64,000 nucleotides of DNA. Origin: Candidatus Hydrogenedentota bacterium. Its GTDB lineage: Bacteria; Hydrogenedentota; Hydrogenedentia; Hydrogenedentales; JAEUWI01. How positions within the stretch are numbered: the first letter of the stretch is position 1; the number at the start of each line of letters is the position of its first letter. A program made the translations under genes and the position numbers. Shown in pieces: positions 1-64,000 of this stretch. The notes under the pieces were generated by a model that saw only the letters and a list, made by a program, of their open reading frames with translations, did no database searches and had not been told where the DNA came from. Location: assembly GCA_016791475.1 (NCBI GenBank), contig JAEUWI010000002.1, positions 1 to 64,000 of the forward strand, in the 5' to 3' direction.

Positions 1-454
1 GGGACGACTTCCTACGCTCCGCCTCAAGCAGCCGGTCCACCGTAGCGGCGCTCATCCGTCCAAGCTTCTCGCAGGTCGCCTTGCTGGCCTTGAGCTCGCT
101 TTGGCGAACAAGGCGCGGAACCAGCTCGGGCAACTGCGGGGCAAGGCGTTTGCCGCAAATCTGGTCCATAATCGTCCAAACCTTCTTCAGAGCCTTGACC
201 TCTTCCGGGCCGTACACCGACTTGCGAGGCGAGGTCTCCCGCCTCGCGCGGATGTTCCCTTCCAGCACCACACCCGGCGTTACTTCCACACGCTTCCCAT
301 GATTGCGCAACAGGCCCGCCGCGTACGAACGGTTGTAACCCGTCATATCCACGAAACGGTCCAGAATCTCACCGCGCTCCTTTTTTCCCCCACGCTGATA
401 CTGCAATGCCAATGCCTTCGTCACCACGCGACGTTCTTTCATTCGAAGTCTCAT
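1..454 (-). CDS. IS transposase, N-terminal part (cut by window edge)
   Basis: Reading the minus strand from the ATG at 454 gives about 151 codons with no stop before the window edge. The start has a GGAGGG ribosome binding site seven bases upstream. The protein opens MRLRMKERRVVTKALALQY and continues with a basic, helical region containing GYNRSYAAGLLRNHG and, later, MDQICGKRLAPQLPEL. I recognise this as the DNA-binding N-terminus of a family of DDE/rve-type integrase-like transposases in which an HTH region precedes the catalytic core. The catalytic DDE residues would lie outside the window, so integrity of the gene cannot be judged. The adjoining repeat at 510-576 fits the element's right terminus. 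Family assignment rests on recall of similar proteins and is less certain than the transposase call. Confidence 0.7.
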   Translation of the reverse strand, partial: MRLRMKERRVVTKALALQYQRGGKKERGEILDRFVDMTGYNRSYAAGLLRNHGKRVEVTPGVVLEGNIRARRETSPRKSVYGPEEVKALKKVWTIMDQICGKRLAPQLPELVPRLVRQSELKASKATCEKLGRMSAATVDRLLEAERRKSS

Positions 455-509
455 CCAGACCCTCCAGTGCGGTTGCAAGGAGGGTAATTGTGCCAGCTGG
501 ACCCAGCCC

Positions 510-576
510 GTTTCGGATAGATTTCCTTCGTGAGGCAACGAATACATTTCGAGTAGATTTATTGTGAGGCAATTCG
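510..576 (+). repeat. IS terminal region with two tandem binding-site-like units
   Basis: This 67-base segment lies between the transposase start and the GH127 gene. It contains two related direct units, each a TAGATTT followed by GTGAGGCAA (TAGATTTCCTTCGTGAGGCAA and TAGATTTATTGTGAGGCAA in shortened form). A copy with three mismatches occurs at 18369-18435. Duplicated sites near an IS end usually bind transposase. The outer boundary of the element is therefore probably near 576. Confidence 0.6.
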
Positions 577-640
577 ATCATTCGACACCGCCACGGCTTT
601 TCGCTACCATAGCGGTTTGCCCCAACGAGGAGAGATCACC

Positions 641-3364
641 ATGCCCCGAATGATTCAGGCCGCCTTCATTGCCGTGGCGGCGCTCTGCACTGCCAACACC
701 CTGGCGGAAGAACTCGCCATCCCCCACGCGACGTTACGCCTCGAAGGCGAGGTGGGCCGGCGCACGGATGCCGTGCTTGAGAACTGGGTGCTGCCCATGC
801 CCGACGCCAACCCCGCGCTGCTGGAGATGTTTCGTCTGCGTGATCGCGATCCGGCCTATGCGAATCCCGTGCCGTGGGCCGGCGAGTTTGTGGGGAAATA
901 CCTTCAATCGGCCATTCAACTGCTCCAGTTTACCGACAGCCCCGAGTTGCGTGCGCAGGTGGAGGCCGTGGTCGCCGAGCTGATTTCCACCCAGAGTCCC
1001 GAGGGCTATCTTGGGCCCTTCCGAAAAGACGAGCGGCTGCTGGGCCAGTGGGATTTATGGGGACACTATCACGTGCTCTACGCGTTGCATGCCTGGTACA
1101 AGGCAACGGGCGACCAAGCCGCGCTCGACGCCGCAACGAAGGCGGCGGACTTTATCTGCAACACGTACCTCGACACCGACAAACGGGTCCACGATGCGGG
1201 CAGTCACGAGATGAACATGGCGATCATGCACGCTCTGGGTATTCTCCATCGCGAGACAGGCAACGAACGGTACTTCCGCCTGATGAAGGAAATCGAGAAA
1301 GACTGGGAAAAGGCGCCCGCGGGTGACTACCTGCGCACCGGTGTGGACAAGGTGCCCTTTTACAAAACACCGAAGCCGCGTTGGGAAAGCCTCCACTCCA
1401 TGCAAGGTCTCGGCGAGCTTTACCGGATCACCAGCGAGGAAAAGTATCGCGACGCGCTGCTTCATTTCTGGCACAGCATCCGCGAATCCGACATTCACAA
1501 CGCCGGCAGCTTTTCCACGGGGGAAGGTGCCATCGGTAATCCTTTCAAGCCCGGCGCGATTGAAACCTGTTGCACGGTGGCGTGGATTGCCTACAGCGTG
1601 GATGCCCTGCGCCTTTCCGCCGATTCCACGATCGCCGACGCCATTGAACTGGCCACACTGAATACCGTGCTGGGCTATGAGCATCCCAGCGGTCGCTGGT
1701 GCACCTACGACACGCCGATGGACGGCAAGCGCCCGGCCTCGGCCCACACCATCGTGTTTCAATCGCGCGAGGGCACGCCTGAATTGAACTGCTGCTCGGT
1801 CAATGGCGCGCGGGGTCTCAGCATCATCGCGGACTGGGGCGTGTTGGAGAGTACCGACGGCCTCTACGTGAACTACTACGGACCGGGCACGGTAAAGGTG
1901 GAGTCCGACAACCTGCGAACCTGGACTCTCACCCAGACGACGGAGTATCCCGCCGAGGGCAACGTGGCGATCTCGGTGGAACCGGGCACTTCGGAGGAGA
2001 CCACGCTCTACTTCCGTATCCCCGCGTGGTCCCACGCAACGAAAGCCTCGCTCAACGGCGACGCGTTGCCCGAACCAAAGGCGGGCGACTACCTTGCCTT
2101 GCGCCGTTCCTGGAAACCGGGCGATACGGTTACGCTCGATTTCGACATGACCTTCCACACCCTCGCGGGTGATCACTACGTGGACTTTCGCGGCTCGCTT
2201 TATCGCGGTCCCCTGCTGCTGGCCTATGACCAGAAGCACAACACCCTTGACCCGGCGGAGCTGCCCGCGCTCGATCTCCAGTCGCTGAACGCGAAACCGG
2301 CCACAACCGATGCGCGATTCCACCCCATGGTGCTGTTCAGTGTTGATACTGACAAGGGGCCGCTTCAGTTGGTGGACTATGCGACGGCGGGCGCCCACGG
2401 CACCTACTACCAGTCCTGGTTGCCGATGAAAAATCTGCCCCCGGTGGCCATGAATCTCATGCGGCCCGGTCACGGTGACACGCTGCCGAAAGGAGAGGTG
2501 TTCCTCCAGTGGAGCCCCGCCGGAAAGGACCTGCGTTACACCCTCACCGTTGCCCGCGATGCCGCCATGAATGATGTGGTGGACACGATCACGAATCTGG
2601 AAAAGACCGCCCATTTCTATCGCCCGCCTGCGGAGCGGGGGGATCTCTATTGGACCGTGAACGCCACGGGTCCCGGGGGCGAGGCGGGCAGCCAGAACGG
2701 CCCCTTCAAATTCACCATCGATCCCGCCCTGCCCGAAGCGGAGTCGGGCTTGCTCCTCGATGCGCCGCTCCACGGCAAGTCCGCCGCCCTCACAGGCAAT
2801 CTGATCATCAATGAACATGCCCGCGCGGTGCCCGGCCGCGATGGCAAAGAAAACGGTGCGCTCTACTTCGATGGTCGAAAGACGAAACTGGTCTACGACA
2901 TCGGCGCCTTCCCGGCACGGAACTACAGCCTCAGCGCCTGGTTCGCGCCGGACAACCTCGCGGCGAACGACGACAAGTGGCACCATATCTTTTCCGCCTG
3001 GGCCCAGGGCTCCGATGATCCTCTGCGTGTGTCGGTGCAGAACAAGCGACTCGTGGCCAATATAGAAATGCCCGACGGCGGCGCTCACTGCCCAGGCGCT
3101 GAATTGAAGGACGGCGAATGGACTCACGTGGCCGTGGTGAAGGAAGAGACTCAGCTCCGGCTCTACGTCAATGGCGCGTTGATCCACACCACCACGGTGC
3201 CGGAAGAGCTCAAGACCTCCGCCACGAAGATCGGCCTCGGCTGCAATCCCAACTTCGGTGAACTGGAAGGCTATCAGGGCGCGATTTCCGATGTGCGCTT
3301 CTACGCCGGCGCACTGACCGACGCGGCGATACAGCGCCTCCAAGGGATTGAGGCGGTGCAGTGA
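641..3364 (+). CDS. Secreted GH127-type beta-L-arabinofuranosidase-like protein with LamG domain
   Basis: This 907-residue protein starts at the ATG at 641, which follows GAGGAGAG; an in-frame ATG at 617 would precede the signal peptide and lacks support. Residues 1-24 form a signal peptide. The main domain (about 30-600) is the alpha/alpha-barrel DUF1680/GH127 type. The zinc-thiolate site of characterised GH127 arabinofuranosidases is recognisable: Glu308 and Cys310 in IETCCTVAW, and Cys384-Cys385 in LNCCSVNG. A fibronectin-III-like segment (about 610-700) and a C-terminal concanavalin/LamG domain (about 710-905) follow. The known reaction is release of L-arabinofuranose from arabino-oligosaccharides or glycoproteins using a cysteine nucleophile. 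Substrate here is inferred. The protein is probably periplasmic or exported. It stands alone with no obvious operon partner. Confidence 0.8.
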   Translation: MPRMIQAAFIAVAALCTANTLAEELAIPHATLRLEGEVGRRTDAVLENWVLPMPDANPALLEMFRLRDRDPAYANPVPWAGEFVGKYLQSAIQLLQFTDSPELRAQVEAVVAELISTQSPEGYLGPFRKDERLLGQWDLWGHYHVLYALHAWYKATGDQAALDAATKAADFICNTYLDTDKRVHDAGSHEMNMAIMHALGILHRETGNERYFRLMKEIEKDWEKAPAGDYLRTGVDKVPFYKTPKPRWESLHSMQGLGELYRITSEEKYRDALLHFWHSIRESDIHNAGSFSTGEGAIGNPFKPGAIETCCTVAWIAYSVDALRLSADSTIADAIELATLNTVLGYEHPSGRWCTYDTPMDGKRPASAHTIVFQSREGTPELNCCSVNGARGLSIIADWGVLESTDGLYVNYYGPGTVKVESDNLRTWTLTQTTEYPAEGNVAISVEPGTSEETTLYFRIPAWSHATKASLNGDALPEPKAGDYLALRRSWKPGDTVTLDFDMTFHTLAGDHYVDFRGSLYRGPLLLAYDQKHNTLDPAELPALDLQSLNAKPATTDARFHPMVLFSVDTDKGPLQLVDYATAGAHGTYYQSWLPMKNLPPVAMNLMRPGHGDTLPKGEVFLQWSPAGKDLRYTLTVARDAAMNDVVDTITNLEKTAHFYRPPAERGDLYWTVNATGPGGEAGSQNGPFKFTIDPALPEAESGLLLDAPLHGKSAALTGNLIINEHARAVPGRDGKENGALYFDGRKTKLVYDIGAFPARNYSLSAWFAPDNLAANDDKWHHIFSAWAQGSDDPLRVSVQNKRLVANIEMPDGGAHCPGAELKDGEWTHVAVVKEETQLRLYVNGALIHTTTVPEELKTSATKIGLGCNPNFGELEGYQGAISDVRFYAGALTDAAIQRLQGIEAVQ

Positions 3365-3529
3365 CCCGGAAAGCAAAAATGACCGCCAGGTCATTCCTCC
3401 TGATCCGACCGGGCGAACCCAACGCGTCATCGGTGGCTGTATCGATCCGTTAGGGGCGGGATCTGGATCTGTGGGCATCAACCCCGAACCGTCTAAATTC
3501 CGCTGCCAGAATGCGCATATCGTTCGTGC

Positions 3530-3548
3530 TATAATTCAGTAAAAGGAG
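3530..3548 (+). promoter_or_regulatory. -10 element and RBS of toxin-antitoxin operon
   Basis: A perfect TATAAT lies at 3530-3535, and a strong AAGGAG at 3543-3548 sits eight bases before the antitoxin ATG at 3557. I see no good -35 hexamer at the usual distance. The leader would be only about 15 bases long. Confidence 0.5.
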
Positions 3549-3556
3549 CATCTGAT

Positions 3557-3778
3557 ATGGAACTGACAATTACTAAAGTTGGTAACACGTTTGCCGTGAT
3601 TCTGCCCGCCGATTTTATGGAGAGCCGTCAACTGAAAGATGGCGATAAAGTGTATCTGACGGAATCACCCAACGGCGCCCGTCTATCTGCTTATGACGCG
3701 GATTTGGCCGAAACGCTCGCTATCGCAAAGCGCGTGATGGAAGAGGACCACGAAGTGCTCAAGAAGCTCGCCGAGTGA
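3557..3778 (+). CDS. AbrB/MazE-family antitoxin paired with Doc toxin
   Basis: The product is 73 residues. The N-terminus (TITKVGNTFAVILPADFMESRQLKDGDKVYL, residues 3-33) has the swapped-hairpin AbrB/SpoVT pattern in which a conserved glycine-asparagine turn is followed by LP and a G-D turn. The acidic, helical C-terminus (residues 45-73) probably wraps the toxin. The toxin gene starts nine bases after the stop, so the two form an operon. Antitoxins of this class bind their own promoter, and the TATAAT immediately upstream is the likely operator. The specific pairing of an AbrB-like antitoxin with a Doc toxin is known in other bacteria; neutralisation here is inferred from position. Confidence 0.8.
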   Translation: MELTITKVGNTFAVILPADFMESRQLKDGDKVYLTESPNGARLSAYDADLAETLAIAKRVMEEDHEVLKKLAE

Positions 3779-3787
3779 GGCACTTAG

Positions 3788-4177
3788 ATGGACGAACCTC
3801 GATGGATAACGCTTGAAGCCGCGATCTTGCTTCATGAATTCCAGATCGCTGAATTTGGCGGTTCGGATGGCGTTCGCGACGTGGGGTTGTTGGATTCGGC
3901 CATGACGCGCCCGAGGAATCTATTTTTGTATGAGCTCGATGTGCCGCTTTCGCGGCTTGCGGCAAGCTATTGCTATGGCATTTCGCGAAATCATCCTTTT
4001 GTCGACGGAAATAAGCGCGTTGCGTATGTGGTGGCGCGCACATTTCTTCAGAAGAACGGGCACGATATCGTCGCGTCTCCGGCGGAAAAAATTAAGGCTA
4101 TGTTGGCACTGGCCAGCGGACAAATGCCCGAGGATGAACTCGTACACTGGTTTGCTGAGCACTTCGTTTCGTTGTGA
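3788..4177 (+). CDS. doc: Doc-type Fic toxin (death-on-curing family)
   Basis: The 129-residue protein carries the Fic core motif HPFVDGNKR (about residues 68-76), which matches the Doc form HxFx(D/N)xNKR. Upstream, GVRDVGLLDSAMTRP is the typical Doc N-terminal signature. Doc proteins phosphorylate elongation factor EF-Tu and stop translation, and are neutralised by a small cognate antitoxin. Length agrees with phage P1 Doc (126 residues). The gene follows the antitoxin gene with a short gap, and all core motif residues are present, so the module appears intact. Confidence 0.88.
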   Translation: MDEPRWITLEAAILLHEFQIAEFGGSDGVRDVGLLDSAMTRPRNLFLYELDVPLSRLAASYCYGISRNHPFVDGNKRVAYVVARTFLQKNGHDIVASPAEKIKAMLALASGQMPEDELVHWFAEHFVSL

Positions 4178-4204
4178 AGAACAGCATGTGCACGTCACTA
4201 CTCT

Positions 4205-4825
4205 TTAGTATCCCCGCGGCGTCCCCAACACCGCATCACTGCGGTTCTCCGGCCTTTTCGGCGTCTTGTCCGCGTAAAAGCTCCGGATAACTTCAAAATC
4301 CCGCTCCATGTCTCCCGACGGCGCGATGGTCGGCCCGAAACCCGTTTCCTTCTTCGCATAGTCCGCATACATCAGCACGATTCGTGCGCCGGATCGCTCT
4401 GCAATGTGATAGAAGCCCGTGCGCCAGTGATCGGTGTAACGGCGCGTGCCCTCGGGCGCGAGGCCGAGGTAGAACTGTTCATGGCCCGCCAGCGCTTCCA
4501 CCGCGCTGTCCACCAGGTGCTCCGTCCGCCGCCGCACCACGGGTATGGCGCCGACCGCGCGCATGAACCAGCCCAGCGGCGGACGACAGAGGGTGTGCTT
4601 TGCGAAGAAGTTTCCCTTGATACCCCGGGCCGTCACCATGAGGAAGATAATCACGAAGTCCCAGTTCGATGTGTGAGGCGCGAAGATCGCCACCAGCCTC
4701 GGGTCCTCGGGAAATACGCCGGTGGGCGTCCAGCCCAGGAGCCGGAGCAGCCCACGGCAGATCCATTGCATGGTGCGGCTCACCTGGCCGAAGTGGCGTT
4801 CAATGGTGCGGTGGGGCGGGGTCAT
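4205..4825 (-). CDS. Lysophospholipid acyltransferase-like (PlsC superfamily) protein
   Basis: This 206-residue protein has the acyltransferase HX4D motif as HTSNWD in the context VAIFAPHTSNWDFVI, with a later EGTRRYTDHWRTGFYHIA that corresponds to the glycerol-phosphate-binding EGTR block. Proteins of this group acylate lysophospholipids or related acceptors at the inner membrane. One hydrophobic stretch near FVIIFLMVTARGI could associate with membrane. The start ATG overlaps the stop of the upstream NUDIX gene by four bases (ATGA), which indicates translational coupling. The acceptor substrate cannot be told from sequence. Confidence 0.75.
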   Translation of the reverse strand: MTPPHRTIERHFGQVSRTMQWICRGLLRLLGWTPTGVFPEDPRLVAIFAPHTSNWDFVIIFLMVTARGIKGNFFAKHTLCRPPLGWFMRAVGAIPVVRRRTEHLVDSAVEALAGHEQFYLGLAPEGTRRYTDHWRTGFYHIAERSGARIVLMYADYAKKETGFGPTIAPSGDMERDFEVIRSFYADKTPKRPENRSDAVLGTPRGY

Positions 4826-5352
4826 CGTACGGGCTGCGTGGCGCCGTTCCAGCCCAGATGGGCCACGGCAATGCCGAGGAACACTTTTGGATCCACCAGT
4901 GTTTCGCTCCGAGCGCGAGATTGAAGCCAGGCATAGGCCTCCGCACGGGGGATCACGTGGACCGTAATATCTTCCCCCTCCACGCCGCCGCCCTCGTGGG
5001 CTTTGGTCGCGCCTTGAGCGAGGTAGAAGTGCACCCGGGAGGTGCTGATGCCGCCCGCGCTGGGACCGACGAACAGCAATTCAAGCGACGACGCGGCATA
5101 GCCCGCCTCTTCCAGCAGTTCGCGCCGTGCGGCTTCTTCCAGAGACTCTGGCCCCTCGTCACCCGCAAGTCCGGCAACCAGCTCGATGGTACGCGAGCCG
5201 AGGGCGGGCCGGAACTGCTCCACGAATATCAGTTCATTGCGATCCGTCACCGCCACCACCGATATGATGCCCGTACAGCCCTTGCGCTCGGCGTATTCAT
5301 AGCCGTCGTTCTCGAGGAGCCGAACAAAGCGGCCTTCACCGAGTATTTTCAT
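4822..5352 (-). CDS. NUDIX hydrolase, ADP-ribose pyrophosphatase type
   Basis: The 176-residue product contains a complete NUDIX box: the glycine in GDEGPESLEEAARRE is followed by REL and EEAGY at the canonical spacing (about residues 65-87). The flanking ELIFVEQFRPALGSRTIELVAGL is characteristic of ADP-ribose pyrophosphatases, in which the proline about 15-16 residues after the box helps set specificity. Such enzymes split ADP-ribose or ADP-sugars into AMP and a phosphosugar using magnesium. It is the first gene of a two-gene minus-strand operon with the acyltransferase. Exact substrate is inferred from family resemblance. Confidence 0.82.
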   Translation of the reverse strand: MKILGEGRFVRLLENDGYEYAERKGCTGIISVVAVTDRNELIFVEQFRPALGSRTIELVAGLAGDEGPESLEEAARRELLEEAGYAASSLELLFVGPSAGGISTSRVHFYLAQGATKAHEGGGVEGEDITVHVIPRAEAYAWLQSRARSETLVDPKVFLGIAVAHLGWNGATQPVR

Positions 5353-5527
5353 CCAGCGATCTCTCCCGTGCCGCGTCGGGCACGCTCAATTTGCCCGCCC
5401 CCACCGGGCGGAGTATAGCGCCCGGTTCCGCCGTGTCGCAATGGATATTGGGCAGGAAGGGTCTGCGGTTGGTCCCATGCTGTGCTCATGAATCCTTAAT
5501 GCGTATACTGCGATTATCAAATAACCC

Positions 5528-5556
5528 TTGACAGAACAGTGCAAGTGGCGTATAAA
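5528..5556 (+). promoter_or_regulatory. Consensus sigma-70 promoter
   Basis: TTGACA at 5528-5533 and TATAAA at 5551-5556 are separated by exactly 17 bases. The predicted transcription start is near 5563, about 250 bases before the prepilin ATG. This is the best-matched housekeeping promoter I see in the window. Confidence 0.75.
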
Positions 5557-5562
5557 GGAGCT

Positions 5563-5815
5563 TGCAGGTTAGCAGCCCTGCAAACAGGCGTGTATCGTTT
5601 CGGGAATCCGCAGTCGGGCGCATTCGTGCTTGCGCCCTTCCGCAGCCCGGTGGGATTCATCGCCCCGTCTCGTGAGGCGTGGTGTGTTCCCGATGCGCGC
5701 CGTGAAGACGTCCAGTCCGCTCCGTATGAAAGAAAGGAGGGTCGCGTTGTTTCAAAATGTATCATAGTGCTATAAAAGTGTCATACGTTTCATACCAACA
5801 ACAAGGATAATACTC
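5563..5815 (+). other. Structured 5' leader of the prepilin gene
   Basis: The region between the nudix gene and the prepilin (5353-5815) holds no convincing gene. From the predicted start at about 5563 it begins at once with a hairpin (TGCAGG 5563-5568 with CCTGCA 5577-5582). A two-tier stem follows: GAATCC 5604-5609 pairs with GGATTC 5653-5658 and encloses GGGCGCA 5616-5622 paired with TGCGCCC 5631-5637. An AAGGAGGG at about 5733 is not followed by a good start codon. The leader could be a regulatory RNA or an untranslated region with an attenuator. It matches no riboswitch consensus I can recall. Confidence 0.4.
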
Positions 5816-6841
5816 ATGAATAAGAATGCAGAGGGAAGAAAGCGCCGGGGCTTTACACTGATCGAGCTCCTGGTCGTAATTGCAATCATCGGTATCCTGG
5901 CGGCGATCCTGCTGCCGGCACTGGCGCGAGCCCGCGAGGCGGCCCGTCGCGCAAGCTGCCAGAACAACCTCAAGCAGTTCGGCATCATCCACAAGATGTT
6001 TGCCGACGAAAACAAGGGGGCCTGGCCCCGGCGCACCACGCGCTACGACAACAACTACAATCCCGCCACTCCGGGCAGTGTTCGTGTCTGGCACGGCATC
6101 GACATGATGGTGTTGTGGCCGGAATATCTGACCGACTGGAACATCTACTCCTGCCCGTCGGACGCGGGCGGCGGCCAGCAGCCCCTGGATCAGTTGGGTG
6201 CGGACAAGGCGCTGAAGACCTCCTTTGACAAGGGGGGACTGCTGCGCAAGGTCGGCACGGGCTGGGCGGGTACGCCCTATCCCGTGGCCAACAAGCTTTC
6301 CCTGGCGGACAACAACGCCTGCGAGCTCGACCCATCCAACTGCTATGCCTACGGGGCCGACTGGTCGTACTCCTACTGGGCCGTGGTGATCAAGCCCGAA
6401 TGGGTGGCCCTGCCGGCGAATGCGAAGACCGTGTTCGATTTCCTTCATAAGGGTTATGACAGCGCCACCCCGGCCGCCTCCGGTGGCGGGTGCCTGCTAA
6501 ATGCCGATCGGGACTTCGCGCTTAACGTAGCCCTCACCACGGGAGAAGTGCCGACCTTCCTTCATCTCAAAGAAGGCATCGAGCGCTTCATGATCACCGA
6601 CATCAACAATGCGGGCGCCAGCGCTAAGGCCCAGTCCTCCATCGCCGCGATGTGGGACACGGCCCGAGTCTCTACGACCGGGGCTGTGCTGCCGAACGAC
6701 TTCACCCACGTTCCCGGCGGCGCGAACATCCTCTTCATGGATGGTCACGTGGAATTCAGCAAGTATCCGTCGGAAGACGGCGGCAAAGGATTCCCGACCA
6801 GCCGTGCGGTCCTGGGCAGCGGCGCCCAGTACACGGGCTGA
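5816..6841 (+). CDS. DUF1559-type prepilin-like protein
   Basis: The 341-residue protein has a class III signal: a basic leader [11 protein letters not shown], then [20 protein letters not shown], with prepilin peptidase cleavage expected after Gly12 and a conserved Glu at mature position 5-6. The globular part is the DUF1559 (SBP_bac_10) domain. It ends in [17 protein letters not shown], a variant of the H-x9-DG motif with one extra residue. These pseudopilin-like proteins are greatly expanded in planctomycetes and relatives; their role is unknown, possibly in secretion or the cell surface. AAGGATAA precedes the ATG. Upstream lie a consensus promoter and a structured leader. Confidence 0.85.
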
Positions 6842-6991
6842 GCCATTACCTCACGATGTACCGCGGCTGGAGCTTCTGGAGAAATCCGGGAGTTCCAGCC
6901 GCCCATGACAACGGCGCGTCGGGGCAGGCTCCCGACATTGAACGCGGGCGGGACCGGCCCCATTTCGGCCCGCAGGCGAGGACTAAAATCT

Positions 6992-7366
6992 ATGCGTTCA
7001 CGCGTAGTTTGGGCAAGCATGACCTTGCTCTTGATGATATTCGGGTCTGCGGGCTGCGGCAGTGGCGTGGAGACGGAAGGACAGGGTTCCATCTACACCC
7101 AGGCCGCCCAGGGCGAAATCGGAAAGGTGCGGCAGGGGATCGAGAGTGGATTTGACGTGAACACGCCGGACGCGCAGGGCAAGACCCTGCTCCATCACGC
7201 CGTGGAAGGAAACCAGCATGCCTTGGTGGAGCTGTTGATCGTCAACTACCGCGCCGATGGCTTCATTCCCGACAAGCAGGGGGTAACGGCGGTTGACGCC
7301 GCAATTCAGCTCGGCAACCCCGATGTCCTGGAAGTGCTTCGGAACGAGGAGCTGGTAACCTACTGA
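6992..7366 (+). CDS. Ankyrin-repeat lipoprotein
   Basis: The start at 6992 gives a 124-residue protein with a lipoprotein signal peptide: MRSRVVWASMTLLLMIFGSAGC, where SAGC is the lipobox and Cys22 would be lipidated. The longer frame beginning at 6905 would bury this signal. About two and a half ankyrin repeats follow, recognisable by GKTLLHHAVEGNQHALVELLI and GVTAVDAAIQLGNPDVLEVLR. The protein is likely anchored in the envelope and mediates protein contacts. No partner is suggested by neighbours, although it lies between a prepilin gene and ettA. Confidence 0.72.
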   Translation: MRSRVVWASMTLLLMIFGSAGCGSGVETEGQGSIYTQAAQGEIGKVRQGIESGFDVNTPDAQGKTLLHHAVEGNQHALVELLIVNYRADGFIPDKQGVTAVDAAIQLGNPDVLEVLRNEELVTY

Positions 7367-7497
7367 GCGCCTGTGCGTCATGCCGGGAATCGCCATGGGT
7401 TTGACGGGATCGCGGGCAAGCGATTACAATACGCGGCGCTTTTCCCCCACGTAATTCCACCCACCCGGCTTGCCCGGTCATGCCCGAATGAGGACCC

Positions 7498-9174
7498 ATG
7501 GCAGAACAATTCATCTTCACAATGTACGGTCTGAACAAGTACTACGGCCAGAAGCAGGTGCTTAAAGACATCAACCTGAGCTTCTATCCCGGCGCCAAAA
7601 TTGGCATCGTGGGCGAGAACGGCTCCGGTAAATCCACGGTGCTCAAAATCATGGCGGGCCTGGACGATGATTTCCTCGGCAAGGCCGAGCTGACCAAGGG
7701 CTTCACGCGCGGCATTGTGTTGCAGGAGCCCATCCTTGACCCCGAGCTCACGGTGCGCGAGGCCCTCGAAGGCGCATTCGCCGAGACGGTGGGTATGCTC
7801 AAAGACTTTGAGGCATTGGGCATGAAGATGGCCGAGCCCATGACCGACGAGGAAATGGAAGCCTGCATCGAGAAGATGGGGGTACTCCAGGACAAGCTCG
7901 ACGCTGCCGACGCGTGGAATCTGGAGCAGGTGCTGAATCAGGCCAGTGAAGCGCTCTGCCTTCCGGAAGATGATCGTAAGATTGGTGTGCTCTCCGGCGG
8001 TGAAAAGCGCCGTGTAGCGTTGTGCAAGGCCCTGCTGGAGAAGCCCGATCTGCTGCTGCTCGACGAACCCACCAACCATCTCGATGCGGAGACGGTGGAC
8101 TGGCTCGAAGTGCAGTTGCGCGACTATCCCGGCACCGTCATCATCGTGACACACGACCGCTACTTCCTGGACAACGTGACCAAGTGGATTCTGGAGCTGG
8201 ATCACGGCCAGGGCGTGCCGTGGCAGGGCAACTATTCCGAGTGGCTCTCTCAGAAGCTGGAGAAGATGGCCGCCCAGGAGAAAAAGGGCTCCGCGCGCGC
8301 TCAGGCCCTGGAACGCGAGTTGAAGTGGATCCGTATGAGCAGCGCCGACCGCCACGAACTCAACCGCGCGCGCCTCGCGGAGTACGAGCAGATGCTCGCC
8401 AAGGAAGCCGCCGCACAGAATGCCGACAGCGCCACCATCCAGATCGCCCCCGGCCCGGAGCTGGGCCAGCAGGTCATCGAATGCCGCAAGGTTGCCAAGG
8501 CCTACGGCGACGACGTGCTCTACAAGGATCTCGACTTCATCATTCCCCGTTCCGCGATTGTCGGTCTCGTGGGTCCGAACGGCACCGGCAAAACGACGCT
8601 GTTCCGCATGATCATGGACCAGGAAAAGGCCGACGCGGGCGAGGTCTTTGTGGGTCCCTCGGTCAGTCTCTCCTATGTCGATCAGGAACGCAGCTCCATC
8701 GCGGGCGATGTGAGCCTCATCGACGAAGTGGCGGGCGGCGCGGATTTCGTGAAGCTGGGCAAGCAGGAAGTGGCCGTGCGCCAGTACCTCGCCCGCTTCG
8801 GATTCAAGGGCGCGGACCAGCAGAAAATGGCCAACCAGCTCTCCGGCGGCGAACGCAACCGCTGCAACCTGGCCAAGTTGCTGAAAGAGGGCGGCAACGT
8901 CCTGCTCCTCGACGAACCGACCAACGACCTCGACGTCAACACCCTGCGCCTCCTCGAAGAGGCCCTGCTCAACTTCGGTGGCTGCGCCCTCGTCATCAGT
9001 CACGACCGCTTCTTCCTTGACCGCGTCTGCACCCACCTCCTCGTATTTGAGGGCGAAGGCAACGTGCGGTGGTTTGAGGGGAACTATCAGGAATACGAGG
9101 CCTGGCGCGTGAAGGAACTGGGCAGCAAGCTGTTTGAAAACCGCCGCGCGCGGTATCGGAAGCTGCGGAAGTAG
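7498..9174 (+). CDS. ettA: Energy-dependent translational throttle protein EttA (ABC-F)
   Basis: The 558-residue protein matches EttA in length (E. coli 555) and organisation. It has two ABC domains without membrane segments: Walker A GENGSGKST (about 40) and GPNGTGKTT (about 360), signatures LSGGEKRR and LSGGERNR, and Walker B motifs LLLLDEPTNHLD and VLLLDEPTNDLD. The arm region after the first Walker B and the interdomain linker with KWIRMSSADRHELNRARL are typical of this subfamily. EttA binds the ribosomal E site and gates entry into elongation in response to the ATP/ADP ratio. GAGGACCC precedes the ATG. The gene is monocistronic and probably vertically inherited. Confidence 0.93.
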   Translation: MAEQFIFTMYGLNKYYGQKQVLKDINLSFYPGAKIGIVGENGSGKSTVLKIMAGLDDDFLGKAELTKGFTRGIVLQEPILDPELTVREALEGAFAETVGMLKDFEALGMKMAEPMTDEEMEACIEKMGVLQDKLDAADAWNLEQVLNQASEALCLPEDDRKIGVLSGGEKRRVALCKALLEKPDLLLLDEPTNHLDAETVDWLEVQLRDYPGTVIIVTHDRYFLDNVTKWILELDHGQGVPWQGNYSEWLSQKLEKMAAQEKKGSARAQALERELKWIRMSSADRHELNRARLAEYEQMLAKEAAAQNADSATIQIAPGPELGQQVIECRKVAKAYGDDVLYKDLDFIIPRSAIVGLVGPNGTGKTTLFRMIMDQEKADAGEVFVGPSVSLSYVDQERSSIAGDVSLIDEVAGGADFVKLGKQEVAVRQYLARFGFKGADQQKMANQLSGGERNRCNLAKLLKEGGNVLLLDEPTNDLDVNTLRLLEEALLNFGGCALVISHDRFFLDRVCTHLLVFEGEGNVRWFEGNYQEYEAWRVKELGSKLFENRRARYRKLRK

Positions 9175-9183
9175 TTTTCATAG

Positions 9184-9214
9184 GGCTGAAAAAATATTCT
9201 GTATTTTTTCAGCC
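9184..9214. terminator. Perfect 13-bp inverted repeat after ettA
   Basis: GGCTGAAAAAATA (9184-9196) and its exact complement (9202-9214) enclose a five-base loop and begin ten bases after the ettA stop. The GC base with an A/T-rich top could terminate transcription in either direction. It also marks the left edge of the restriction-modification island. Confidence 0.55.
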
Positions 9215-9274
9215 AGAGGTGATACTATTTCCAAGGAACATGGGCCACAATCGCGTAGCCGGGAGTTATCTGTA

Positions 9275-10144
9275 GTGGAAGCACGAAGACCAGAGGGTAC
9301 CGGGCGCCTGGCGCTCAACGGTTCCACGATCTTTGAGGGCGATGCCCTCTCCGTGCTGAGACGTCTTCCTGCACGGTCCGTCCAGTGCGTTGTGACGTCA
9401 CCCCCCTACTGGGGCTTGCGCGACTACGGCATCGATGGACAGATTGGCTTGGAGAAGACCCTGCCCGAGTTCATCAATGGCCTTGCGGATGTGTTCGAAG
9501 AGGTTCGCCGCGTGTTGAAGGACGATGGCACACTCTGGCTGAACATTGGCGACGGCTACACCAGCGGCAATCGCGGCTGGCGCGCACCCGACAAAAAAAA
9601 TCCGGCCCGGGCGATGAGCGTGCGGCCAGATACGCCGGAAGGGCTTAAGTCCAAAGATCTGATGGGCGTTCCGTGGCGCCTGGCCTTCGCATTGCAAGAC
9701 CGGGGCTGGTACTTGCGCACCGACATCATTTGGAACAAGCCTAACGCCATGCCGGAGAGCGTCAAGGATCGCCCTACCCGCTCCCACGAGTATGTTTTTA
9801 TGATGACCAAATCGGAGAGGTACTACTACGACGTCGAATCGGTGAAGGAATCCACGGGCACGAGCAAGCGCAACCGCCGGTCGGTCTGGGATGTGAATAC
9901 CCAGGCTTTTCCCAAAGCGCATTTTGCCACCTTTCCCACTGAACTGGTGCGGCCCTGTATCCTGGCGGGTAGTAAGCCGGGGGACATGGTGATGGACCCG
10001 TTTTTTGGTTCTGGAACGGTTGGCGTTGTTTGTCAAGACACGGGGCGCAACTATGTGGGCATCGAACTGAACAGCGAGTACGTAGGCATTGCCTTGGAGC
10101 GTTTGACGGCCTTGGAAAACTCGCCCGCCCGGGTTGTTGTGTAA
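9275..10144 (+). CDS. DNA (cytosine-N4)-methyltransferase, beta class, of a CCCGGG-type system
   Basis: I place the start at the GTG at 9275, nine bases after GGGAG. An ATG at 9134 lies inside ettA and is not credible. The 289-residue protein has the catalytic motif IV TSPPYW at residues 41-46 near the N-terminus, and the AdoMet-binding motif I as DPFFGSGTVG near the C-terminus, which defines the beta order. Thr/Ser-Pro-Pro-Tyr is usual for N4-cytosine or N6-adenine enzymes. The flanking GLRDYGIDGQIGLE resembles methyltransferases of the XcyI/Cfr9I group, which make N4-methylcytosine. The restriction gene follows immediately, so this is the protective partner. Target assignment is by association. 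Confidence 0.85.
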   Translation: MEARRPEGTGRLALNGSTIFEGDALSVLRRLPARSVQCVVTSPPYWGLRDYGIDGQIGLEKTLPEFINGLADVFEEVRRVLKDDGTLWLNIGDGYTSGNRGWRAPDKKNPARAMSVRPDTPEGLKSKDLMGVPWRLAFALQDRGWYLRTDIIWNKPNAMPESVKDRPTRSHEYVFMMTKSERYYYDVESVKESTGTSKRNRRSVWDVNTQAFPKAHFATFPTELVRPCILAGSKPGDMVMDPFFGSGTVGVVCQDTGRNYVGIELNSEYVGIALERLTALENSPARVVV

Positions 10145-10184
10145 ATTGGGATCGCAAAAGCCGATATGCATTCCCGACCCGACG

Positions 10185-11126
10185 ATGCAAGCGGATTTTT
10201 CCATGGCCTTGCTGCACCTCCGCAAGACCATGCTGCAGGAAGCGCTCGGCGACACCGTAGATCAATTGGAGTTGAGTCAGATTGATCGGGAGCTGGTGTC
10301 GTTGGCCCCGGCGGAGTCACTAAAGGCTCTTGCCAGAAAGGGCCTGAGAGGTGAGCTGCTCTTTGCCGTTCCTTGCATTCTCAATGAGAACCCCCGATTG
10401 CTGGGCTACTACCGAATGCTTCTCGGGCACAGCAAGAAGATCTTCTACACGGGCGAAACGGGGCTTATCGCATTCAAGCGAATGGAAGAAGCGGGCATAC
10501 TAGCACCCGTGTTGGTGCCGCGGTTGGAAGAGTTGTGCGCGGGCCTGAATGAAATGGCCGCCCGGCTTATGGAAGGTGTGGGCAGTGATCGGATGAGTAT
10601 GTCGCTCCTCGACGATCTGACCTTACTCACACTCGGCCCTCAATTGCGGGGCGGGGAAAATGTGAAGAAAGGCATGACTGCTATCAGCACCGTATTTGAC
10701 GTGATTCACGAAATTGTTCGGGAACACGTAAGGAGCGCCGAAGGTAATCGTATTGTGCTCACCAACGCGGCGGGACGTGTGGTTTCGATTCAATTTTCGG
10801 CGGATCCCGACATTGTAATTCGGGAAGAAATGTCCGGAGGCGGACACCGCGATTTGATTGCGATTGAAGTCAAAGGCGGCACCGATTTCTCGAATATTCA
10901 CAATCGAATTGGCGAAGCGGAGAAGAGCCACCAGAAAGCACGGGCGCGAGGTTTTGTGGAGTGCTGGACGGTCGTAAATGTGTCCCGATTTGATCCGGCG
11001 ATGGCGCACCAGGAATCGCCGTCGACGGACCGATTTTACACGATGGATTCCCTCAGCGCGGCGGAAGGTCCCGAGTATTCCGACTTCCGGAGTCGAATCA
11101 TTGGTGCAGCGGGGATCAGCGGATAG
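10185..11126 (+). CDS. XcyI-family type II restriction endonuclease
   Basis: The sequence resembles XcyI, which cuts C^CCGGG, in PQLRGGENVKKG, in IEVKGGTDFSNIHNRIGEAE and in RARGFVECWTVVNV. A PD-(D/E)XK site is visible: PD at Asp209 (ADPDIVIRE) and Glu228-x-Lys230 (IEVKGG), numbered from the ATG at 10185. The start is uncertain: a TTG at 10134 would overlap the methyltransferase, and an ATG at 10203 is also possible. The length (313) is close to XcyI (about 330). The enzyme would be homodimeric and magnesium-dependent. A CCCGGG site at 10128-10133 lies just ahead of the gene. Family identity is from memory of the XcyI sequence. Confidence 0.8.
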   Translation: MQADFSMALLHLRKTMLQEALGDTVDQLELSQIDRELVSLAPAESLKALARKGLRGELLFAVPCILNENPRLLGYYRMLLGHSKKIFYTGETGLIAFKRMEEAGILAPVLVPRLEELCAGLNEMAARLMEGVGSDRMSMSLLDDLTLLTLGPQLRGGENVKKGMTAISTVFDVIHEIVREHVRSAEGNRIVLTNAAGRVVSIQFSADPDIVIREEMSGGGHRDLIAIEVKGGTDFSNIHNRIGEAEKSHQKARARGFVECWTVVNVSRFDPAMAHQESPSTDRFYTMDSLSAAEGPEYSDFRSRIIGAAGISG

Positions 11127-11207
11127 GCTTTCAACATCGTGCTGAAATCTATCCAGACAGACATATTCTGATAAGATTATGTCGCGTGGGCATTAACTGG
11201 AGTCCCC

Positions 11208-12428
11208 ATGGACAAATCGACACTTCTTGAAATAGTCGCCAACGGCGAAAACTCCGGTGTGGAGTTCAAGCGGGACGACTGCCGCCCGGAGCAACTTGCC
11301 AAAGAGGTCGTCGCGATGGCGAACGCCTATGGTGGCTGCATTCTTCTGGGTGTTGAGGACGACGGCTCTATCAGCGGTATCCAGCGCCCGAAGTTGGAAG
11401 CATGGATCATGGACGCCGTGTTTGCCGCGAAGGTGCATCCGATGATGGTGCCGTTCTATGAAGAGATTGAACTGGACTGGGGAAAGCGCGTGGCGGTAAT
11501 CACTTTTCCCCAGGGTCCCTCCAAGCCCTATGTGCTGCGTCACAATTCGCGGGAGGAAATTTATATTCGCCTGGGTAGCACATCCCGCGTTGCGACTCGA
11601 GAGCAGCAAGCGCGCCTCTATGCAGCCGGGGGCATGATTCATGCCGAGCTGCTGGCCGTGCCGGGAACGACCTTGGACTGCTTGGACCTCGAGCGCATCC
11701 GCGACTATCTGAGTCGCATATTGAACGACCCGACCCTGCCGGATTCCGATGATGCGTGGCGCGCGCGTCTTGTCGGACTGGGTCTCATGGCGGATGCGAA
11801 CGCCGCGCGCCAATCCGCAACCATCGCCGGACTCGCCTTGTTTGGCTATGCGCCTCGGCGCTATTTTCGGCAGGCGGGCATTCGCTTGATGGCGTTTGAC
11901 GGCACCGACAAGGACTACAAGGCGCGTTTTGACAAGGTGCTCGACGGCCCGTTGGTGGCGCTGCGTTCCGGTCAGCAGGATGGCCTGATCGAACTGTTTA
12001 CCAGTCACATTCAAGAACTTATTTCCGAGGAGACGGACACGGTTGCCGCGGATTTTCGCCGCAGTCGGCAATGGCACTATCCGCCGGAGGTTATTCGTGA
12101 AGTGCTAATTAACGCCTTGGCCCACCGCGATTGGACCCGTCCTGTAGACATCGAGATTACGGTCTATGCCGATCGATTGGAATGCATCAGCCCCGGCCCT
12201 CTGCCCAATTCCATGACGGTGGAGAAAATGGTGGCGGGCCAGCGGTCCATGCGAAATCAGGTGATACTGGACGTATTGCGCGACTACGGCTATGTGGATG
12301 CTCGCGGCATGGGCGTCCGAACGAAGATAATCCCGCTGATGCGCCGGGAGAACGGCGTCGACCCTATTTTCGAGGCAACCGAAGATTATGTCAAGACCGT
12401 ATTGCCTCGGGGCAATGCTGCGGTCTGA
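11208..12428 (+). CDS. AlbA_2/Schlafen-type putative ATP-binding protein (COG2865)
   Basis: The 406-residue protein begins with the Schlafen AlbA_2 fold: NGENSGVEFKRDDCRPEQLAKEVVAMANAYGGCILLGVEDDG (residues 12-53), where GVEFK and NAYGG.I.LGV are diagnostic. The C-terminal third has a GHKL-like segment, with VIREVLINALAHRDW as the N-box, YADRLECISPGPLP, and GMGVRTKIIPLM. Proteins of this kind are annotated as putative transcriptional regulators or ATPases, and some occur in phage-defence islands. The position directly after a restriction-modification pair, 80 bases downstream with its own GGAG site, suggests a defence or regulatory role. That role is inferred. Confidence 0.75.
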   Translation: MDKSTLLEIVANGENSGVEFKRDDCRPEQLAKEVVAMANAYGGCILLGVEDDGSISGIQRPKLEAWIMDAVFAAKVHPMMVPFYEEIELDWGKRVAVITFPQGPSKPYVLRHNSREEIYIRLGSTSRVATREQQARLYAAGGMIHAELLAVPGTTLDCLDLERIRDYLSRILNDPTLPDSDDAWRARLVGLGLMADANAARQSATIAGLALFGYAPRRYFRQAGIRLMAFDGTDKDYKARFDKVLDGPLVALRSGQQDGLIELFTSHIQELISEETDTVAADFRRSRQWHYPPEVIREVLINALAHRDWTRPVDIEITVYADRLECISPGPLPNSMTVEKMVAGQRSMRNQVILDVLRDYGYVDARGMGVRTKIIPLMRRENGVDPIFEATEDYVKTVLPRGNAAV

Positions 12429-12515
12429 CTCCATGGTATGCATGCGCCCGGGTCTGCTACGATTCCCTTCGTGACTTTCCGGCGCTGCCCTGCGCCACCC
12501 AACCCAGAACGAATC

Positions 12516-13841
12516 ATGCCAGACCAACCCACCATCGATACCGCCGCGGAAATGGCCGCGTTGCGGGAGCAACTCACCCGCTACGCCAGCGAGGCGGAGG
12601 GCTTTCGCCGTGAGTTTCTGCGCATCCACGCCGACCTCGATCTGCGCGAGCGCGCCATGGAGGCGACGGATGAGGGCATCGTTATTTTCGATGTTCGGGA
12701 ACCGAATACGCCCATCGTCTATGTCAATGCGGGCTTTGAGCGCCAGACGGGTTACAGCCGGGCCGAAGTGCTGAAGAAGAGCGCGCGGTTTATCCACGGC
12801 CCCGAAACTGATCCGGGCACGCTCCTGCGGATCCGCCGCGCCATCGAGGAACGCCGATCTTACACCGCCGAACTCGTCAGCTATCGCAAGGACGGCTCGC
12901 CCTTCTGGAATCGCATCTCGTTGAACCCCATCCGAAACGAGGCGGGGGAGATTACCCACTTCGTGGCCATTCAATCCGACGTGAGCGATCGCACCCAGTC
13001 CAACGCCGATGTTCAGACCGCTCTGGAACTGCTGGAAAAAACCAACGTCCAATTGACGCGCGTGAATCGCCGTATGAAGCGCAATCTGGAAACCGCGGCC
13101 AAGGTGCAGTACGCCCTCCTGCCCGAGCATCTGCCCCGGGTGAAGGGCGTGGATTTCGCCTGGAAATTCAAGCCCTGCGATGAACTGGCCGGCGATATCC
13201 TCAATATTTTCCGGATCAACCGACAGTCCGTGGGGCTTTACCTGCTCGATGTCTCCGGCCATGGCACCGCCGCCGCCTTGATGGCCGTATCGGTCAGCCG
13301 CATGCTCTCGCCCAAGGCGCTTTCTTCGTCGCTGGTGCGCGAGGAGGACGAGTCGTCCTCCGACTATGCCGTGGTGTCGCCCGCGCGCGTGGCGGAAGAG
13401 CTCAATGTCCATTTTCCCTGGGACGCGGAAACGGGCCAGTTCTTCACGCTGATCTATGGTGTGTTGGACACGGTAACCCTGGAATTTCGCTATGTCTCCG
13501 CCGGCCACCCCGGTCCGGCTCACTTCGCCCGGGGGCAGGCCCCGGTGATTACCCGGAGTACCGGCATGCCCATCGGGCTGGCGCTGGAGCCCTATGTGGA
13601 GCAGTGCATCCAGCTCGCCCCCGGTGATCGTCTTCACCTCTATTCCGATGGGGTGACCGAGGCGATGAACGAAAAGCGGGAACTCTTTGGCGTGCCGCGT
13701 CTTCTCGAGAGTCTTCAGTGCGGTGGCGATTGCCCCCTCGCCGACTGCCAGGACAAGCTCATGCGTGAACTGGAGTCCTTCCGGGGAAGTTCACGTTTCG
13801 ACGACGACATCTCGCTCGTATCGCTCGAAGTGTTGCCGTAG
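12516..13841 (+). CDS. LOV-like PAS domain fused to SpoIIE/RsbU PP2C phosphatase
   Basis: From the ATG at 12516 the protein has 441 residues. An N-terminal helix (10-40) is followed by a PAS domain (about 45-160) that is closest to LOV domains: YVNAGFERQTGYSRAEVL, then RFIHGPETDPGTLLRIRRAI, then KDGSPFWNRISLNPIRN. The photoactive LOV cysteine (NCRF) is replaced by Ala90 in KSARF, so a flavin-cysteinyl adduct cannot form. A linker helix precedes the SpoIIE PP2C domain (about 190-440), with ELAGDILNIFRI, LYLLDVSGHGTAAALMA and LHLYSDGVTEAMNEK. The family dephosphorylates anti-sigma-factor antagonists in partner-switching pathways. No antagonist gene is adjacent. Confidence 0.85.
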   Translation: MPDQPTIDTAAEMAALREQLTRYASEAEGFRREFLRIHADLDLRERAMEATDEGIVIFDVREPNTPIVYVNAGFERQTGYSRAEVLKKSARFIHGPETDPGTLLRIRRAIEERRSYTAELVSYRKDGSPFWNRISLNPIRNEAGEITHFVAIQSDVSDRTQSNADVQTALELLEKTNVQLTRVNRRMKRNLETAAKVQYALLPEHLPRVKGVDFAWKFKPCDELAGDILNIFRINRQSVGLYLLDVSGHGTAAALMAVSVSRMLSPKALSSSLVREEDESSSDYAVVSPARVAEELNVHFPWDAETGQFFTLIYGVLDTVTLEFRYVSAGHPGPAHFARGQAPVITRSTGMPIGLALEPYVEQCIQLAPGDRLHLYSDGVTEAMNEKRELFGVPRLLESLQCGGDCPLADCQDKLMRELESFRGSSRFDDDISLVSLEVLP

Positions 13842-13854
13842 CCGGGGATTCTCC

Positions 13855-15558
13855 TCAGGTTCCCCAGCGGGCCATGGCGAATACGAACCACACCATAATG
13901 CCCACGCAGGCCCAGAGGGCGATGAATCCGAGCAGGCCGATCGCGGAAGGCACGGGGAATTCGAAGTCGGGGTGGTTGATGAGTTTTCGGGGAACATCCG
14001 GCTGGACGCCGACCGGCAGCGTGAAAGGTTCCGGCATGTGGGGCTCGTCCCCGCGCACGGGCGTATGGAGGCAGTTGTAGAAGCGGTCAAGCTGCGCCTT
14101 GGGCAATCGCGGCGTCATCAGGCTCACCACGATGCACAGGCCGAATCCGGTCGAGAGATAGGCGAACATTTGCCAGGAGATCCGGAACTTATCCTCCCAG
14201 ATCATGAACTCGGGCAGGTTGGCTGCCGCCCAGCTATGAAATCCATCCGTTCCGGTCAAGAGCACGACGGCGAACGCGCCCAGGGTTCCGGCCCACGCGC
14301 CGGCGGGGGTGGCGCGCCGCCAGTAGAGGCCGATCCAGAAGGCGGCGCCCATCATGGCCTGGATCTTCCAGAAGGTTTCCAGGCCGGCCGGGACATTCTC
14401 AAAGGCGAATGCAAAAATGATGCTGGCGACTACGATGACCATACCGGAGATCCGCCCCACGTTTACGTAGTGCCCTTCTTCCCTGCCCCGCACGAGATAA
14501 CGGCGATAGAAGTTTTGAGTAAAAAGCCCCGAGGACGCGACCATGAAGGCGTCGCAGGAGGACATGACCGAGGCAAGGAGGGCGGCCAGGAAGATTCCCA
14601 CGAGGCCCGGCAGAATCGTCGGGAGCAGTTCGCGCGCCATCTGGCCATAGACGAGGTCGGGGTGCAGGTCAGGGCGGGTCTTCATATACAGCGCTACACC
14701 GCAGAGCCCGGTAAGCATCCAGGCCACGGTGCAGACCCGCTTGAGCAGGTTGCCACAGGCGAAGCCCACGCGGCCGTCGAGCTCCGAGCGGCCCGCCGCG
14801 CATACGCCCATGATGTGGGGCTGGGTCACAATGCCGATCAGGGCGTTAAGACCGAACATGGCGATGTGAAATCCATTGATTTCGCCGGGCGCAACCAGGC
14901 TGAACATGTGGGGATCGGTAATGGTCTCGTGAAGCCCCGTGAAGCCGCCCACGACCTTCAAGGCCACGGGCAGAATCATGAACGACAGGATGATGGTGAG
15001 AATGCCCTGCATGAGATCGGTCACGATGGCGGCGGCCAGGCCTCCCGCCATGCCATAGGCGACAAACAGGACCGTGGTGATAAGCACCGAAGCTGTCTGG
15101 CCGATGCCCCCATTGGTGATGGCTTCGATGAATTTTGAAGAGGCCAGCATGATCACGCCGATGTTCACGGAGAGCTGGAGCACGCCCACCAGGGTATAGA
15201 GTGCCGCCGTGCTCTTGTCATAGCGATACTCGAAGTAGTCCCCCGTGGTGAGGGCGCGCATCCGGCGGAAGGCGGGCGCGATGAGCCAGTAGAAGGGCGT
15301 GGCGAAGAGCCAGAGCCAGGCGTACCAGATACCGGAAAGGCCGTTGGTGTAGGTTTTCGCCGCCACCCCCACGGCGTCGTTGCCGCTGGTGCCCGCGCCG
15401 AAGGAAAAGAACACCATGGAGACCTTGCCGAAATTACGACCCCCCATGAAGAAATCGGCGGTATCCTTGATGCGACGCGCCGTCCACAGGCCGATCGCGG
15501 TGACGGAAACCAGATAGGCAAACAGTGCCAGCCAATCCCAAGAGGTCAATCCGAGCAT
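13855..15558 (-). CDS. Sodium:solute symporter (SSS family)
   Basis: The 567-residue protein starts at the ATG at 15558, preceded by GGGAGA eight bases upstream; the frame extends to 15624 without support. About 13 to 14 membrane segments are seen. The SSS signature region includes GGRNFGKVSMVFFSFGAGTSG in the first part and FLAALLASVMSSCDAFMVASSGLFTQN in TM8, the usual sodium-binding stretch. The family couples sodium entry to uptake of sugars, amino acids or carboxylates. The long loop before the last helix (about residues 500-545) is typical of some environmental subfamilies. The gene is convergent with the SpoIIE phosphatase gene, 13 bases apart. Substrate unknown. Confidence 0.85.
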   Translation of the reverse strand: MLGLTSWDWLALFAYLVSVTAIGLWTARRIKDTADFFMGGRNFGKVSMVFFSFGAGTSGNDAVGVAAKTYTNGLSGIWYAWLWLFATPFYWLIAPAFRRMRALTTGDYFEYRYDKSTAALYTLVGVLQLSVNIGVIMLASSKFIEAITNGGIGQTASVLITTVLFVAYGMAGGLAAAIVTDLMQGILTIILSFMILPVALKVVGGFTGLHETITDPHMFSLVAPGEINGFHIAMFGLNALIGIVTQPHIMGVCAAGRSELDGRVGFACGNLLKRVCTVAWMLTGLCGVALYMKTRPDLHPDLVYGQMARELLPTILPGLVGIFLAALLASVMSSCDAFMVASSGLFTQNFYRRYLVRGREEGHYVNVGRISGMVIVVASIIFAFAFENVPAGLETFWKIQAMMGAAFWIGLYWRRATPAGAWAGTLGAFAVVLLTGTDGFHSWAAANLPEFMIWEDKFRISWQMFAYLSTGFGLCIVVSLMTPRLPKAQLDRFYNCLHTPVRGDEPHMPEPFTLPVGVQPDVPRKLINHPDFEFPVPSAIGLLGFIALWACVGIMVWFVFAMARWGT

Positions 15559-15829
15559 GCCATGTCTCCCGTCCGGTTTCCTATGTCGGTGCACGAAATG
15601 TCCATGGTAGTCCATGGGAGACAAGCCCTGTCAAGCCGGCGGGGAAATGTTGGGGCTGGAGAGTACCGCGTCATACCCTCAACTCTAATGCGTTCGCTCT
15701 GGCCACCTCGGCACATTGACTGCCGCGTCCGCCCCGCGTAAGGTATGGGGTAGCGCCGCCCGCCGTGTGTCCGTCCGCGTGTTACGGTTATTGCGCGGCC
15801 CGGCCGTCGAATACGGGAGTTCACGATCC

Positions 15830-17500
15830 ATGCGCATCAACGGTACGCTTTTTGTCATTTTCACCCTGCTGGCCCTCTTCTGGGGTTTCAAGCTGCTCTT
15901 CGGAATCTTTCTCGGCGCGCCGACGGTTCCGCCGGGCGGCGGTGGAAACGAGGCGCCGGTGACCAAGGAAGACAAGATCCAGGCGCTCCTGTCGGGCGAG
16001 TTCAAGCGGCAGCCGAAGAAGAATCCGGCGGAAGGCTCGGGCCTCCTGCGCTGCGTCGTACGCGACGGGGATGGCGCCGCCGTCGAAGGGGCAACCCTGC
16101 GTGTGAACCCTGTCGACCCCACAGCCAATCCCATTGAAGCCGAAAAGGAATACCCCTCGTACTGGGAAGCGGCCTCCGGCGAGAACGGGGTGGTCGAGTT
16201 TCGCACCTTGCCCCAGGGTGATTTTCTCCTCCTTGCCTCGAAAGAAAAGACCCACGGTCTGGCCTTGGTTAGCGTGGACGAACGCGGCGCCTTTAGCGAA
16301 GCAGAGGTGGCCCTCCGGCCGATCGAGGTCCGGAAGGGCGAAGTGACTGCGGATGGAAAGCCGGTTCCCGATGCGCGGGTAGTTCCTATCCACGCGGCCG
16401 ATTTCCCGGATGATTCCGGGCCCTACCGGCATTTGCCGGTCACGACCGGGGCCGACGGCACGTTCACCCATCCCCTGTTGCCCGCAGGGGCGTGGCAACT
16501 TCTCGTCTCGGCCCCGGGCTACGCCCCGAAATTGGTCTCGGCCGATGAAAGCGGCATTTTCAGGGCGGTGCTGGAACGGGGTGAGAAACTGGCGGGCCGC
16601 GTGATTCGCGATGAAGGTGAACGCCCGGTCAACAATGCCAAAGTGGAACTGCAGGCGGCTGATCACGGGGGTGAGGTGTACCGTGCGCGCGCGAATGGCC
16701 AGGGCTACTTCAATTTCGATACGTTGCGTCCCGGAGAGTACACCCTTCGTCTCGCACCAGGGGATTTGCGCGCGGAGCTGAATGTGAGCGTGTCCGAGCA
16801 GCGCCCGAACGCCGCGCCGGCCGCCACCCCGCTTTCGAGAAACATGAAGATTGACCCCCTCACCGGGACGGCCGTGGCGACCGATCAGTCCGCCATGCCT
16901 ACGCCGGGCCCCGGGCCGGTGGCCGCCGCGCCCCCGGTGCTTCAATTGCGCGCGCGGCCATCGGGCGCGCTGCGGGGGCGGGTTCTGGAGGCCGGGGCGG
17001 ATGTGGGTGTGCCCGGGGCGGTCATACAACTGTACCCGCGAGAAGGTCGTGAGCCTGTTGCCGAAGCTCAAACGGACCAGGCGGGCTATTACCAGTTCAA
17101 ATCCCTCGCGCCCGGGGAGTATCAGGCGGCGGCGGATCGCAGTCAGGGCCGGGTTTTTGTGCCGGAAGGCGGCGGTGCAGTGGGGGTGCGGGAGGGCGGG
17201 GCGCAGGCGGGGCCGGTGTTTCGCGAGGCGCCGAGCGTGTCGCTCGCGGGGCTGGTACTCGATGGGGACGGGCGGCCCGTGGCGGAAGCCATACTGGTGG
17301 TGCGGATTCAGAACCAACCGGGAGCTTCTTTAACCTTTGGCGTGGACCAGTCGGGCCAGTTTCTGGCGACTGGATTTAACGGGGCGGATCAGGTGGAGAT
17401 TCAAGCGGTGCGGCTGGGAAACGAATCAGCCACGTTTGGCCCCGTTACTATTGGCCCCTCGGGCCTGCAGGATATCATGCTTCGCTTTCCGGCCTCGTGA
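15830..17500 (+). CDS. Membrane-anchored protein with carboxypeptidase-regulatory-like repeats
   Basis: The start at 15830 follows GGGAG and gives 556 residues. Residues 5-30 form one membrane segment (LFVIFTLLALFWGFKLLFGIF), followed by a proline/glycine-rich linker. At least four beta-sandwich CarboxypepD_reg-like modules follow, each with the GxV.D..G.PV..A.V.L opening and a G.F.F..L.PG.Y closing (examples: LRCVVRDGDGAAVEGATLRV; GYFNFDTLRPGEYTLRL; GYYQFKSLAPGEYQ; LVLDGDGRPVAEAILVV). A Pro/Ala-rich spacer lies near 350-400. The modules are common in surface proteins of this bacterial group and probably serve adhesion or structural roles. No enzymatic domain is seen. Confidence 0.72.
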   Translation: MRINGTLFVIFTLLALFWGFKLLFGIFLGAPTVPPGGGGNEAPVTKEDKIQALLSGEFKRQPKKNPAEGSGLLRCVVRDGDGAAVEGATLRVNPVDPTANPIEAEKEYPSYWEAASGENGVVEFRTLPQGDFLLLASKEKTHGLALVSVDERGAFSEAEVALRPIEVRKGEVTADGKPVPDARVVPIHAADFPDDSGPYRHLPVTTGADGTFTHPLLPAGAWQLLVSAPGYAPKLVSADESGIFRAVLERGEKLAGRVIRDEGERPVNNAKVELQAADHGGEVYRARANGQGYFNFDTLRPGEYTLRLAPGDLRAELNVSVSEQRPNAAPAATPLSRNMKIDPLTGTAVATDQSAMPTPGPGPVAAAPPVLQLRARPSGALRGRVLEAGADVGVPGAVIQLYPREGREPVAEAQTDQAGYYQFKSLAPGEYQAAADRSQGRVFVPEGGGAVGVREGGAQAGPVFREAPSVSLAGLVLDGDGRPVAEAILVVRIQNQPGASLTFGVDQSGQFLATGFNGADQVEIQAVRLGNESATFGPVTIGPSGLQDIMLRFPAS

Positions 17501-17528
17501 GGCGGGGACTTCACTCAGCGGAGTAACT

Positions 17529-18053
17529 TCAGCAGACGCCGCCGCGCGCCGCCATCAGCTCGACGACATCGTCATAGCCCATGAGAAGGGCCATGGCCAT
17601 GGGGGTCAGTTTGCCGGTGTAACCCTCCCGCTGATTGATTGCGGCCCCATGCTCGATCAGGATTTCGGCCAGGTCGGAGCGACCGTTCAAGGCACTCCAG
17701 TGCAGGGGGGTCAGCCCCTGTTCGTTCTCATGGTCCACATTGGCGCCCTGATCGAGCAGGTTTCTTACTTGCTCGACATCGCCATTCTGGGTCGCCTGAT
17801 GAAGCAGGCGGTCAATATCGTCATCCAGGCGGGCCGGGGCGGGCGCGTCCAGCACCATTTTGTGCACCGAGTGGCTCATGCCCCAATAGGCGCTGTCCCC
17901 TCCCGACGCAGGCGCGGTGGGGCTTTCCTTATCCGTAAGGGCTCGCTCCTGGCTCAACAACATTTCCGCCAATACGGTATAGCCGCTTTTTCGCGCGCGA
18001 GTCGTGGGGGTTTCGCCATAGGTATCCATGGTATACATCCAGGGATGATCCAT
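17529..18053 (-). CDS. Ankyrin-repeat protein
   Basis: The 174-residue product has about three ankyrin repeats in its C-terminal half, such as DIDRLLHQATQNGDVEQVRNLLDQ and GLTPLHWSALNGRSDLAEILIE. A weaker unit near residues 10-35 contains GETPTTRARKSGYTVLAEMLL. No signal peptide or membrane segment is evident, so it is probably cytoplasmic. GGAG lies about ten bases before the ATG. Ankyrin repeats mediate protein binding; no partner is implied by the neighbours. It is convergent with the carboxypeptidase-like-domain gene. Confidence 0.75.
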   Translation of the reverse strand: MDHPWMYTMDTYGETPTTRARKSGYTVLAEMLLSQERALTDKESPTAPASGGDSAYWGMSHSVHKMVLDAPAPARLDDDIDRLLHQATQNGDVEQVRNLLDQGANVDHENEQGLTPLHWSALNGRSDLAEILIEHGAAINQREGYTGKLTPMAMALLMGYDDVVELMAARGGVC

Positions 18054-18664
18054 GTGCAGCGTTCTCCTGTCTTGGGTAATTCGACTGGGTCCTGAAAAAG
18101 ACCACCCATACGGCTAGCAATTAATATACCATCGGGGTCGGTGCTTTATTTCAGCCAAATTTTTGTCTTGCAGCGGCAGTTTGGAACGAATAGTGCGGAT
18201 TGCCGTCCCAAACGCCACCCCGCGACCGCCTGATTTTCGTCGTCCATCTGGCGACTCGCCAAATACTACCTAGAAATGACTATCATTTACCCGAGCCGAC
18301 GGCCCGCCACCGGGGTCGATTCTAACCCCTTCAAGCGCCTCTGTCAATTCAGTCGCGCAACCCGGATCGTTTCGGATAGATTTGCTTCGTGAGGCAACGA
18401 AGGCATTTCGAGTAGATTTATTGTGAGGCAATTCGCACGCTTGAGGAGGTTGGGGACCAGAACATATCCTTGTCAGGAGTGTTCAAGATGTGGCTGTGGT
18501 GCAATCTTCGAATGCCGCGTGAAATGTCAAGGGACTATTCATCTTCGCAAGACTTTTGCGCTATACTCAATGGGGTGACGCGAACCAGTATGATCGGTTT
18601 CGCCTGGGCATCCCATCTTTTCGGGTGACTGCGGAACCTACAACGTGCGACGGGAGTAATTGTA
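18054..18664. other. Intergenic region with solitary IS end
   Basis: This 611-base region separates the divergent ankyrin and MshEN-HDOD genes. I see no gene in it. It holds the IS-end copy at 18369-18435 and a TATACT at 18562-18567 that could be the -10 of the downstream gene, without a clear -35. A GGGAG at about 18651 serves the downstream ATG. Confidence 0.5.
18369..18435 (+). repeat. Solo copy of the IS terminal repeat
   Basis: The 67 bases match 510-576 at 64 positions in the same orientation, including both TAGATTT...GTGAGGCAA units. No transposase coding sequence remains on the expected (left) side, where an ankyrin gene lies instead. It is therefore a remnant or a miniature derivative of the same IS family. 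Confidence 0.75.
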
Positions 18665-19984
18665 ATGGCAATGAAGAAACGGGTTGGCAAACTGCTTCTG
18701 AAAGCCGGGCTGATCACCCAGGGGCACTATGATGCGGCGGTGGAGATCCAGGAGGAAACCGAAGCGGAGTTGATCGATATTCTGTTCTCCCTGGGCGCGG
18801 TGGAGCCCAATGCCTTCATGGATTTTCTTCTTACCTATCCCGGCGTGCTCCCCACGGACATCAAGGACCTGGAAATTGAGTCGGAAATGCTCGAGGTGAT
18901 TCCCGCCGACCTTGCCCATCTCTTTGGTGTGGTTCCGGTGGATCGCTACCGCGACATGCTCACCCTGGCGGCGAAAGCGCCCCTCTCTCCGGATCAGGAG
19001 AAGCAACTTGAGCAGGTCGCCGGCATGAAAGTGAAGGTGCTCCTGTGTGCCCCCGCGGATGTCGATGGCGCGCTCAAGCGATACTATCCCCCCAACGGCA
19101 CTAAGGAAGAAGACGAGCTCGGCAACATCGTCGGCCTCCAGCAGCCCATCAAGCTCTCCCACATGGCCCATATGGTCCGACAGATTCAGAGCCTTCCCGC
19201 GCTTCCCGAAACCGTGCACCGCGTTCGCGAAGCCATGATGAGCCCGGACAGCTCGGTAACGTCGGTGACCGACATTATCACGCTCGACCCGCCCGTCGCG
19301 GCCAAGGTACTCAGCGTGGCCAACTCCGCCGCCTATGGCTTCACCCACAAGATCACCGATCTCACCCTGGCCGTGTCGCTCATGGGCTTGAAAGAGACCT
19401 ACGCCATCGTGCTCTCGGCGGCGGTCGTGGATCTCGTCAGTCAGTTGGAGGAATTCGACTACCGGACCTTCTGGCTCGAGTCCGTCTGCTCGGCCTGCGC
19501 GTCGCGCATCGTGGCCAAGGTCAGCGGACGCCGTCAATTGCCCGGTGTCTTCACCGCGGGCCTGCTCCACGACATCGGGCGCGCCGCCCTGTGGGATGTG
19601 GCGCCGCAGAAGTGCAAGCGCATCGACAGTTCGCTGACCGGCCTGGCCCTATTGGAAGCCGAGCAATCGGTCGTGGGCCTGACGCACGTGGAAGCGGGCT
19701 ATGAGCTTGCGCGGCACTGGGCCCTCCCCGATGAAATCGCCCAGTCCATCCGCTTCCATCACCACCCCGAACTCGCTCCCAGCTCCCGGGAGCACGTGGC
19801 GATTGTCGCCCTTTCCGACGCCATGGTCCAGGCCTCCGGAACGCGCCTGGAGGACAATCCTTCGGCCTTTGATGGCTACCAGTCCTCGTTGGCCCTGCTG
19901 GGACTGGACATGGAAAGCGCCGAGGCCATGCTGGAGGAATACCTCAGCCGCCACGAAGCGGCCGTGCAGGATACCTTCGGCTGA
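18665..19984 (+). CDS. MshEN-like N-domain fused to HDOD domain
   Basis: The 439-residue protein begins with a domain like the N-terminus of type II secretion/pilus ATPases (MshEN, GspE-N). RVGKLLLKAGLITQGHYDAAVEIQ (6-29) and a second half-motif LIDILFSLGAVEPNAFMDFLL match the RLGxLLxxxGLI pattern that binds cyclic di-GMP in MshE. Some of the usual leucines are replaced. A C-terminal HDOD domain (about 175-400) follows, with LPALPETVHRVREAM, AKVLSVANSAAYGF, and a preserved histidine-aspartate in GLLHDIGRAAL. HDOD proteins act in signalling, often as scaffolds without catalysis. The combination suggests a cyclic di-GMP-responsive adaptor; ligand binding is inferred. Confidence 0.8.
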   Translation: MAMKKRVGKLLLKAGLITQGHYDAAVEIQEETEAELIDILFSLGAVEPNAFMDFLLTYPGVLPTDIKDLEIESEMLEVIPADLAHLFGVVPVDRYRDMLTLAAKAPLSPDQEKQLEQVAGMKVKVLLCAPADVDGALKRYYPPNGTKEEDELGNIVGLQQPIKLSHMAHMVRQIQSLPALPETVHRVREAMMSPDSSVTSVTDIITLDPPVAAKVLSVANSAAYGFTHKITDLTLAVSLMGLKETYAIVLSAAVVDLVSQLEEFDYRTFWLESVCSACASRIVAKVSGRRQLPGVFTAGLLHDIGRAALWDVAPQKCKRIDSSLTGLALLEAEQSVVGLTHVEAGYELARHWALPDEIAQSIRFHHHPELAPSSREHVAIVALSDAMVQASGTRLEDNPSAFDGYQSSLALLGLDMESAEAMLEEYLSRHEAAVQDTFG

Positions 19985-20006
19985 GGCCTGTTGAAATTGG
20001 CGGTAG

Positions 20007-20085
20007 CGGGAGCACGGACTTTTCAGCCCGTGATTCTCGTGCGACGCTGTCGCACGATACGCGGGTAAGAAAACCCGCGCTCCCG
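20007..20085. repeat. Cloverleaf-like palindromic element
   Basis: An outer stem (CGGGAGC 20007-20013 with GCTCCCG 20079-20085) encloses three hairpins. They are ACGG/CCGT (20014-20017, 20028-20031), TCGTGCGA/TCGCACGA (20037-20044, 20050-20057) and CGCGGGT/ACCCGCG (20060-20066, 20073-20079). It is not a tRNA: arm and loop sizes are wrong and there is no T-loop motif. It is most likely a REP/MITE-like mobile repeat or a structured RNA downstream of the HDOD gene. The rest of 19985-20368 has no gene. Confidence 0.65.
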
Positions 20086-20188
20086 GTTCCGCGATCATTT
20101 GGTGGAAAACTTCACCACTTCCGAGACTCGCAGGGGCTGTTGTCGATGGACATCGGGGGATAGCACCGCGCGGGAGGAATGGCTATAA

Positions 20189-20212
20189 TCCTCCTGCGGC
20201 GGATCTCCGACC
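20189..20212 (+). repeat. 24-bp intergenic repeat, copy 1
   Basis: The sequence TCCTCCTGCGGCGGATCT plus six further bases recurs at 44823-44846 with a single mismatch. Both copies are intergenic and in the same orientation. Function unknown. Confidence 0.5.
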
Positions 20213-20280
20213 GACTCTCTAATTCGCATCGTCATTTCATGCCCGCATCACGCGCCAGACGAATGCAGTCCACAAAGCAA

Positions 20281-20310
20281 AGGCCCCGCACTCGGCTGAG
20301 TGCGGGGCCT
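20281..20310 (-). terminator. Rho-independent terminator of the PEP-CTERM gene
   Basis: A perfect 13-bp GC-rich stem (AGGCCCCGCACTC with its complement) and a four-base loop lie 59 bases downstream of the minus-strand stop. In that direction it is followed by a T-rich stretch (TTTGCTTTG). Confidence 0.75.
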
Positions 20311-20368
20311 CTGGTGTATTGGTGATGAAACAGGGACGAGTGTTCAGTCCTGTTTCGTGGCGTTAATC

Positions 20369-21166
20369 TTAAGCCTTGGCGTTCTTGCGACGACGCACGA
20401 AAGCCACCAGGCCCATGCCCAGAAGGCCAAGCGGCGCGGCGGCAGGGACGGGGACGACGGCGGGGCCACCACCGCCATTAATTACGACTGTTATTTCTGT
20501 GCTGGCTTTCTGGGTGGTGCCCGAGAATGCGCTCAGACGAATGTTGTAGGTCCCAGGGGCGTAGGGGTCGAATGTGGCGGAGGGAGTTGCCAGTAGCCAC
20601 TCACCACGCCAAGAATTCTGCAGAACGTTGTTGGTCGCTAATAGCGTAAAGTAGTTGGTGGCGTCGGTCGCCTCAGATCCTCCACTTTCAGAGGTTCCAT
20701 TTGTGCCAATTGAGTGATCGTTTGGATAGGCTATCGAGATTGGGTCGCCGTTCAACACTGGAATTAAGTCTGCAAAATCGTAGTATGTGACCCCGGCTGT
20801 TGGATCATAGTCAAACTCGAGCAAGTATGTCAGTGTATTCAAATTGCCAGGCCCGGACCCGTCATAGTTGGAATTCACGGACCAATCGAAATTCCAAGAG
20901 CCTACGCCTCCCGAATCGATATCGGTGGTGTCGTAGGAGTAAGTTCCAGGGCCACTGATGTTCACGGAGCCAATGAACGGAATTCTAGCGCGCAGTCCTA
21001 ACTCGATCCCGTTCGCGCGATCAGTAGTGAAACCACCGTTGCCGATTCCGGAGCCCATGATGACGTTCGACGTCAGGTCTTGGTTATACGCAATGTCAGC
21101 CGAGGCGTTTCCGGCCCACCCTAGCGTTGCCAAAGCAGCCGCAGCGAGTACTATCCTGTTCTTCAC
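20369..21166 (-). CDS. Exported protein with VPxP-type PEP-CTERM sorting tail
   Basis: The GTG at 21166 follows GAGGAG at good spacing and gives 265 residues beginning MKNRIVLAAAALATLGWAGNASADIAY in shortened reading; the signal peptide is cut after ASA. An upstream ATG at 21316 would add about 50 unlikely residues. The middle is rich in Gly, Ser, Thr, Asn and Asp and is probably a beta-sandwich. The C-terminus is a sorting signal: VPVPAAAPLGLLGMGLVAF followed by RRRKNAKA, a PEP-CTERM variant with VPxP in place of PEP. In known systems an exosortase cleaves and anchors such proteins at the cell surface or in extracellular polysaccharide. No exosortase is in the window. Confidence 0.85.
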   Translation of the reverse strand: MKNRIVLAAAALATLGWAGNASADIAYNQDLTSNVIMGSGIGNGGFTTDRANGIELGLRARIPFIGSVNISGPGTYSYDTTDIDSGGVGSWNFDWSVNSNYDGSGPGNLNTLTYLLEFDYDPTAGVTYYDFADLIPVLNGDPISIAYPNDHSIGTNGTSESGGSEATDATNYFTLLATNNVLQNSWRGEWLLATPSATFDPYAPGTYNIRLSAFSGTTQKASTEITVVINGGGGPAVVPVPAAAPLGLLGMGLVAFVRRRKNAKA

Positions 21167-21538
21167 AACCCTAACTCCTCTTTCGGGGTCAGACCCCGCC
21201 CTTTGTCCAAAGGTCTGGCGCACACACCGGACCCTTCCGAAAGTGAGTCGAAAAGACGAAGAAGCAACCCCAAAACGCCTTGCCCGAGCGTGCTCTCTTC
21301 CCACCTCTTGGTGCAAAAGCGTGCAAGAATCATGCCTTGGGGGCTGATTTTTTTCTAAGGTACTACAAATCTGTTACTTAGCAGCACTACAGTTCCGCAT
21401 TGTTCTGGATCGGGCGGTGATTTGCCGTGTATTATTGCTCACAGATGACAAATTTCTGCCATGCGGCACTTTTGCTATGCCGCTAGCAATCTCAGTCTCG
21501 GGTGTGTAGTCGGCTACTACTGTGTGGGAGGGCGGGCG
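21167..21538. other. Divergent intergenic region of PEP-CTERM protein and comF
   Basis: Nothing coding is supported. A perfect palindrome, CGGGGTC-A-GACCCCG (21184-21198), lies in the 5' leader of the PEP-CTERM gene just upstream of its ribosome binding site. Part of the remainder, around 21340-21420, is AT-richer and probably holds the promoters, but I cannot place hexamers with confidence. Confidence 0.4.
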
Positions 21539-22306
21539 GTGCTGTCAGCGGTCCAAATTGACGCCTGGAAGATGGCCTTCAAGAATCTTTTCTTTCCCAT
21601 CTTCTGCCTGGCCTGTCGGGAGCGTCTGCTGACGGAGGAAAACGGGTTTTTCTGCGCGACCTGCTGGGAGTTGGCGCCCCGGATCGAGCCTCCGCTATGC
21701 ATCCACTGTGGACGCCCCCACGAATCCATGACGGGGCTGGGTAATCGCCGCAATTTTCCCTGTGCGGATTGCCGTGAGAAGCCCTTGAAGGCCGTCCATC
21801 GCATCTACGGCGCGGCGCTTTATGAGGGGGCGGTGGCCGAGGGCGTGAAGCTGCTCAAGTTCCACGACAAGCAACGACTTTCGAAGGCCCTGGGGGGGCT
21901 GCTGCAGGAGCATGCCCTGGCCCACCTGGATGTTGGCGCCTATGATCTGCTGGCGCCCGTTCCGCTGCACAAGGTGCGGTATCGCGAACGCGGCTACAAC
22001 CAGTCCGCCCTGCTCGCGGAAGAGGTCGCCAGGGCTTTTCCCCGCGCCCGAGTCTGGCACGGTCTCCAGCGTATCCGCCCCACGCGGACCCAGAGCAAGC
22101 TTGCTGGAAAGCGACGCCGGGAAAACGTGAAGGGCGCCTTCGCCGTGATTGGCGACGACGCGAAGGACAGACGGGTCCTGCTGATTGATGATGTGGTTAC
22201 GTCGGGCGGGACGGTAGAAGAGTGCGCAAAAGCGCTCCTGCGCGCCGGGGCGTCCGAAGTGGACGTGCTGGCGGTTGCGCTGGCCACCCGCCACCACACG
22301 CCGTGA
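21539..22306 (+). CDS. comF: ComF family phosphoribosyltransferase-like protein
   Basis: I prefer the GTG at 21539, which has GGAGG eight bases upstream, giving 255 residues; ATGs at 21461 and 21572 are alternatives. The N-terminus has the ComF double zinc-finger arrangement: CLACRERL, FCATCW, CIHCGRP and CADC. The C-terminal type I phosphoribosyltransferase fold carries the PRPP-binding loop VLLIDDVVTSGGTVEEC, and before it LAPVPLHKVRYRERGYNQSALLA, which is characteristic of ComF/GntX. ComF proteins support DNA uptake during transformation. No other competence gene is adjacent, though a GspF-like small protein is convergent nearby. Confidence 0.9.
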   Translation: MLSAVQIDAWKMAFKNLFFPIFCLACRERLLTEENGFFCATCWELAPRIEPPLCIHCGRPHESMTGLGNRRNFPCADCREKPLKAVHRIYGAALYEGAVAEGVKLLKFHDKQRLSKALGGLLQEHALAHLDVGAYDLLAPVPLHKVRYRERGYNQSALLAEEVARAFPRARVWHGLQRIRPTRTQSKLAGKRRRENVKGAFAVIGDDAKDRRVLLIDDVVTSGGTVEECAKALLRAGASEVDVLAVALATRHHTP

Positions 22307-22356
22307 ACCAGCAGGGTTCAGGCGTGTGGCAGGGCGGTCTTGCGTCTTCGATAGCC

Positions 22357-22551
22357 TCAGCGGACGTCGGCGGTGAACTGCGTAATCAATGCAGTGAAAC
22401 CGCGAATCTGCTTCAGCTTGATGTGGGTATAGCGGGCCCGGCGGAGTTTGTCCAGGGCATCCATCTGGTCCTGGGCTACAACCGTCCCCTTTTCATAATG
22501 GTCTTCTTTTTCTTTTCCCAAGGCGAGTGCGCTGAATTTGAAAACGGCCAC
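22357..22551 (-). CDS. Small protein resembling the N-terminal region of GspF/PilC
   Basis: The frame starts with GTG at 22551 and has GGGAGGAG seven bases upstream, which makes it a convincing 64-residue gene. The sequence MAVFKFSALALGKEKED with KGTVVAQDQMDALDKLRR and a short IKLKQI strand follows the pattern at the N-terminus of type II secretion/type IV pilus F proteins (FKYxAxDxxG then GxxxAxSxxEAxxxLR). No membrane segment follows, so it is only that cytoplasmic region. It could be a relic or a free-standing adaptor. The resemblance is by eye and is not proof of homology. Confidence 0.6.
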   Translation of the reverse strand: MAVFKFSALALGKEKEDHYEKGTVVAQDQMDALDKLRRARYTHIKLKQIRGFTALITQFTADVR

Positions 22552-23014
22552 GACGGGCTCCTCCCGAAAGGATGTTCACACGAGAAAGTAATAAGAGCAA
22601 GATGATAAAAAGTGGAACAACCATGGATTTGAGCGTCGGGTTTCTCAAAATGGGAAAGCCAAGTTCAGTTCCGAAGTATAGTAAAGATTCCCTGGTCCGT
22701 CAACCACAAATATTTGACGGGGGTACCGTTACCGGTGCGCGACTCGAAAGTTATCACCGGGAAGGACTTAGGGAAGCCGATGGCCGCAACGCATCCGCGT
22801 TTTCCCGGTCGGGGCCAGATAGCGACCGGGAAGGCCCGTGCGAGTTTCTGTCGGGGGGCGCTTCCGACGTCTTCCCTGGGAATATCTCGTTCCCAGGATA
22901 CCGCCGCGATTTCGGCGTGTAGTACAATGTGCGCAGCATGCCGCACCGAGGGCCCAGCCCCTCATGATCGCCCGAGCGGCCCCGGAATTTCTGTAACGCC
23001 TGAAATCGGAATCC
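22552..23014. other. Intergenic region upstream of the FAD/Fe-S oxidoreductase
   Basis: A 116-codon frame at 22572-22922 has no recognisable features, and I do not support it. The region contains a perfect 8-bp inverted repeat with a seven-base loop (CCTGGGAA 22875-22882, TTCCCAGG 22890-22897). It could be an operator or a terminator for the short upstream region. Confidence 0.4.
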
Positions 23015-25834
23015 ATGCAGACGACCATCCAGCAGACCCTCAAGAAAGCGACCCCGTGCGAACTTCGTTTTGATGATCATTCGCGCCAGCTTTACGCGAC
23101 CGACGCGTCCATCTATCAGATAGTCCCCCAGGGTGTGGCCTTTCCCCGGAGCATCGAGGAGGTGTCTACCCTTCTCCCGGCGCTGATTCAGGAGGGCATC
23201 CCCGTGACGCCCCGGGGCGCCGGGACAGGTCTGGCGGGCGGCGCGATTGGCGATGGCGTCATTGTGGATCTGGCGCGTTACAATCAGGCCATTACGGATC
23301 TGAATGTGGAGGCCAGGACGGTGCGGGTGGGGGCCGGTGTGGTGCTGGACGAGCTCAACGCGTTCCTGAAACCCCATGGCCTGGCTTTCGGACCGGATGT
23401 GGCCACGAGTTCCCGGGCCACTTTGGGCGGCATGATCGGCAACAACTCCTCCGGCGCGCGGGTGCCGCTCTACGGCACGACGATCGACCATGTTCGCGCG
23501 CTGGACGTGATCCTGCCCGACGGAACGTTCAAAACCATCGGCCTGAAGAATCAAGGGGAGTATTCCGAGATCGATGCGCTGATCCGGGCCCACCAGGGCG
23601 AGATCGAGTCGCGCTTTCATGTGGGCATCATCAAGCGCTGGCCGGGCTACGGACTTGATCGTTATCTGCGTTCCGGCGGGAACTTTGCGAAGCTTTTTGG
23701 CGGCGCCGAAGGGACGCTGGCGGCGGTGTTCTCCGCCGAGCTGGATCTGGTTCCGTTGCCCGCTGAAAAGGGAATCGGCCTGCTGTTCTTCGACACGGTG
23801 AACGAGGCCATGCAGGCGACCGTGGAATTGATGGAACTCAAGCCGGCGGCGGTGGAGCATATCGACGATGTACTCTTTGATCAGACCCGGGGCCAGTTGC
23901 AGTTCAAGGCGGCCCGGGATTTCCTGGAGCTGGACGACAAGCCCTGCACTTCGATACTGCTCGTGGAGTTTTACGGCGATGTGGAAGAGAAGCTCGCGCT
24001 GCTGGAGAAGAAGAAGCTGGGCAAGCGCAAGCGCATGTGTCGCGACGCGAACGATCAGGCCCATATCCTCAATCTGCGCAAGTCGGGATTGTCCCTGCTG
24101 ACGGGCTGCAAAGGCGATGCGAAACCCACGGCGGGTATCGAAGACGTGGCGGTGCCTCCGGAGAAACTTCCGGAGTATGTGGCGGGCCTGCAATCGCTCA
24201 TGAAGCCGCTCGGTTTGAAGGGCTCCTTTTACGGCCACGCCGCCTCCGGCCTGCTCCATGTGCGCCCCGTGGTGGATATGCACAAGGCCGAGGACATCAG
24301 GAAATTCCGCAGTCTCGCCGAGGGCGTGTCCGCCCTGACGCTGCAATTCAAGGGAGCCCTGGCGGCGGAGCACGGCGTGGGCATCGCGCGCACGGAGTTC
24401 ATGGACGAACACATCGGTCCGGAGCTGCTGGACGTGATGCGCACAATCAAGGCCCACTTCGATCCAAAATCGTTGATGAATCCCGGCAAGGTTTTTCCCG
24501 ACGGTCGCTACAAGATTGATACCAACCTGCGCCAGGGCGACGGCTCGAAGATGGACACGTTGCCCTTCGAGCCCGTGTTGAAGTTCGCCGCGAAAGATGG
24601 TTCTTTTGTGGGGAATCTTGAGCAGTGCAACGGCTGTGGCGGCTGTCGCAAGTCCACGCCCACCATGTGCCCCACCTTTGTGGCCACGGGCGAGGACGTG
24701 ATGGCAACGCGCGGGCGGGCGAACACGATTCGCGCCGTCCTCGAAGGGCGCGTGGATGCCGGCGTGGACCCACTTCTTTCTCCGTCGCTCGAAAAGGCGC
24801 TGGAGAACTGCCTGTCCTGCAAGGCCTGCACGACCGAATGCCCCTCCAACGTCAACATGGCGCTTCTCAAAGCGGAACTGCTCTACGCGAAGATCCGCAA
24901 GTATGGCGTGCCCCTTTCCGCGAGGATGGTGAGCCGCGTGGATATACTGGGCGAACTGGCAAGTCTTGCGCCGCGTGTGGCCAATGCGACCATGAAGTGG
25001 GGCTGGTTTCGCGCCCTGTTGAAGCGCGTTGCCGGCTTTGCCACCGAGCGGCCTCTGCCGCCCTACGCGCTCCAGCGTTTCGATACGTGGTTTCATCGTC
25101 GCCAGGCACCGTCGGTAATCGGCGAGCGGGGCACGGTGTATCTCTGGGACGACTGCTTTGTCCGCCACAACGAGCCGAATATCGGCAAGGCGGCGGTCAA
25201 AGTGCTTGAGGCTGCGGGCTTCACGGTGAACCTGATTACCCAGCGCGCCTGCTGCGGCCGGCCGGCCTTCAGCACCGGGCGGCTCGACGTGGCCGCGGCG
25301 TTCGGCGAAAAGAACATCCGTATACTTGCGGGCTCGGAAGCCCCGATTATCTTTCTCGAGCCTTCGTGCTATTCCATGTTTGCGGAAGACTATCGCGAAC
25401 TCGGTCTGGAGGGCGCCGAGAATCTCGCGCGCCGAAGCTATCTCTTTGAGGATTTCATCGAGAATCTGCTCTCCCACGATTCCAGGGCAATTCGCTTCAA
25501 CAGCCGTGCAGCCAAAACGGCCATTCATGGTCACTGTCATGCGAAGTCGCTTACAGGGACCGCCAAAATGCTCAAGGTGGCCCGCGCCATCCCTGGAAAC
25601 GAGGTCAAGCTGCTCGATACGGGCTGCTGCGGTATGGCGGGCGCTTTCGGCAGCATGGACGCCAAATATGCCCTTTCGCTGGAAGTGGCGCGGCCGCTTG
25701 TAGCGCAGGTGGACCAACTCGACGACGCCACGTTGCTGGTGGCGTCGGGCACCAGTTGCCGCCACCAGATCGATCACCTTGCGGAGAAGTCTCCGCTCCA
25801 TATGGCCGAGCTTCTCGCCCGGTTTATTGATTAA
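23015..25834 (+). CDS. FAD-linked oxidase fused to Fe-S (GlcD-GlcF type), likely D-lactate/glycolate dehydrogenase
   Basis: This 939-residue protein joins three parts. Residues 20-480 are a VAO-type FAD oxidase: PRGAGTGLAGGAIGDGVIVDL binds the FAD pyrophosphate, and ATSSRATLGGMIGNNSSGARV follows. Residues 535-610 hold two 4Fe-4S motifs: C538-x2-C541-x2-C544 with C552-P, then CLSCKACTTECP. The C-terminal part has two CCG domains (CCGRPAFSTG; GCCGMAGAFG). Such fusions oxidise D-lactate, glycolate or D-2-hydroxyglutarate and pass electrons to the quinone pool. The gene is single, with a palindrome about 120 bases upstream. The exact hydroxyacid cannot be read from sequence. Confidence 0.87.
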   Translation: MQTTIQQTLKKATPCELRFDDHSRQLYATDASIYQIVPQGVAFPRSIEEVSTLLPALIQEGIPVTPRGAGTGLAGGAIGDGVIVDLARYNQAITDLNVEARTVRVGAGVVLDELNAFLKPHGLAFGPDVATSSRATLGGMIGNNSSGARVPLYGTTIDHVRALDVILPDGTFKTIGLKNQGEYSEIDALIRAHQGEIESRFHVGIIKRWPGYGLDRYLRSGGNFAKLFGGAEGTLAAVFSAELDLVPLPAEKGIGLLFFDTVNEAMQATVELMELKPAAVEHIDDVLFDQTRGQLQFKAARDFLELDDKPCTSILLVEFYGDVEEKLALLEKKKLGKRKRMCRDANDQAHILNLRKSGLSLLTGCKGDAKPTAGIEDVAVPPEKLPEYVAGLQSLMKPLGLKGSFYGHAASGLLHVRPVVDMHKAEDIRKFRSLAEGVSALTLQFKGALAAEHGVGIARTEFMDEHIGPELLDVMRTIKAHFDPKSLMNPGKVFPDGRYKIDTNLRQGDGSKMDTLPFEPVLKFAAKDGSFVGNLEQCNGCGGCRKSTPTMCPTFVATGEDVMATRGRANTIRAVLEGRVDAGVDPLLSPSLEKALENCLSCKACTTECPSNVNMALLKAELLYAKIRKYGVPLSARMVSRVDILGELASLAPRVANATMKWGWFRALLKRVAGFATERPLPPYALQRFDTWFHRRQAPSVIGERGTVYLWDDCFVRHNEPNIGKAAVKVLEAAGFTVNLITQRACCGRPAFSTGRLDVAAAFGEKNIRILAGSEAPIIFLEPSCYSMFAEDYRELGLEGAENLARRSYLFEDFIENLLSHDSRAIRFNSRAAKTAIHGHCHAKSLTGTAKMLKVARAIPGNEVKLLDTGCCGMAGAFGSMDAKYALSLEVARPLVAQVDQLDDATLLVASGTSCRHQIDHLAEKSPLHMAELLARFID

Positions 25835-25886
25835 GTAGAGGCACGGCGGATTCGCGGGAAGCGCCGGGCGCGGGGATGAAATCAGC

Positions 25887-28800
25887 ATGTCGCAAGCCCT
25901 GGGAGGGAACCCGTTGACAGGCGGACAGACAGGAATGCGGGTACGCCGTCGCGCCACGGCGCTGGCCCTGCTGTTCCTCGCCGCGATTTTGGGCGTGTCG
26001 GTCGACGCCGCCGAGCAGTGGGAGTGCCGATTTCTTCTTTCCGATCGCGGTGTTCAGTTTCCCGAGGTGCGCGAGTTTGTGGAGGATCGGCAGGGCCGGA
26101 TCTGGGCCGCAAGCTGGGGCGGCGGCGTGGCCCGCATCGAAGGATCAAGCTGGACTTCCTACCGCGAGGCGGAGGGGCTCGCCAGTGACTGGGTGCGCGG
26201 TCTCGCGCTGGGGGAGGACGGCACGATCTGGGTCAGCACGCCGGGCGGCCTCTGTTATTTTCAAGGCGAAGCGCTTCACTGTATTCACCGTTCCGCCCTG
26301 CCCCCTCTTCAGGGCGATGAGCCCGATCTCATCCATATGGACGGGACCGGGGCCCTCTTGATTTCCACCTATGAAGGGGCGCTACTTCGGGTCCCGGGGG
26401 CCTCCGCGAAGGCGTCGGTGCTCTGGGAGAACACGGCGGGCTGGGAGGTCCTCCTCGCACGAAGCGATTCGGGTGCTTCGCGCACCGCGGACTTCGAGGA
26501 GGACGGCTCCGGACGCGTCGTGGTGACCTTTAAAGACGACACCTGGGCCGTGATCAACGGTAACGTCCTCGAACGTACGCCCGGTCCTGGCGGCACGATG
26601 TATATAACCCGAGAGGGCGGGGATACCGCCGGCGCCAGGATCTGGGCCTGCTCATCCACGGACGAAGCGACCTCCGGACTGTACCTTATGGAGGGGCGGG
26701 GACTGGTTCGGAAGCACGTGATGCCGGAAGTGGTTCGCGGCCTGGTAACGGGGCCCGACGGCTGGTGCTACGCGGCGACGACTTCCGGCCTCTATCGTTT
26801 TAACGAAACGTCGCTCGCCAAGGTGGATCTGGGGCATCAGGTGGGCTCGCCGGAAATCAACGAGGCTTTTTTTGCCGCGGATAACGGCCTGTGGCTCGGT
26901 GCGCGGGAGGGGCTCGTTCGGGGCGCGCCCCATGCCTGGAAACACTACCCGGTGACGGTCCAGAACCACGGGCTTGGCGCCCTCCTCCAGGACGCCGCCG
27001 CTCCAGAGGGCTTGCTTGCGGTGGACGAGCATGCCTGTCTTGCCCGCCTGGAGGATGACGGCTGGCACGAAACAACCCAACTGGCCGCGCCGGAGCCGCT
27101 GGACGGCTACGCCACCTTCGGTGACAAGCCCGATGTCTGGGCCATGGGCGATACCATGCTGTATCAGTTCACGCGCGACAGCGGTGCGCTGATCGGCGCC
27201 TTTCCCATGCCCCGCACGGGCGAAGATCGCAAGCTGTTCATGACCTCCTCGGGGGAACTGTGGCTTGCGGCGGTGGACGGGGTCCACGCCCTGGTCCAGG
27301 GGCGCTGGGAAAAGCGCCCCGTCGCCCCGGGGTATGAACGGCGGACGGTCAGCGCCTTCCACGAAGCGTCGCCGGGCGTCATCTACGTGGGCGTTCGCGA
27401 CGGCATCGAGCGGTGGCAGGGAGAGGAGATTAGTTATTTTGGCGCATCGGCGGGCGTATCCGAAGACGACGCGGTGTACACCATCTGCCAGTCGCGAAAC
27501 GGGGATCTCTGGTTTGGCAGTTATGGCTCGGGCGTGTATCGCTACGACGGAACGACCTTCGAGCGCTTCGACGACACGCGGGGGCTCTCCCATCATTCCG
27601 TGTCCAATATTCTGGAGACTTCCGATGGTACCCTCTGGCTATCGTACCGCCGTGTCGGCCTGGCTTCCTATCGCGAGAAGCGCTGGCTGAATTTCGGATT
27701 CGCCAATGGACTCACCAATTCCGCCATCACGCATATGATCGAGGGTGCGGGCGGAAGCCTCTGGCTGGTGACCGCCCGGGAGGGATTCTATCAGTACCGC
27801 CCCGATAGCGAGGCGCCGGAGACGGCCCTTACCGCGGCGACGGCGTCGGTGCCCTATGGGGGCGTCGGCGTGTTTTCCTTTCGCGCCATCGATGCCTGGC
27901 AGCGGACGCCGCCCCATGTGCTCCTTTATTCGTGGCGCGTGATTGACGACGCGGGGGCGACCGAGTTGTCGCCGTGGAATGAGTTCTCCCCGGAGACCTC
28001 CTACATCGCCGAGCATCTCAAGCCCGGCACGTATCGATTCGAAGTTCGTGCCTCCGACGACGCGCGCAACGTGGACCCGACACCGGCCTCCGTGGCGTTT
28101 ACCGTGGCGAACCCGCTATGGTCGGAGCCCCGAGTTTACCTGCCCGTGGGCTTCATGGTCATGCTGGTGGCTGCGGCTTTTGTGCTGCGAATTCGCTCCC
28201 ACCACGCCCTGTTGAATTCGGAGGCGGCCCTCTACGCGTCGAACCAGCAACTGATGAGCGAGATTCGGGAGCGGCTCCAGGCGGAGCAGCGGCTGAACGA
28301 TCACTTCGAGCAGCTTGAAGAACTGGTGCGGGGCCGCACGGAAGAACTTGAGATTGCCCAGCGCGCCCTCGTCGAGCAGGAGCGCCTGGCCACCCTGGGC
28401 AAGGTCACCGCGTCGGTGAGCCATGAATTGCGCAATCCCCTCGGGACACTTCGGGGGACGCTGTTCATGATCGGGCGGAAGGTCCAGGGGCTTGATTTGG
28501 GGCTCGAAGACGCCCTGGCCCGAGGCGAGCGCAGTATCCAGCGCTGCGACCGGATTATCGAGGAGTTTCTGGACTTTACCCGCACGGTGGCGATGGAGAT
28601 CGAGTGCGTGTCGATGGATCCGTGGCTCGCGGGGGTGTTGCAGGAGATGGTGATCCCGCTGGAAATACATTGTGACTACACCTTCGAGAGCGGCCTCGAG
28701 CTGGAAATCGATCCGGAACGGTTGCGCCGCGCGGTGATCAATGTGGTGAACAACGCCGTTCAGGCCATGGAGGATCACAACGGGGAGTACAAGCGGCTTC

Positions 28801-29036
28801 GGGTCAAGAGCAGACAACGGGATGGCCGCTTTGAAATCGTGGTGAAGGACAACGGCCCCGGCATGTCGGAAGAAAGCCTGTCCCGCATCTTCGAGCCGCT
28901 CTACAGCACCAAGGGCTTCGGGGTGGGGCTCGGTGTTCCGATTGTGAAGGGCATCATGGTGAAGCACCACGGCGGCGTGGAATATCACAGCGTCCCCGGC
29001 AAAGGCACCACGGTCGTTCTCTGGCTGCCGGTCTGA
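25887..29036 (+). CDS. Reg_prop/Y_Y_Y sensor histidine kinase
   Basis: The 1,049-residue kinase has a signal peptide (about 17-42; a second start at 25935 gives a tidier one), then a long beta-propeller domain of Reg_prop repeats (about 45-640) such as DRQGRIWAASWGGGVARIE and RNGDLWFGSYGSGVYRYDG. A Y_Y_Y domain (about 645-735), one membrane helix (about 748-768), a coiled-coil linker, HisKA (phosphoacceptor His846 in SHELRNPLG) and HATPase (NVVNNAVQAM; DNGPGMSEE; GFGVGLGVPIV) follow. There is no receiver domain or DNA-binding domain. Proteins with this periplasmic architecture commonly sense oligosaccharides. No cognate regulator is adjacent. Confidence 0.88.
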   Translation: MSQALGGNPLTGGQTGMRVRRRATALALLFLAAILGVSVDAAEQWECRFLLSDRGVQFPEVREFVEDRQGRIWAASWGGGVARIEGSSWTSYREAEGLASDWVRGLALGEDGTIWVSTPGGLCYFQGEALHCIHRSALPPLQGDEPDLIHMDGTGALLISTYEGALLRVPGASAKASVLWENTAGWEVLLARSDSGASRTADFEEDGSGRVVVTFKDDTWAVINGNVLERTPGPGGTMYITREGGDTAGARIWACSSTDEATSGLYLMEGRGLVRKHVMPEVVRGLVTGPDGWCYAATTSGLYRFNETSLAKVDLGHQVGSPEINEAFFAADNGLWLGAREGLVRGAPHAWKHYPVTVQNHGLGALLQDAAAPEGLLAVDEHACLARLEDDGWHETTQLAAPEPLDGYATFGDKPDVWAMGDTMLYQFTRDSGALIGAFPMPRTGEDRKLFMTSSGELWLAAVDGVHALVQGRWEKRPVAPGYERRTVSAFHEASPGVIYVGVRDGIERWQGEEISYFGASAGVSEDDAVYTICQSRNGDLWFGSYGSGVYRYDGTTFERFDDTRGLSHHSVSNILETSDGTLWLSYRRVGLASYREKRWLNFGFANGLTNSAITHMIEGAGGSLWLVTAREGFYQYRPDSEAPETALTAATASVPYGGVGVFSFRAIDAWQRTPPHVLLYSWRVIDDAGATELSPWNEFSPETSYIAEHLKPGTYRFEVRASDDARNVDPTPASVAFTVANPLWSEPRVYLPVGFMVMLVAAAFVLRIRSHHALLNSEAALYASNQQLMSEIRERLQAEQRLNDHFEQLEELVRGRTEELEIAQRALVEQERLATLGKVTASVSHELRNPLGTLRGTLFMIGRKVQGLDLGLEDALARGERSIQRCDRIIEEFLDFTRTVAMEIECVSMDPWLAGVLQEMVIPLEIHCDYTFESGLELEIDPERLRRAVINVVNNAVQAMEDHNGEYKRLRVKSRQRDGRFEIVVKDNGPGMSEESLSRIFEPLYSTKGFGVGLGVPIVKGIMVKHHGGVEYHSVPGKGTTVVLWLPV

Positions 29037-29042
29037 CGCGTT

Positions 29043-29915
29043 CTATGTGCCCATCACGTCGCGGAGGGCCAGAGCGAGGCTTCCCGTGAATACGGCCATA
29101 CCGACCATCAATCCCACGATGAAGAAGATGATGCGGAAGATATAGAAGAAACACAGGCCGACGAATCCCAGGTTGTAGGCTTTTGCAAACCACAGGATGG
29201 TCAGGAAAATGCCGAAAAAAGAACTTTCCAGAAGTGTGGCCACCATTACGCTGGCGCTGATGTTGAACGAGTTGCTCCACACGTCCTCGTAGGGCAGGGA
29301 GCGCATCAGCATGAGGGCGATATAGGCGCCGACGGTCTGGAATCCGATGATGACGACGAAGGTGGCGAGGGCGCCCATATAGATCATGGCGCGGTTTGCC
29401 GAGGTGACCCCGGTCGCGGTGGCCTCGACGGCGCCGGGCGGCGGCGGCTCATAGTTCACCAGAGGGACGATGATGATGGCGAGCAGAAGGATTACGCCGA
29501 GGCCGATCAGGCTATATTTGAGCCAGGGGAAAGGTTCGGGCTCGACGGGCTTGTACTGGAGCGTCGTGGATGGGATGTCGAGTAGATCGCCCTGAATCGC
29601 GGAGTCGTCCAGCCCGGAAAAGTCGAGGCCAAAGAGGTTGTCGGCGGGTTTGGGCGTCGGCATCTGGCTGATGCGTTCCTTCAGCGCGATGGCCCTGGGG
29701 TCGTTGAACTGCTCGATGAGCTGATCGCAGATGGGCAGGGCGTCCGCGCCGCGTCCCAGTTTTTCCAGGCACATGGCGGCGGGGTAGAGCACGTTTTTCG
29801 TATTGGGGAAGGCCTGATTCAGGCCCGAGAGGATGTGGAGGGCCTGCTGGTACTCGCCTTCGCGAAACAGGGTGTCCGCGCGCTTGAATCGTTCTTTACT
29901 TTCACGAGCGTCCAC
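29043..29915 (-). CDS. TPR protein with C-terminal membrane domain (paralogue 1)
   Basis: The GTG at 29915 has GGGAGGA six bases upstream, giving 290 residues. Residues 1-90 are helical TPR-like repeats: SKERFKRADTLFREGEYQQALHILSGLN and NVLYPAAMCLEKLGRGADALPICDQLIEQF. About five membrane segments follow from residue 135 (YSLIGLGVILLLAIIIVPLV; MIYMGALATFVVIIGF; VATLLESSFFGIFLTILWF; FYIFRIIFFIVGLMVG). The next gene upstream is a paralogue in its TPR part. Function unknown. The layout suggests an inner-membrane protein that displays a cytoplasmic TPR for protein contact. Confidence 0.68.
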   Translation of the reverse strand: MDARESKERFKRADTLFREGEYQQALHILSGLNQAFPNTKNVLYPAAMCLEKLGRGADALPICDQLIEQFNDPRAIALKERISQMPTPKPADNLFGLDFSGLDDSAIQGDLLDIPSTTLQYKPVEPEPFPWLKYSLIGLGVILLLAIIIVPLVNYEPPPPGAVEATATGVTSANRAMIYMGALATFVVIIGFQTVGAYIALMLMRSLPYEDVWSNSFNISASVMVATLLESSFFGIFLTILWFAKAYNLGFVGLCFFYIFRIIFFIVGLMVGMAVFTGSLALALRDVMGT

Positions 29916-30003
29916 GTTCGGTCCTCCCAGTCCAGGTTGCTCACGCCGCCGTGCTGCTATTCTAGATAGTTCCAAGGTCCGGTGCAAGCCCTCCGGGGCG
30001 CCG

Positions 30004-30921
30004 TCAGCCGAGGAAAAAGGCCATGATCCCGGTCGCGCCCACGAGCGCCATGACGGGGAGCGCCACCAGCACGCACGACAACACGAAGTAAATGACGGCA
30101 AAGGCAATCAGGTTGCCAAATCCGAGATGGTAGTTGCGGTGGAACGCGTAGAGTAGGATGGCAATCTGGATGATGGCGACGGCAATGCCCAGGGCGGGGG
30201 ACTCGGCCCGCGCGACGAGGAGGGTGAGCACGGCGGAGATGAGGTTTACGACCAGGATGGTCCCCCCGACGTCCAGGACGATTCCGCCGATGGTGTTGGC
30301 GGGAAGCTTGCCCAGGGCGCCCAGGCCGAGGATTCCGGTGATCGTTCCGGCCACGATGGAGTAGGCGAAGGCAAGGAGCACGATGCCGATTACGACCCCG
30401 GTCTGCTCCGGCGACAAGGTCCCCGCGCCGGTGGATGATGCGCCGCTTTCGCCCTGCCCGGAAAACATGGGCAGCAGGAGCAGCCCGAAAATAAGCAAAG
30501 CGCAGCCACCGCAGAGCAGCGCCATGGGCCACCGGGACTCTTCCACTTCGGACTGTTCGGGCACGGGGACGGTGGTTCCCGGTCCGAGGTCGGGCAGATC
30601 ATAGGCGGCTGCATAATCATGATCGCCGATCAGGGCGTCCACGTGAACTTCGGGCAGGGCCCGGGGCAGACGCAGGCGGTCCGCCAGTGCGCGCGCTCTT
30701 GAATCGGCGAACTGCCGCGTCAGCCGCTCCGCCAGGGGGAGGGCTTCTTCCGGTCGGCCCAGCCGGTCCAGACACATGGCCATGGGCACCAGGATATTGC
30801 GCGTGTCCGGGTGCTCCCGGTCGAGCTCTTCCAGCAGTACCAGCGCCTGCGCGAAGTCTCCGTCCCGGAACAATTGGTCCGCGCGCTTGAACTTATCTCG
30901 ACTTGCCTGCCCTTCCACCAT
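30004..30921 (-). CDS. TPR protein with C-terminal membrane domain (paralogue 2)
   Basis: The ATG at 30921 follows GGGAG at five bases, giving 305 residues. Residues 5-90 (SRDKFKRADQLFRDGDFAQALVLLEELD; NILVPMAMCLDRLGRPEEALPLAERLTRQF) parallel those of the downstream gene almost position for position. The membrane part (from about residue 140) has its own sequence with five to six helices and glycine-rich turns. It includes GTITGILGLGALGKLP and LVVNLISAVLTLLV. The two genes are 88 bases apart and likely co-transcribed. They probably arose by duplication and diverged in the membrane domain. Confidence 0.68.
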   Translation of the reverse strand: MVEGQASRDKFKRADQLFRDGDFAQALVLLEELDREHPDTRNILVPMAMCLDRLGRPEEALPLAERLTRQFADSRARALADRLRLPRALPEVHVDALIGDHDYAAAYDLPDLGPGTTVPVPEQSEVEESRWPMALLCGGCALLIFGLLLLPMFSGQGESGASSTGAGTLSPEQTGVVIGIVLLAFAYSIVAGTITGILGLGALGKLPANTIGGIVLDVGGTILVVNLISAVLTLLVARAESPALGIAVAIIQIAILLYAFHRNYHLGFGNLIAFAVIYFVLSCVLVALPVMALVGATGIMAFFLG

Positions 30922-31041
30922 GATCGCTCCCGTGTCTTGCATGGTATCCCGAACATCATGGTACGTAAACGACACACGGTTCGCAACAGACTTTGCACGC
31001 GGGGGTTTACACGCTTCACGCCCGCCTGTTAGCATGGCCCC

Positions 31042-31572
31042 ATGTCTTACGAGCCACCAGAACCCTTCGCCTATAACTACTGCGGCAACTGCGGTCGCGC
31101 GCTGGTCGTGGCCTGCGATGGCCAGAGCGACAAACCCCATTGCCCGGCCTGTCGCCGGTTCTTCTATCATAATCCCGTCCCGGCGGCGTGCTGCTTTGTA
31201 TCCCGCGGCCCCGGGGAGCTCCTTGTTGCCCGCCGGGCGGTTGAACCGTGCAAGGGCGAATGGTGCCTGCCGGGCGGCTTCATCGAGCTGGGAGAAAGCT
31301 CGGAAGAGGCGGCGCTGCGCGAACTCCGGGAGGAGACCAATCTCCGCGCGACCCATGCGCAACTTCTGGGGGTGAGCACGCGGCAGAGCCCGATATCCGG
31401 GGCGGTGCTCGTGCTGGGCTATATTGTGGACGAGTGGGAGGGTGAGGCGGAGATGCGGCCCGACTCCGATGCGTCGGAGCTGCGGTTTTGTGCCCGAACA
31501 GCATGGCCGGATCTTGCCTTCAGCGTGCATCGCGAGCTGCTTGCGCTGTATGCGCGCATCCGGGGGCTTTGA
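31042..31572 (+). CDS. NUDIX hydrolase with N-terminal zinc ribbon
   Basis: The 176-residue protein opens with a zinc ribbon: CGNCGRAL and CPACRRFFYHNP, as in NADH pyrophosphatase-like proteins. A complete NUDIX box follows (GGFIELGESSEEAALRELREETNL; about 77-100), preceded by GEWCLPGG. The family hydrolyses nucleoside diphosphates linked to another moiety. The ribbon plus short length resembles a group of NUDIX proteins related to NudC but lacking its N-terminal domain. It is divergent from the TPR pair. Substrate not determined. Confidence 0.85.
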   Translation: MSYEPPEPFAYNYCGNCGRALVVACDGQSDKPHCPACRRFFYHNPVPAACCFVSRGPGELLVARRAVEPCKGEWCLPGGFIELGESSEEAALRELREETNLRATHAQLLGVSTRQSPISGAVLVLGYIVDEWEGEAEMRPDSDASELRFCARTAWPDLAFSVHRELLALYARIRGL

Positions 31573-31802
31573 GCCAGGCGATTGCGGTCTCCCCGGATAG
31601 CGCCGCGAGGTGAGACGCGCGCGGTGCCATGGGAAATATTGCTATTCATATTTCGGCGCGGGTAACGTTGGAGGCGTTGTACGTTTTTGCACATTCAACT
31701 GGTTAATACGGCGAGCCTGGTGTATAGTCTATGTAGATCCACCCGCCTCGGGATTGGGGCGTGGACACGGCTCGTACGGTTTCAGGGCAGGGAGTAGAGG
31801 GA

Positions 31803-32675
31803 ATGACACTCACCCAGAGCAATGCGCTTAAGCGCATTCAGACCCATGGCGAAGTTCCGACTTTGCCCGAGATCATGATCCGGGTATTGGATGTATTGGA
31901 AGACGAACATTCCTCCGCCGATGACATCACGGCGATTTTGTCGTCGGACCCGGTCATCACGGCGCGGGTGCTGCGGCTGGCAAATTCGGCGTTTTTCGGG
32001 TCGCGCTTTCAGATCGATAGTATTCACCGCGCGGTGGTTACCGTGGGCTTTGAGGCGGTGAAACAGTTGACCCTGGCGACGACGGTGCTCCAGAGTTTCT
32101 CGCGCTGCCCGCAGCATTGCCTGGATCCCAACGATTTCTGGATGCACGCCCTGGGCAGTGCGAAGGCGGCCCAACTGGTGGCCTTCAGCACGCGCCAGAT
32201 TTCCATGCCGGAGGCGTGCTTCACGGGCGGGCTGCTCCACGACCTGGGGAAGTTGATGCTTTCCATTTCACTCGGGGATGAGTATGGGGAAGTTCTCCGG
32301 CGCGCCGGGGAAGAGCGCTGCGACCTCCGGGTGATGGAGCAGCGCCTGCTCCAGACGGATCATGCGGAGGTGGGAGGCTGGCTGATGCAGCAGTGGGGCT
32401 TTCCCGCACTGATCGTGTCGGCGATCCAGCACGCCTATACGGCGGAATGGTACACGGGGCCCTTTCAGAAGGAGGTCCTGATCGTTTCGATCGCCAGCGA
32501 CATGGCGCGCCAGTCGGGCTTTGGTCACGCGGGAGAGACCACAGAACCGACTCTGAACTTTGACCGGATCGGCGCGCTCGGGCTGGAGATGTCCCAGATC
32601 GAGGAGATCTGCGAGACGCTTGCGATCATGAAAGACGATGCGCGCACCCTGCTGGGGCTCTTTCAGCAGGCTTGA
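31803..32675 (+). CDS. HDOD domain protein
   Basis: The ATG at 31803 (with GAGGGA just upstream) gives 290 residues spanning one HDOD domain. It has VPTLPEIMIRVLDVLEDEH, SSDPVITARVLRLANSAFFG, AVVTVGFEAVKQLTLATTV and the histidine-aspartate pair in GGLLHDLGKLML. Later HAEVGGWLMQQWGFPALIVSAIQHA matches the second helix pair. Proteins of this type are cytoplasmic signalling components linked to cyclic di-GMP, motility or stress responses. The downstream histidine kinase starts 22 bases after the stop, so they form an operon and probably act in one pathway. It lacks the MshEN-like module of the other HDOD protein in this window. Confidence 0.85.
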   Translation: MTLTQSNALKRIQTHGEVPTLPEIMIRVLDVLEDEHSSADDITAILSSDPVITARVLRLANSAFFGSRFQIDSIHRAVVTVGFEAVKQLTLATTVLQSFSRCPQHCLDPNDFWMHALGSAKAAQLVAFSTRQISMPEACFTGGLLHDLGKLMLSISLGDEYGEVLRRAGEERCDLRVMEQRLLQTDHAEVGGWLMQQWGFPALIVSAIQHAYTAEWYTGPFQKEVLIVSIASDMARQSGFGHAGETTEPTLNFDRIGALGLEMSQIEEICETLAIMKDDARTLLGLFQQA

Positions 32676-32697
32676 CGGGAGGCCGGGGTAACGGGAC

Positions 32698-34824
32698 ATG
32701 TTGGAAACAGGCCAGATGAACGCAAATGCCGCACTCATGCAAATGACGGAACGCTACGAGGCCCTCGTGCGGGATTTCGGGCTCTTGAGTCAAATAGAGG
32801 CGCTGGAAGGCGAACGGCTTTCCACGGCGGACGCTTGCGCGCGTCTGGTAGCGCTGATCGCGCTGGAGGGTATCGCCGAGTATTGCTCCATCATGCTGCT
32901 CGACCGGGAGGGTAGCTATCTTGAATTGCGGGCCGTGGCCACACGCTATTCCGTCCAGGGTTTCTCGCTGGACTCCGACGTGTGGAAGGGCAAGCGCTTC
33001 GCCCTGAGCGAAGGAATCGCCGGCCAGGTGGCGGCCACCGGTATTCATGTTCGCATCAACGACACGCTTGCGGATCCAAATTTTCTGCGCCTCCCCGACA
33101 GTCCAGTGCATATACGCTCGCTCATGTGCTTTCCCCTGGTGGATCAGGGCGAGACCCTGGGGGTCATCAATTTGAGCCAGGGGCGTCCGGATTTTTTCAG
33201 TGTGGATCGGGAGCGGGCGATGGTGCTGGTGGCCTCGCGTATTGGGCGGATCCTGGGGCGCACACTTCATGCGGCGACCGCGCATGAAGGCGACGGCGCC
33301 GGATTGCTGCTGTTGCTGGATCGGGAGGGCCGGGTCCGGCGCATCAGCGACAACTGCGGGGCGCTGACCGGGATGAGCGCTTCCGAGTGGGTCGGCGACG
33401 GGCATCGCTGGGCCGATTTTGTGGCGGAGCGGGACCGGGCCGACTATGGCGCGTATCGCGCGTCGCTGGAGAAAGGGCTGCCGAGCGAAAGCTATACCTA
33501 CGGGTTTGTCGGACCGGACGGAGCGGAGCGGCGGCTCATCGAGTATGCAATCCCCGTCCAGTTGGACGTGCCCGATGGCGGGTGGATCGTGTCGGTTCGG
33601 GAAGATTCGACCGGGGCGTTGAACGGGCGCTGGCCGTCGAGCCCCGCGGCGTCCCGTCTGCTTCATGCCCAGCGCATTCACACGATGGGCCAGTTGGCGA
33701 GCGGGATCGTACACGATTTGAACAGCCTGCTTACGGGAATCGTGGGCAATCTGGATCTGGCCCTCGTATCCAATTCCGGAGATGAGTCGGCGGATCTTAT
33801 TGCGCGGGCCCGCACCGCGAGCATACGCGGCGCGGATATCGTGAGCAAGATGATCAATTTTGGCCGCGCGGGGACCCGAGAGGGCGAGCAAATTCCCCTG
33901 AATCCGGCGGGCGTACTCGAGGAGGCCGCGGGCATGCTGCGCAGTTCGCTGGATCCCCGGATCGTCATGGAGGTGGCCATTCCCCCGTCGGTATCGACCG
34001 TTTGCGCGGACGGCGGGCAACTGTGCCAGGTCTTGATCAACCTGGGGATGAACGCCCGCGACGCGTTGGAGCAGCGCGGGCCCGAGGGCGCCGTTTCGGA
34101 CTGGACCCTGAAGATGGGGGTGGAAAATATCCATCTGGACGAGCACACCGCCGGGCCCTGGGGCCAGTCGCTTGCGGGGGACTTTGTGCGCATTTACGTG
34201 GCCGACAACGGCATCGGGATGACGCCGGAAGTGCTGGCGCGGATCTACGAACCCTTTTTCACCACCAAGGCTCAGGGCAAGGGCACCGGGCTCGGCCTGT
34301 CAACCGCTTACCGGATCGTGAGGCATCATCGCGGCTGGCTCGATGTACAGAGCACGCCCCGCAGGGGTACGACCTTCAGCATCTACCTGCCGGCCTGCCC
34401 GGTCGAGGTGACCGCTCAAGACGACGCCGATAGGGCCTCGGAGTCCGAGGGGCCCGCGTGTGTGTTGCTGGTGGATGACGAGGCGCTGGTGCGCAACCTT
34501 GGTGCGGCCATTTTGAAGCGGCTGGGGTACCAGGCCATCACGGCGAAGGACGGCAAAGAGGGCCTCGACACCTTCAAGGAGCACCGCGACACGATCGGGC
34601 TGGTGATTCTCGATCTTCAAATGCCCGACATGGGCGGCGAGACCGTGCTCCAGCAGATCCGGGAACTCGATCCGGGCATGCCCATCGTCTATTCGACGGG
34701 CATGGCGTATTTCGAATCCGATGGTCTGCCCGAGCACCTGCGCCCTACGGGCATGCTCAAGAAGCCGTACCTCATCGCCACCATGTCGGAGATTGTCAAA
34801 GACGCGCTCAGCCGCCGCCGCTAG
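32698..34824 (+). CDS. Hybrid histidine kinase (GAF-PAS-HisKA-HATPase-receiver)
   Basis: The 708-residue cytoplasmic protein has a GAF domain (about 30-195), a PAS-like domain (about 205-310), HisKA with His339 in GIVHDLNSLLTGIVGNLD, HATPase (LINLGMNARDALEQRG; DNGIGMTPEVLARIYEPFF; GTGLGLSTAYRIV), and a C-terminal receiver (about 585-705) with phosphoacceptor Asp639 in VILDLQMPDMGGE. There is no membrane segment. The HD(F/L)N(N/S)LLT box with an attached receiver is a common soluble hybrid kinase type. It is co-transcribed with the HDOD gene, implying a shared response. Ligand of the GAF/PAS part is unknown. Confidence 0.9.
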   Translation: MLETGQMNANAALMQMTERYEALVRDFGLLSQIEALEGERLSTADACARLVALIALEGIAEYCSIMLLDREGSYLELRAVATRYSVQGFSLDSDVWKGKRFALSEGIAGQVAATGIHVRINDTLADPNFLRLPDSPVHIRSLMCFPLVDQGETLGVINLSQGRPDFFSVDRERAMVLVASRIGRILGRTLHAATAHEGDGAGLLLLLDREGRVRRISDNCGALTGMSASEWVGDGHRWADFVAERDRADYGAYRASLEKGLPSESYTYGFVGPDGAERRLIEYAIPVQLDVPDGGWIVSVREDSTGALNGRWPSSPAASRLLHAQRIHTMGQLASGIVHDLNSLLTGIVGNLDLALVSNSGDESADLIARARTASIRGADIVSKMINFGRAGTREGEQIPLNPAGVLEEAAGMLRSSLDPRIVMEVAIPPSVSTVCADGGQLCQVLINLGMNARDALEQRGPEGAVSDWTLKMGVENIHLDEHTAGPWGQSLAGDFVRIYVADNGIGMTPEVLARIYEPFFTTKAQGKGTGLGLSTAYRIVRHHRGWLDVQSTPRRGTTFSIYLPACPVEVTAQDDADRASESEGPACVLLVDDEALVRNLGAAILKRLGYQAITAKDGKEGLDTFKEHRDTIGLVILDLQMPDMGGETVLQQIRELDPGMPIVYSTGMAYFESDGLPEHLRPTGMLKKPYLIATMSEIVKDALSRRR

Positions 34825-34825
34825 C

Positions 34826-35329
34826 TCAGGCCTCCGGGGGAACTTTCGCGCTGCGAACCTTGTCGGCCTGCGCTTTGCGGTAAGCCGCGATCTTTCCGGT
34901 CAGTTCGGGGTACTTGTTGGCCAGGATGGCGGCGGCCAGAAGCCCGGCGTTCGTGGCGCCGGCTTTGCCGATGGCCAGGGTGCCCACGGGGATTCCGGGG
35001 GGCATCTGGACGATGGCCAGGAGGGCATCCTGGCCCTTGAGGGGGCCGCTGTCCACCGGCACGCCCAGGACGGGCCGGGTCGAGTAGGCGGCGACCACGC
35101 CGGGAAGGGCGGCCGCGACGCCGGCGCCGGCGATGAACACTTCGGCCCCGCGCGCTTCGATGTCCTTAAGCCATTCCACGAGGTCGTCCGGCGTGCGGTG
35201 CGCGGAGAGGACCCGGCATTCATGGGCAATGCCCAGTTCATTCAGGATGTCGTGGGCGCGCACCATCACGTCCCAGTCGGACTGGCTGCCCATCACGATG
35301 CCCACGAGGGGCGTGGAATTTTCACTCAT
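34826..35329 (-). CDS. purE: N5-carboxyaminoimidazole ribonucleotide mutase (PurE class I)
   Basis: The 167-residue protein has the PurE active-site motifs: GIVMGSQSDWDVM (residues 9-21), LSAHRTPDDL, and GAGVAAALPGVVAAYSTRPVLGVPV. Class I PurE converts N5-CAIR to CAIR in purine synthesis; the conserved active-site histidine of class I is the one in SAHRTP. Usually purK lies next to purE in bacteria that use this route. Here purK is not adjacent, so it must be elsewhere or a class II-like route must be used. The gene is single, with a short convergent spacing to the upstream kinase. Confidence 0.92.
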   Translation of the reverse strand: MSENSTPLVGIVMGSQSDWDVMVRAHDILNELGIAHECRVLSAHRTPDDLVEWLKDIEARGAEVFIAGAGVAAALPGVVAAYSTRPVLGVPVDSGPLKGQDALLAIVQMPPGIPVGTLAIGKAGATNAGLLAAAILANKYPELTGKIAAYRKAQADKVRSAKVPPEA

Positions 35330-35385
35330 GTTCTTGTTCCTTTGGAATTTGGCCTGTTTCCTGACGGTGCCGGTCCCGGCGCGAA

Positions 35386-35793
35386 TCAGAAGTGTCGGTC
35401 GATGTAGGTCAGGGCCTCATGTACATTCGGCAGAATCTTCGTGCAGTGCTTCACCATCCAGGGCGACATGTCCTGGTAGGCGTAGGGACTGAAGGCGATG
35501 ACGAACTTGCCCAGATCATGGGATGCGTAGAAAACTTCCATGGAGGTGCCGATGGAGGCCTTGCCGTAATTTACGAGCAAGATGTCCGCGTCGCGCACGT
35601 CCTGGAGGTCAAAGTCGACAATTTCATTCGCGCTATCGATTTCGCGGTCACGGAAATTGCGGCGCATGGGGTCGAGAACCACAAATTTCCCCGAAAGTTT
35701 TTCCTTGGCGCGGCTGCGCCAGTCCGTGCTCTCGTCGCTGGTGACATCCATAATGGGGCCACAAAGGTATATTTTCTTGGGGGTATTGCTCAT
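35386..35793 (-). CDS. Nucleoside 2-deoxyribosyltransferase-like protein
   Basis: The start at 35793 gives 135 residues; a longer frame to 35919 adds an unlikely basic extension. The protein opens with KKIYLCGPIMDVTSDES and later has VDFDLQDVRDADILLVNYGKASIGTSMEVFYA. This is the Rossmann-like nucleoside 2-deoxyribosyltransferase pattern: GP near the start, then DL..V..AD.L.V, then G(T/S)..E with the nucleophilic glutamate (SMEVFYA). The family transfers deoxyribose or hydrolyses nucleoside monophosphates. It lies next to purE on the same strand, which suggests a nucleotide-salvage context. Reaction not certain. Confidence 0.72.
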   Translation of the reverse strand: MSNTPKKIYLCGPIMDVTSDESTDWRSRAKEKLSGKFVVLDPMRRNFRDREIDSANEIVDFDLQDVRDADILLVNYGKASIGTSMEVFYASHDLGKFVIAFSPYAYQDMSPWMVKHCTKILPNVHEALTYIDRHF

Positions 35794-35869
35794 TGCCCGG
35801 AGATCCTGTTGCCGATGGAAAGCGGAGATCTTACCCGATGGAGGCACGCCGCGTCGAGTCGGGCGCGGC

Positions 35870-37753
35870 TCACGGCAGCACCAGCTTCCGTTCGTAATTT
35901 CTCGAATTGCCCGCCTCATCCGTCACCGTGAGGGTCACGGTCTGGGGGCCGCTCGGCAGGTCTTCATCCTGTTCCCAGCGGATTTCGTCGTGTTCGGGGT
36001 CGTAGGCCGTGAGGAGCCATTGCGTGCCGCAGTGCATGGAAAAATCGGCGATACCGCTGCCCTTATCCGACACGTTCGCGCGGATTTCGGGGCGCCGGGT
36101 CTGGGTCGCGTAGCCTTCCATGGGGCTGACATTGGCGAAGCCCGGCGCTTCATGGTCTTCCATCGCCATGAAGACGCCGGGCGCGTCCATCTTGAACGTG
36201 GCGCGCCCGCCCTTGATGGAGGTGTCTTCACGGCTCCATCCGTTGCCTTTTCGGCGATAGATATGGATGTTTTTGGCCGGTGTAACTCCCGGATCGAGGG
36301 GAAAAGAAACCGTGGCGTCCTCGAAGAGGGGAGCGCTGTCCGGCCAGACTTCCCAGGCGGCGCTGCGGGCCGGCATGGGGTGGTCAGGCGGATTGTCCAA
36401 AGTCCAGGCCCGCAACATCAATCGACCATAGGGGGCCTTCGGTCCAGCGGTGATCTGGAGATCGCCCAGCGCAATGGTTCTTTCCGGCGCCCCCTGGACC
36501 CAAACGGCTACGTCGCGCGGGGCAACCTCCAGGCCCGGGTGTCGAACTTCGAGGGTGTAAAGGCCACCTGTCTGGGGAGCAAAGAGCGCCCGGTACACGT
36601 GCTCGTTCATGGCGGAAAAGGCCGGGCCTTCGCTACCGTTGACCAGAAGGGTGGGGGACTCCGCGTCGGCTTGGGCGAATCGGGCACTGACGAGGAGGTC
36701 CGGACCCAGCGGGCTGAGCTCCACACCCTGCCCCGCGGCCTTCGCGGCGACGTCCCGACCGGGACGTACGGGTATGGTGACCTCGACGTTGTTGCCGAGG
36801 AAGTCCGAAGCCTCGACGATGAATTCCGCAGCCGTGTCCGGCGCGGCGACCCAACCGTCATTCGGACTATGGCTGTAACTGTCGCAGCGGTTGCCGGGCC
36901 AGCGCCAGAGGACCAGGAATCGCCCATCTTCGCGCATCTGGGGGTGGTAGGAGACAGCCGCGTTCTTGTGGTCGGTATAGCTCATGAGATCATGCCGCAT
37001 GCGGAAGGCTTCCTGGCCCGCCACCAGCAGACGCAACTGGTGGATGCCCAGGTTGTAGCCGCCCGCGCCGGGATCGAGGACATCCGCGCCGAAGCCGACG
37101 AATCCGGAGAGGTCGACGGACGCGGTGCGAAATTGGCCCTGCTCATTTCGGACGACGTCGAGCACGACGGGGAGCACGTCGCCGTTCACGCGACCGTCCA
37201 TGCCCCTGGGCGCGACGACAATCTTTCGAATCTGGGGCGGCGTCGAATCGGGCCACTCCACGCCCAGCAGGCGGGGGTTGATGGGCTCTTCCGACGCGTT
37301 GCGCAGTTCATAGTGCAGGTGTGGCGCGCCGATGCCCGTCTGGCCGCTGAGGGCAATGAGCTGGCCGCGCTGAATGGGGAATTGACCGGGGCGCAGCGTA
37401 ACGTCGATGGTGTAGTTTTTCGCGCGGTGCTGTTCCGCGCGGACGAAGTCGGCCAGGGCGGGATAGTAGCCCGAGAGGTGGGCGTAAATGGCGGAGTTTC
37501 CATCGGCCAGTTGGAGATAGACGGCCTTGCCATAGCCATAGGGGGAGCAGCGTACCCGGCTTATGTAGCCATCACCCGCGGCGAAGACTTCGCGGCCAAT
37601 GCCGCCGGTGCGCAGATCGATACCCGCGTGAAAGCGACCGGGGCGGTATTCCGCGAAGCTGGAGGTGAGGGCGGGCTCCAGTTTGAGTGGCCACACATAG
37701 CCGGATTCCGCCGGAGCCGCGGCGGCGAGGAGCAGGAGAAGGGCATGGATCAT
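35870..37753 (-). CDS. Secreted M23-family metallopeptidase
   Basis: The 627-residue protein has a signal peptide (MIHALLLLLAAAAPAES), then an M23/LytM domain (about 20-165). It has HAGIDLRTGG (zinc ligands His and Asp), GYGKAVYLQLADGNSAIYAHLSGY and GAPHLHYELRN (HxH). All three zinc ligands and the catalytic histidine are visible, so the enzyme is probably active on peptidoglycan cross-links. A long beta-rich C-terminal region (about 200-627) with no motif I can name follows; it ends in an immunoglobulin-like unit (VTLTVTDEAGNSRNYERKLVLP). GAGG lies nine bases before the ATG. A minus-strand terminator separates it from the parvulin gene. Confidence 0.83.
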   Translation of the reverse strand: MIHALLLLLAAAAPAESGYVWPLKLEPALTSSFAEYRPGRFHAGIDLRTGGIGREVFAAGDGYISRVRCSPYGYGKAVYLQLADGNSAIYAHLSGYYPALADFVRAEQHRAKNYTIDVTLRPGQFPIQRGQLIALSGQTGIGAPHLHYELRNASEEPINPRLLGVEWPDSTPPQIRKIVVAPRGMDGRVNGDVLPVVLDVVRNEQGQFRTASVDLSGFVGFGADVLDPGAGGYNLGIHQLRLLVAGQEAFRMRHDLMSYTDHKNAAVSYHPQMREDGRFLVLWRWPGNRCDSYSHSPNDGWVAAPDTAAEFIVEASDFLGNNVEVTIPVRPGRDVAAKAAGQGVELSPLGPDLLVSARFAQADAESPTLLVNGSEGPAFSAMNEHVYRALFAPQTGGLYTLEVRHPGLEVAPRDVAVWVQGAPERTIALGDLQITAGPKAPYGRLMLRAWTLDNPPDHPMPARSAAWEVWPDSAPLFEDATVSFPLDPGVTPAKNIHIYRRKGNGWSREDTSIKGGRATFKMDAPGVFMAMEDHEAPGFANVSPMEGYATQTRRPEIRANVSDKGSGIADFSMHCGTQWLLTAYDPEHDEIRWEQDEDLPSGPQTVTLTVTDEAGNSRNYERKLVLP

Positions 37754-37785
37754 GGGGTATACCTCGGTTCAGGCTTCAAGAAAAA

Positions 37786-37823
37786 ATCGGACGGATCAGT
37801 CCGATTTGACCGATCCGTCCGAT
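37786..37823 (-). terminator. Terminator built of 9-bp-period units, downstream of parvulin gene
   Basis: ATCGGACGGATC (37786-37797) and its exact complement (37812-37823) form a 12-bp stem with a 14-base loop. In the minus direction the stem is followed by TTTTTT, so it should terminate the parvulin transcript. The sequence is also four consecutive 9-base units of the form G(A/T)C(C/G)GATNN. Confidence 0.7.
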
Positions 37824-37841
37824 GGATGCTCACCGTTCAGC

Positions 37842-39026
37842 CTATTCGTCTTTTTTCTTTTTCTTTTTCTTCTCTTCGGGCTTCTTCTCTTCGGCCTTCT
37901 TGGTCTCCGCCTTCTTTGCGGGCTCGGCCGGTGCGCTTGCCGCGGCCTTTTCCGCGGGGGCGTTCTCTTCCGGAGCGCGAAGCTGGAGGAAGATCTGGAC
38001 CCGCTCTTCATCACCCATAATGGGCTGGCAATATTCGCCCACGGCGGCATCGCGCTTCACGAGGATAAGGCGGTTCTTGATGAATTCCTTGGCTTCTTCA
38101 AAGGGAACGTTCGCGGAGCCTTCACGGGCCACGAGGCGGATGATATGCCAGCCGTGCTCACTCTTGAAGGGGGGGGTGGTATCGCCCACCTTCATGGTCT
38201 TGGCTTTTTCCACGTACACCGGCGGCAGGGCTTGTGCGGGACGCGGGCCCATATCGCCGCCGTTGTCCTTGTCCTTGCCATCGGAAACGGCCTTGGCCAC
38301 GCCTTCGAAGCTCTCGCCGACCTTGAAGCGGGCCTCCGCGTCCATGATCTTCTTTTCCGCGGCCGCCCAGGCCTTTTCGTCCGCCGTGGCGGGGTTTTCA
38401 CCGGGGCGGGCATAGATCTGTTTCAGGTGGATGGTGTCGGGGCGCTGGAAGCGTTCGGTGTTGCGATCGTAAAACTCTTTGGCTTCCTTGTCCGTAACTT
38501 CGACCTTCTTTTCCTCGGCCAGGGCCTTGGTGGCTTTTTCCACCATGAGGGCCTTGTAGATGTCGCGCATGGCGTCTTCTTTGGACTGGCCGGAGCGCTC
38601 CAGGATTTCCGCCTCCGTGGGGGTGTGGGTGGGCGCGGTAAACTCCTTGATGAGGAGCTTCATCTGCTTGGCGTAGGCTTCGTCGATCTCGGCCTGAGTA
38701 ACCTTCAACTGCTTGCGCTCGCCGTACTGGCTGACGATCTCGCGCTGGATCAACTCCGCGATGGTGTTGATGCCGGCCTTAACGCGCACATCATCCGGGA
38801 TTTCCTTGCCATCGGCGGCGAATTCCAAGCGTGCGAGCTGGCTCTGGTAAAGAAACATGAAGTCCTCGCGCGTGACGGGCTTGCCGTCCACAAGCGCGAC
38901 CGGACCATCGGGCAGGGCGCGCTGCACGGTGTCCATGGCGGACAGGTCGGGCGCCTGGGCGCCCGCGGTGGCGGCCAGTACAAGGGCGGGCAACAGGATT
39001 CCCCGGAGGGCATTAGGGCATTTCAT
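37842..39026 (-). CDS. Periplasmic parvulin-type peptidylprolyl isomerase
   Basis: The 394-residue protein has a signal peptide (about 1-24), a SurA-like N-terminal helical region (about 40-190) and a rotamase/parvulin domain (about 200-325). The latter has DTIHLKQIYAR, the histidine in FKSEHGWHIIRLVAREG, and the GDMGP-containing loop. The C-terminus is a low-complexity Lys/Glu/Pro/Ala tail (about 350-394). The family accelerates folding of outer-membrane and periplasmic proteins. Its ATG overlaps the stop of the upstream small membrane gene (ATGA), so the two are translationally coupled. Confidence 0.85.
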   Translation of the reverse strand: MKCPNALRGILLPALVLAATAGAQAPDLSAMDTVQRALPDGPVALVDGKPVTREDFMFLYQSQLARLEFAADGKEIPDDVRVKAGINTIAELIQREIVSQYGERKQLKVTQAEIDEAYAKQMKLLIKEFTAPTHTPTEAEILERSGQSKEDAMRDIYKALMVEKATKALAEEKKVEVTDKEAKEFYDRNTERFQRPDTIHLKQIYARPGENPATADEKAWAAAEKKIMDAEARFKVGESFEGVAKAVSDGKDKDNGGDMGPRPAQALPPVYVEKAKTMKVGDTTPPFKSEHGWHIIRLVAREGSANVPFEEAKEFIKNRLILVKRDAAVGEYCQPIMGDEERVQIFLQLRAPEENAPAEKAAASAPAEPAKKAETKKAEEKKPEEKKKKKKKDE

Positions 39027-39418
39027 GGAAGTTCCTCGGATTCAGCGGGCTCGGGCCCGTCGCTGTGGGCGTGGTCGTGCTGGCCGCCGCCCAGGTCCAG
39101 CCCATGGCTGTGGGCGGGTTTGACGGGGGTATGGTCCAGCTTGTTTTCCGCCGTGCGCAGGAGATACCAGACGTAGAATCCGGTACCCGCATAACTCACG
39201 AGGAAGGTGGTGGCCACGCCAATCAGTATCGTCTGCGGTTCAATCTCATGGCCCAACAAGAGCCGGACGAGATAGAGTATCATTGTACACGTGGCGAAAA
39301 ACAGCCCGCCAATGGGTGCGAGCCGCGCCGGTTCCAGCTTGAGCCATTTCTGCCCCTGCTGGGGAAACCAGCGGCGCGTCTTGGGGCGAGTCGGATTCTT
39401 TGGTTTCCTTTTTAGCAC
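39023..39418 (-). CDS. Small two-helix membrane protein, unknown
   Basis: The 131-residue product has a basic N-terminus (MLKRKPKNPTRPKTRRW), two membrane segments (GGLFFATCTMILYLVRLLLG; TILIGVATTFLVSYAGTGFYVWYLL) and a hydrophilic His/Asp/Gly-rich tail (HSHGLDLGGGQHDHAHSD). I do not recognise the family. The histidine-rich end could bind metal, which is inference. Translational coupling with the parvulin gene suggests a shared role in the envelope. Confidence 0.6.
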   Translation of the reverse strand: MLKRKPKNPTRPKTRRWFPQQGQKWLKLEPARLAPIGGLFFATCTMILYLVRLLLGHEIEPQTILIGVATTFLVSYAGTGFYVWYLLRTAENKLDHTPVKPAHSHGLDLGGGQHDHAHSDGPEPAESEELP

Positions 39419-39474
39419 CCCCCTATGCTAACACCTGCAAAAAAGGCCATGCAAACCCCGCGGGCCGGATCCGC

Positions 39475-40356
39475 TCAGCAGTGGGGCAGGGCTTCCGCGT
39501 CCACGGTCTCCCAGTCGGCGTTAAAGCGGTGCCAGGCCACCGAGAACCCCGATTCGTCCGTGCGAATGGTGCTGAACGCGCCCCGGCAGGTGTCCCCGGG
39601 CCGCTTGAGAAAGAAGGCGCCGGTGGTGAGATGGAGAAGATTGGGGTATTGATCGTCCCGGGTGTAACTGAATCGATGCACGTGGCCGGCGATGTAGAGG
39701 ATGTCTCGCCCCGTCTCGCCGAGGGCCCGGCGAAGGGCATCGGCGTTGCGCAACTGTCTGGATTTTCCACTGGTGTAGCCGGCGGTGCGGTGCAGCACGG
39801 GGTAGTGGCCCGATACCAGGATGGGGCCTTCGGGGCAGGCTTCCACCAGGACGCGGGTGGCCGCGATTTCGTGATCAGTGATGCGCCCGGCGGAGGACAG
39901 CAGATTGGGACAGACCGTCGGGGCCAGGATCAACGGGGTGCCGCCCGGTAGATCGATGCGGCTGGGGTAACCCTCGCTGGGGGCGAAGGCGCCGAAGTAC
40001 TGATGGAAGCGCCGGGTGCGGACGGACTCGAAGGTGTACACGTCGTGGTTGCCGGGCATGAGATGCACGTTCATTCCGCCGCGTACGAGGCTCTCCACGA
40101 ATTCCTTTCCCATGCGGTATTCGCCGTGGGTGGCGGTGGAGGTGAAATCCCCCCCGATCAGGCATTCCCGGATGCCCAGACTGGCCAGATGGGCGCCGTA
40201 GACGGCGGCCTGGGGCATATGGAATTCGTGACGGCGCCGGTAGATGACATTGACGTTGCCCAGGAAGCGCTTGTTGAGCAGGGCAAAGGGATTCTTCACG
40301 ATCTCCCAGAAGTGGAGATCGGTGATGTGGATGAGGGTGTCGCGGGGTGTGGTCAT
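39475..40356 (-). CDS. Calcineurin-like metallophosphoesterase
   Basis: The 293-residue protein has the metal-ligand pattern of the family: THITDLHF-type start (IHITDLHFWE), GGDFTSTATHGEY, MPGNHDVYTF, and later LVSGHYPVLH and IAGHVHRFSY. The blocks DxH, GD, GNHD and GHxH are all present, so the di-metal site should be intact. Most such enzymes split phosphodiesters or nucleotides, sometimes UDP-sugars or cyclic nucleotides. No signal peptide is seen. A hairpin repeat lies just upstream (40391-40430). Substrate unknown. Confidence 0.85.
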   Translation of the reverse strand: MTTPRDTLIHITDLHFWEIVKNPFALLNKRFLGNVNVIYRRRHEFHMPQAAVYGAHLASLGIRECLIGGDFTSTATHGEYRMGKEFVESLVRGGMNVHLMPGNHDVYTFESVRTRRFHQYFGAFAPSEGYPSRIDLPGGTPLILAPTVCPNLLSSAGRITDHEIAATRVLVEACPEGPILVSGHYPVLHRTAGYTSGKSRQLRNADALRRALGETGRDILYIAGHVHRFSYTRDDQYPNLLHLTTGAFFLKRPGDTCRGAFSTIRTDESGFSVAWHRFNADWETVDAEALPHC

Positions 40357-40390
40357 GGGGGAGCAGCGAGTCGATAGGACAGATTTGACG

Positions 40391-40430
40391 GATAGGACGG
40401 ATGGATTAGATCGGTCCTATCCGTCCTATC
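40391..40430. repeat. Hairpin of 9-bp-period repeat units
   Basis: GATAGGACGGAT (40391-40402) and its complement (40419-40430) form a perfect 12-bp stem. The left side, with preceding bases, reads as successive 9-base units GAC(A/G)GAT plus two bases. It lies between two minus-strand genes, 45 bases downstream of the esterase stop, and may terminate that transcript. It belongs to the same family as 37786-37823. Confidence 0.6.
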
Positions 40431-40474
40431 GGTCTTTTACGGGTTGGGGTGGCGTAGCTTGAGAAATTGGCCCA

Positions 40475-42766
40475 TCACTTCAACAAACCCAGCAGCGCCG
40501 CATCGCCACCTTCCGGGGCAACGGCCACGGCGCCGAACATTCCCTCGGGGAGAACTGCGCCCGCTTTGGCGATGTAGAGCCCGTGGGGCGCGATCAGCGC
40601 GGCGGCCGTGTGCACGTCGCCGATACTGCGAATGCACGGCATGTAATACTGAGCCACCCAGGCGTCATCGCTGTTGGGGTCGAAGCCGCTCAGGTCGGCA
40701 TACGTCGTCTTGAGCCCACCATCCACGGCGCTGCCGAAGAGGGCCCAAACGCCCGCTTCGTCGAGACCGGCCACCGAAATGGTATCGGAAAGATCGCGGC
40801 GAGCCCGGAGGAAGGCTGCGGCCGTGATCACGTCCTGAATGCGGTAGGCCGTATCCGTCGGCTGGAAGGTGTCCATGAACGTGCCGATGCGGACGCGCTC
40901 GGTCCGGGCCGTGACGCCGAGCTGTTCGCCGGTAAGGAAGGGGTCGATGCAGAGCACGGCCTTGCCCCCCGCGATAAGCCCGGCCACCAGCGCGCCGGGT
41001 TGGCCGGTCGTGGGATCGACGAAGGACGCCTTGCCCGCGCCGCTCACGAGGAGGACGGCATCCTGGGGCTTTGTGCCGGTGCCACGGAAGAACAGCGCGG
41101 GGATGGCATCGCCCGCGCCTTTGCGGCCGAGGATCCAGTTTTCCTGCACATAGCCCTCGCGCTCTTCCATGCGGGTGCGCTCGCAGGCGAGGTCATTGGC
41201 CTGGGGCACGCTCGCGCCCAGCACCTGGGCCAGGGCGTCGCGGTGGGCGGCGGCAAATCCCGCGGGGTCGCTTTCGGCCTGCTTCAATTCCTTGTCCCAT
41301 TTCGCGCCGATGGACTTGATAAGGCTATTGATAATTTCCTGATTCGCTTTGGTCGCTTTGGTCTCATCGGGGAAGAGGCGGAGGGCTTCTTTCGGCTCCA
41401 CCGTGAAGGCGGGCTCGGTGTAGTTTTCATAGCCGGGCTCGTTCAGGAGCCAGCGGCCCATAAAGCGATACATGGCCTCCCGGCTGTCCTTGTTGTAATT
41501 GTGATCGGCGGTGACGTGGACATTCTGGATGCGGTCTTCGGCGTCATACAGCGCGTAAATACTCTTGATGGCCGGATACTCCACCCGGGGCGTTTCCCGG
41601 GTCCAGTCTCCCGTGGCGGAAACCATCAGGAGGGGGCGGGGGGCCATGAGCGCGCCAATTTCCATGTTGGAATTGGACAGGCGCAGGATGGGCGCGTTCT
41701 CACAGTTGCAGCCACCTTGCATGCGCGAGGAGATCATGTTCACCGGGGCGGAAGCCTGAATGCGCGAATCGATGGCGGTCAGAGCGAAAGTCTGGGTGCC
41801 GCCGCCGGAGGCGCCGGTGCAGCCGATGCGATCCGGCATCACCTCGGGCAGGGTCTGGAGAAAGTCCACGGCGCGGACCGAACCCCAGAGCTGCAGGCCG
41901 AAGGCATGGATGCCCCAGAGTTTCTCTTTTTCCGTGCCCCAGTTGTGGGGGAATTGCTGGCTGTCGTTGTAGCCGATCATGTCGTAGGTGAAGGCCACGA
42001 TGCCCATGCGCGCCTGGGTGATGGCGCGACCGGGCACGGAGCCCAGTTCGACGTTTTCAAGGCGACCCGTTTCCCAGTGACCATGGGGGTTGACCATGCC
42101 GGGGAAGGGGCCCGCGCCGATGGGCTTGTAGAGGTTGCCCGTGACGTAGTAACCGGGATAGGCCTCAAATTTCACCTTTTCGACGGTGTAGTCCTCGTGA
42201 GTGACCTTGCCGGTGATCTCCGCATTCAGCGGAGTCTTCTCGGGGAGGGGGTAGAGGCCGGACGACAGGGCCACCTGCTTGCGGAGGGTTGCCGCATAGG
42301 CTTCCCACTCCGCCACCGTGTGAAACTCGGGCATGGTGAAGATGGTGTCGGTGTGGCGCGCATGCTGTCCGCGCTCGTCGATTACGGCCTCGGGCAGGCT
42401 GAGCGCCCGGGTGTTGTTGGAGACTTTATTGGCGTCAAAGTCCGGCGCGGTGGAAAGGGCGACGCCGGCCACATGCTCGCCGAGGACAACTGCGGCCTTG
42501 CCATCCGGGCACGCCGCCTCCCCCGCCTTGGCCCAGTGGTAGGTTGACTTGTAGCGGGAGTTGGCGTTGTTGTCGCTCGCGGGAAGAGTCAAGGTCTGGC
42601 CATTGACGGTGATCTGGGCTTCCGCCTTCGCGGGTACCCAGGCCCAGACCTGGTAAGTGCCCGGCGCGACGCTCAGGGGGGCATCGGTGATGTCCACGGC
42701 ATAGAACCAGTGGGTGGAAAAGGGCGCGGCGGCCAGGCAGATCACGGTGGCGATAATGGCGTTCAT
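40475..42766 (-). CDS. Secreted alpha/beta hydrolase, acetylxylan-esterase-like
   Basis: The ATG at 42766 follows GGAGAA and opens a signal peptide (MNAIIATVICLAAAPFS), giving 763 residues. The first 110 residues form a beta-rich domain. The hydrolase fold (about 190-470) has IGCTGASGGGTQTFALTAID, in which the serine of GASGG is the nucleophile, and VNPHGHWETG as the oxyanion region. Long insertions and a second, degenerate hydrolase-like part (about 560-760, YIAGGK-type loops) follow. Related proteins in planctomycete-like bacteria are annotated as acetylxylan esterases or prolyl-oligopeptidase-like. Substrate is inferred, and the catalytic acid and histidine are not certain. Confidence 0.72.
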   Translation of the reverse strand: MNAIIATVICLAAAPFSTHWFYAVDITDAPLSVAPGTYQVWAWVPAKAEAQITVNGQTLTLPASDNNANSRYKSTYHWAKAGEAACPDGKAAVVLGEHVAGVALSTAPDFDANKVSNNTRALSLPEAVIDERGQHARHTDTIFTMPEFHTVAEWEAYAATLRKQVALSSGLYPLPEKTPLNAEITGKVTHEDYTVEKVKFEAYPGYYVTGNLYKPIGAGPFPGMVNPHGHWETGRLENVELGSVPGRAITQARMGIVAFTYDMIGYNDSQQFPHNWGTEKEKLWGIHAFGLQLWGSVRAVDFLQTLPEVMPDRIGCTGASGGGTQTFALTAIDSRIQASAPVNMISSRMQGGCNCENAPILRLSNSNMEIGALMAPRPLLMVSATGDWTRETPRVEYPAIKSIYALYDAEDRIQNVHVTADHNYNKDSREAMYRFMGRWLLNEPGYENYTEPAFTVEPKEALRLFPDETKATKANQEIINSLIKSIGAKWDKELKQAESDPAGFAAAHRDALAQVLGASVPQANDLACERTRMEEREGYVQENWILGRKGAGDAIPALFFRGTGTKPQDAVLLVSGAGKASFVDPTTGQPGALVAGLIAGGKAVLCIDPFLTGEQLGVTARTERVRIGTFMDTFQPTDTAYRIQDVITAAAFLRARRDLSDTISVAGLDEAGVWALFGSAVDGGLKTTYADLSGFDPNSDDAWVAQYYMPCIRSIGDVHTAAALIAPHGLYIAKAGAVLPEGMFGAVAVAPEGGDAALLGLLK

Positions 42767-42975
42767 GGGGGCACGTTCTCCGGTTAGGGTAGATGAAGCG
42801 CCCATGATAAGGGATTTTCGAGGATGCTGCAAGGTGGGAGTGTCGTGGGCGTGGGCCATCGGACGACTCGGTCCCGATTGCAGCCGACTTACCACATCTT
42901 GCCCGATACGTTAAAGGGTTGTTGTGCCCAACGCACCTATCGAGCGCCCTATCAACCGACTAAGCCCTTCGGCCG

Positions 42976-43359
42976 TCATGTGTATTGCTTCAATCGGTAT
43001 TGCACGCCCTCGACGCTCTTGAAGTGGGCATCTTGCGTCCAGAGTAAGGCACCGTGACGCCGGGCCGTGGCAAGAATGATGCTGTCGGCCATGGAGAGTC
43101 TCAGTTCGTAACTGAAAAGAGCGGCATCTAGCGCGAGTGCCTCGTCGAGGGGGATGATGGTTCCCTGGCGCATGGCGGCGACTTTTTCAACGGCCTGTTC
43201 CCGGCCAGCGTGTGCCAGGACGTTCTTAAAGACCTCAAAGAGGCAGAGGGTCGGCACCAGCAGCGTTTCGGCGTCTGCTTCCAGCGCGGTCGCGAAGAAA
43301 TCCGCATTCGTGCCGCCTGCGAAATATTCGAGCCATCCGCACGAATCCACCAGATTCAT
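42976..43359 (-). CDS. vapC: VapC-type PIN-domain toxin
   Basis: The 127-residue protein has the four acidic PIN residues in the usual contexts: Asp5 in NLVDSCGWLEYF, Glu42 in CLFEVFKNVL, Asp90-Ser in LSMADSIILATARRHG, and Asp109 in LLWTQDAHFKSV. VapC toxins are magnesium-dependent ribonucleases that cut initiator tRNA or rRNA. The start overlaps the antitoxin stop by four bases, a typical vapBC arrangement. All catalytic residues are present, so the module should be functional. Confidence 0.88.
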   Translation of the reverse strand: MNLVDSCGWLEYFAGGTNADFFATALEADAETLLVPTLCLFEVFKNVLAHAGREQAVEKVAAMRQGTIIPLDEALALDAALFSYELRLSMADSIILATARRHGALLWTQDAHFKSVEGVQYRLKQYT

Positions 43360-43565
43360 ATGCGGTCACCATCCTCGCGTAAGACATTTGTATCCAGTCC
43401 AGGCAGACTGCCGCGCATGGCCCTCATATCTTTCACCGGGGCCAGTTCGATAATGTCGCCGATGCGGAAGACTTCGAGTTTCTGACCGGGCTGAATGCCG
43501 GCACGTTCCCGAATTTCCTTCGGGAGCACGATCTGGAACTCGGGGGATACGGTCACGGTGCTCAT
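43356..43565 (-). CDS. vapB: AbrB/VapB-type antitoxin
   Basis: The 69-residue protein starts with an AbrB/SpoVT DNA-binding domain: VTVSPEFQIVLPKEIRERAGIQPGQKLEVFRIGDIIELAPV (residues 4-44). The C-terminal tail (MRGSLPGLDTNVLREDGDRI) probably binds VapC. The operon is probably autoregulated by this protein. AATTCTCCG before the ATG on the other strand reads as CGGAGAATT on this strand, a usable ribosome binding site. Confidence 0.85.
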   Translation of the reverse strand: MSTVTVSPEFQIVLPKEIRERAGIQPGQKLEVFRIGDIIELAPVKDMRAMRGSLPGLDTNVLREDGDRI

Positions 43566-43718
43566 ACGAATTCTCCGTTGATTGGGACTTTCGTAAATGG
43601 TAGCAGATTCCGCGGGGAATTTGTTGTTGATGTTTCATTCTGGAAAGCCGTCATCTTCGAGTAGAATAGCGATTCACCTATGACTCAGAACGATTGTGAC
43701 AATAAGCAGGAGAATCCC

Positions 43719-44720
43719 ATGAAAGCCGTCGGTTACTTGCAGTCCCTTCCCGTCGATGCCCCCGAGGCTCTGTTTGATTTTGAATTGCCCGTGCCGGTCG
43801 CGTCGGGACGGGATCTGCTGGTTCGCGTCGAGGCTATTTCCGTGAATCCCGTCGATGCCAAGGTGCGGAAGCGTGCGCAGCCGGAGGGGGATGAACCGAA
43901 GATTCTTGGCTGGGACGCGGCGGGGGTCGTGGAGGCGGTGGGCGATGGCGTGACGCTCTTCAAACCGGGCGATGAAGTCTGGTACGCGGGCGAATTGATG
44001 CGGCAAGGCTGCAATTCCGAATTTCATCTGGTGGACGAACGCCTCGTGGGCCGGAAGCCGAAATCGCTGAGCTTCGTTGAAGCGGCGGCGTTGCCCCTTA
44101 CTACGGTCACCGCGTGGGAAATGCTCTTCGACCGCCTGGAGATTTCAGAGTATGACCTGGGTGCGATATTGATCGTTGGCGCGGGCGGGGGCGTGGGGTC
44201 TATTCTAATCCAGCTTGCGAAGAAACTCACGTGGTTCACGGTCGTCGCAACGGCCTCGCGGCCAGAGACGGTGAAGTGGGTTAAGTCGCTGGGGGCGGAT
44301 CATGTGATCGATCACAGCAAACCGATGGTCGAGCAACTGGAGCGCATCGGTGAACCCGTCAAGTATATCGCGAGCCTGACGAACACGGGGGACTATCTGG
44401 ACCAGTACGCGACGTTGATCGCGCCGCAGGGGAAGATTGTGGTGATTGATGATCCAGCGGCCATAGATATCATGCCCTTCAAGCGGAAGAGCGTTTCGTG
44501 GCATTGGGAATTGATGTTTACACGGTCGCTGTTTCGGACCGAGGACATGATCAAGCAGCATGAGATGCTCAATCGTGTGTCCGAGTTGGTCGATAGCGGC
44601 GATATCAAGACGACCGTCGCTGAGGACTTTGGCACGATCAACGCCGCGAATCTACTGAAGGCGCATGCGCTGCTGGAGAGTGGCAAGTCGCGGGGGAAGA
44701 TCGTGCTGAGTGGGTTTTAG
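43719..44720 (+). CDS. Zinc-type alcohol dehydrogenase-like (quinone oxidoreductase) protein
   Basis: The ATG at 43719 follows AGGAG and gives 333 residues. The N-terminal catalytic fold has RDLLVRVEAISVNPVDAKVRKR and ILGWDAAGVVEAVGDGVTLFKPGDEVW; the nucleotide-binding fold has LIVGAGGGVGSILIQLAKKL. No structural zinc cysteines are evident, which places it with the quinone oxidoreductase/zeta-crystallin-like group of the medium-chain dehydrogenases that use NADPH. It is close to the ZADH-type oxidoreductase family. It stands alone and is divergent from vapBC. Substrate unknown. Confidence 0.85.
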   Translation: MKAVGYLQSLPVDAPEALFDFELPVPVASGRDLLVRVEAISVNPVDAKVRKRAQPEGDEPKILGWDAAGVVEAVGDGVTLFKPGDEVWYAGELMRQGCNSEFHLVDERLVGRKPKSLSFVEAAALPLTTVTAWEMLFDRLEISEYDLGAILIVGAGGGVGSILIQLAKKLTWFTVVATASRPETVKWVKSLGADHVIDHSKPMVEQLERIGEPVKYIASLTNTGDYLDQYATLIAPQGKIVVIDDPAAIDIMPFKRKSVSWHWELMFTRSLFRTEDMIKQHEMLNRVSELVDSGDIKTTVAEDFGTINAANLLKAHALLESGKSRGKIVLSGF

Positions 44721-44822
44721 CCCGAGGGACTGACGCACGCAGGCTCACTGGAATTGAGCGGAAAAGACCAAGTGCCAGCGGTGATCGTTGTTGGCAGCAG
44801 GCACGTCGATGCGTGTGGCTGT

Positions 44823-44846
44823 TCCTCCTGCGGCGGATCTGCGACC
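44823..44846 (+). repeat. 24-bp intergenic repeat, copy 2
   Basis: It differs from 20189-20212 at one position. The adjacent sequence then differs, so the unit is short. Its function is unknown. Confidence 0.5.
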
Positions 44847-44934
44847 CGTCGTCGGGGAAGCGTGCGGGATACTGCAACGTGTGCCACAGTCCGTGTCAAT
44901 GCCCTACATCCAAGACGACGAAAAATGAAAAGAG

Positions 44935-45093
44935 CTGAACCACGAATGGACACGAATTTACACGAATAAGAATTGGACATCGCTCCGCAATCAGGTTTGA
45001 GAGCTAACCACAAAGAACGCAAAGAGCACAAAGTGTTTTGTTGCCGTGTGCCGTTCTCTTATTCGTGTGAATTCGTGTCCATTCGTGGTTCAG
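44935..45093. repeat. Long inverted repeat built of 10-bp-period CACGAAT units
   Basis: The left arm (44935-44970) holds three CACGAAT heptamers spaced exactly 10 bases apart, preceded by CTGAAC. The right arm (45058-45093) is its reverse complement with one mismatch in 36. The loop contains a second array, CACAAAG/CGCAAAG/CACAAAG, at 9-base intervals (45009-45035). A related element is at 56061-56264. Confidence 0.75.
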
Positions 45094-45234
45094 TTAATAT
45101 TGTCGATGCTACCAGTCGAAAGCGTTTGAAGTTAAGACGCATTCTTCGTGAGCGTTTCTTCAGGGGGATAGTTTCCGATTGAAGCGACGACCTGACTTTA
45201 TATTTTAGGCGCGTGCCAATCGGCAATAGTCCCC

Positions 45235-46458
45235 TCACTTCTCGCTCAGGAAATCCACCATACGCTTGATGCCGCCGAGGGTCATGTCTTCCATGTGGAA
45301 GATGTTCCGGATCTGGTTCAGCGTGTAGTATCCGTAGGTGTCTTTCCAGAGCTCTTTGGAGATGGGGTTGAGCCAGCAGGTGTGTGGGAAGCGCTCGGCG
45401 AATCGGTTGAGCCAGTAGAGGCTGGGGCGCTGGTCGCCGCCGCCGTAGTTGGTGATGGCGCCGCCGTGAGATACGAGCTCTTCGGGGGCCATGGAGGCGT
45501 CGCCGAAGATGACCACGCGGGTATCGTTGCGCCGCTGGAGGAGCAACTCAGTCGGGTGGGCGCGGAGGCGCCGGAAGTCGGTCCAGACGCTCTCGTAGAT
45601 CGTGTTGTGGAAGTAGTAGACCTGCAGGTCTTCAAAGCGCTCGTGGAGCTTGGTGAAGAGGAGGCGCGTGATCTCGACGAAGGGCGTCATGGAATAGCCG
45701 CCGTTGTCGATGAGCAGCACCACGCTGATCTTGTCGCGCAGGTCGCGCTCGAAGCAGAGATCGATATCGCCGCCGTTGCGGGCCGTGTTGCGGATGGTGT
45801 CGTCCAGGTTCAGGCGATCCCGAGGGCCTTCGTTTTTCATGTGCTTCATGGATTCGAGGGCCTGGCGCAGGTTTTCCGCGCGGAGCTGCTGGGTGTCGGC
45901 GTATTCCACGTAGCGGCGATCGCCGATGGCCTTCAGGGCACTGCGGTTGCGCGACTCGCCCTCCACGCGGATGCCCCGCTCGGAGTTGCCGCTGTGGCCG
46001 AAGGGGGAATTGCCCCGCTGGCCGATCCATTTGCTGCCGCCCGCGTGGGCTTCCATCTGCTCCCGCACCGTCTCCCAGAATTTCGCCATGAGCTCTTCGG
46101 GATCGTAATGCCAGACGGCCTTCTTCGGAATTTTGCCCTCGGCAATCTGCTGCTGGAGCCATTCCTTGAATTGCTTCGTGTTGAAGAGGGCAAAATCGCC
46201 CTCGGCCACGGGCGGAATGTCGATGCCGTAGAAATAGAAGCAGAAGGCGCGCTCGAAGGCGTCCATGTACTCCACCTTGCGCACGAAAACGAGTCGCGCA
46301 AAGACAAAGAGGTCGTCGAGATCCTTGACCAGCCCCTTCTCCAGTCCCTCGTTCAACTCCAGCAGATCCTTCGGGCTCACGGGCACGCCATACTCGCGGA
46401 GGCGGTAGACGAAGTCCATGAAGAGGACGTTGCTGTAGTCCGGCGAGACCGTGAGCAT
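45235..46458 (-). CDS. VWA-domain protein (CoxE-like), partner of MoxR ATPase
   Basis: The 407-residue protein begins with a CoxE-like N-terminal part (FVYRLREYGVPVSPKDLLELNEGL), then a von Willebrand A-like domain (about 235-395). The metal site normally DxSxS reads DNGGYS in LLIDNGGYSMTPF, so metal ligation may be weakened. Such proteins work with MoxR AAA+ ATPases in maturation of enzymes or envelope complexes. The ATG overlaps the MoxR stop (TGATG), giving one transcription unit. Target of the pair is unknown. Confidence 0.8.
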   Translation of the reverse strand: MLTVSPDYSNVLFMDFVYRLREYGVPVSPKDLLELNEGLEKGLVKDLDDLFVFARLVFVRKVEYMDAFERAFCFYFYGIDIPPVAEGDFALFNTKQFKEWLQQQIAEGKIPKKAVWHYDPEELMAKFWETVREQMEAHAGGSKWIGQRGNSPFGHSGNSERGIRVEGESRNRSALKAIGDRRYVEYADTQQLRAENLRQALESMKHMKNEGPRDRLNLDDTIRNTARNGGDIDLCFERDLRDKISVVLLIDNGGYSMTPFVEITRLLFTKLHERFEDLQVYYFHNTIYESVWTDFRRLRAHPTELLLQRRNDTRVVIFGDASMAPEELVSHGGAITNYGGGDQRPSLYWLNRFAERFPHTCWLNPISKELWKDTYGYYTLNQIRNIFHMEDMTLGGIKRMVDFLSEK

Positions 46459-47300
46459 CAGTAGCTCGAGCCCCGGGACTTGCCCGCGCCGCCGCCGCGA
46501 TAGCGCAGGATGTCGCCCGCGCGTTTCAGCAGGGCGCCGGTGAGGGGCGGCATTTCCCGCGTGGGCACCTGGCCCGTGGCCTCCAGCGCGCCGATCCAGT
46601 CGAGGAGCTCGCTCGTCGCCGGGGGCTTTTCAAAGCCGCGCTCGCGGAGTTCGTAAAAGATGTTGATGGCGGCCTCCAGCAGCTTCGGGCTCGTCTGGGG
46701 GTAGTGGAGGTTCACGATCTGCTTCATGTCGTCCCTCGAAGGGAAGGCGATGTGGTGACAGTAGCAGCGGCGCAGGAATGGATCGGAAAGCTCGCGCTTG
46801 GCGTTGGACGTGATGAAGATCGCCGGGCGTACCTTGGCTTTGATGGTGTCGTTCACCTCGCGGATGGTGAACTGGCAGTCTTCGAGAATATCCAGAAGGT
46901 TGTCCTGTACGTCCGATTCCGTCTTGTCCACTTCGTCCAGCAGCAGCACCACCTTCTTGTCCGTGCGGAAGGCGCGGCCGATGGGGCCCCAGATGACGTA
47001 GTCGTAGAAGCTTTCCACATTGCGGCCCGAGTTGCCGCCGCCAAAGCGGGCGTCGTTCAGGCGGAGGACCGTGTCCTGCGTGTAGCAGGCCTCCTCCCCT
47101 TTGATGGTGGATTTGCAGCGGAGGATTTCCACGTCCATCCCCAGCGAGCGGGCCACTTCCATGGCGAGCTGGGTCTTGCCCGTGCCCGCCTCGCCCGTGA
47201 GCAGGAGGGGTTTTTCCATCGTCAGGGCAATATTGACGATGGCCTTAAGCTCGGGGTCGAGGTAATACTGGTCGGTGCCTTCAAAGTGCTGGATGGTCAT
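46458..47300 (-). CDS. MoxR-family AAA+ ATPase
   Basis: The 280-residue protein has Walker A GEAGTGKT (residues 36-43), Walker B VVLLLDEVDK (about 117-126) and sensor 1 ITSNAKRELSDPFLRRC. The arginine pair in FLRRC is the MoxR arginine finger region. MoxR ATPases act as chaperones with a VWA protein encoded next door, as here. The first about 45 codons (47161-47300) are repeated at 48696-48831, disrupted there. Confidence 0.85.
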   Translation of the reverse strand: MTIQHFEGTDQYYLDPELKAIVNIALTMEKPLLLTGEAGTGKTQLAMEVARSLGMDVEILRCKSTIKGEEACYTQDTVLRLNDARFGGGNSGRNVESFYDYVIWGPIGRAFRTDKKVVLLLDEVDKTESDVQDNLLDILEDCQFTIREVNDTIKAKVRPAIFITSNAKRELSDPFLRRCYCHHIAFPSRDDMKQIVNLHYPQTSPKLLEAAINIFYELRERGFEKPPATSELLDWIGALEATGQVPTREMPPLTGALLKRAGDILRYRGGGAGKSRGSSY

Positions 47301-47363
47301 GGCGGGGATGAGATGCTCCGGGAATCTTGGGGTATGGGCCTGTCTGGGTATAGTTTAAGGCAC
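47161..47363 (-). repeat. Direct repeat A: 5' part of moxR and its leader
   Basis: This stretch contains codons 1 to about 46 of the MoxR gene plus about 63 bases of upstream leader. A diverged copy, around 90 percent identical by eye, lies at 48696-48893 in the same orientation. Confidence 0.75.
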
Positions 47364-47502
47364 ACGGCGGGGGACTTCAACAGGACCATGGCACTCGTCT
47401 GCGAATTGTGCAAATATCCGCCTTGTAGACATGTCACAAAGAATTCGGTAGTCTAACTCGGTGCGCGGGGCAATATCGTGCGGTTTCGGAGGCCGAATCG
47501 AT

Positions 47503-48735
47503 ATGAATGGGAGAAAACTGCTAATCTGCGTGTGGTGTGCCGCCGTCGTTGCGGTGTGTCTCTCGTTTTTTCTACTGGGGTATGGCCGGACTTGGCGACT
47601 ATGGGGCGTTCCCGTAATGTCTCCCCATTTTGGTGATGCGCGAGTCATACTCAGTGGTGCGGAGTCATTGTCACGTGGCTACGACCCGCTCGTAAGCAAT
47701 CCGATGGATCCGTGGTTGCGTCCAATGAATTATCCGCGAATCTGGCTAATTCCAGGTTGGTGTGGACTTGACCAGGATTACACTACCATCGTGGGCCTTG
47801 TCCTGATTTCGTCCTTCTTCTTTGGCGTTTTTCTACTGTCCGAGGGCATTGACCGAAGCGCAGCCTGGATTTTAGCCATATGCCTTTTTTCGCCGGCCGT
47901 GATGTTTGGGATTGAACGCGCCAACAACGATCTGGCCGTTTTCTGCCTGGTTTCTCTGGCGGCTTACCTCTATGGGAGATTTCCGATTCCAGCACTGATT
48001 TGTCTGGGGCTGGGCGGCGTCTTGAAACTCTTTCCCTTTATGGGATTCGCCTTGCTCTTCCGGGAGGACCGTGGCCGCCGCTTCTTCCGCCTTGCAATAC
48101 CTTGCGCGGCGTTTTCGACAGCGTATTTCATTTGGACGCGGGACGATATTCGTTTGATTGGGGCGGCTACTCCGCAAAGCACACGGTTATCCTACGGCGC
48201 CAAAGTCGTCTGGATGGCGGTGCGCGAACATTACAACGCGCCGCTGGCCTCCCATGCGGTCGCCGCGTTCTCGTATGGGGTGGTCGCCCTCGCAATGGTC
48301 ATTGCAGTTAAGTTACTCGGGCGTGACCACCGTTCGCGCGACGTCGCCAATAAAGGTCATCTGAGCGCGTTTCGCGCAGGCTCCGCGATCTATCTTGGCT
48401 CATTTTTCCTTACTTCAAATTGGGATTACCGATTGATGTTCTTGCTCATGACCATTCCAACGCTCAGTGGATGGGCGCGAAATCGGGACCGGCTCGCGGG
48501 GCGGATTGCCGTGATTGCTCTTCCGGCAATCCTTTTTGCCTGCTGGTCGCTCGGATTTCGTGCCTACCTGTTCAAGTTGGGCGCGCCCATGTCGGTCTGG
48601 TTCGTAGCCGATCAGTTCTCAAAATGGGTCGTTTTCGTATCGCTGCTAAGCGCTTTCGCTTGTACCTTACCGGACTGGGTGTGTCGGCCACCGCTATGGC
48701 GAGCTGGGTCTTGCCCGTGCCCGCCTCGCCCATGA
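47503..48735 (+). CDS. GT87-like membrane glycosyltransferase, 3' end altered
   Basis: The ATG at 47503 (with GGAGG before it) gives 410 residues with about eight to ten membrane helices and the mannosyltransferase/GT87 (DUF2029) pattern. Examples are GDARVILSGAESLSRGYDPLV in the first loop, with acidic Asp residues, and GIERANNDLAVFCLV. The known family uses lipid-linked mannose. The last 14 codons (LWRAGSCPCPPRP) are encoded by the moxR duplicate that begins at 48696, so the native end was probably lost or replaced. The gene looks lower in GC than its neighbours. It appears foreign or recently inserted. Confidence 0.65.
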   Translation: MNGRKLLICVWCAAVVAVCLSFFLLGYGRTWRLWGVPVMSPHFGDARVILSGAESLSRGYDPLVSNPMDPWLRPMNYPRIWLIPGWCGLDQDYTTIVGLVLISSFFFGVFLLSEGIDRSAAWILAICLFSPAVMFGIERANNDLAVFCLVSLAAYLYGRFPIPALICLGLGGVLKLFPFMGFALLFREDRGRRFFRLAIPCAAFSTAYFIWTRDDIRLIGAATPQSTRLSYGAKVVWMAVREHYNAPLASHAVAAFSYGVVALAMVIAVKLLGRDHRSRDVANKGHLSAFRAGSAIYLGSFFLTSNWDYRLMFLLMTIPTLSGWARNRDRLAGRIAVIALPAILFACWSLGFRAYLFKLGAPMSVWFVADQFSKWVVFVSLLSAFACTLPDWVCRPPLWRAGSCPCPPRP

Positions 48736-48831
48736 GCAGGTTTTTTTGATGGTCAGGGCAATATTGACGATGGCCTTGAGCTCGGGGTCGAGGTAATACT
48801 GGTCGGTGCCTTCAAAATGCGGTATAGCCAT
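48696..48831 (-). pseudogene. Truncated, frameshifted duplicate of moxR 5' end
   Basis: The minus-strand reading from the ATG at 48831 starts MAIPHFEGTDQYYLDPELKAI, nearly the same as MoxR's start, then breaks frame because of small deletions near 48742. It covers about 45 codons and cannot make MoxR. The copy extends to 48893 into the leader. Confidence 0.8.
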
Positions 48832-49000
48832 GACGGGGACGGGATGCTCCGGGAATTGGGGGTATGGGCCTGTCTGGGTATAGTTCAAGGCACCCGGAAT
48901 TGGACTTTGATCGTTTTGATTTCGTGACTTTTGGCCTCGATGGCCCGTAAGTAAGTGTCATCCGGGACTGCCTCCCGCCGGAGGGTTCGCCTGGCCGCGT

Positions 49001-49440
49001 GAATTGAAATCTTGGCATGACACTCCGAGATTTCACTAATAAACGATATGCTCTTGCCATTTTAGTTGGTAATCCATAGACAAAAGTGAGAAATATATTC
49101 ATCGCATTAAAATTACATCGTCATGCCTTGCAATTTCTATGCATTTCCCCAGTTTTTGGCGAAGGATTGACCGGGGTGGGACGGTCTGGGGAGCGCGCTA
49201 TCCACCTGAACGGGTACTTTCCGACGCGAATCTGAACCAGGATGATCATTGAAATCTCGGAGTTACACTCCGAGATTTCAATGATCAATTCAGGGATCTT
49301 TATAATCTCATTTTTCTCATATTAAATCTTGTTCATTCATGTAACTTATTCAAAAACAATATATTATAAAGTGAATATGCTTTTATCGATTTTCATTTAT
49401 CATTGAAATCTCGGAGTGTAAGTCTGGATTTTCAATGATC
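49001..49440. repeat. Array of three TTGAAATCTCGGAG hairpins
   Basis: The central copy (49244-49286) is a perfect 20-bp inverted repeat with a three-base loop. The left copy (49001-49035) has arms TGAAATCTTGG and CCGAGATTTCA. The right copy (49399-49440) starts with the same TCATTGAAATCTCGGAGT but its right arm is degenerate, pairing over TCATTGAAA only. Spacing is irregular (about 243 and 155 bases), so this is not a CRISPR array. All copies lie upstream of the DUF4143 gene. Confidence 0.8.
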
Positions 49441-49446
49441 CTGTGT

Positions 49447-49452
49447 TATAAT
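49447..49452 (+). promoter_or_regulatory. TATAAT -10 element close to the ATPase start
   Basis: A perfect TATAAT ends six bases before the ATG at 49458, so the transcript would begin at or near the start codon. The third hairpin copy occupies the -35 position. No Shine-Dalgarno sequence is seen at normal spacing. Confidence 0.55.
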
Positions 49453-49457
49453 CAGGC

Positions 49458-50597
49458 ATGATCACGAGAACACACGATAGCGGGCTGCTTCAGGAGCTCA
49501 TGGACCAATTCCCAGTCACGGCCATCCTGGGGCCGCGTCAGTCGGGGAAAACCACACTCGCACGGGAGTTCGGCGCGGAGCATATATTCGACCTGGAGAA
49601 CCCGCGGGACGCTTCACTTTTGGAGAAGCCTCAACTGACTCTGGAGGCGCTGTCGGGCCTTATCGTCATTGATGAGGTACAGCGCGTTCCAGAGCTGTTT
49701 CCTCTGCTGCGCTATCTGGTGGACACCCGACCGGACCAGCGCTACCTGATACTGGGCAGCGCTTCGCGCGATCTGCTCCAGCAGTCTTCGGAGTCCCTCG
49801 CCGGTCGGCTCGCCTATCACGAGCTGGGCGGGTTTCGCCTGGAGGATGTGGGGGTGGCCCAGTGGCGCACCTTGTGGTGGCGGGGCGGACTGCCGCGCTC
49901 ATTTGCCGCGACCAGCGATACTGCGAGCCACCGCTGGCGCGAGCACTACATCACGACGTTCCTGGAACGCGATATTCCGCAGCTTGGCATCGACATACCC
50001 GCCACGACCTTGCGCCGTTTCTGGACAATGCTCTGCCACTACCATGGACAACAGCTCAACTACGCCGAGTTCTCCCGCTCCTTCGGCGTGACGGACAAGA
50101 CGGTCCGGAAATATCTCGATATACTGGAGGGTACCTTCATGGTGCGTCTGCTCCAGCCGTGGCATGTAAATATCGGCAAGCGGCTCGTGAAGCGGCCCAA
50201 AGTATACCTTCGCGACACGGGCCTGCTGCATGCCCTGCTGTCCATCCGCGATCAGCGTGACCTGGCGTCCCACAATAAGTTGGGCGCTTCCTGGGAGGGT
50301 TTCGCGCTGGAGGTGGCGGCGCGGGCCATTGGCAAGCGCAACGAGGAGCTGGCTTTCTGGGCGACCCATTCCGGGGCCGAGGTGGACTTGTTCTGGCAGG
50401 AGCACGGGAAGAACTGGGCCATCGAGGTGAAGTATGCCGACGCCCCCCGGATGACAAAATCGATGACCAGCGCGATGCAGGATTTGGAGCTGGAGCATTT
50501 GTGGGTGGTGTATCCGGGGGACAAGACCTATCGCCTGGCGAAGAATATTACGGTATTGCCGATCACGAAGATTGGGGCCGGGTGGGTGTATCCGTGA
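49458..50597 (+). CDS. AAA_14 ATPase with DUF4143 domain (COG1373)
   Basis: The 379-residue protein has Walker A GPRQSGKTT (26-34) and Walker B LIVIDEVQRV. The AAA part is about residues 15-150; a winged-helix-like segment (about 190-240, EFSRSFGVTDKTVRKYLDILEGTF) follows. The C-terminal DUF4143 region carries a PD-(D/E)XK-like pattern: E308-x-D310 in GAEVDLFW and E323-x-K325 in AIEVKYAD, which suggests nuclease-like chemistry or a structural relic. The function of this abundant family is unsettled. The promoter overlaps the hairpin array upstream, so self-regulation is possible. Confidence 0.85.
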   Translation: MITRTHDSGLLQELMDQFPVTAILGPRQSGKTTLAREFGAEHIFDLENPRDASLLEKPQLTLEALSGLIVIDEVQRVPELFPLLRYLVDTRPDQRYLILGSASRDLLQQSSESLAGRLAYHELGGFRLEDVGVAQWRTLWWRGGLPRSFAATSDTASHRWREHYITTFLERDIPQLGIDIPATTLRRFWTMLCHYHGQQLNYAEFSRSFGVTDKTVRKYLDILEGTFMVRLLQPWHVNIGKRLVKRPKVYLRDTGLLHALLSIRDQRDLASHNKLGASWEGFALEVAARAIGKRNEELAFWATHSGAEVDLFWQEHGKNWAIEVKYADAPRMTKSMTSAMQDLELEHLWVVYPGDKTYRLAKNITVLPITKIGAGWVYP

Positions 50598-50627
50598 CCC
50601 CAAAGCATTCTCTTTGCAATCCCCTTT

Positions 50628-51548
50628 TTACTCCGCCTCCGGCACCGGGGCGGGCATGAGTTCCCTTCGCGCTCGATAGCCCTTCATCTGGCCGACGGCC
50701 AGGACCGCCAACCCCACCCAGACGAAGATGAAGCCGATGAGTTTGTGAGTGTTCATAGGTTCGCCGAAGGCGAAGAGTCCGATGGAGAACTGGAGGCTGG
50801 GTGTGATGTATTGGAGGAAGCCCATGGTGTTGAGGGGCAGGCGCTGGGCCCCTTCGGCGAAGAGGATCAGGGGGATACAGGTAACCAGACCCGCCAGGAG
50901 GAGGAGCACCTGCACGTGCGGGGGGCCGTTGAAGAGGCCAAGGCTGCCCTGCGCCCCGAGCACGGCGAGATAGATCGCGGCGACGGGCGCGGCGATGAGG
51001 GTCTCGATGAAGAGGCTGGAGATGGAGTCCAGCGGTATGTGCTTCTTCATCATGCCATAGAGACCGAAGGAGGCGGGGAGCACGAGGGTGATCCAGGAGA
51101 CGGAACCGAGCATGGCAATCTGGTAGATGACACCGGCGGCGGCCAGGGTGATGCAGATTTTCTGGTAGGGATTGAGCCGCTCCTTGAACACGAGGAGGCC
51201 GAGGAGGATGAGGACGATGGGGTTGATGAAATAGCCCAGGCTCGCCTCGATGGTGCGGTGGGTGGCCACGGCGTGTATGTAGACGATCCAGTTGGTGGTA
51301 ATAAGACCGGAGGTAATGGCGAGCAAGCCGACCAGTTTCGGTGAGCGGAGGGCCTGGAGGGCGGTGGCATGACGGCCTTTCCACCACAGCAGCCCGACCA
51401 GGGCGATGACGGACCAGACGATGCGGTGGGAGAGGACCTCCCAACTGCCGACGGAGGTCAGGTAGTAAAAGTAAAGGGGGAAGATGCCCCAGAGGATGTA
51501 GGCGGAGGCGCCCATGAGCATTGCGGGGCATTTTAGTGGGATGGACAT
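50628..51548 (-). CDS. rarD: EamA/RarD-type transporter
   Basis: The ATG at 51548 gives 306 residues with ten membrane helices in two five-helix halves. LKCPAMLMGASAYILWGIFPLYFYYL at the start and WEVLSHRIVWSVIAL are close to RarD proteins, and the second half has ITLAAAGVIYQIA and FLQYITPSLQFSIGLFAFGEP, which is the EamA signature. RarD is associated with chloramphenicol sensitivity in Pseudomonas but its substrate is unknown. A longer frame to 51788 is not supported. A weak ribosome binding site leaves the start uncertain by about ten codons. Confidence 0.85.
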   Translation of the reverse strand: MSIPLKCPAMLMGASAYILWGIFPLYFYYLTSVGSWEVLSHRIVWSVIALVGLLWWKGRHATALQALRSPKLVGLLAITSGLITTNWIVYIHAVATHRTIEASLGYFINPIVLILLGLLVFKERLNPYQKICITLAAAGVIYQIAMLGSVSWITLVLPASFGLYGMMKKHIPLDSISSLFIETLIAAPVAAIYLAVLGAQGSLGLFNGPPHVQVLLLLAGLVTCIPLILFAEGAQRLPLNTMGFLQYITPSLQFSIGLFAFGEPMNTHKLIGFIFVWVGLAVLAVGQMKGYRARRELMPAPVPEAE

Positions 51549-51836
51549 CGAAAGGGGCTTACCTGGGCTGTTTCGGAGACTCACACGGGGCGCGGCCGGA
51601 GGGGTGCGCCTCTTACAAGGTACCCCTCCATGCATATTGGGCCCGGTTGGCCCTGCCTCCGCCGCCACGGGGTAGTATAACCGGAAGGACCCAGGCTGGA
51701 GAGGAAAGGTTGCATCGACCGGTGCCATAAAGTACCCTTTTGGTCCGGTGGGCGGCGCCTGACCCGGTCCGATCCACAGAATTTCCATGAATTTACCGGA
51801 GAGAGCCGGTATTACCGCCCAGGAGATCCCAATTTC

Positions 51837-52925
51837 ATGACACCCATGGTTTTTCTGACCCTGCTGGCGGGTCTCACGATCCTTACGGTGGGCGCGGAGT
51901 TCCTGGTTCGAGGGGCGTCGCGACTGGCGGCGCTGGCAGGCGTGTCTTCGCTGGTGATCGGGCTTACGGTGGTTGCCTACGGCACCAGTGCACCGGAGTT
52001 TGCCGTCAGCATGAAAAGCGCGATTGCAGGTCAGAGCGATATCGCCCTCGGCAACGTCGTCGGGAGCAACATTTTCAACGTGCTTTTCATCCTGGGCCTC
52101 TGCGCGATGCTCCTTCCCCTTCGTGTGGACAGCCAGTTGGTGAGGATGGACGTGCCCATCATGATTGGTGTATCCATTCTAGGCTTCGTGCTGTGTCTGG
52201 ATGGCAGCATCGGACGGGTGGACGGCCTGATCCTCGCGTCGGGGGCCATCGGCTACACGGCTTTCACCGTGATCAAGAGCCGACGGGAAACCAAGGCGAT
52301 CAAGGCGGAATTCGATCAGGAGTACGCCGTCACCGAAGCGCCAAGCGCGAAGACCGTTGCCTGGAATTTTCTTTTGCTGCTGATCGGGCTGGTACTGCTG
52401 GTGAGCGGCGCGCGGATGTTCGTCAATTCGGCGATTACCATCGCGGAGGCCATGGGGGTGAGCCAGTTGGTCATCGGACTCACCATTGTGGCGGCGGGCA
52501 CTTCGTTGCCGGAAGTGGCCACTTCGGTCGTTGCCACCATCCGCGGCGAGCGGGATATCGCCATCGGCAACGTGGTGGGCAGTAATATTTTCAATATTCT
52601 CTCGGTACTTGGATTCACCGCCATCGTGTCGCCGATCAATGTCCAGGCCACCGCGATCCAGGTGGACCTGCCGGTCATGATCGGTGTGGCCGTCATTTGT
52701 CTGCCCATCTTTTTTACCGGGTTGCTCATTCTCCGCTGGGAGGGCGCGGTATTCTTTGGACTCTATATTCTCTATACAATTTACCTCATCCTCCACTCCA
52801 GCAGTTCGCCGTCCCTTCCGGCGTACACGAAGGTGGTGGGGCTCGGCGTGCTGCCGGCCGTGGCCTTGTTGCTCGTGGGCACGGCGATCTACGAGTTCAA
52901 GAACAAGCCCGCGAAGGCGGTGTAA
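51837..52925 (+). CDS. Sodium/calcium exchanger (CaCA family, YrbG-like)
   Basis: The 362-residue protein has ten to eleven membrane helices in two inverted halves. Each half has an alpha-repeat: YGTSAPEFAVSMKSA with GNVVGSNIFNVL in the first half, and AAGTSLPEVATSVVAT with GNVVGSNIFNILS in the second. The acidic residues in SAPEF and SLPEV are the calcium/sodium ligands. AGGAG precedes the ATG. A cytoplasmic loop of about 45 residues separates the halves. It probably exports calcium in exchange for sodium or protons. The next gene converges on it. Confidence 0.9.
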   Translation: MTPMVFLTLLAGLTILTVGAEFLVRGASRLAALAGVSSLVIGLTVVAYGTSAPEFAVSMKSAIAGQSDIALGNVVGSNIFNVLFILGLCAMLLPLRVDSQLVRMDVPIMIGVSILGFVLCLDGSIGRVDGLILASGAIGYTAFTVIKSRRETKAIKAEFDQEYAVTEAPSAKTVAWNFLLLLIGLVLLVSGARMFVNSAITIAEAMGVSQLVIGLTIVAAGTSLPEVATSVVATIRGERDIAIGNVVGSNIFNILSVLGFTAIVSPINVQATAIQVDLPVMIGVAVICLPIFFTGLLILRWEGAVFFGLYILYTIYLILHSSSSPSLPAYTKVVGLGVLPAVALLLVGTAIYEFKNKPAKAV

Positions 52926-52949
52926 TCCAATATGGAAGTGACAAGCAAA

Positions 52950-52977
52950 AAGGCGCGGGAAAACTCTCCCGCGCCTT
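52950..52977. terminator. Bidirectional terminator between exchanger and ceramidase genes
   Basis: AAGGCGCGGGA and its complement form an 11-bp stem with a six-base loop. On the minus strand it is followed by TTTTTG, so it ends the ceramidase transcript. On the plus strand it ends the exchanger transcript less clearly. Confidence 0.75.
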
Positions 52978-52998
52978 GGCGCTTTCAAGATCGAATAG

Positions 52999-54306
52999 CT
53001 ACAACTTCAATACGTATTTTCCCAGCATCGTGTAGAGGTTAATGAGGGCCTTGTTCATCATTTCCTCTCCCGCGCCCACGGGTACCCAGCTCACGGTGGC
53101 GTCCGCGCCGTAGCCGCCGATCGACGCCCCTTCTATGGTGGGGAAATACATGTGGTGGCCGTTGCAATAGCCCACGAAGATCGTCTTCAGACCCCAGGCG
53201 CGCTCTTTCAGGCGATTGGAATGATCGCAGAAGAATTCGCCCGAGCCGCCCACGAGCGCAAGTTCCTGATTGATGAGAATGGTGGTGAGGTGGGGCGTGA
53301 TACGGTCGCCCTTCATTGAATCGACGGCGGAGGCGGCGAGTTCGGGGAAGAAGGCCGTGGAGAGCAGGCCGAGGGTCATGGGGTTGTCCAGGGGAATACG
53401 GGTCTTGAAGTCGAAGTCTTCATCCATGCCCTGGATTCGGGGGTTTTCAGGCACCTTGGTTTCGATAGCCTTGGCGATCTCAATCACCTCCGCGCCTATG
53501 GCCTTGCCGAAGGATTCGATGTCCTTCGTCGTGTCCGTCGGCTTGCAGGACATATCGCCCGCCGCGCCCTGAAGGAAGCCCGCGTTCGTGCCCAGGCCCT
53601 CTTCCACGGTGTACATCATCTGGCCCGGCCACTCGGCGGAGAAGCGGAGGTCTTCGCCCGGCAGCATGGTGGGGTGGGCCGCAAAGTTAATCATCAGCGC
53701 GATGGGCTTGCCCGAGAGGTCGTCGAAGCGTAGCACGCTTAACTCCGGGTCGGTGGGCTTCGGCTCGAACTTCTTGTGGCGGTTCCGGTTGCGATCCACC
53801 ATGGCCGAGCCCCAGCCGATCCGCGCGTCCTGGGTGTGGGTGGCCGCCTCGTTGATCACCGCGATGAGTTTTTCTTCCAGCGTCTTCACATAGGCCACGG
53901 CGTCGTCGAACTTGCCCTTGCCCATGCCTTCCCTATCCTGCATCTCCAGTACCGGCCCGTGGTGGGTGTGGGAGCCGGACAGCATGACGAAGGTCACGCC
54001 CGAGGTGGCCTTCACGGCGGCGCGGATGCGGTCCATCATGGCGGCGTCGGGCGAACGGCCCAGATCCAGCCCCACGAGGGCCACTTTCTGGTCGCCAGCT
54101 TCCACCACTACGGCCTTGGCAAAGAGCGGATCGCGCACACCCTGGGAGAGGGCATCGTGCCGCGCGCCATAGCCCCACATGGGCATCGGGGCCGTCGGGG
54201 TGATGTCGGCCTTTGCGAAGCCCGCCTTGAAGGTCTCGGCGGTGACGGGCAGGGACAGCAGGGACAACAGCGACAGCAGGAAAATGAAGAATTTCTTGGC
54301 AGGCAT
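52999..54306 (-). CDS. Secreted neutral/alkaline ceramidase-like hydrolase
   Basis: The ATG at 54306 follows AAGGAC and opens a signal peptide (FFIFLLSLLSLLSLPVTAET), giving 435 residues. The N-terminal part matches the alkaline ceramidase fold: FKAGFAKADITPTAPMPMWGYGAR, a typical start, and VMLSGSHTHHGP, which carries the zinc-ligand histidines. NFAAHPTMLPGED and GFLQGAAGDMS follow. It lacks the C-terminal domain of full-length ceramidases, as do many bacterial homologues. Related proteins occur in expanded numbers in this bacterial group. Whether ceramides are the substrate is uncertain. Confidence 0.82.
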   Translation of the reverse strand: MPAKKFFIFLLSLLSLLSLPVTAETFKAGFAKADITPTAPMPMWGYGARHDALSQGVRDPLFAKAVVVEAGDQKVALVGLDLGRSPDAAMMDRIRAAVKATSGVTFVMLSGSHTHHGPVLEMQDREGMGKGKFDDAVAYVKTLEEKLIAVINEAATHTQDARIGWGSAMVDRNRNRHKKFEPKPTDPELSVLRFDDLSGKPIALMINFAAHPTMLPGEDLRFSAEWPGQMMYTVEEGLGTNAGFLQGAAGDMSCKPTDTTKDIESFGKAIGAEVIEIAKAIETKVPENPRIQGMDEDFDFKTRIPLDNPMTLGLLSTAFFPELAASAVDSMKGDRITPHLTTILINQELALVGGSGEFFCDHSNRLKERAWGLKTIFVGYCNGHHMYFPTIEGASIGGYGADATVSWVPVGAGEEMMNKALINLYTMLGKYVLKL

Positions 54307-54390
54307 GGCGGAGTCCTTTGGGTTACATTGAACGATTAGACGCTGCAATCGGACAGTAGGATTCAGTAAGGGCCTATCGCCTCCCGTTTT

Positions 54391-55506
54391 TCAAGATGTG
54401 GGGAAGCCACCATCCAATGCCGCAAAAAATCGCACCAACTGCTCTTCCTGCCAATACTTTGCCTTCCAGGGCAATGCGCCATACACAAAGCCCGCGTGGC
54501 CGCCGTGGGTGGTCCAGAGGGGATAGAGATAGTTCGAGGCGTCGGCGATTTCATGGGGTATGGTGTCGGCGGGATTGAAGGCGTCGTCGGCGGAGGTGGT
54601 GAGGAGGGTGGGCACGCGGATGTCGGCGAGAAACTGGTGGCAGCCCACGCGCTCCCAGTAGTCCACGGCGTCGCGGTAACCGTGGAGGCGGGCGGTGACT
54701 TCGGTGTCGTAGACGTGGAAACTCTTGCAGTTGCGTACTTTTTCCACGTCGATGCAGCCGGGGAACTGGCGCTCTTTCTCCAGGGCCTTGGGGATAAGGG
54801 TGCCGAGGAAACGGCGGTTGTAAATGCCGAAAAAAGCTTTCTCAAAAAGACTGACGGAAATCTCGGGTTGAAACGGAGGCGACAGCGCCGCCGCACCGGC
54901 CACGTAGTCGGGCACATTGTCACCGAGTTCGCCGAGCCATTTACAGAGAACGTTGGCGCCGAGGGACATGCCCGCGATGTAGAGTTTGTCCACGCCGCGA
55001 TCTTCGCGAAGCTGGCGTACGGCGAAATCGAGGTCGGAGGTTTCGCCCATGTGGTAGACGCGCTTCGCCTTGTTGATACCGCCGTCGCAGGAGCGGAATA
55101 TCATCGTGACGACATTCCAGCCGAGGACGTGAAAGGCCTGGTTGAATCCCGGCAGATAGAAGGAATTGATGTGGCCCTCCAGGCCGTGCATCAGCAGCAC
55201 CCAGGGCTTCTCCGCCTCGCCGGGATAAAAATACATGGAGAGTTCATCGCCGTCGGGCGTGTCCCAGACTTCCTTGTGGTAGTCCATCGCCGGTGGTCGG
55301 CGGAACACGGGCCCCCAGATTGTCTGGGCGTGACAATTGCGCAACCACCACGCGGGGCGGAAAGGGAACTGGTTCAGATGCGCGAGTATCGCCTGCTTGC
55401 GCTCGGCGAGGAACTCGTTTTCGGTGGTATCGATGGTACTGCTCCTCGGGACTGCCACGTGCCCGCTGCCGGGGGCTGGTGCATGCGCTGGCGAACTGAA
55501 GCGCAT
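54391..55506 (-). CDS. YheT-type alpha/beta hydrolase
   Basis: The start at 55506 has AGGTGG at five bases and gives 371 residues; a much longer frame upstream to 56139 is antisense to the next gene and is not used. It has PAWWLRNCHAQTIWGPVFRRP, the YheT N-terminal signature, then LLMHGLEGHINSFYL, IAGMSLGANVLCKWLGE (Ser in GMSLGAN is the nucleophile), and HGGHAGFVYG containing the catalytic histidine. The group hydrolyses esters of unknown nature. It is divergent from the RraA-like gene. Confidence 0.87.
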   Translation of the reverse strand: MRFSSPAHAPAPGSGHVAVPRSSTIDTTENEFLAERKQAILAHLNQFPFRPAWWLRNCHAQTIWGPVFRRPPAMDYHKEVWDTPDGDELSMYFYPGEAEKPWVLLMHGLEGHINSFYLPGFNQAFHVLGWNVVTMIFRSCDGGINKAKRVYHMGETSDLDFAVRQLREDRGVDKLYIAGMSLGANVLCKWLGELGDNVPDYVAGAAALSPPFQPEISVSLFEKAFFGIYNRRFLGTLIPKALEKERQFPGCIDVEKVRNCKSFHVYDTEVTARLHGYRDAVDYWERVGCHQFLADIRVPTLLTTSADDAFNPADTIPHEIADASNYLYPLWTTHGGHAGFVYGALPWKAKYWQEEQLVRFFAALDGGFPTS

Positions 55507-55563
55507 TGTACCACCTGCGGGGTCCCTGCTAAACTCGTGGAAGGCATTTTTTAAAGGAGAACC

Positions 55564-56055
55564 ATGATGAGTTTCAAGACCGCCGACCTTTGTGACCACT
55601 TTTCCAACGTTGTTCAGATTGCCGAGGAGCAGATGGGCGATTTTGGCGGACTGGGCGCTTTTTGCGGGGTGATCGAGACCGTAAAGGCTTTTGAAGACAA
55701 CAGCAAGGTCCGTGAATGCGTGGAATCGCCCGGCAAGGGCAAGGTGCTGGTGGTGGACGGCGGCGGCTCGATGCGTTGCGCCATGCTGGGCGATCAGCTC
55801 GCGGCGAAGGCCGTGAAGAATGGTTGGGCCGGGATCGTGATCAACGGATGCATCCGCGATTCGGCGGACATAGCGGAAATGGAGATCGGTGTGAAGGCCC
55901 TGGGCACGCATCCTTTGAAGACGGAGAAGCTGGGCGCGGGCAGCCACAACGTGCCGGTCCGCTTTGTGGGCGTGGATTTTGTTCCCGGCCACTTTCTGTA
56001 TGCCGATGAAGACGGGCTGCTGGTTTCGGAGAAAGCGCTGGAACTGCCGGAATAA
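55564..56055 (+). CDS. rraA: RraA-family protein (regulator of RNase E activity or HMG/CHA aldolase)
   Basis: The 163-residue protein begins after AAAGGAG and has the RraA pattern: TADLCDHF near the start, the GGGSMRCAMLGDQLAAKAVKNGWAG core, GIVINGCIRDS and GVDFVPGHFLYADEDGLLV. The conserved arginine and aspartate in GCIRDS are aldolase active-site residues, so the protein could be a 4-hydroxy-4-methyl-2-oxoglutarate aldolase-like enzyme. Sequence alone does not distinguish aldolase activity from the RNase E inhibitor role. It is a typical length for RraA (161 in E. coli). Confidence 0.85.
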   Translation: MMSFKTADLCDHFSNVVQIAEEQMGDFGGLGAFCGVIETVKAFEDNSKVRECVESPGKGKVLVVDGGGSMRCAMLGDQLAAKAVKNGWAGIVINGCIRDSADIAEMEIGVKALGTHPLKTEKLGAGSHNVPVRFVGVDFVPGHFLYADEDGLLVSEKALELPE

Positions 56056-56060
56056 AGTTG

Positions 56061-56264
56061 GAACCGCGAATGAACGCGAATCATTTGTGTGGTGTAGTAA
56101 ACGCAGTTTTGCGGTCCAGTGTAACAAAAGTTTTCCCACAGATTTTCACAGATCTGCACAGATGGGACCAGATCGAATGGCAACGTGCACGAGTTTTCGG
56201 TTGGCCTCAGAACGGTACTGCATCGTTTTTAATTCGCGTATATTCGCGTCCATTCGCGGTTCAG
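56061..56264. repeat. Inverted repeat of 10-bp-period CGCGAAT units
   Basis: The left arm (56061-56081) has two CGCGAAT units at 10-base spacing. The right arm (56232-56264) has three reversed units at 10-base spacing, then a closing CAG. The arms pair over 20 of 21 bases. Between them is an independent triple array of CACAGAT at exact 10-base spacing (56137-56166). The element resembles 44935-45093 with CGCGAAT in place of CACGAAT. Confidence 0.72.
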
Positions 56265-56283
56265 CTCTTTTAGCATCTCATGC

Positions 56284-57210
56284 GTGTCCGTGTCGTACTA
56301 TTCGTGGTGCGGGCTGATGCTGGCCTGGACGCCCAAGTTTCCGAAATCGGCCCTGCCCCTGGCGTACTGGCGCTTGCTGCGCGCGCGTCACCAGTATTTT
56401 GATCGCGTGGGGCTGCGCTTTGGGCCATGGGGCGTGCCGCGCTTGACCCACCTGGCCGGGAGCCAGCAGCGCATCGCCATGATGCGCGACAAATTCAAAG
56501 GGCAGCGCTGCTTCATCATTGCGAATGGCCCGAGCTTGAAGCAGATCGATATGACGAGGCTGCGGAAAGAAGTGACCCTCGGTTGCAACGGCATTTACAG
56601 CGCCTTTTCAGCGTGGGGCTTCCACACGACATACCTGCTTTTTGAAGATATCGAACAACTGGAATTGCGGCGTCATGACGTGGGGCGGGTGCAGGGACCC
56701 ATCAAAATGGCCGCGCTATACAACGCCTACGCCTTCAAAGCCGATGCGCGCACAATTTTCTTCAATGCGCCAAGGATGCGGGGTCAGCTCTACTATTGGC
56801 GGGATTTATATCCCCAGTTCTCGACGGACTTCGCATCGATCGTGCATCTGGGCAGCACGGTGACCTACATCATGCTCCAGCTCGCCTATCACCTCGGCTG
56901 CGACCCGGTGTATATCGTTGGACTCGATCATGATTACGGCGAACTGCCGAAGTTGTTCCCACCGGGCAAGATCACGATAACTGAAGAGAACATCGAACTC
57001 ATTCGGGGACTTCACTTCAGCAATCAGTACTACCAGGTGGGCGATCAGATCGGCGTGCCCGATGTCGCGATGCAGGAAGCGGCCTACGCGAAGGCGCGCG
57101 CGGCCTTCGAAGCCGATGGGCGCAGGGTGATCAATGCGAGCGCCCACACGGCCCTGGAGGTGTTTGAACGGTGTGAGTTTGCGGGACTTTTTCGGGCCAA
57201 TGAGAAGTAG
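56284..57210 (+). CDS. DUF115-like protein, possibly a glycan-modifying enzyme
   Basis: The 308-residue product starts with GTG at 56284; an ATG at 56317 (MLAWTPKFPKS) is an alternative. It contains FIIANGPSLKQIDM (about residues 76-89), which matches the nucleotide-binding start of DUF115-like proteins, and FASIVHLGSTVTYIMLQLAYHLGCDPVYIVGLDHDYG (about 184-220), a second conserved block of that family. DUF115 is related to 6-hydroxymethylpterin diphosphokinase MptE and to sialyltransferase-like proteins, some involved in flagellin glycosylation. The neighbouring glycosyltransferase gene supports a glycan role. Confidence 0.62.
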   Translation: MSVSYYSWCGLMLAWTPKFPKSALPLAYWRLLRARHQYFDRVGLRFGPWGVPRLTHLAGSQQRIAMMRDKFKGQRCFIIANGPSLKQIDMTRLRKEVTLGCNGIYSAFSAWGFHTTYLLFEDIEQLELRRHDVGRVQGPIKMAALYNAYAFKADARTIFFNAPRMRGQLYYWRDLYPQFSTDFASIVHLGSTVTYIMLQLAYHLGCDPVYIVGLDHDYGELPKLFPPGKITITEENIELIRGLHFSNQYYQVGDQIGVPDVAMQEAAYAKARAAFEADGRRVINASAHTALEVFERCEFAGLFRANEK

Positions 57211-57333
57211 CGCCAATTCACGTATACTTTTATCGGCGTCGCGATTCGATTCAGCAAGGAAGACGCTCCCAGCCGTACCCAACACTTTTGCAGTATCTGA
57301 ATGACGCCGCAAGCTCTTCGATTTGGGCCGCCC

Positions 57334-60300
57334 TCAACCGAAAGGCAACCGTCTACGCACTTCGCGAAGCAGCTCCCGTATCGATGAGTCCAAGATCTTC
57401 GCAATCAGCGAGCGGTTTGTCGCCCTCACCCTTGGGGTCAATACCGCGGACTTCTTCCCCGGCTTAACTTCGAAGATCAGGTCAATGCCATTCGCTTTGT
57501 AGAATGCGTTCAACGTGGGAATCAGCAGTCCGTTGGTGTACGCGAAAGAATCGTGCCCGGGATTCTCGAAGACATTGTTGCCGCCGTGGACGCGATAGGC
57601 GCCCCAGCACTCGTTGGTGGAAGCGATGGGGCCGTGGCACAGCGTGGTGCGGGTGAGAAAGCCATCGGCGCAGACGCGAAAGGCGTGGGGAATGGGCATT
57701 ACCCGCTCCAGCGCCTCGCGCGAGAAAGCGAGGCCCGTCGTGGGCACGAAATAGGGGAAGTGGCGCGTCCGCTTTGTGTATCGGAGAAGATCGCCGGTGT
57801 ACACGAGGTCACGAAACTTTTCTTCCGTCACCTCGCCCTCCACCATTTTGAAGAGGTTGTGCTGATAGATGGCGCACCCCGGATTGGCTTCGATCAGGCG
57901 CGCCAGATTGGCCAGTTTGTCCGGGAACCAGCAATCGTCGCTGTCGATGAAGCAGATGATATCTCCGCGTGATCGTTGGAAGCCATCGTTGAAACCTGCG
58001 GCCTGTCCCTCATTTGTCTCCTTGAAGTGCAGTCTGACGCGATCGGGGTTGGCCCTGGCGATTCTCTCCATGATCTCGCGGGAATGATCCGTGGAGGCAT
58101 CGTCCACCACAATGAATTCAAAATCCTCGAAGTTCTGCTGCGCCACGGAGCGCAGCGCCTCGTCGAGAAATTCCGCGCCATTGTAGTTGGAAAGGATTAC
58201 GGAAAACACGGGGTTCCTGTGTGTGCTTGTGTCGTTGTCGGCACGCGGTCTGATTGCGCGGGCCATCCATTGCGCGGGATTCCAGCGACGCCGGACCGGC
58301 CTGCGCAAGTCTACGGCCCGGGGGACTTCCCATTCCACTCCGCCGTCCGCGGGCTCCGCGAGGAACGCGCAGGCCCGAAAGTTTTCGATCAGGGCGGGGG
58401 CGGTGGCGGCGGGCCGAAGCACGATGAGGCACTGAATGCGCGAAGGGGCCGGGCCCTGGGGGAGGTCGATTTCGTGGCGCAGTGTGGCCCACGCTCCGTG
58501 TCCGGGGTGCTCGGCGCTGTGGGTCTTTCGTTTGCCGTTCGTGGTGATGTGTACATTGAGCGCCAGGGCGTGGCGGTCGCCGCACCGGGCGTCGAGACTG
58601 ATTGAGAGCCGTGCGCCCGCGAGGTCCCGCGACACGGCCAGGCGCTGCTCGAGTCCCGCGGACCGTGCGCCATCATCGGGATGGAGCTTGATCGATGTTC
58701 CGCGCCGTCGCGATTCCGTCGCGCTCTCCAGGCGGGTGCCCTCGAAGAGGCTCCAGTGCGCGGGCTGATGGTCATTCCCCATGGCGAAGTGGCCATTTCT
58801 CGCAAGTTCGAGCGGGGCTTCCGGACGCCATCCGGCCCACGCGGTCTGGTCGAGATAGTGGAAGAACTGATCGCGAGCGGGATGGGTGTTGTCTCCGTGC
58901 CAGGGCTTGGAGCGGGCGGAGTAATGGATGACTTTGGGGTGTTCCGTGATGGCCTGGTACTCCGCCTCGCCGAAGGGGCTTTCCCGCCATGAGGGATAGC
59001 GGAAGATGTGGGGAATCTGGTTCCAGGGTAGATCGAGTTCGCCCCAGTTCGCGTGGAGAATGGCATTGAGGCCATCCTGGTCCCACCAGCGCACATGTTC
59101 GCTGTGATCGTTGAGGTACGCGATGATCCTGCGGGTGGCCTCGGTGGCGCGCCATTGGGTCAGGTTCAGCAGGAGGAGTCCGGCGTTGAAATATCTGGTG
59201 TCCGGAGGAATGGCCAGTTCGCGGTAGTTGGTGAGCGCTTCGGTCGCGGAGAGATAAGGGCGACAGGCCTCGAAATTGGCCAGCGCCGTCTCGCTGCACA
59301 TCCAGGGCGCGGTCATGTCCTGCACGGCGAGCAAATGATGGGCGCCCGGGTCCCGATCCCAGATCTCACCCAGATCGCCCAGGACGATCATGTCGCAATC
59401 GAGGTAGATGGCCTTCCGGTGGCGGGCAGGCAGAAGATCGGGGATGAGCAGCCGGCTGTAGGTGAGGAGGTTCACGTGCCCCGTGATCTTCATGTGCCTG
59501 AGTGCCGCAAACTCGGGTTCGAGCCAATGGACGCGGAGTCGGGGGCTGTCCCACGAAGAGAGCAGTCTGGATCGGAGCGCATCGCCGAGTCCGCCGTCGA
59601 TCACATGAAGGAGCACCAGGCGATCCGGGGCCAGATTGCACAGGACCGATTTCACCATGGCCGCCAGGGGCATGGCAAAGCTGTCGTCGGCCGCGGCGAC
59701 GAGCACGATGGTATCGGGTCCGTCGAAGGCGCTCGGGACCGTGCCCCCGTGTGCGGGGGCGTCCTTCAGGAGGCGCGAGGCCACGCGCGATGCGAAGGAG
59801 GGGGGGGAGGTCGCGGACTCGGGCAGGTCGAGTCCCTCGATGACCGGGCGCACTTCAGCGGCGCGGGACTCCGGCCAGGTGCGCGGGGGGGCCGCCATGG
59901 CGACGTCCAGCAGGCGAACGAAATTTTTCGCATAGAGGTCCATCGCAAAGGGCCGGGTGGCGGCACGGGCCGCCCGGCCCAGGAGTTCCAGACGCGCCCT
60001 GTTTTCCGCGAGCTCGCAGAGGATTTCCGCCATGGCGCACATGTCGCCGACCGGCACGGTGAAGCCATTGACACCGTGATCGATAATGCCGGCGAGGCCG
60101 CTGTCCGTTCGCGTTACCACGGGGACGACGCCGTGGGCCATGGATTCGAGCATGCTGTTGCTCGTGCCTTCGAAGTCGGAAGTCTGAATGAATACATCGT
60201 GCCGATGCCAGAGGGCGTCCATGGCGTCGGGCGGCACCTTGCCGGTGAAGCGCACGCGTCCGCCATGATCCAGGCCGGCCATGGCGCTCTTCAGTTCGCC

Positions 60301-60948
60301 GAGCTGACGACCCTGGCCCACAATGTCGAATGAGAAGTCGCATTTCCTCAGCAGCAACTGCTCTACGAGGGGGACAAAGTCGAGGACGCGCTTCTGTTGT
60401 TGAACAATGCGCCCACCGTAGACGAGGCGCAAGGGCGCGTTGGAATAGTTGCGATCAAGGGCAACCGGTACGTGGATGCCGGTGGGCATGGTGGCGATGT
60501 CGTGGCGGCGGTGTGGGAGGCGCAGGGCGAGCCGCGCGGCACACTCGGGGCTGACGGCGGCGAATTGTGTGATGAGGGGCTCGTACCATTCGAGGGGATT
60601 GTAGTATTCAGTCTCGGAATCCGCGCGACAGAAGCCGATACAGCGGAGGTCGACGCCCTCGTCGATCAGTCCCGCGCAAACGTCAAAGACCGGCCAGATG
60701 AAGTTGGGGAGCACGACGGCTGGGGCCAATTCGCGGAGGAGGGACCGCATATCGGCCTGACTGGGTGCGGTGTGATCGAAGCGGCCCAGCTTGTTGCCGG
60801 TCTCGCGCGCGTTAACCAGGACGATGCGGTGGCGCGGGTGCGTCTTCATGGCGTCGCGCAGGCGAAACGACCAGGCCGTAACCCCGGAGATACCATCCAG
60901 CCCCACAATGATCACGGGGATGGGGCGTTCGGATTTCGGACTGGACAT
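57334..60948 (-). CDS. Three-domain glycosyltransferase (GT4-GT8-GT2)
   Basis: This 1,204-residue protein has three transferase domains. Residues 1-370 are GT4-like, with DFEGTSNSMLESMAHGVVPVV, the usual E-x7-E region. Residues about 400-690 are GT8-like, with AIYLDCDMIVLGDL carrying the DxD metal motif. After a beta-rich linker (about 700-890) residues 925-1190 are GT2, with FSVILSNYNGAEFLDEALRSV, EFIVVDDAS and ICFIDSDDCW. No membrane segments are evident, so it is probably cytosolic. It may make a complete oligosaccharide in successive steps. All three domains retain key residues. Donor sugars unknown. Confidence 0.85.
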   Translation of the reverse strand: MSSPKSERPIPVIIVGLDGISGVTAWSFRLRDAMKTHPRHRIVLVNARETGNKLGRFDHTAPSQADMRSLLRELAPAVVLPNFIWPVFDVCAGLIDEGVDLRCIGFCRADSETEYYNPLEWYEPLITQFAAVSPECAARLALRLPHRRHDIATMPTGIHVPVALDRNYSNAPLRLVYGGRIVQQQKRVLDFVPLVEQLLLRKCDFSFDIVGQGRQLGELKSAMAGLDHGGRVRFTGKVPPDAMDALWHRHDVFIQTSDFEGTSNSMLESMAHGVVPVVTRTDSGLAGIIDHGVNGFTVPVGDMCAMAEILCELAENRARLELLGRAARAATRPFAMDLYAKNFVRLLDVAMAAPPRTWPESRAAEVRPVIEGLDLPESATSPPSFASRVASRLLKDAPAHGGTVPSAFDGPDTIVLVAAADDSFAMPLAAMVKSVLCNLAPDRLVLLHVIDGGLGDALRSRLLSSWDSPRLRVHWLEPEFAALRHMKITGHVNLLTYSRLLIPDLLPARHRKAIYLDCDMIVLGDLGEIWDRDPGAHHLLAVQDMTAPWMCSETALANFEACRPYLSATEALTNYRELAIPPDTRYFNAGLLLLNLTQWRATEATRRIIAYLNDHSEHVRWWDQDGLNAILHANWGELDLPWNQIPHIFRYPSWRESPFGEAEYQAITEHPKVIHYSARSKPWHGDNTHPARDQFFHYLDQTAWAGWRPEAPLELARNGHFAMGNDHQPAHWSLFEGTRLESATESRRRGTSIKLHPDDGARSAGLEQRLAVSRDLAGARLSISLDARCGDRHALALNVHITTNGKRKTHSAEHPGHGAWATLRHEIDLPQGPAPSRIQCLIVLRPAATAPALIENFRACAFLAEPADGGVEWEVPRAVDLRRPVRRRWNPAQWMARAIRPRADNDTSTHRNPVFSVILSNYNGAEFLDEALRSVAQQNFEDFEFIVVDDASTDHSREIMERIARANPDRVRLHFKETNEGQAAGFNDGFQRSRGDIICFIDSDDCWFPDKLANLARLIEANPGCAIYQHNLFKMVEGEVTEEKFRDLVYTGDLLRYTKRTRHFPYFVPTTGLAFSREALERVMPIPHAFRVCADGFLTRTTLCHGPIASTNECWGAYRVHGGNNVFENPGHDSFAYTNGLLIPTLNAFYKANGIDLIFEVKPGKKSAVLTPRVRATNRSLIAKILDSSIRELLREVRRRLPFG

Positions 60949-61195
60949 ACGCTGTCAGGCGCTCCGGGGCGGTTGGGCTGGCACGCGTTAGTATAGCAGG
61001 CAGTTGATGGTTGACAGGAGCTGGACAGCGGCGAAATCGAAATTCCACCGGGCCAGTGGCCTGCGACGGGCATTGAGTCGGATGGCGAAGGGGGCAACCA
61101 GGTCGTGCTTAAGTACCTGCGCAGACGGCTCGACGGAAACGGAGCGGATCGAGGGCGAGAATACCATCCTCGACGGCGACACCGTGGCGGGGAAG

Positions 61196-62077
61196 TTACT
61201 TGCGGCGGGGGGAAATAAGCAGGCGCAGGAGGGGGTTTGGGAAGCGCCGTTCGAGGGTTATTGCGTAGAAGGTGTCGGTAATGTCGGGGATGCTGGCCAC
61301 TTCTTTCATCAGTCCGGTTTTGAGTTCGTCTTCCACAACGATGCGCGGGACAATCGCCAATCCGGTATTTTCGCGCACCAGAAGGCGCAGCATGGCCATG
61401 TCGTCCACTTCGGCCGCGATACGGGGCCGAATACCCAATCGATCCATCATCGCGTCAAAGCCGGTACGAATGCCGCTCTCCACGGTGGGCACGAGAAGCG
61501 GCTGTTCCGCGAGGAGGCGTGCCAGCGGCGCTTTGGGCAGTTTGCGCGCCCGGTGTCGTATGAGGCTGACCGGTTGTTCGTCGAGCAGGTGCGCCACCCA
61601 GGTGGTTGCGGCATCACGAGAGGGTGCGTGATTGGAGAGCACCACGTCGAGCAGGTGTGCCCGCAAATCCAGCATCAAGGCGCCAAAGGTACCGGAGCGA
61701 AGCACGATTTCAACGTCGTCGCGATGCGTCAGGGGCTTCAGAAACTGAATCTGAAAGTTTCGGGAGAGGGTAGCCAGGGCGCCAACCCGAAGCACACGAC
61801 GTTTTGACTCTCCCCGCTCCGTCAACGTGCTCATCAACTCGTTGCCGATGGCGAAAATCTCGTCCGCATGATCCAGGGCAATCTGACCCGCTTCGGTCAG
61901 AATCAACTGCTTCCCACGGCGCTCGAAGAGGGGGTGACCGATTTCGGCCTCGAGTTTCTGAATCTGAATCGAGAGCGCCGACTGGGAAACATACAGGTGT
62001 TCCGCAGCGCGCGTCAGGTTTCCTTCGTGCGCCACGGCCCAGAAATACCGCAGGTGGTTGTAGTTTAGTCGTGCCAT
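61196..62077 (-). CDS. LysR-family regulator, likely of the dab operon
   Basis: The 293-residue protein has the LysR HTH: NYNHLRYFWAVAHEGNLTRAAEHLYVSQSALSIQIQKLE (residues 5-43), then a regulatory domain (about 90-290). The opening LNYNHLRYFW is close to NhaR/CbbR-like regulators. It is transcribed away from dabB, from which it is separated by 105 bases, the standard layout for a LysR protein and its target. Many dab operons have a LysR regulator beside them. Inducer unknown; carbon supply is plausible. Confidence 0.88.
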   Translation of the reverse strand: MARLNYNHLRYFWAVAHEGNLTRAAEHLYVSQSALSIQIQKLEAEIGHPLFERRGKQLILTEAGQIALDHADEIFAIGNELMSTLTERGESKRRVLRVGALATLSRNFQIQFLKPLTHRDDVEIVLRSGTFGALMLDLRAHLLDVVLSNHAPSRDAATTWVAHLLDEQPVSLIRHRARKLPKAPLARLLAEQPLLVPTVESGIRTGFDAMMDRLGIRPRIAAEVDDMAMLRLLVRENTGLAIVPRIVVEDELKTGLMKEVASIPDITDTFYAITLERRFPNPLLRLLISPRRK

Positions 62078-62084
62078 ATCGTCA

Positions 62085-62099
62085 TTCTATAAAATAGAA
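62085..62099. promoter_or_regulatory. LysR-type operator
   Basis: TTCTAT-AAA-ATAGAA is a perfect palindrome that contains T-N11-A. It starts eight bases upstream of the lysR ATG in the shared lysR-dabB region. A related AT-rich half-site (TATATATTTTATA) lies about 20 bases further towards dabB. Confidence 0.6.
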
Positions 62100-62182
62100 C
62101 GACATGATTCAAACTATATATTTTATAAATGACCCGGCACCCAGGTAGACTTTGCCAACCTAAACGCGAGGGATTGGCATTG

Positions 62183-63760
62183 ATGAATACAATCGTTTTC
62201 TTGAGCTTAAGCGGACCGCTCCTGCTGGCGGCGGTTGCCGTCCTGTCCCGATTCGAACAGGGCGCCCGGCCCCGCTACGTCCTGGGAGCCAGCAGGTTCG
62301 CCACGCTGGCCTCTTTTCTTCTCGCGATCGGGAGCGCGGTGTACGTTGCCGTCGCCGGCGCACGGTCGACGGAGGTATTCGGCGTTGATCCGATCGCATT
62401 CTCGATACGCCTCGACGCGCTCAGCGTGACGCTGTATCTTCTCGTGGCTTTTGTGGGCGCCGTGGCCGTTCAGTTCAGCCGAAACTACCTGGATGGGGAA
62501 AAACGGCAGTGTGAGTTCCTGGGCCACATGTGCCTCACGCTTTGCGCGGTCAGTCTGCTGGTCCTGTCCGGAAGTCTCTTCCAGATGGTGCTGGCGTGGA
62601 TAGGCACCAGTGTGGCGTTGCACCGTCTGCTCCTGTTCCATTCCGATCGGCCCAGGGCCGTGGCCGCGGCACGGAAGAAGTTCATCTGCGCGCGGGTGGC
62701 CGACGGCTTCCTGATTGTGGCGGCTGTTCTACTTTATCTGGCCTTCGGCACGGGTGATATTTCGCAGATATTGCATACCTCCAGACCGATGTCGGGTGCT
62801 GGCGCGATGCCGTTGTCGGCTCAGGGCGCTGCCCTCCTGATTGTACTGGCCGCCGCGTTCAAATCAGCCCAGTTTCCCTTTCACGGCTGGCTGACTGAAG
62901 TTATGGAGACGCCGACGCCCGTTTCGGCCCTGCTCCACGCCGGCATCGTCAATGCCGGGGGATTTCTCGTGGTTCGACTCTCGGATGTGGTTGTATCGAG
63001 CCCGATCGCCCTGCACCTTCTTGTGCTGATCGGCGGGCTGACGGCGCTGGTGGGCACCGTGGTCATGCTGACCCAGACCAATATCAAGTCCTCGCTGGCG
63101 TGGTCCACGGTGTCGCAGATGGGTTTCATGTTGCTCCAGTGCGGTTTTGGCGCTTTTTCCGCAGCGACCCTGCATATCGTGGCTCACTCGCTCTATAAGG
63201 CCCACGCCTTTCTGGCGTCGGGCAGTGCCGTGGACACCGGGCGCATACAGGGTGCCTCTCCCCAGTTGGTTCGTCCCTCGTTGGCGATTCTCGTGGGCGT
63301 TGCCCTTGGCGCGCTTGGGCTCTTCATCGGCATCGGAATGATTGGGGGGGTGTCGCTGACTGAAAAGCCCGCGGTGGTTGCGCTGGGCGCCATTCTCTTG
63401 ATGGGGCTTTCTCAGTTCCTGGTTCGCGGAGTGTCTTCCGGACATGGGGGGGGGATGCTGGTGCGCGTTTTTCTGATGACCTCCGGCCTGGCCGTGCTCT
63501 ATTTCGGGCTCCAGCAGGGGGCGGCCTGGATCGCGGGCGATCTGTTCCCGCCTGCGGTGGTCCCCGACGCCCTCGGCATCGCGGCGATGGTGCTTTTGGT
63601 TGTGCTGTTTGGCGTCATCAGCCTGGCCCAGCTTTATGGTTGGGCGTGGGCGATGCGCTGGCCGGGGATCTACGTGTATGTGTCCAACGGGTTCTATGCG
63701 AACGCCATGTTTGATCGGACCATTGGATGTTTGGAAACGACCGCGCGGCAACAGCACTAA
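62183..63760 (+). CDS. dabB: DabB, NuoL-like subunit of inorganic carbon transporter
   Basis: The ATG at 62183 (after GAGGGA) gives a 525-residue membrane protein with about 13 to 15 helices. It belongs to the complex I antiporter family: FKSAQFPFHGWLTEVMETPTPVSALLHAGIVNAGGFLVVRL has the conserved Lys and the His of the proton channel. LTQTNIKSSLAWSTVSQMGFM and HIVAHSLYKAHAFLASG follow. The gene is paired with a DUF2309 gene 33 bases downstream, and a LysR regulator is divergent, which is the DAB arrangement. DabB is thought to pass cations that drive carbon dioxide hydration by DabA. Confidence 0.9.
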   Translation: MNTIVFLSLSGPLLLAAVAVLSRFEQGARPRYVLGASRFATLASFLLAIGSAVYVAVAGARSTEVFGVDPIAFSIRLDALSVTLYLLVAFVGAVAVQFSRNYLDGEKRQCEFLGHMCLTLCAVSLLVLSGSLFQMVLAWIGTSVALHRLLLFHSDRPRAVAAARKKFICARVADGFLIVAAVLLYLAFGTGDISQILHTSRPMSGAGAMPLSAQGAALLIVLAAAFKSAQFPFHGWLTEVMETPTPVSALLHAGIVNAGGFLVVRLSDVVVSSPIALHLLVLIGGLTALVGTVVMLTQTNIKSSLAWSTVSQMGFMLLQCGFGAFSAATLHIVAHSLYKAHAFLASGSAVDTGRIQGASPQLVRPSLAILVGVALGALGLFIGIGMIGGVSLTEKPAVVALGAILLMGLSQFLVRGVSSGHGGGMLVRVFLMTSGLAVLYFGLQQGAAWIAGDLFPPAVVPDALGIAAMVLLVVLFGVISLAQLYGWAWAMRWPGIYVYVSNGFYANAMFDRTIGCLETTARQQH

Positions 63761-63793
63761 CGGACGTTTACGTTGTACGAAGGAGAGTGAACA

Positions 63794-64000
63794 ATGGATA
63801 TGGCTGAATCAAAACCGTCAACATCGACTTCCAAAATTGCGGAAGCGGTGCGCAAGGCTGCGGGCTCCATCGCGCCGTGCTGGCCCCTGAAAGAGTTCGT
63901 GGCGGTAAATCCTTTTGTCGGAATGGCTGATCACGACTTTTGCGACGCCGCCTGCCGGATGGCGCGCGTGGCGGGAGCCCATTTGTTCATGCCCCGATCC
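63794..64000 (+). CDS. dabA: DabA (DUF2309), N-terminal part, cut by window edge
   Basis: Sixty-nine codons are seen from the ATG at 63794, preceded by AGGAGA. SIAPCWPLKEFVAVNPFVGM (about residues 25-44) matches the N-terminus of DUF2309/DabA proteins, which start with an SxxPxWPLxxFxAxNP motif. DabA is a distant beta-carbonic-anhydrase-like zinc protein that converts carbon dioxide to bicarbonate in the cytoplasm. The zinc ligands lie beyond the window, so catalysis cannot be checked here. Confidence 0.88.
   Translation, partial: MDMAESKPSTSTSKIAEAVRKAAGSIAPCWPLKEFVAVNPFVGMADHDFCDAACRMARVAGAHLFMPRS

Follow-up and report, generated by a model that had tools for sequence, protein, structure and literature searches.

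Facing three-heptamer arrays in a Candidatus Hydrogenedentota genome: a probable gene-less copy of an element linked to the GxxExxY nuclease family

The window, i.e., the whole stretch of 64,000 nucleotides that was analysed, lies on contig C2 of a draft MAG of 7.7 Mb in 529 contigs (G000). Between two convergent genes, it carries a pair of short repeat arrays that face each other. The left neighbour is a quinone-oxidoreductase-like/zinc-type alcohol dehydrogenase gene (43680-44720, + strand), which ends 215 bp before the pair, and the right neighbour is a VWA/CoxE-like gene (45235-46458, − strand), both named from sequence without a domain scan. The left array (44935-44971, +) contains three CACGAAT heptamers (44941-44947, 44951-44957 and 44961-44967) at a period of 10/10, with AACC outermost. 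The right array (45057-45093, −) is its inverted counterpart, with heptamers at 45061-45067, 45071-45077 and 45081-45087. Read from the outside inwards, both arms are CTGAAC-CACGAAT-GGA-CACGAAT-TYA-CACGAAT-AAGA with a single-base difference; each one is 37 nt long, 36 of the 37 positions are complementary, and 85 nt (44972-45056) separate them. The inverted array at an exact 10-bp period described in an earlier sequence-only reading is, thus, present and far above chance, and the arm of 36 nt and distance of 87 nt given there differ from our values only by where the arm end is drawn. The same reading pointed out a triple array at 9-base spacing in the loop. It is found at 45009-45033 (+, period 9/9) as CACAAAG-CGCAAAG-CACAAAG, a single array of another sub-family nested in the pair, and in other copies (L036, L038 and L056) this type makes its own facing pair. 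Beside or downstream of the orthologous VWA gene, an array is absent in three congeners, in which the other neighbour is not alignable.

Nesting of sub-families is observed in a second element of the window (56065-56258), where a CGCGAAT pair, formed by a left array at about 56065 (+) with a degenerate third heptamer and a right array at 56232-56258 (−), surrounds a CACAGAT array at 56137-56163 (+). The window also holds an ORF (48694-48888) that repeats the start of an AAA-ATPase (46458-47300; HFEGTDQYYLDPELKAIVNIALT), a partial duplication, and, at 49020-49421, inverted and direct repeats clustered around TGAAATCTCGGAGT.

A search for all copies, which had been proposed together with the idea of a dispersed family, confirmed that the window pair is one among dozens in its genome. 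The census was based on searches and on about 0.8 Mb of extracted sequence. The window element gave 110 BLAST matches against its own genome, and exact copies of ACCACGAATNNNCACGAATNNNCACGAAT number 28 genome-wide, compared to 0 for the reversed-pattern control. Fuzzy CRCRRAN triple arrays amounted to 103 in 785 kb, a sample mostly picked around known copies that gives no density estimate, whereas three shuffles gave 1, 1 and 2 and the reversed sequence 0. About ten sub-families can be distinguished, each with a characteristic heptamer (about CRCNRAN) and a characteristic period (8/8, 8/9, 9/9, 9/10 or 10/10). The 10/10 period is that of CACGAAT, CACGGAA, CGCGAAT, CGCAAAT and CACAGAT; CACGGAT has 9/10, CACAAAG-CGCAAAG-CACAAAG 9/9, CACGAAG 8/9 or 9/9, and CGCAAAG-CGCGAAG-CGCAAAG 8/8. 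The outermost position in the arrays is taken by AACC or a similar sequence, and about 92% of the arrays are not within predicted genes (a rough gene caller places 8 of 103 inside). When two CACGAAT arrays are neighbours within 700 bp, they form a facing pair in 13 of 14 cases and lie on the same strand in the other one. The family would have been called into question by a random period or by mostly unpaired arms, and neither was found: the CACGAAT period is fixed and the copies are mostly paired and facing.

The near-identity of the two arms had been taken to imply recent transposition or selection. This does not follow, as arms are equally alike between pairs. Within the 13 CACGAAT pairs, spacers agree at 4.15 of 6 positions, compared to 4.24 when arms are randomly re-paired (p = 0.71), and the whole 27 nt give 24.5 within pairs versus 24.7 re-paired (p = 0.74). 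Since likeness within pairs is no higher than between pairs, the near-identity reflects the family consensus, and neither a hairpin constraint nor recent copying from arm to arm explains it. The suggestion that the heptamers lie on one face of the helix does not hold as a general rule, because periods of 8, 9 and 10 are comparably frequent among gene-linked arrays (106, 156 and 109, respectively). It is very improbable that the window pair is a transcription terminator or an mRNA-stabilising hairpin at gene ends. Its position between convergent genes and a strong predicted fold (−81.5 kcal/mol, z = −12.3) would favor such a role, but the arms do not co-evolve, interiors reach up to 500 bp, and convergent gaps are not enriched (4 of 40 array-bearing gaps against 40 of 206 gaps). 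A structured RNA or hairpin element was likewise rejected, as there is no Rfam match and the arms of the CACGAAT pairs do not co-vary.

A linked protein, the existence of which had been raised as a question for the flanks, was found on a different contig of the same genome. There, a facing CACGAAT pair (G000:C15:48318-48880) surrounds a 126-aa ORF, which is the cognate GxxExxY gene of this sub-family (G000:C15:48461-48817). Its product matches TIGR04256 (E 8.5e-35, 119.6 bits versus a curated cut-off of 35) and PF13366 PDDEXK_3 (E 1.8e-31, 109.4 bits versus a cut-off of 22), that is, a PD-(D/E)XK nuclease family. The genome encodes six GxxExxY genes. Arrays adjoin all six and facing arrays bracket five, which belong to five different sub-families: CACGAAT (C15), CACGAAG (C55), CACGGAG (C23), CGCAAAT (C50) and CACAGAT (C43). 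The sixth gene (C9) lies between CGCAAAG/CGCTAAG-type repeats, of which only the right one falls under the strict array definition. Gene-less arrays are far more numerous than genes in this genome (139 versus 6). The interiors of gene-less copies are mostly unrelated to one another and hold no gene remnant, so these copies are not simple internal deletions; in the 85-nt interior of the window element, a GxxExxY remnant was likewise not detected.

Across the phylum, represented by 68 genomes that all belong to one order, GxxExxY is encoded in 58 of 68 genomes and generic arrays are present in 58 of 68. The counts of genes and arrays are correlated (Spearman 0.61, p = 3e-8), while presence or absence alone gives no significant association (p = 0.11). 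For 106 gene copies, 500 bp of sequence was available at either end. Facing arrays bracket 52 of these copies, 31 have an array on one side and 23 have none by the strict definition, these last ones counting against a mobile-element reading. As a comparison, random 345-bp positions drawn from array-rich sequence of the window's genome were bracketed in 62 of 20000 cases (0.3%). Five genomes encode a close CACGAAT-type gene, and 4 of them contain exact CACGAAT arrays, compared to 7 of the 63 others (p = 0.002), where close means above a 60% identity line that was drawn after the matches were known. Three genomes (G025, G035 and G036) have many CACGAAT arrays and no close gene, and the correspondence of one gene to one array across genomes holds only partly. 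One further genome (G031) contains 73 generic arrays and no GxxExxY gene, pointing to orphaned arrays or a different driver. At one locus (L163, 5397-5795), the N-terminus of the GxxExxY protein (MNHELTRMNTN...) is encoded by the end array, so that gene and end overlap in some copies. Gene callers can, in general, read arrays as N-terminal extensions or spurious proteins.

The unit and the period of the arrays vary with the phylogeny of the protein and not with that of the organisms. Left and right arrays of a gene agree in unit at 0.942, compared to 0.708 when shuffled (maximum 0.774), and in period at 0.926 compared to 0.219. Between different families, protein identity correlates with unit identity (r = 0.45) and with period (r = 0.31), values reached in 0 of 2000 permutations each. 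On a tree of 109 proteins from this and other phyla, built from 123 columns and with many weak inner branches, the seventh heptamer base requires 6 changes (shuffled minimum 34), the whole unit 43 (78) and the period 31 (57). The search pattern fixed heptamer positions 1, 3 and 6 and admitted only purines at 2 and 5; therefore, the least constrained tests are those of positions 4 and 7 and of the spacing. The window's sub-family falls in a small group of Hydrogenedentota, three Acidobacteria, Nitrosomonas (CACTAAT) and Lentisphaerae, and a second CACGAAT group comprises Gallionellaceae, Planctomycetota and Hydrogenophilales. Linked inheritance alone could account for part of the co-variation signal, yet arrays remain recognisable at 40-60% protein identity. 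At the level of sequence comparison, we regard as demonstrated that arrays and gene are linked and co-vary, and that each sub-family goes with its own GxxExxY branch across phyla.

This co-variation weighs on another explanation, according to which a RAYT-like Y1 transposase or some other factor dispersed the arrays as an independent repeat, and GxxExxY was only captured between them. The best known precedent is the REP/RAYT system (REPtron), in which REPs, palindromes of 20-40 bp with a GTAG or CGTC foot, are associated with a Y1 (HUH) transposase (PMC3733652). Like the arrays, they are high-copy and intergenic, often form inverted pairs and occur as several families per genome (PMC3733652), and copies flank the gene of a DNA-processing enzyme as arrays flank GxxExxY. 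Moreover, Y1_Tnp genes are common in the phylum (54 of 68 genomes), and the large excess of gene-less arrays would fit an independent repeat. Nevertheless, we think that this explanation is improbable. Arrays bracket none of 17 Y1_Tnp loci, across phyla they change in unit and period along with the GxxExxY tree, the linked enzyme is of the PD-(D/E)XK type, and an array end consists of three direct heptamers behind AACC, without a palindrome or a GTAG/CGTC foot. The likeness of the element design to REP/RAYT is in logic only. The arrays lack a defining feature of each of REP/RAYT, classical IS/MITE elements and RNA families.

The boundaries of the elements are informative in this regard. A complete element is formed by an array, the GxxExxY gene and an inverted array, usually in about 0.45-0.8 kb. 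In 115 ordered pairs of gene-bearing copies with unrelated flanks, homology ended inside the element in 198 of 230 cases, at 15 bp or less from the outer edge in 30 and beyond it in 2; for instance, the G011 and G012 copies are 87% identical from array to array only, and their flanks differ. The facing arrays are, thus, terminal inverted repeats that bound a homologous unit, as in IS elements and MITEs, with which the elements also have in common full copies with one gene and gene-less copies. They differ from these in that gene-less copies have no common interior, that the full copies carry no recognised transposase but only the PD-(D/E)XK nuclease between the ends, and that target duplications, which the sequence-only reading proposed to look for, were not detected, direct repeats at the flanks of 64 elements being no commoner than expected. 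A clean empty site was not found among the loci compared (the window locus, G005:C157/G006 and G011:C108/G012). At the G005:C157 site, the element is complete in G005, and in G006 the gene is missing and a remnant of the right array is left. At the site in G012 (contigs C541 and C450) that corresponds to G011:C108, the left flank leads into group II intron-like sequence, recognised by eye only, and the right flank retains the last bases of the array.

It has also been observed that GxxExxY genes share a locus across genomes of different families (L246/L259/L269, and L234/L271/L300 with the array-less L230). Some elements can, therefore, persist for long, hinting at long-kept, perhaps resident, copies, and this pattern also fits a resident function. 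In such a case, GxxExxY would be a resident or defence nuclease and the arrays immunity, decoy or regulatory binding sites instead of transposon ends. The gene lies on chromosomes and is hardly ever found on plasmids or in phages, its predicted fold is that of recombination/processing nucleases, and the Rpn PD-(D/E)XK proteins, for which the name transposase had been used, have since been reported to be toxin-antitoxin systems directed against phages (PMC10327210). We consider a resident role unlikely, given that unit and period are those of the gene's own two ends, which face each other and where homology stops, that copies lie at unrelated loci, and that the distribution is patchy and cross-phylum.

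Concerning this distribution, the genomes with an exact CACGAAT array among the matches listed belong, by their genome labels, to Verrucomicrobia, Victivallales/Lentisphaeria, Kiritimatiellae, Planctomycetota, Hydrogenedentota, Sumerlaeota, Acidobacteria, Armatimonadetes, Chloroflexi, Desulfobacterales, Bacteroidales, Gamma- and Betaproteobacteria (Nitrosomonas, Gallionellaceae and Thiosymbion) and one Clostridiales MAG. GxxExxY is encoded in 32 of 33 CACGAAT-bearing genomes tested, mostly of other phyla and picked because they carry the window's array, the exception being the Clostridiales MAG. Arrays lie at both ends of the best gene in 20 of 31 rows, among which the Gallionellaceae, Planctomycetota and Nitrosomonas loci are listed twice. 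None of 14 control genomes, the only array-free test outside the phylum, has TIGR04256 above the cut-off. A phage or plasmid vehicle was rejected on account of the near absence of the gene from both; no GxxExxY gene was confirmed in viral contigs, 16 of which contain the array.

The catalytic residues of the GxxExxY protein are intact. In the 109-protein alignment, the E of GxxExxY (E27), D66, E/D76 and K78 are invariant, and a QxxxY motif hardly varies. Of five AF2 models, only one had good quality (pLDDT 84.8, pTM 0.77; about 40 for the other four). Matches of this model to lambda exonuclease, LHK-Exo and Cas4 SSO0001 have a probability of 1.00, but E-values of only 1e-3 to 1e-2. Two viral proteins, one of which is a PD-(D/E)XK nuclease, are matched more strongly, and no convincing sequence relatives were found in the PDB. 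The fold is, thus, predicted to be lambda-exonuclease/Cas4-like. GxxExxY has this predicted fold and motifs including QxxxY in common with Cas4, lambda exonuclease and RecB-like nucleases, but it comprises about 125 aa, is array-bounded and is not beside Cas1 at the loci examined.

In our opinion, the window feature is probably, at roughly 70%, a gene-less copy of a small, array-bounded, nuclease-linked mobile element. Several observations count against this reading: neither a clean empty site nor a target duplication at the loci compared, array-rich genomes in which a close gene is missing, gene-less interiors free of gene remnants, loci shared across families, the scarcity of the gene on plasmids and in phages, and the draft state of the assembly. 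As both CACGAAT ends are present, no gene remnant is seen and the cognate gene lies on C15, we conclude that this copy is non-autonomous or decayed, its gene having been lost or never present. The GxxExxY protein would recognise the three heptamers of its own sub-family and cut or process DNA at these arrays, and cutting might mobilise or copy the DNA between two facing arrays. Gene-less copies may then be moved in trans by the cognate protein, here that of G000:C15:48461-48817, or be decayed remnants. For movement, we infer it from copies at different loci with unrelated flanks. A wider proposal, to which we give even odds, is that of a transposase-free class of mobile elements in many bacterial phyla, moved by a Cas4/lambda-exonuclease-like nuclease of ~125 residues that reads a protein-specific three-heptamer code (letters and spacing), with distinct sub-families residing together in a genome and amplifying gene-less copies.

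We found no published description of the arrays or their sequences in the open-access literature, and nothing on GxxExxY beyond two passing mentions. The newness lies in the nuclease family involved, in the way the arrays are built and in the code. A family on which hardly anything has been published gains a functional hypothesis, and arrays present by the dozens in genomes of many environmental phyla gain an identity. Besides, the natural co-variation of heptamer, spacing and protein offers a ready-made specificity code. If the nuclease moves the element, we would be dealing with a type of mobile element that has no known transposase; if movement were disproved, an undescribed nuclease-repeat association would still stand. 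Partial parallels exist. The Thiomargarita hupL MITE, a dispersed element with inverted repeats, was proposed to be linked to PD-(D/E)XK_2 (YhgA-like) genes (PMC4853749), but this is another nuclease family, and the hupL element has 10-bp direct and 19-bp inverted repeats. The Rpn (YhgA-like) PD-(D/E)XK proteins are likewise tied to DNA mobility, but belong to a different family (PF04754), and the abstracts mention no linked array (PMC5350276). The TAACTGA repeats of Beggiatoaceae are also intergenic direct heptamers with a patchy cross-phylum distribution, but the heptamer is another one, its copies number two to six (up to 43), and they are hardly ever inverted (PMC4679880). They lie mostly just before start codons, and a linked nuclease is unreported (PMC4679880).

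Other repeats were encountered in the window's genome. A very abundant 9-bp tandem repeat of the ATGGGTCTT / GACCCATAA type, unrelated to the arrays, provides the commonest units among exact heptamer triples in the extracted loci, of which 1462 of 1976 have a period of 9/9. In three interiors (L030, L031 and L046), there is a repeat of roughly 206 bp with GC-rich inverted repeats, one junction of which lies within a CACGAAT-like heptamer in all three.
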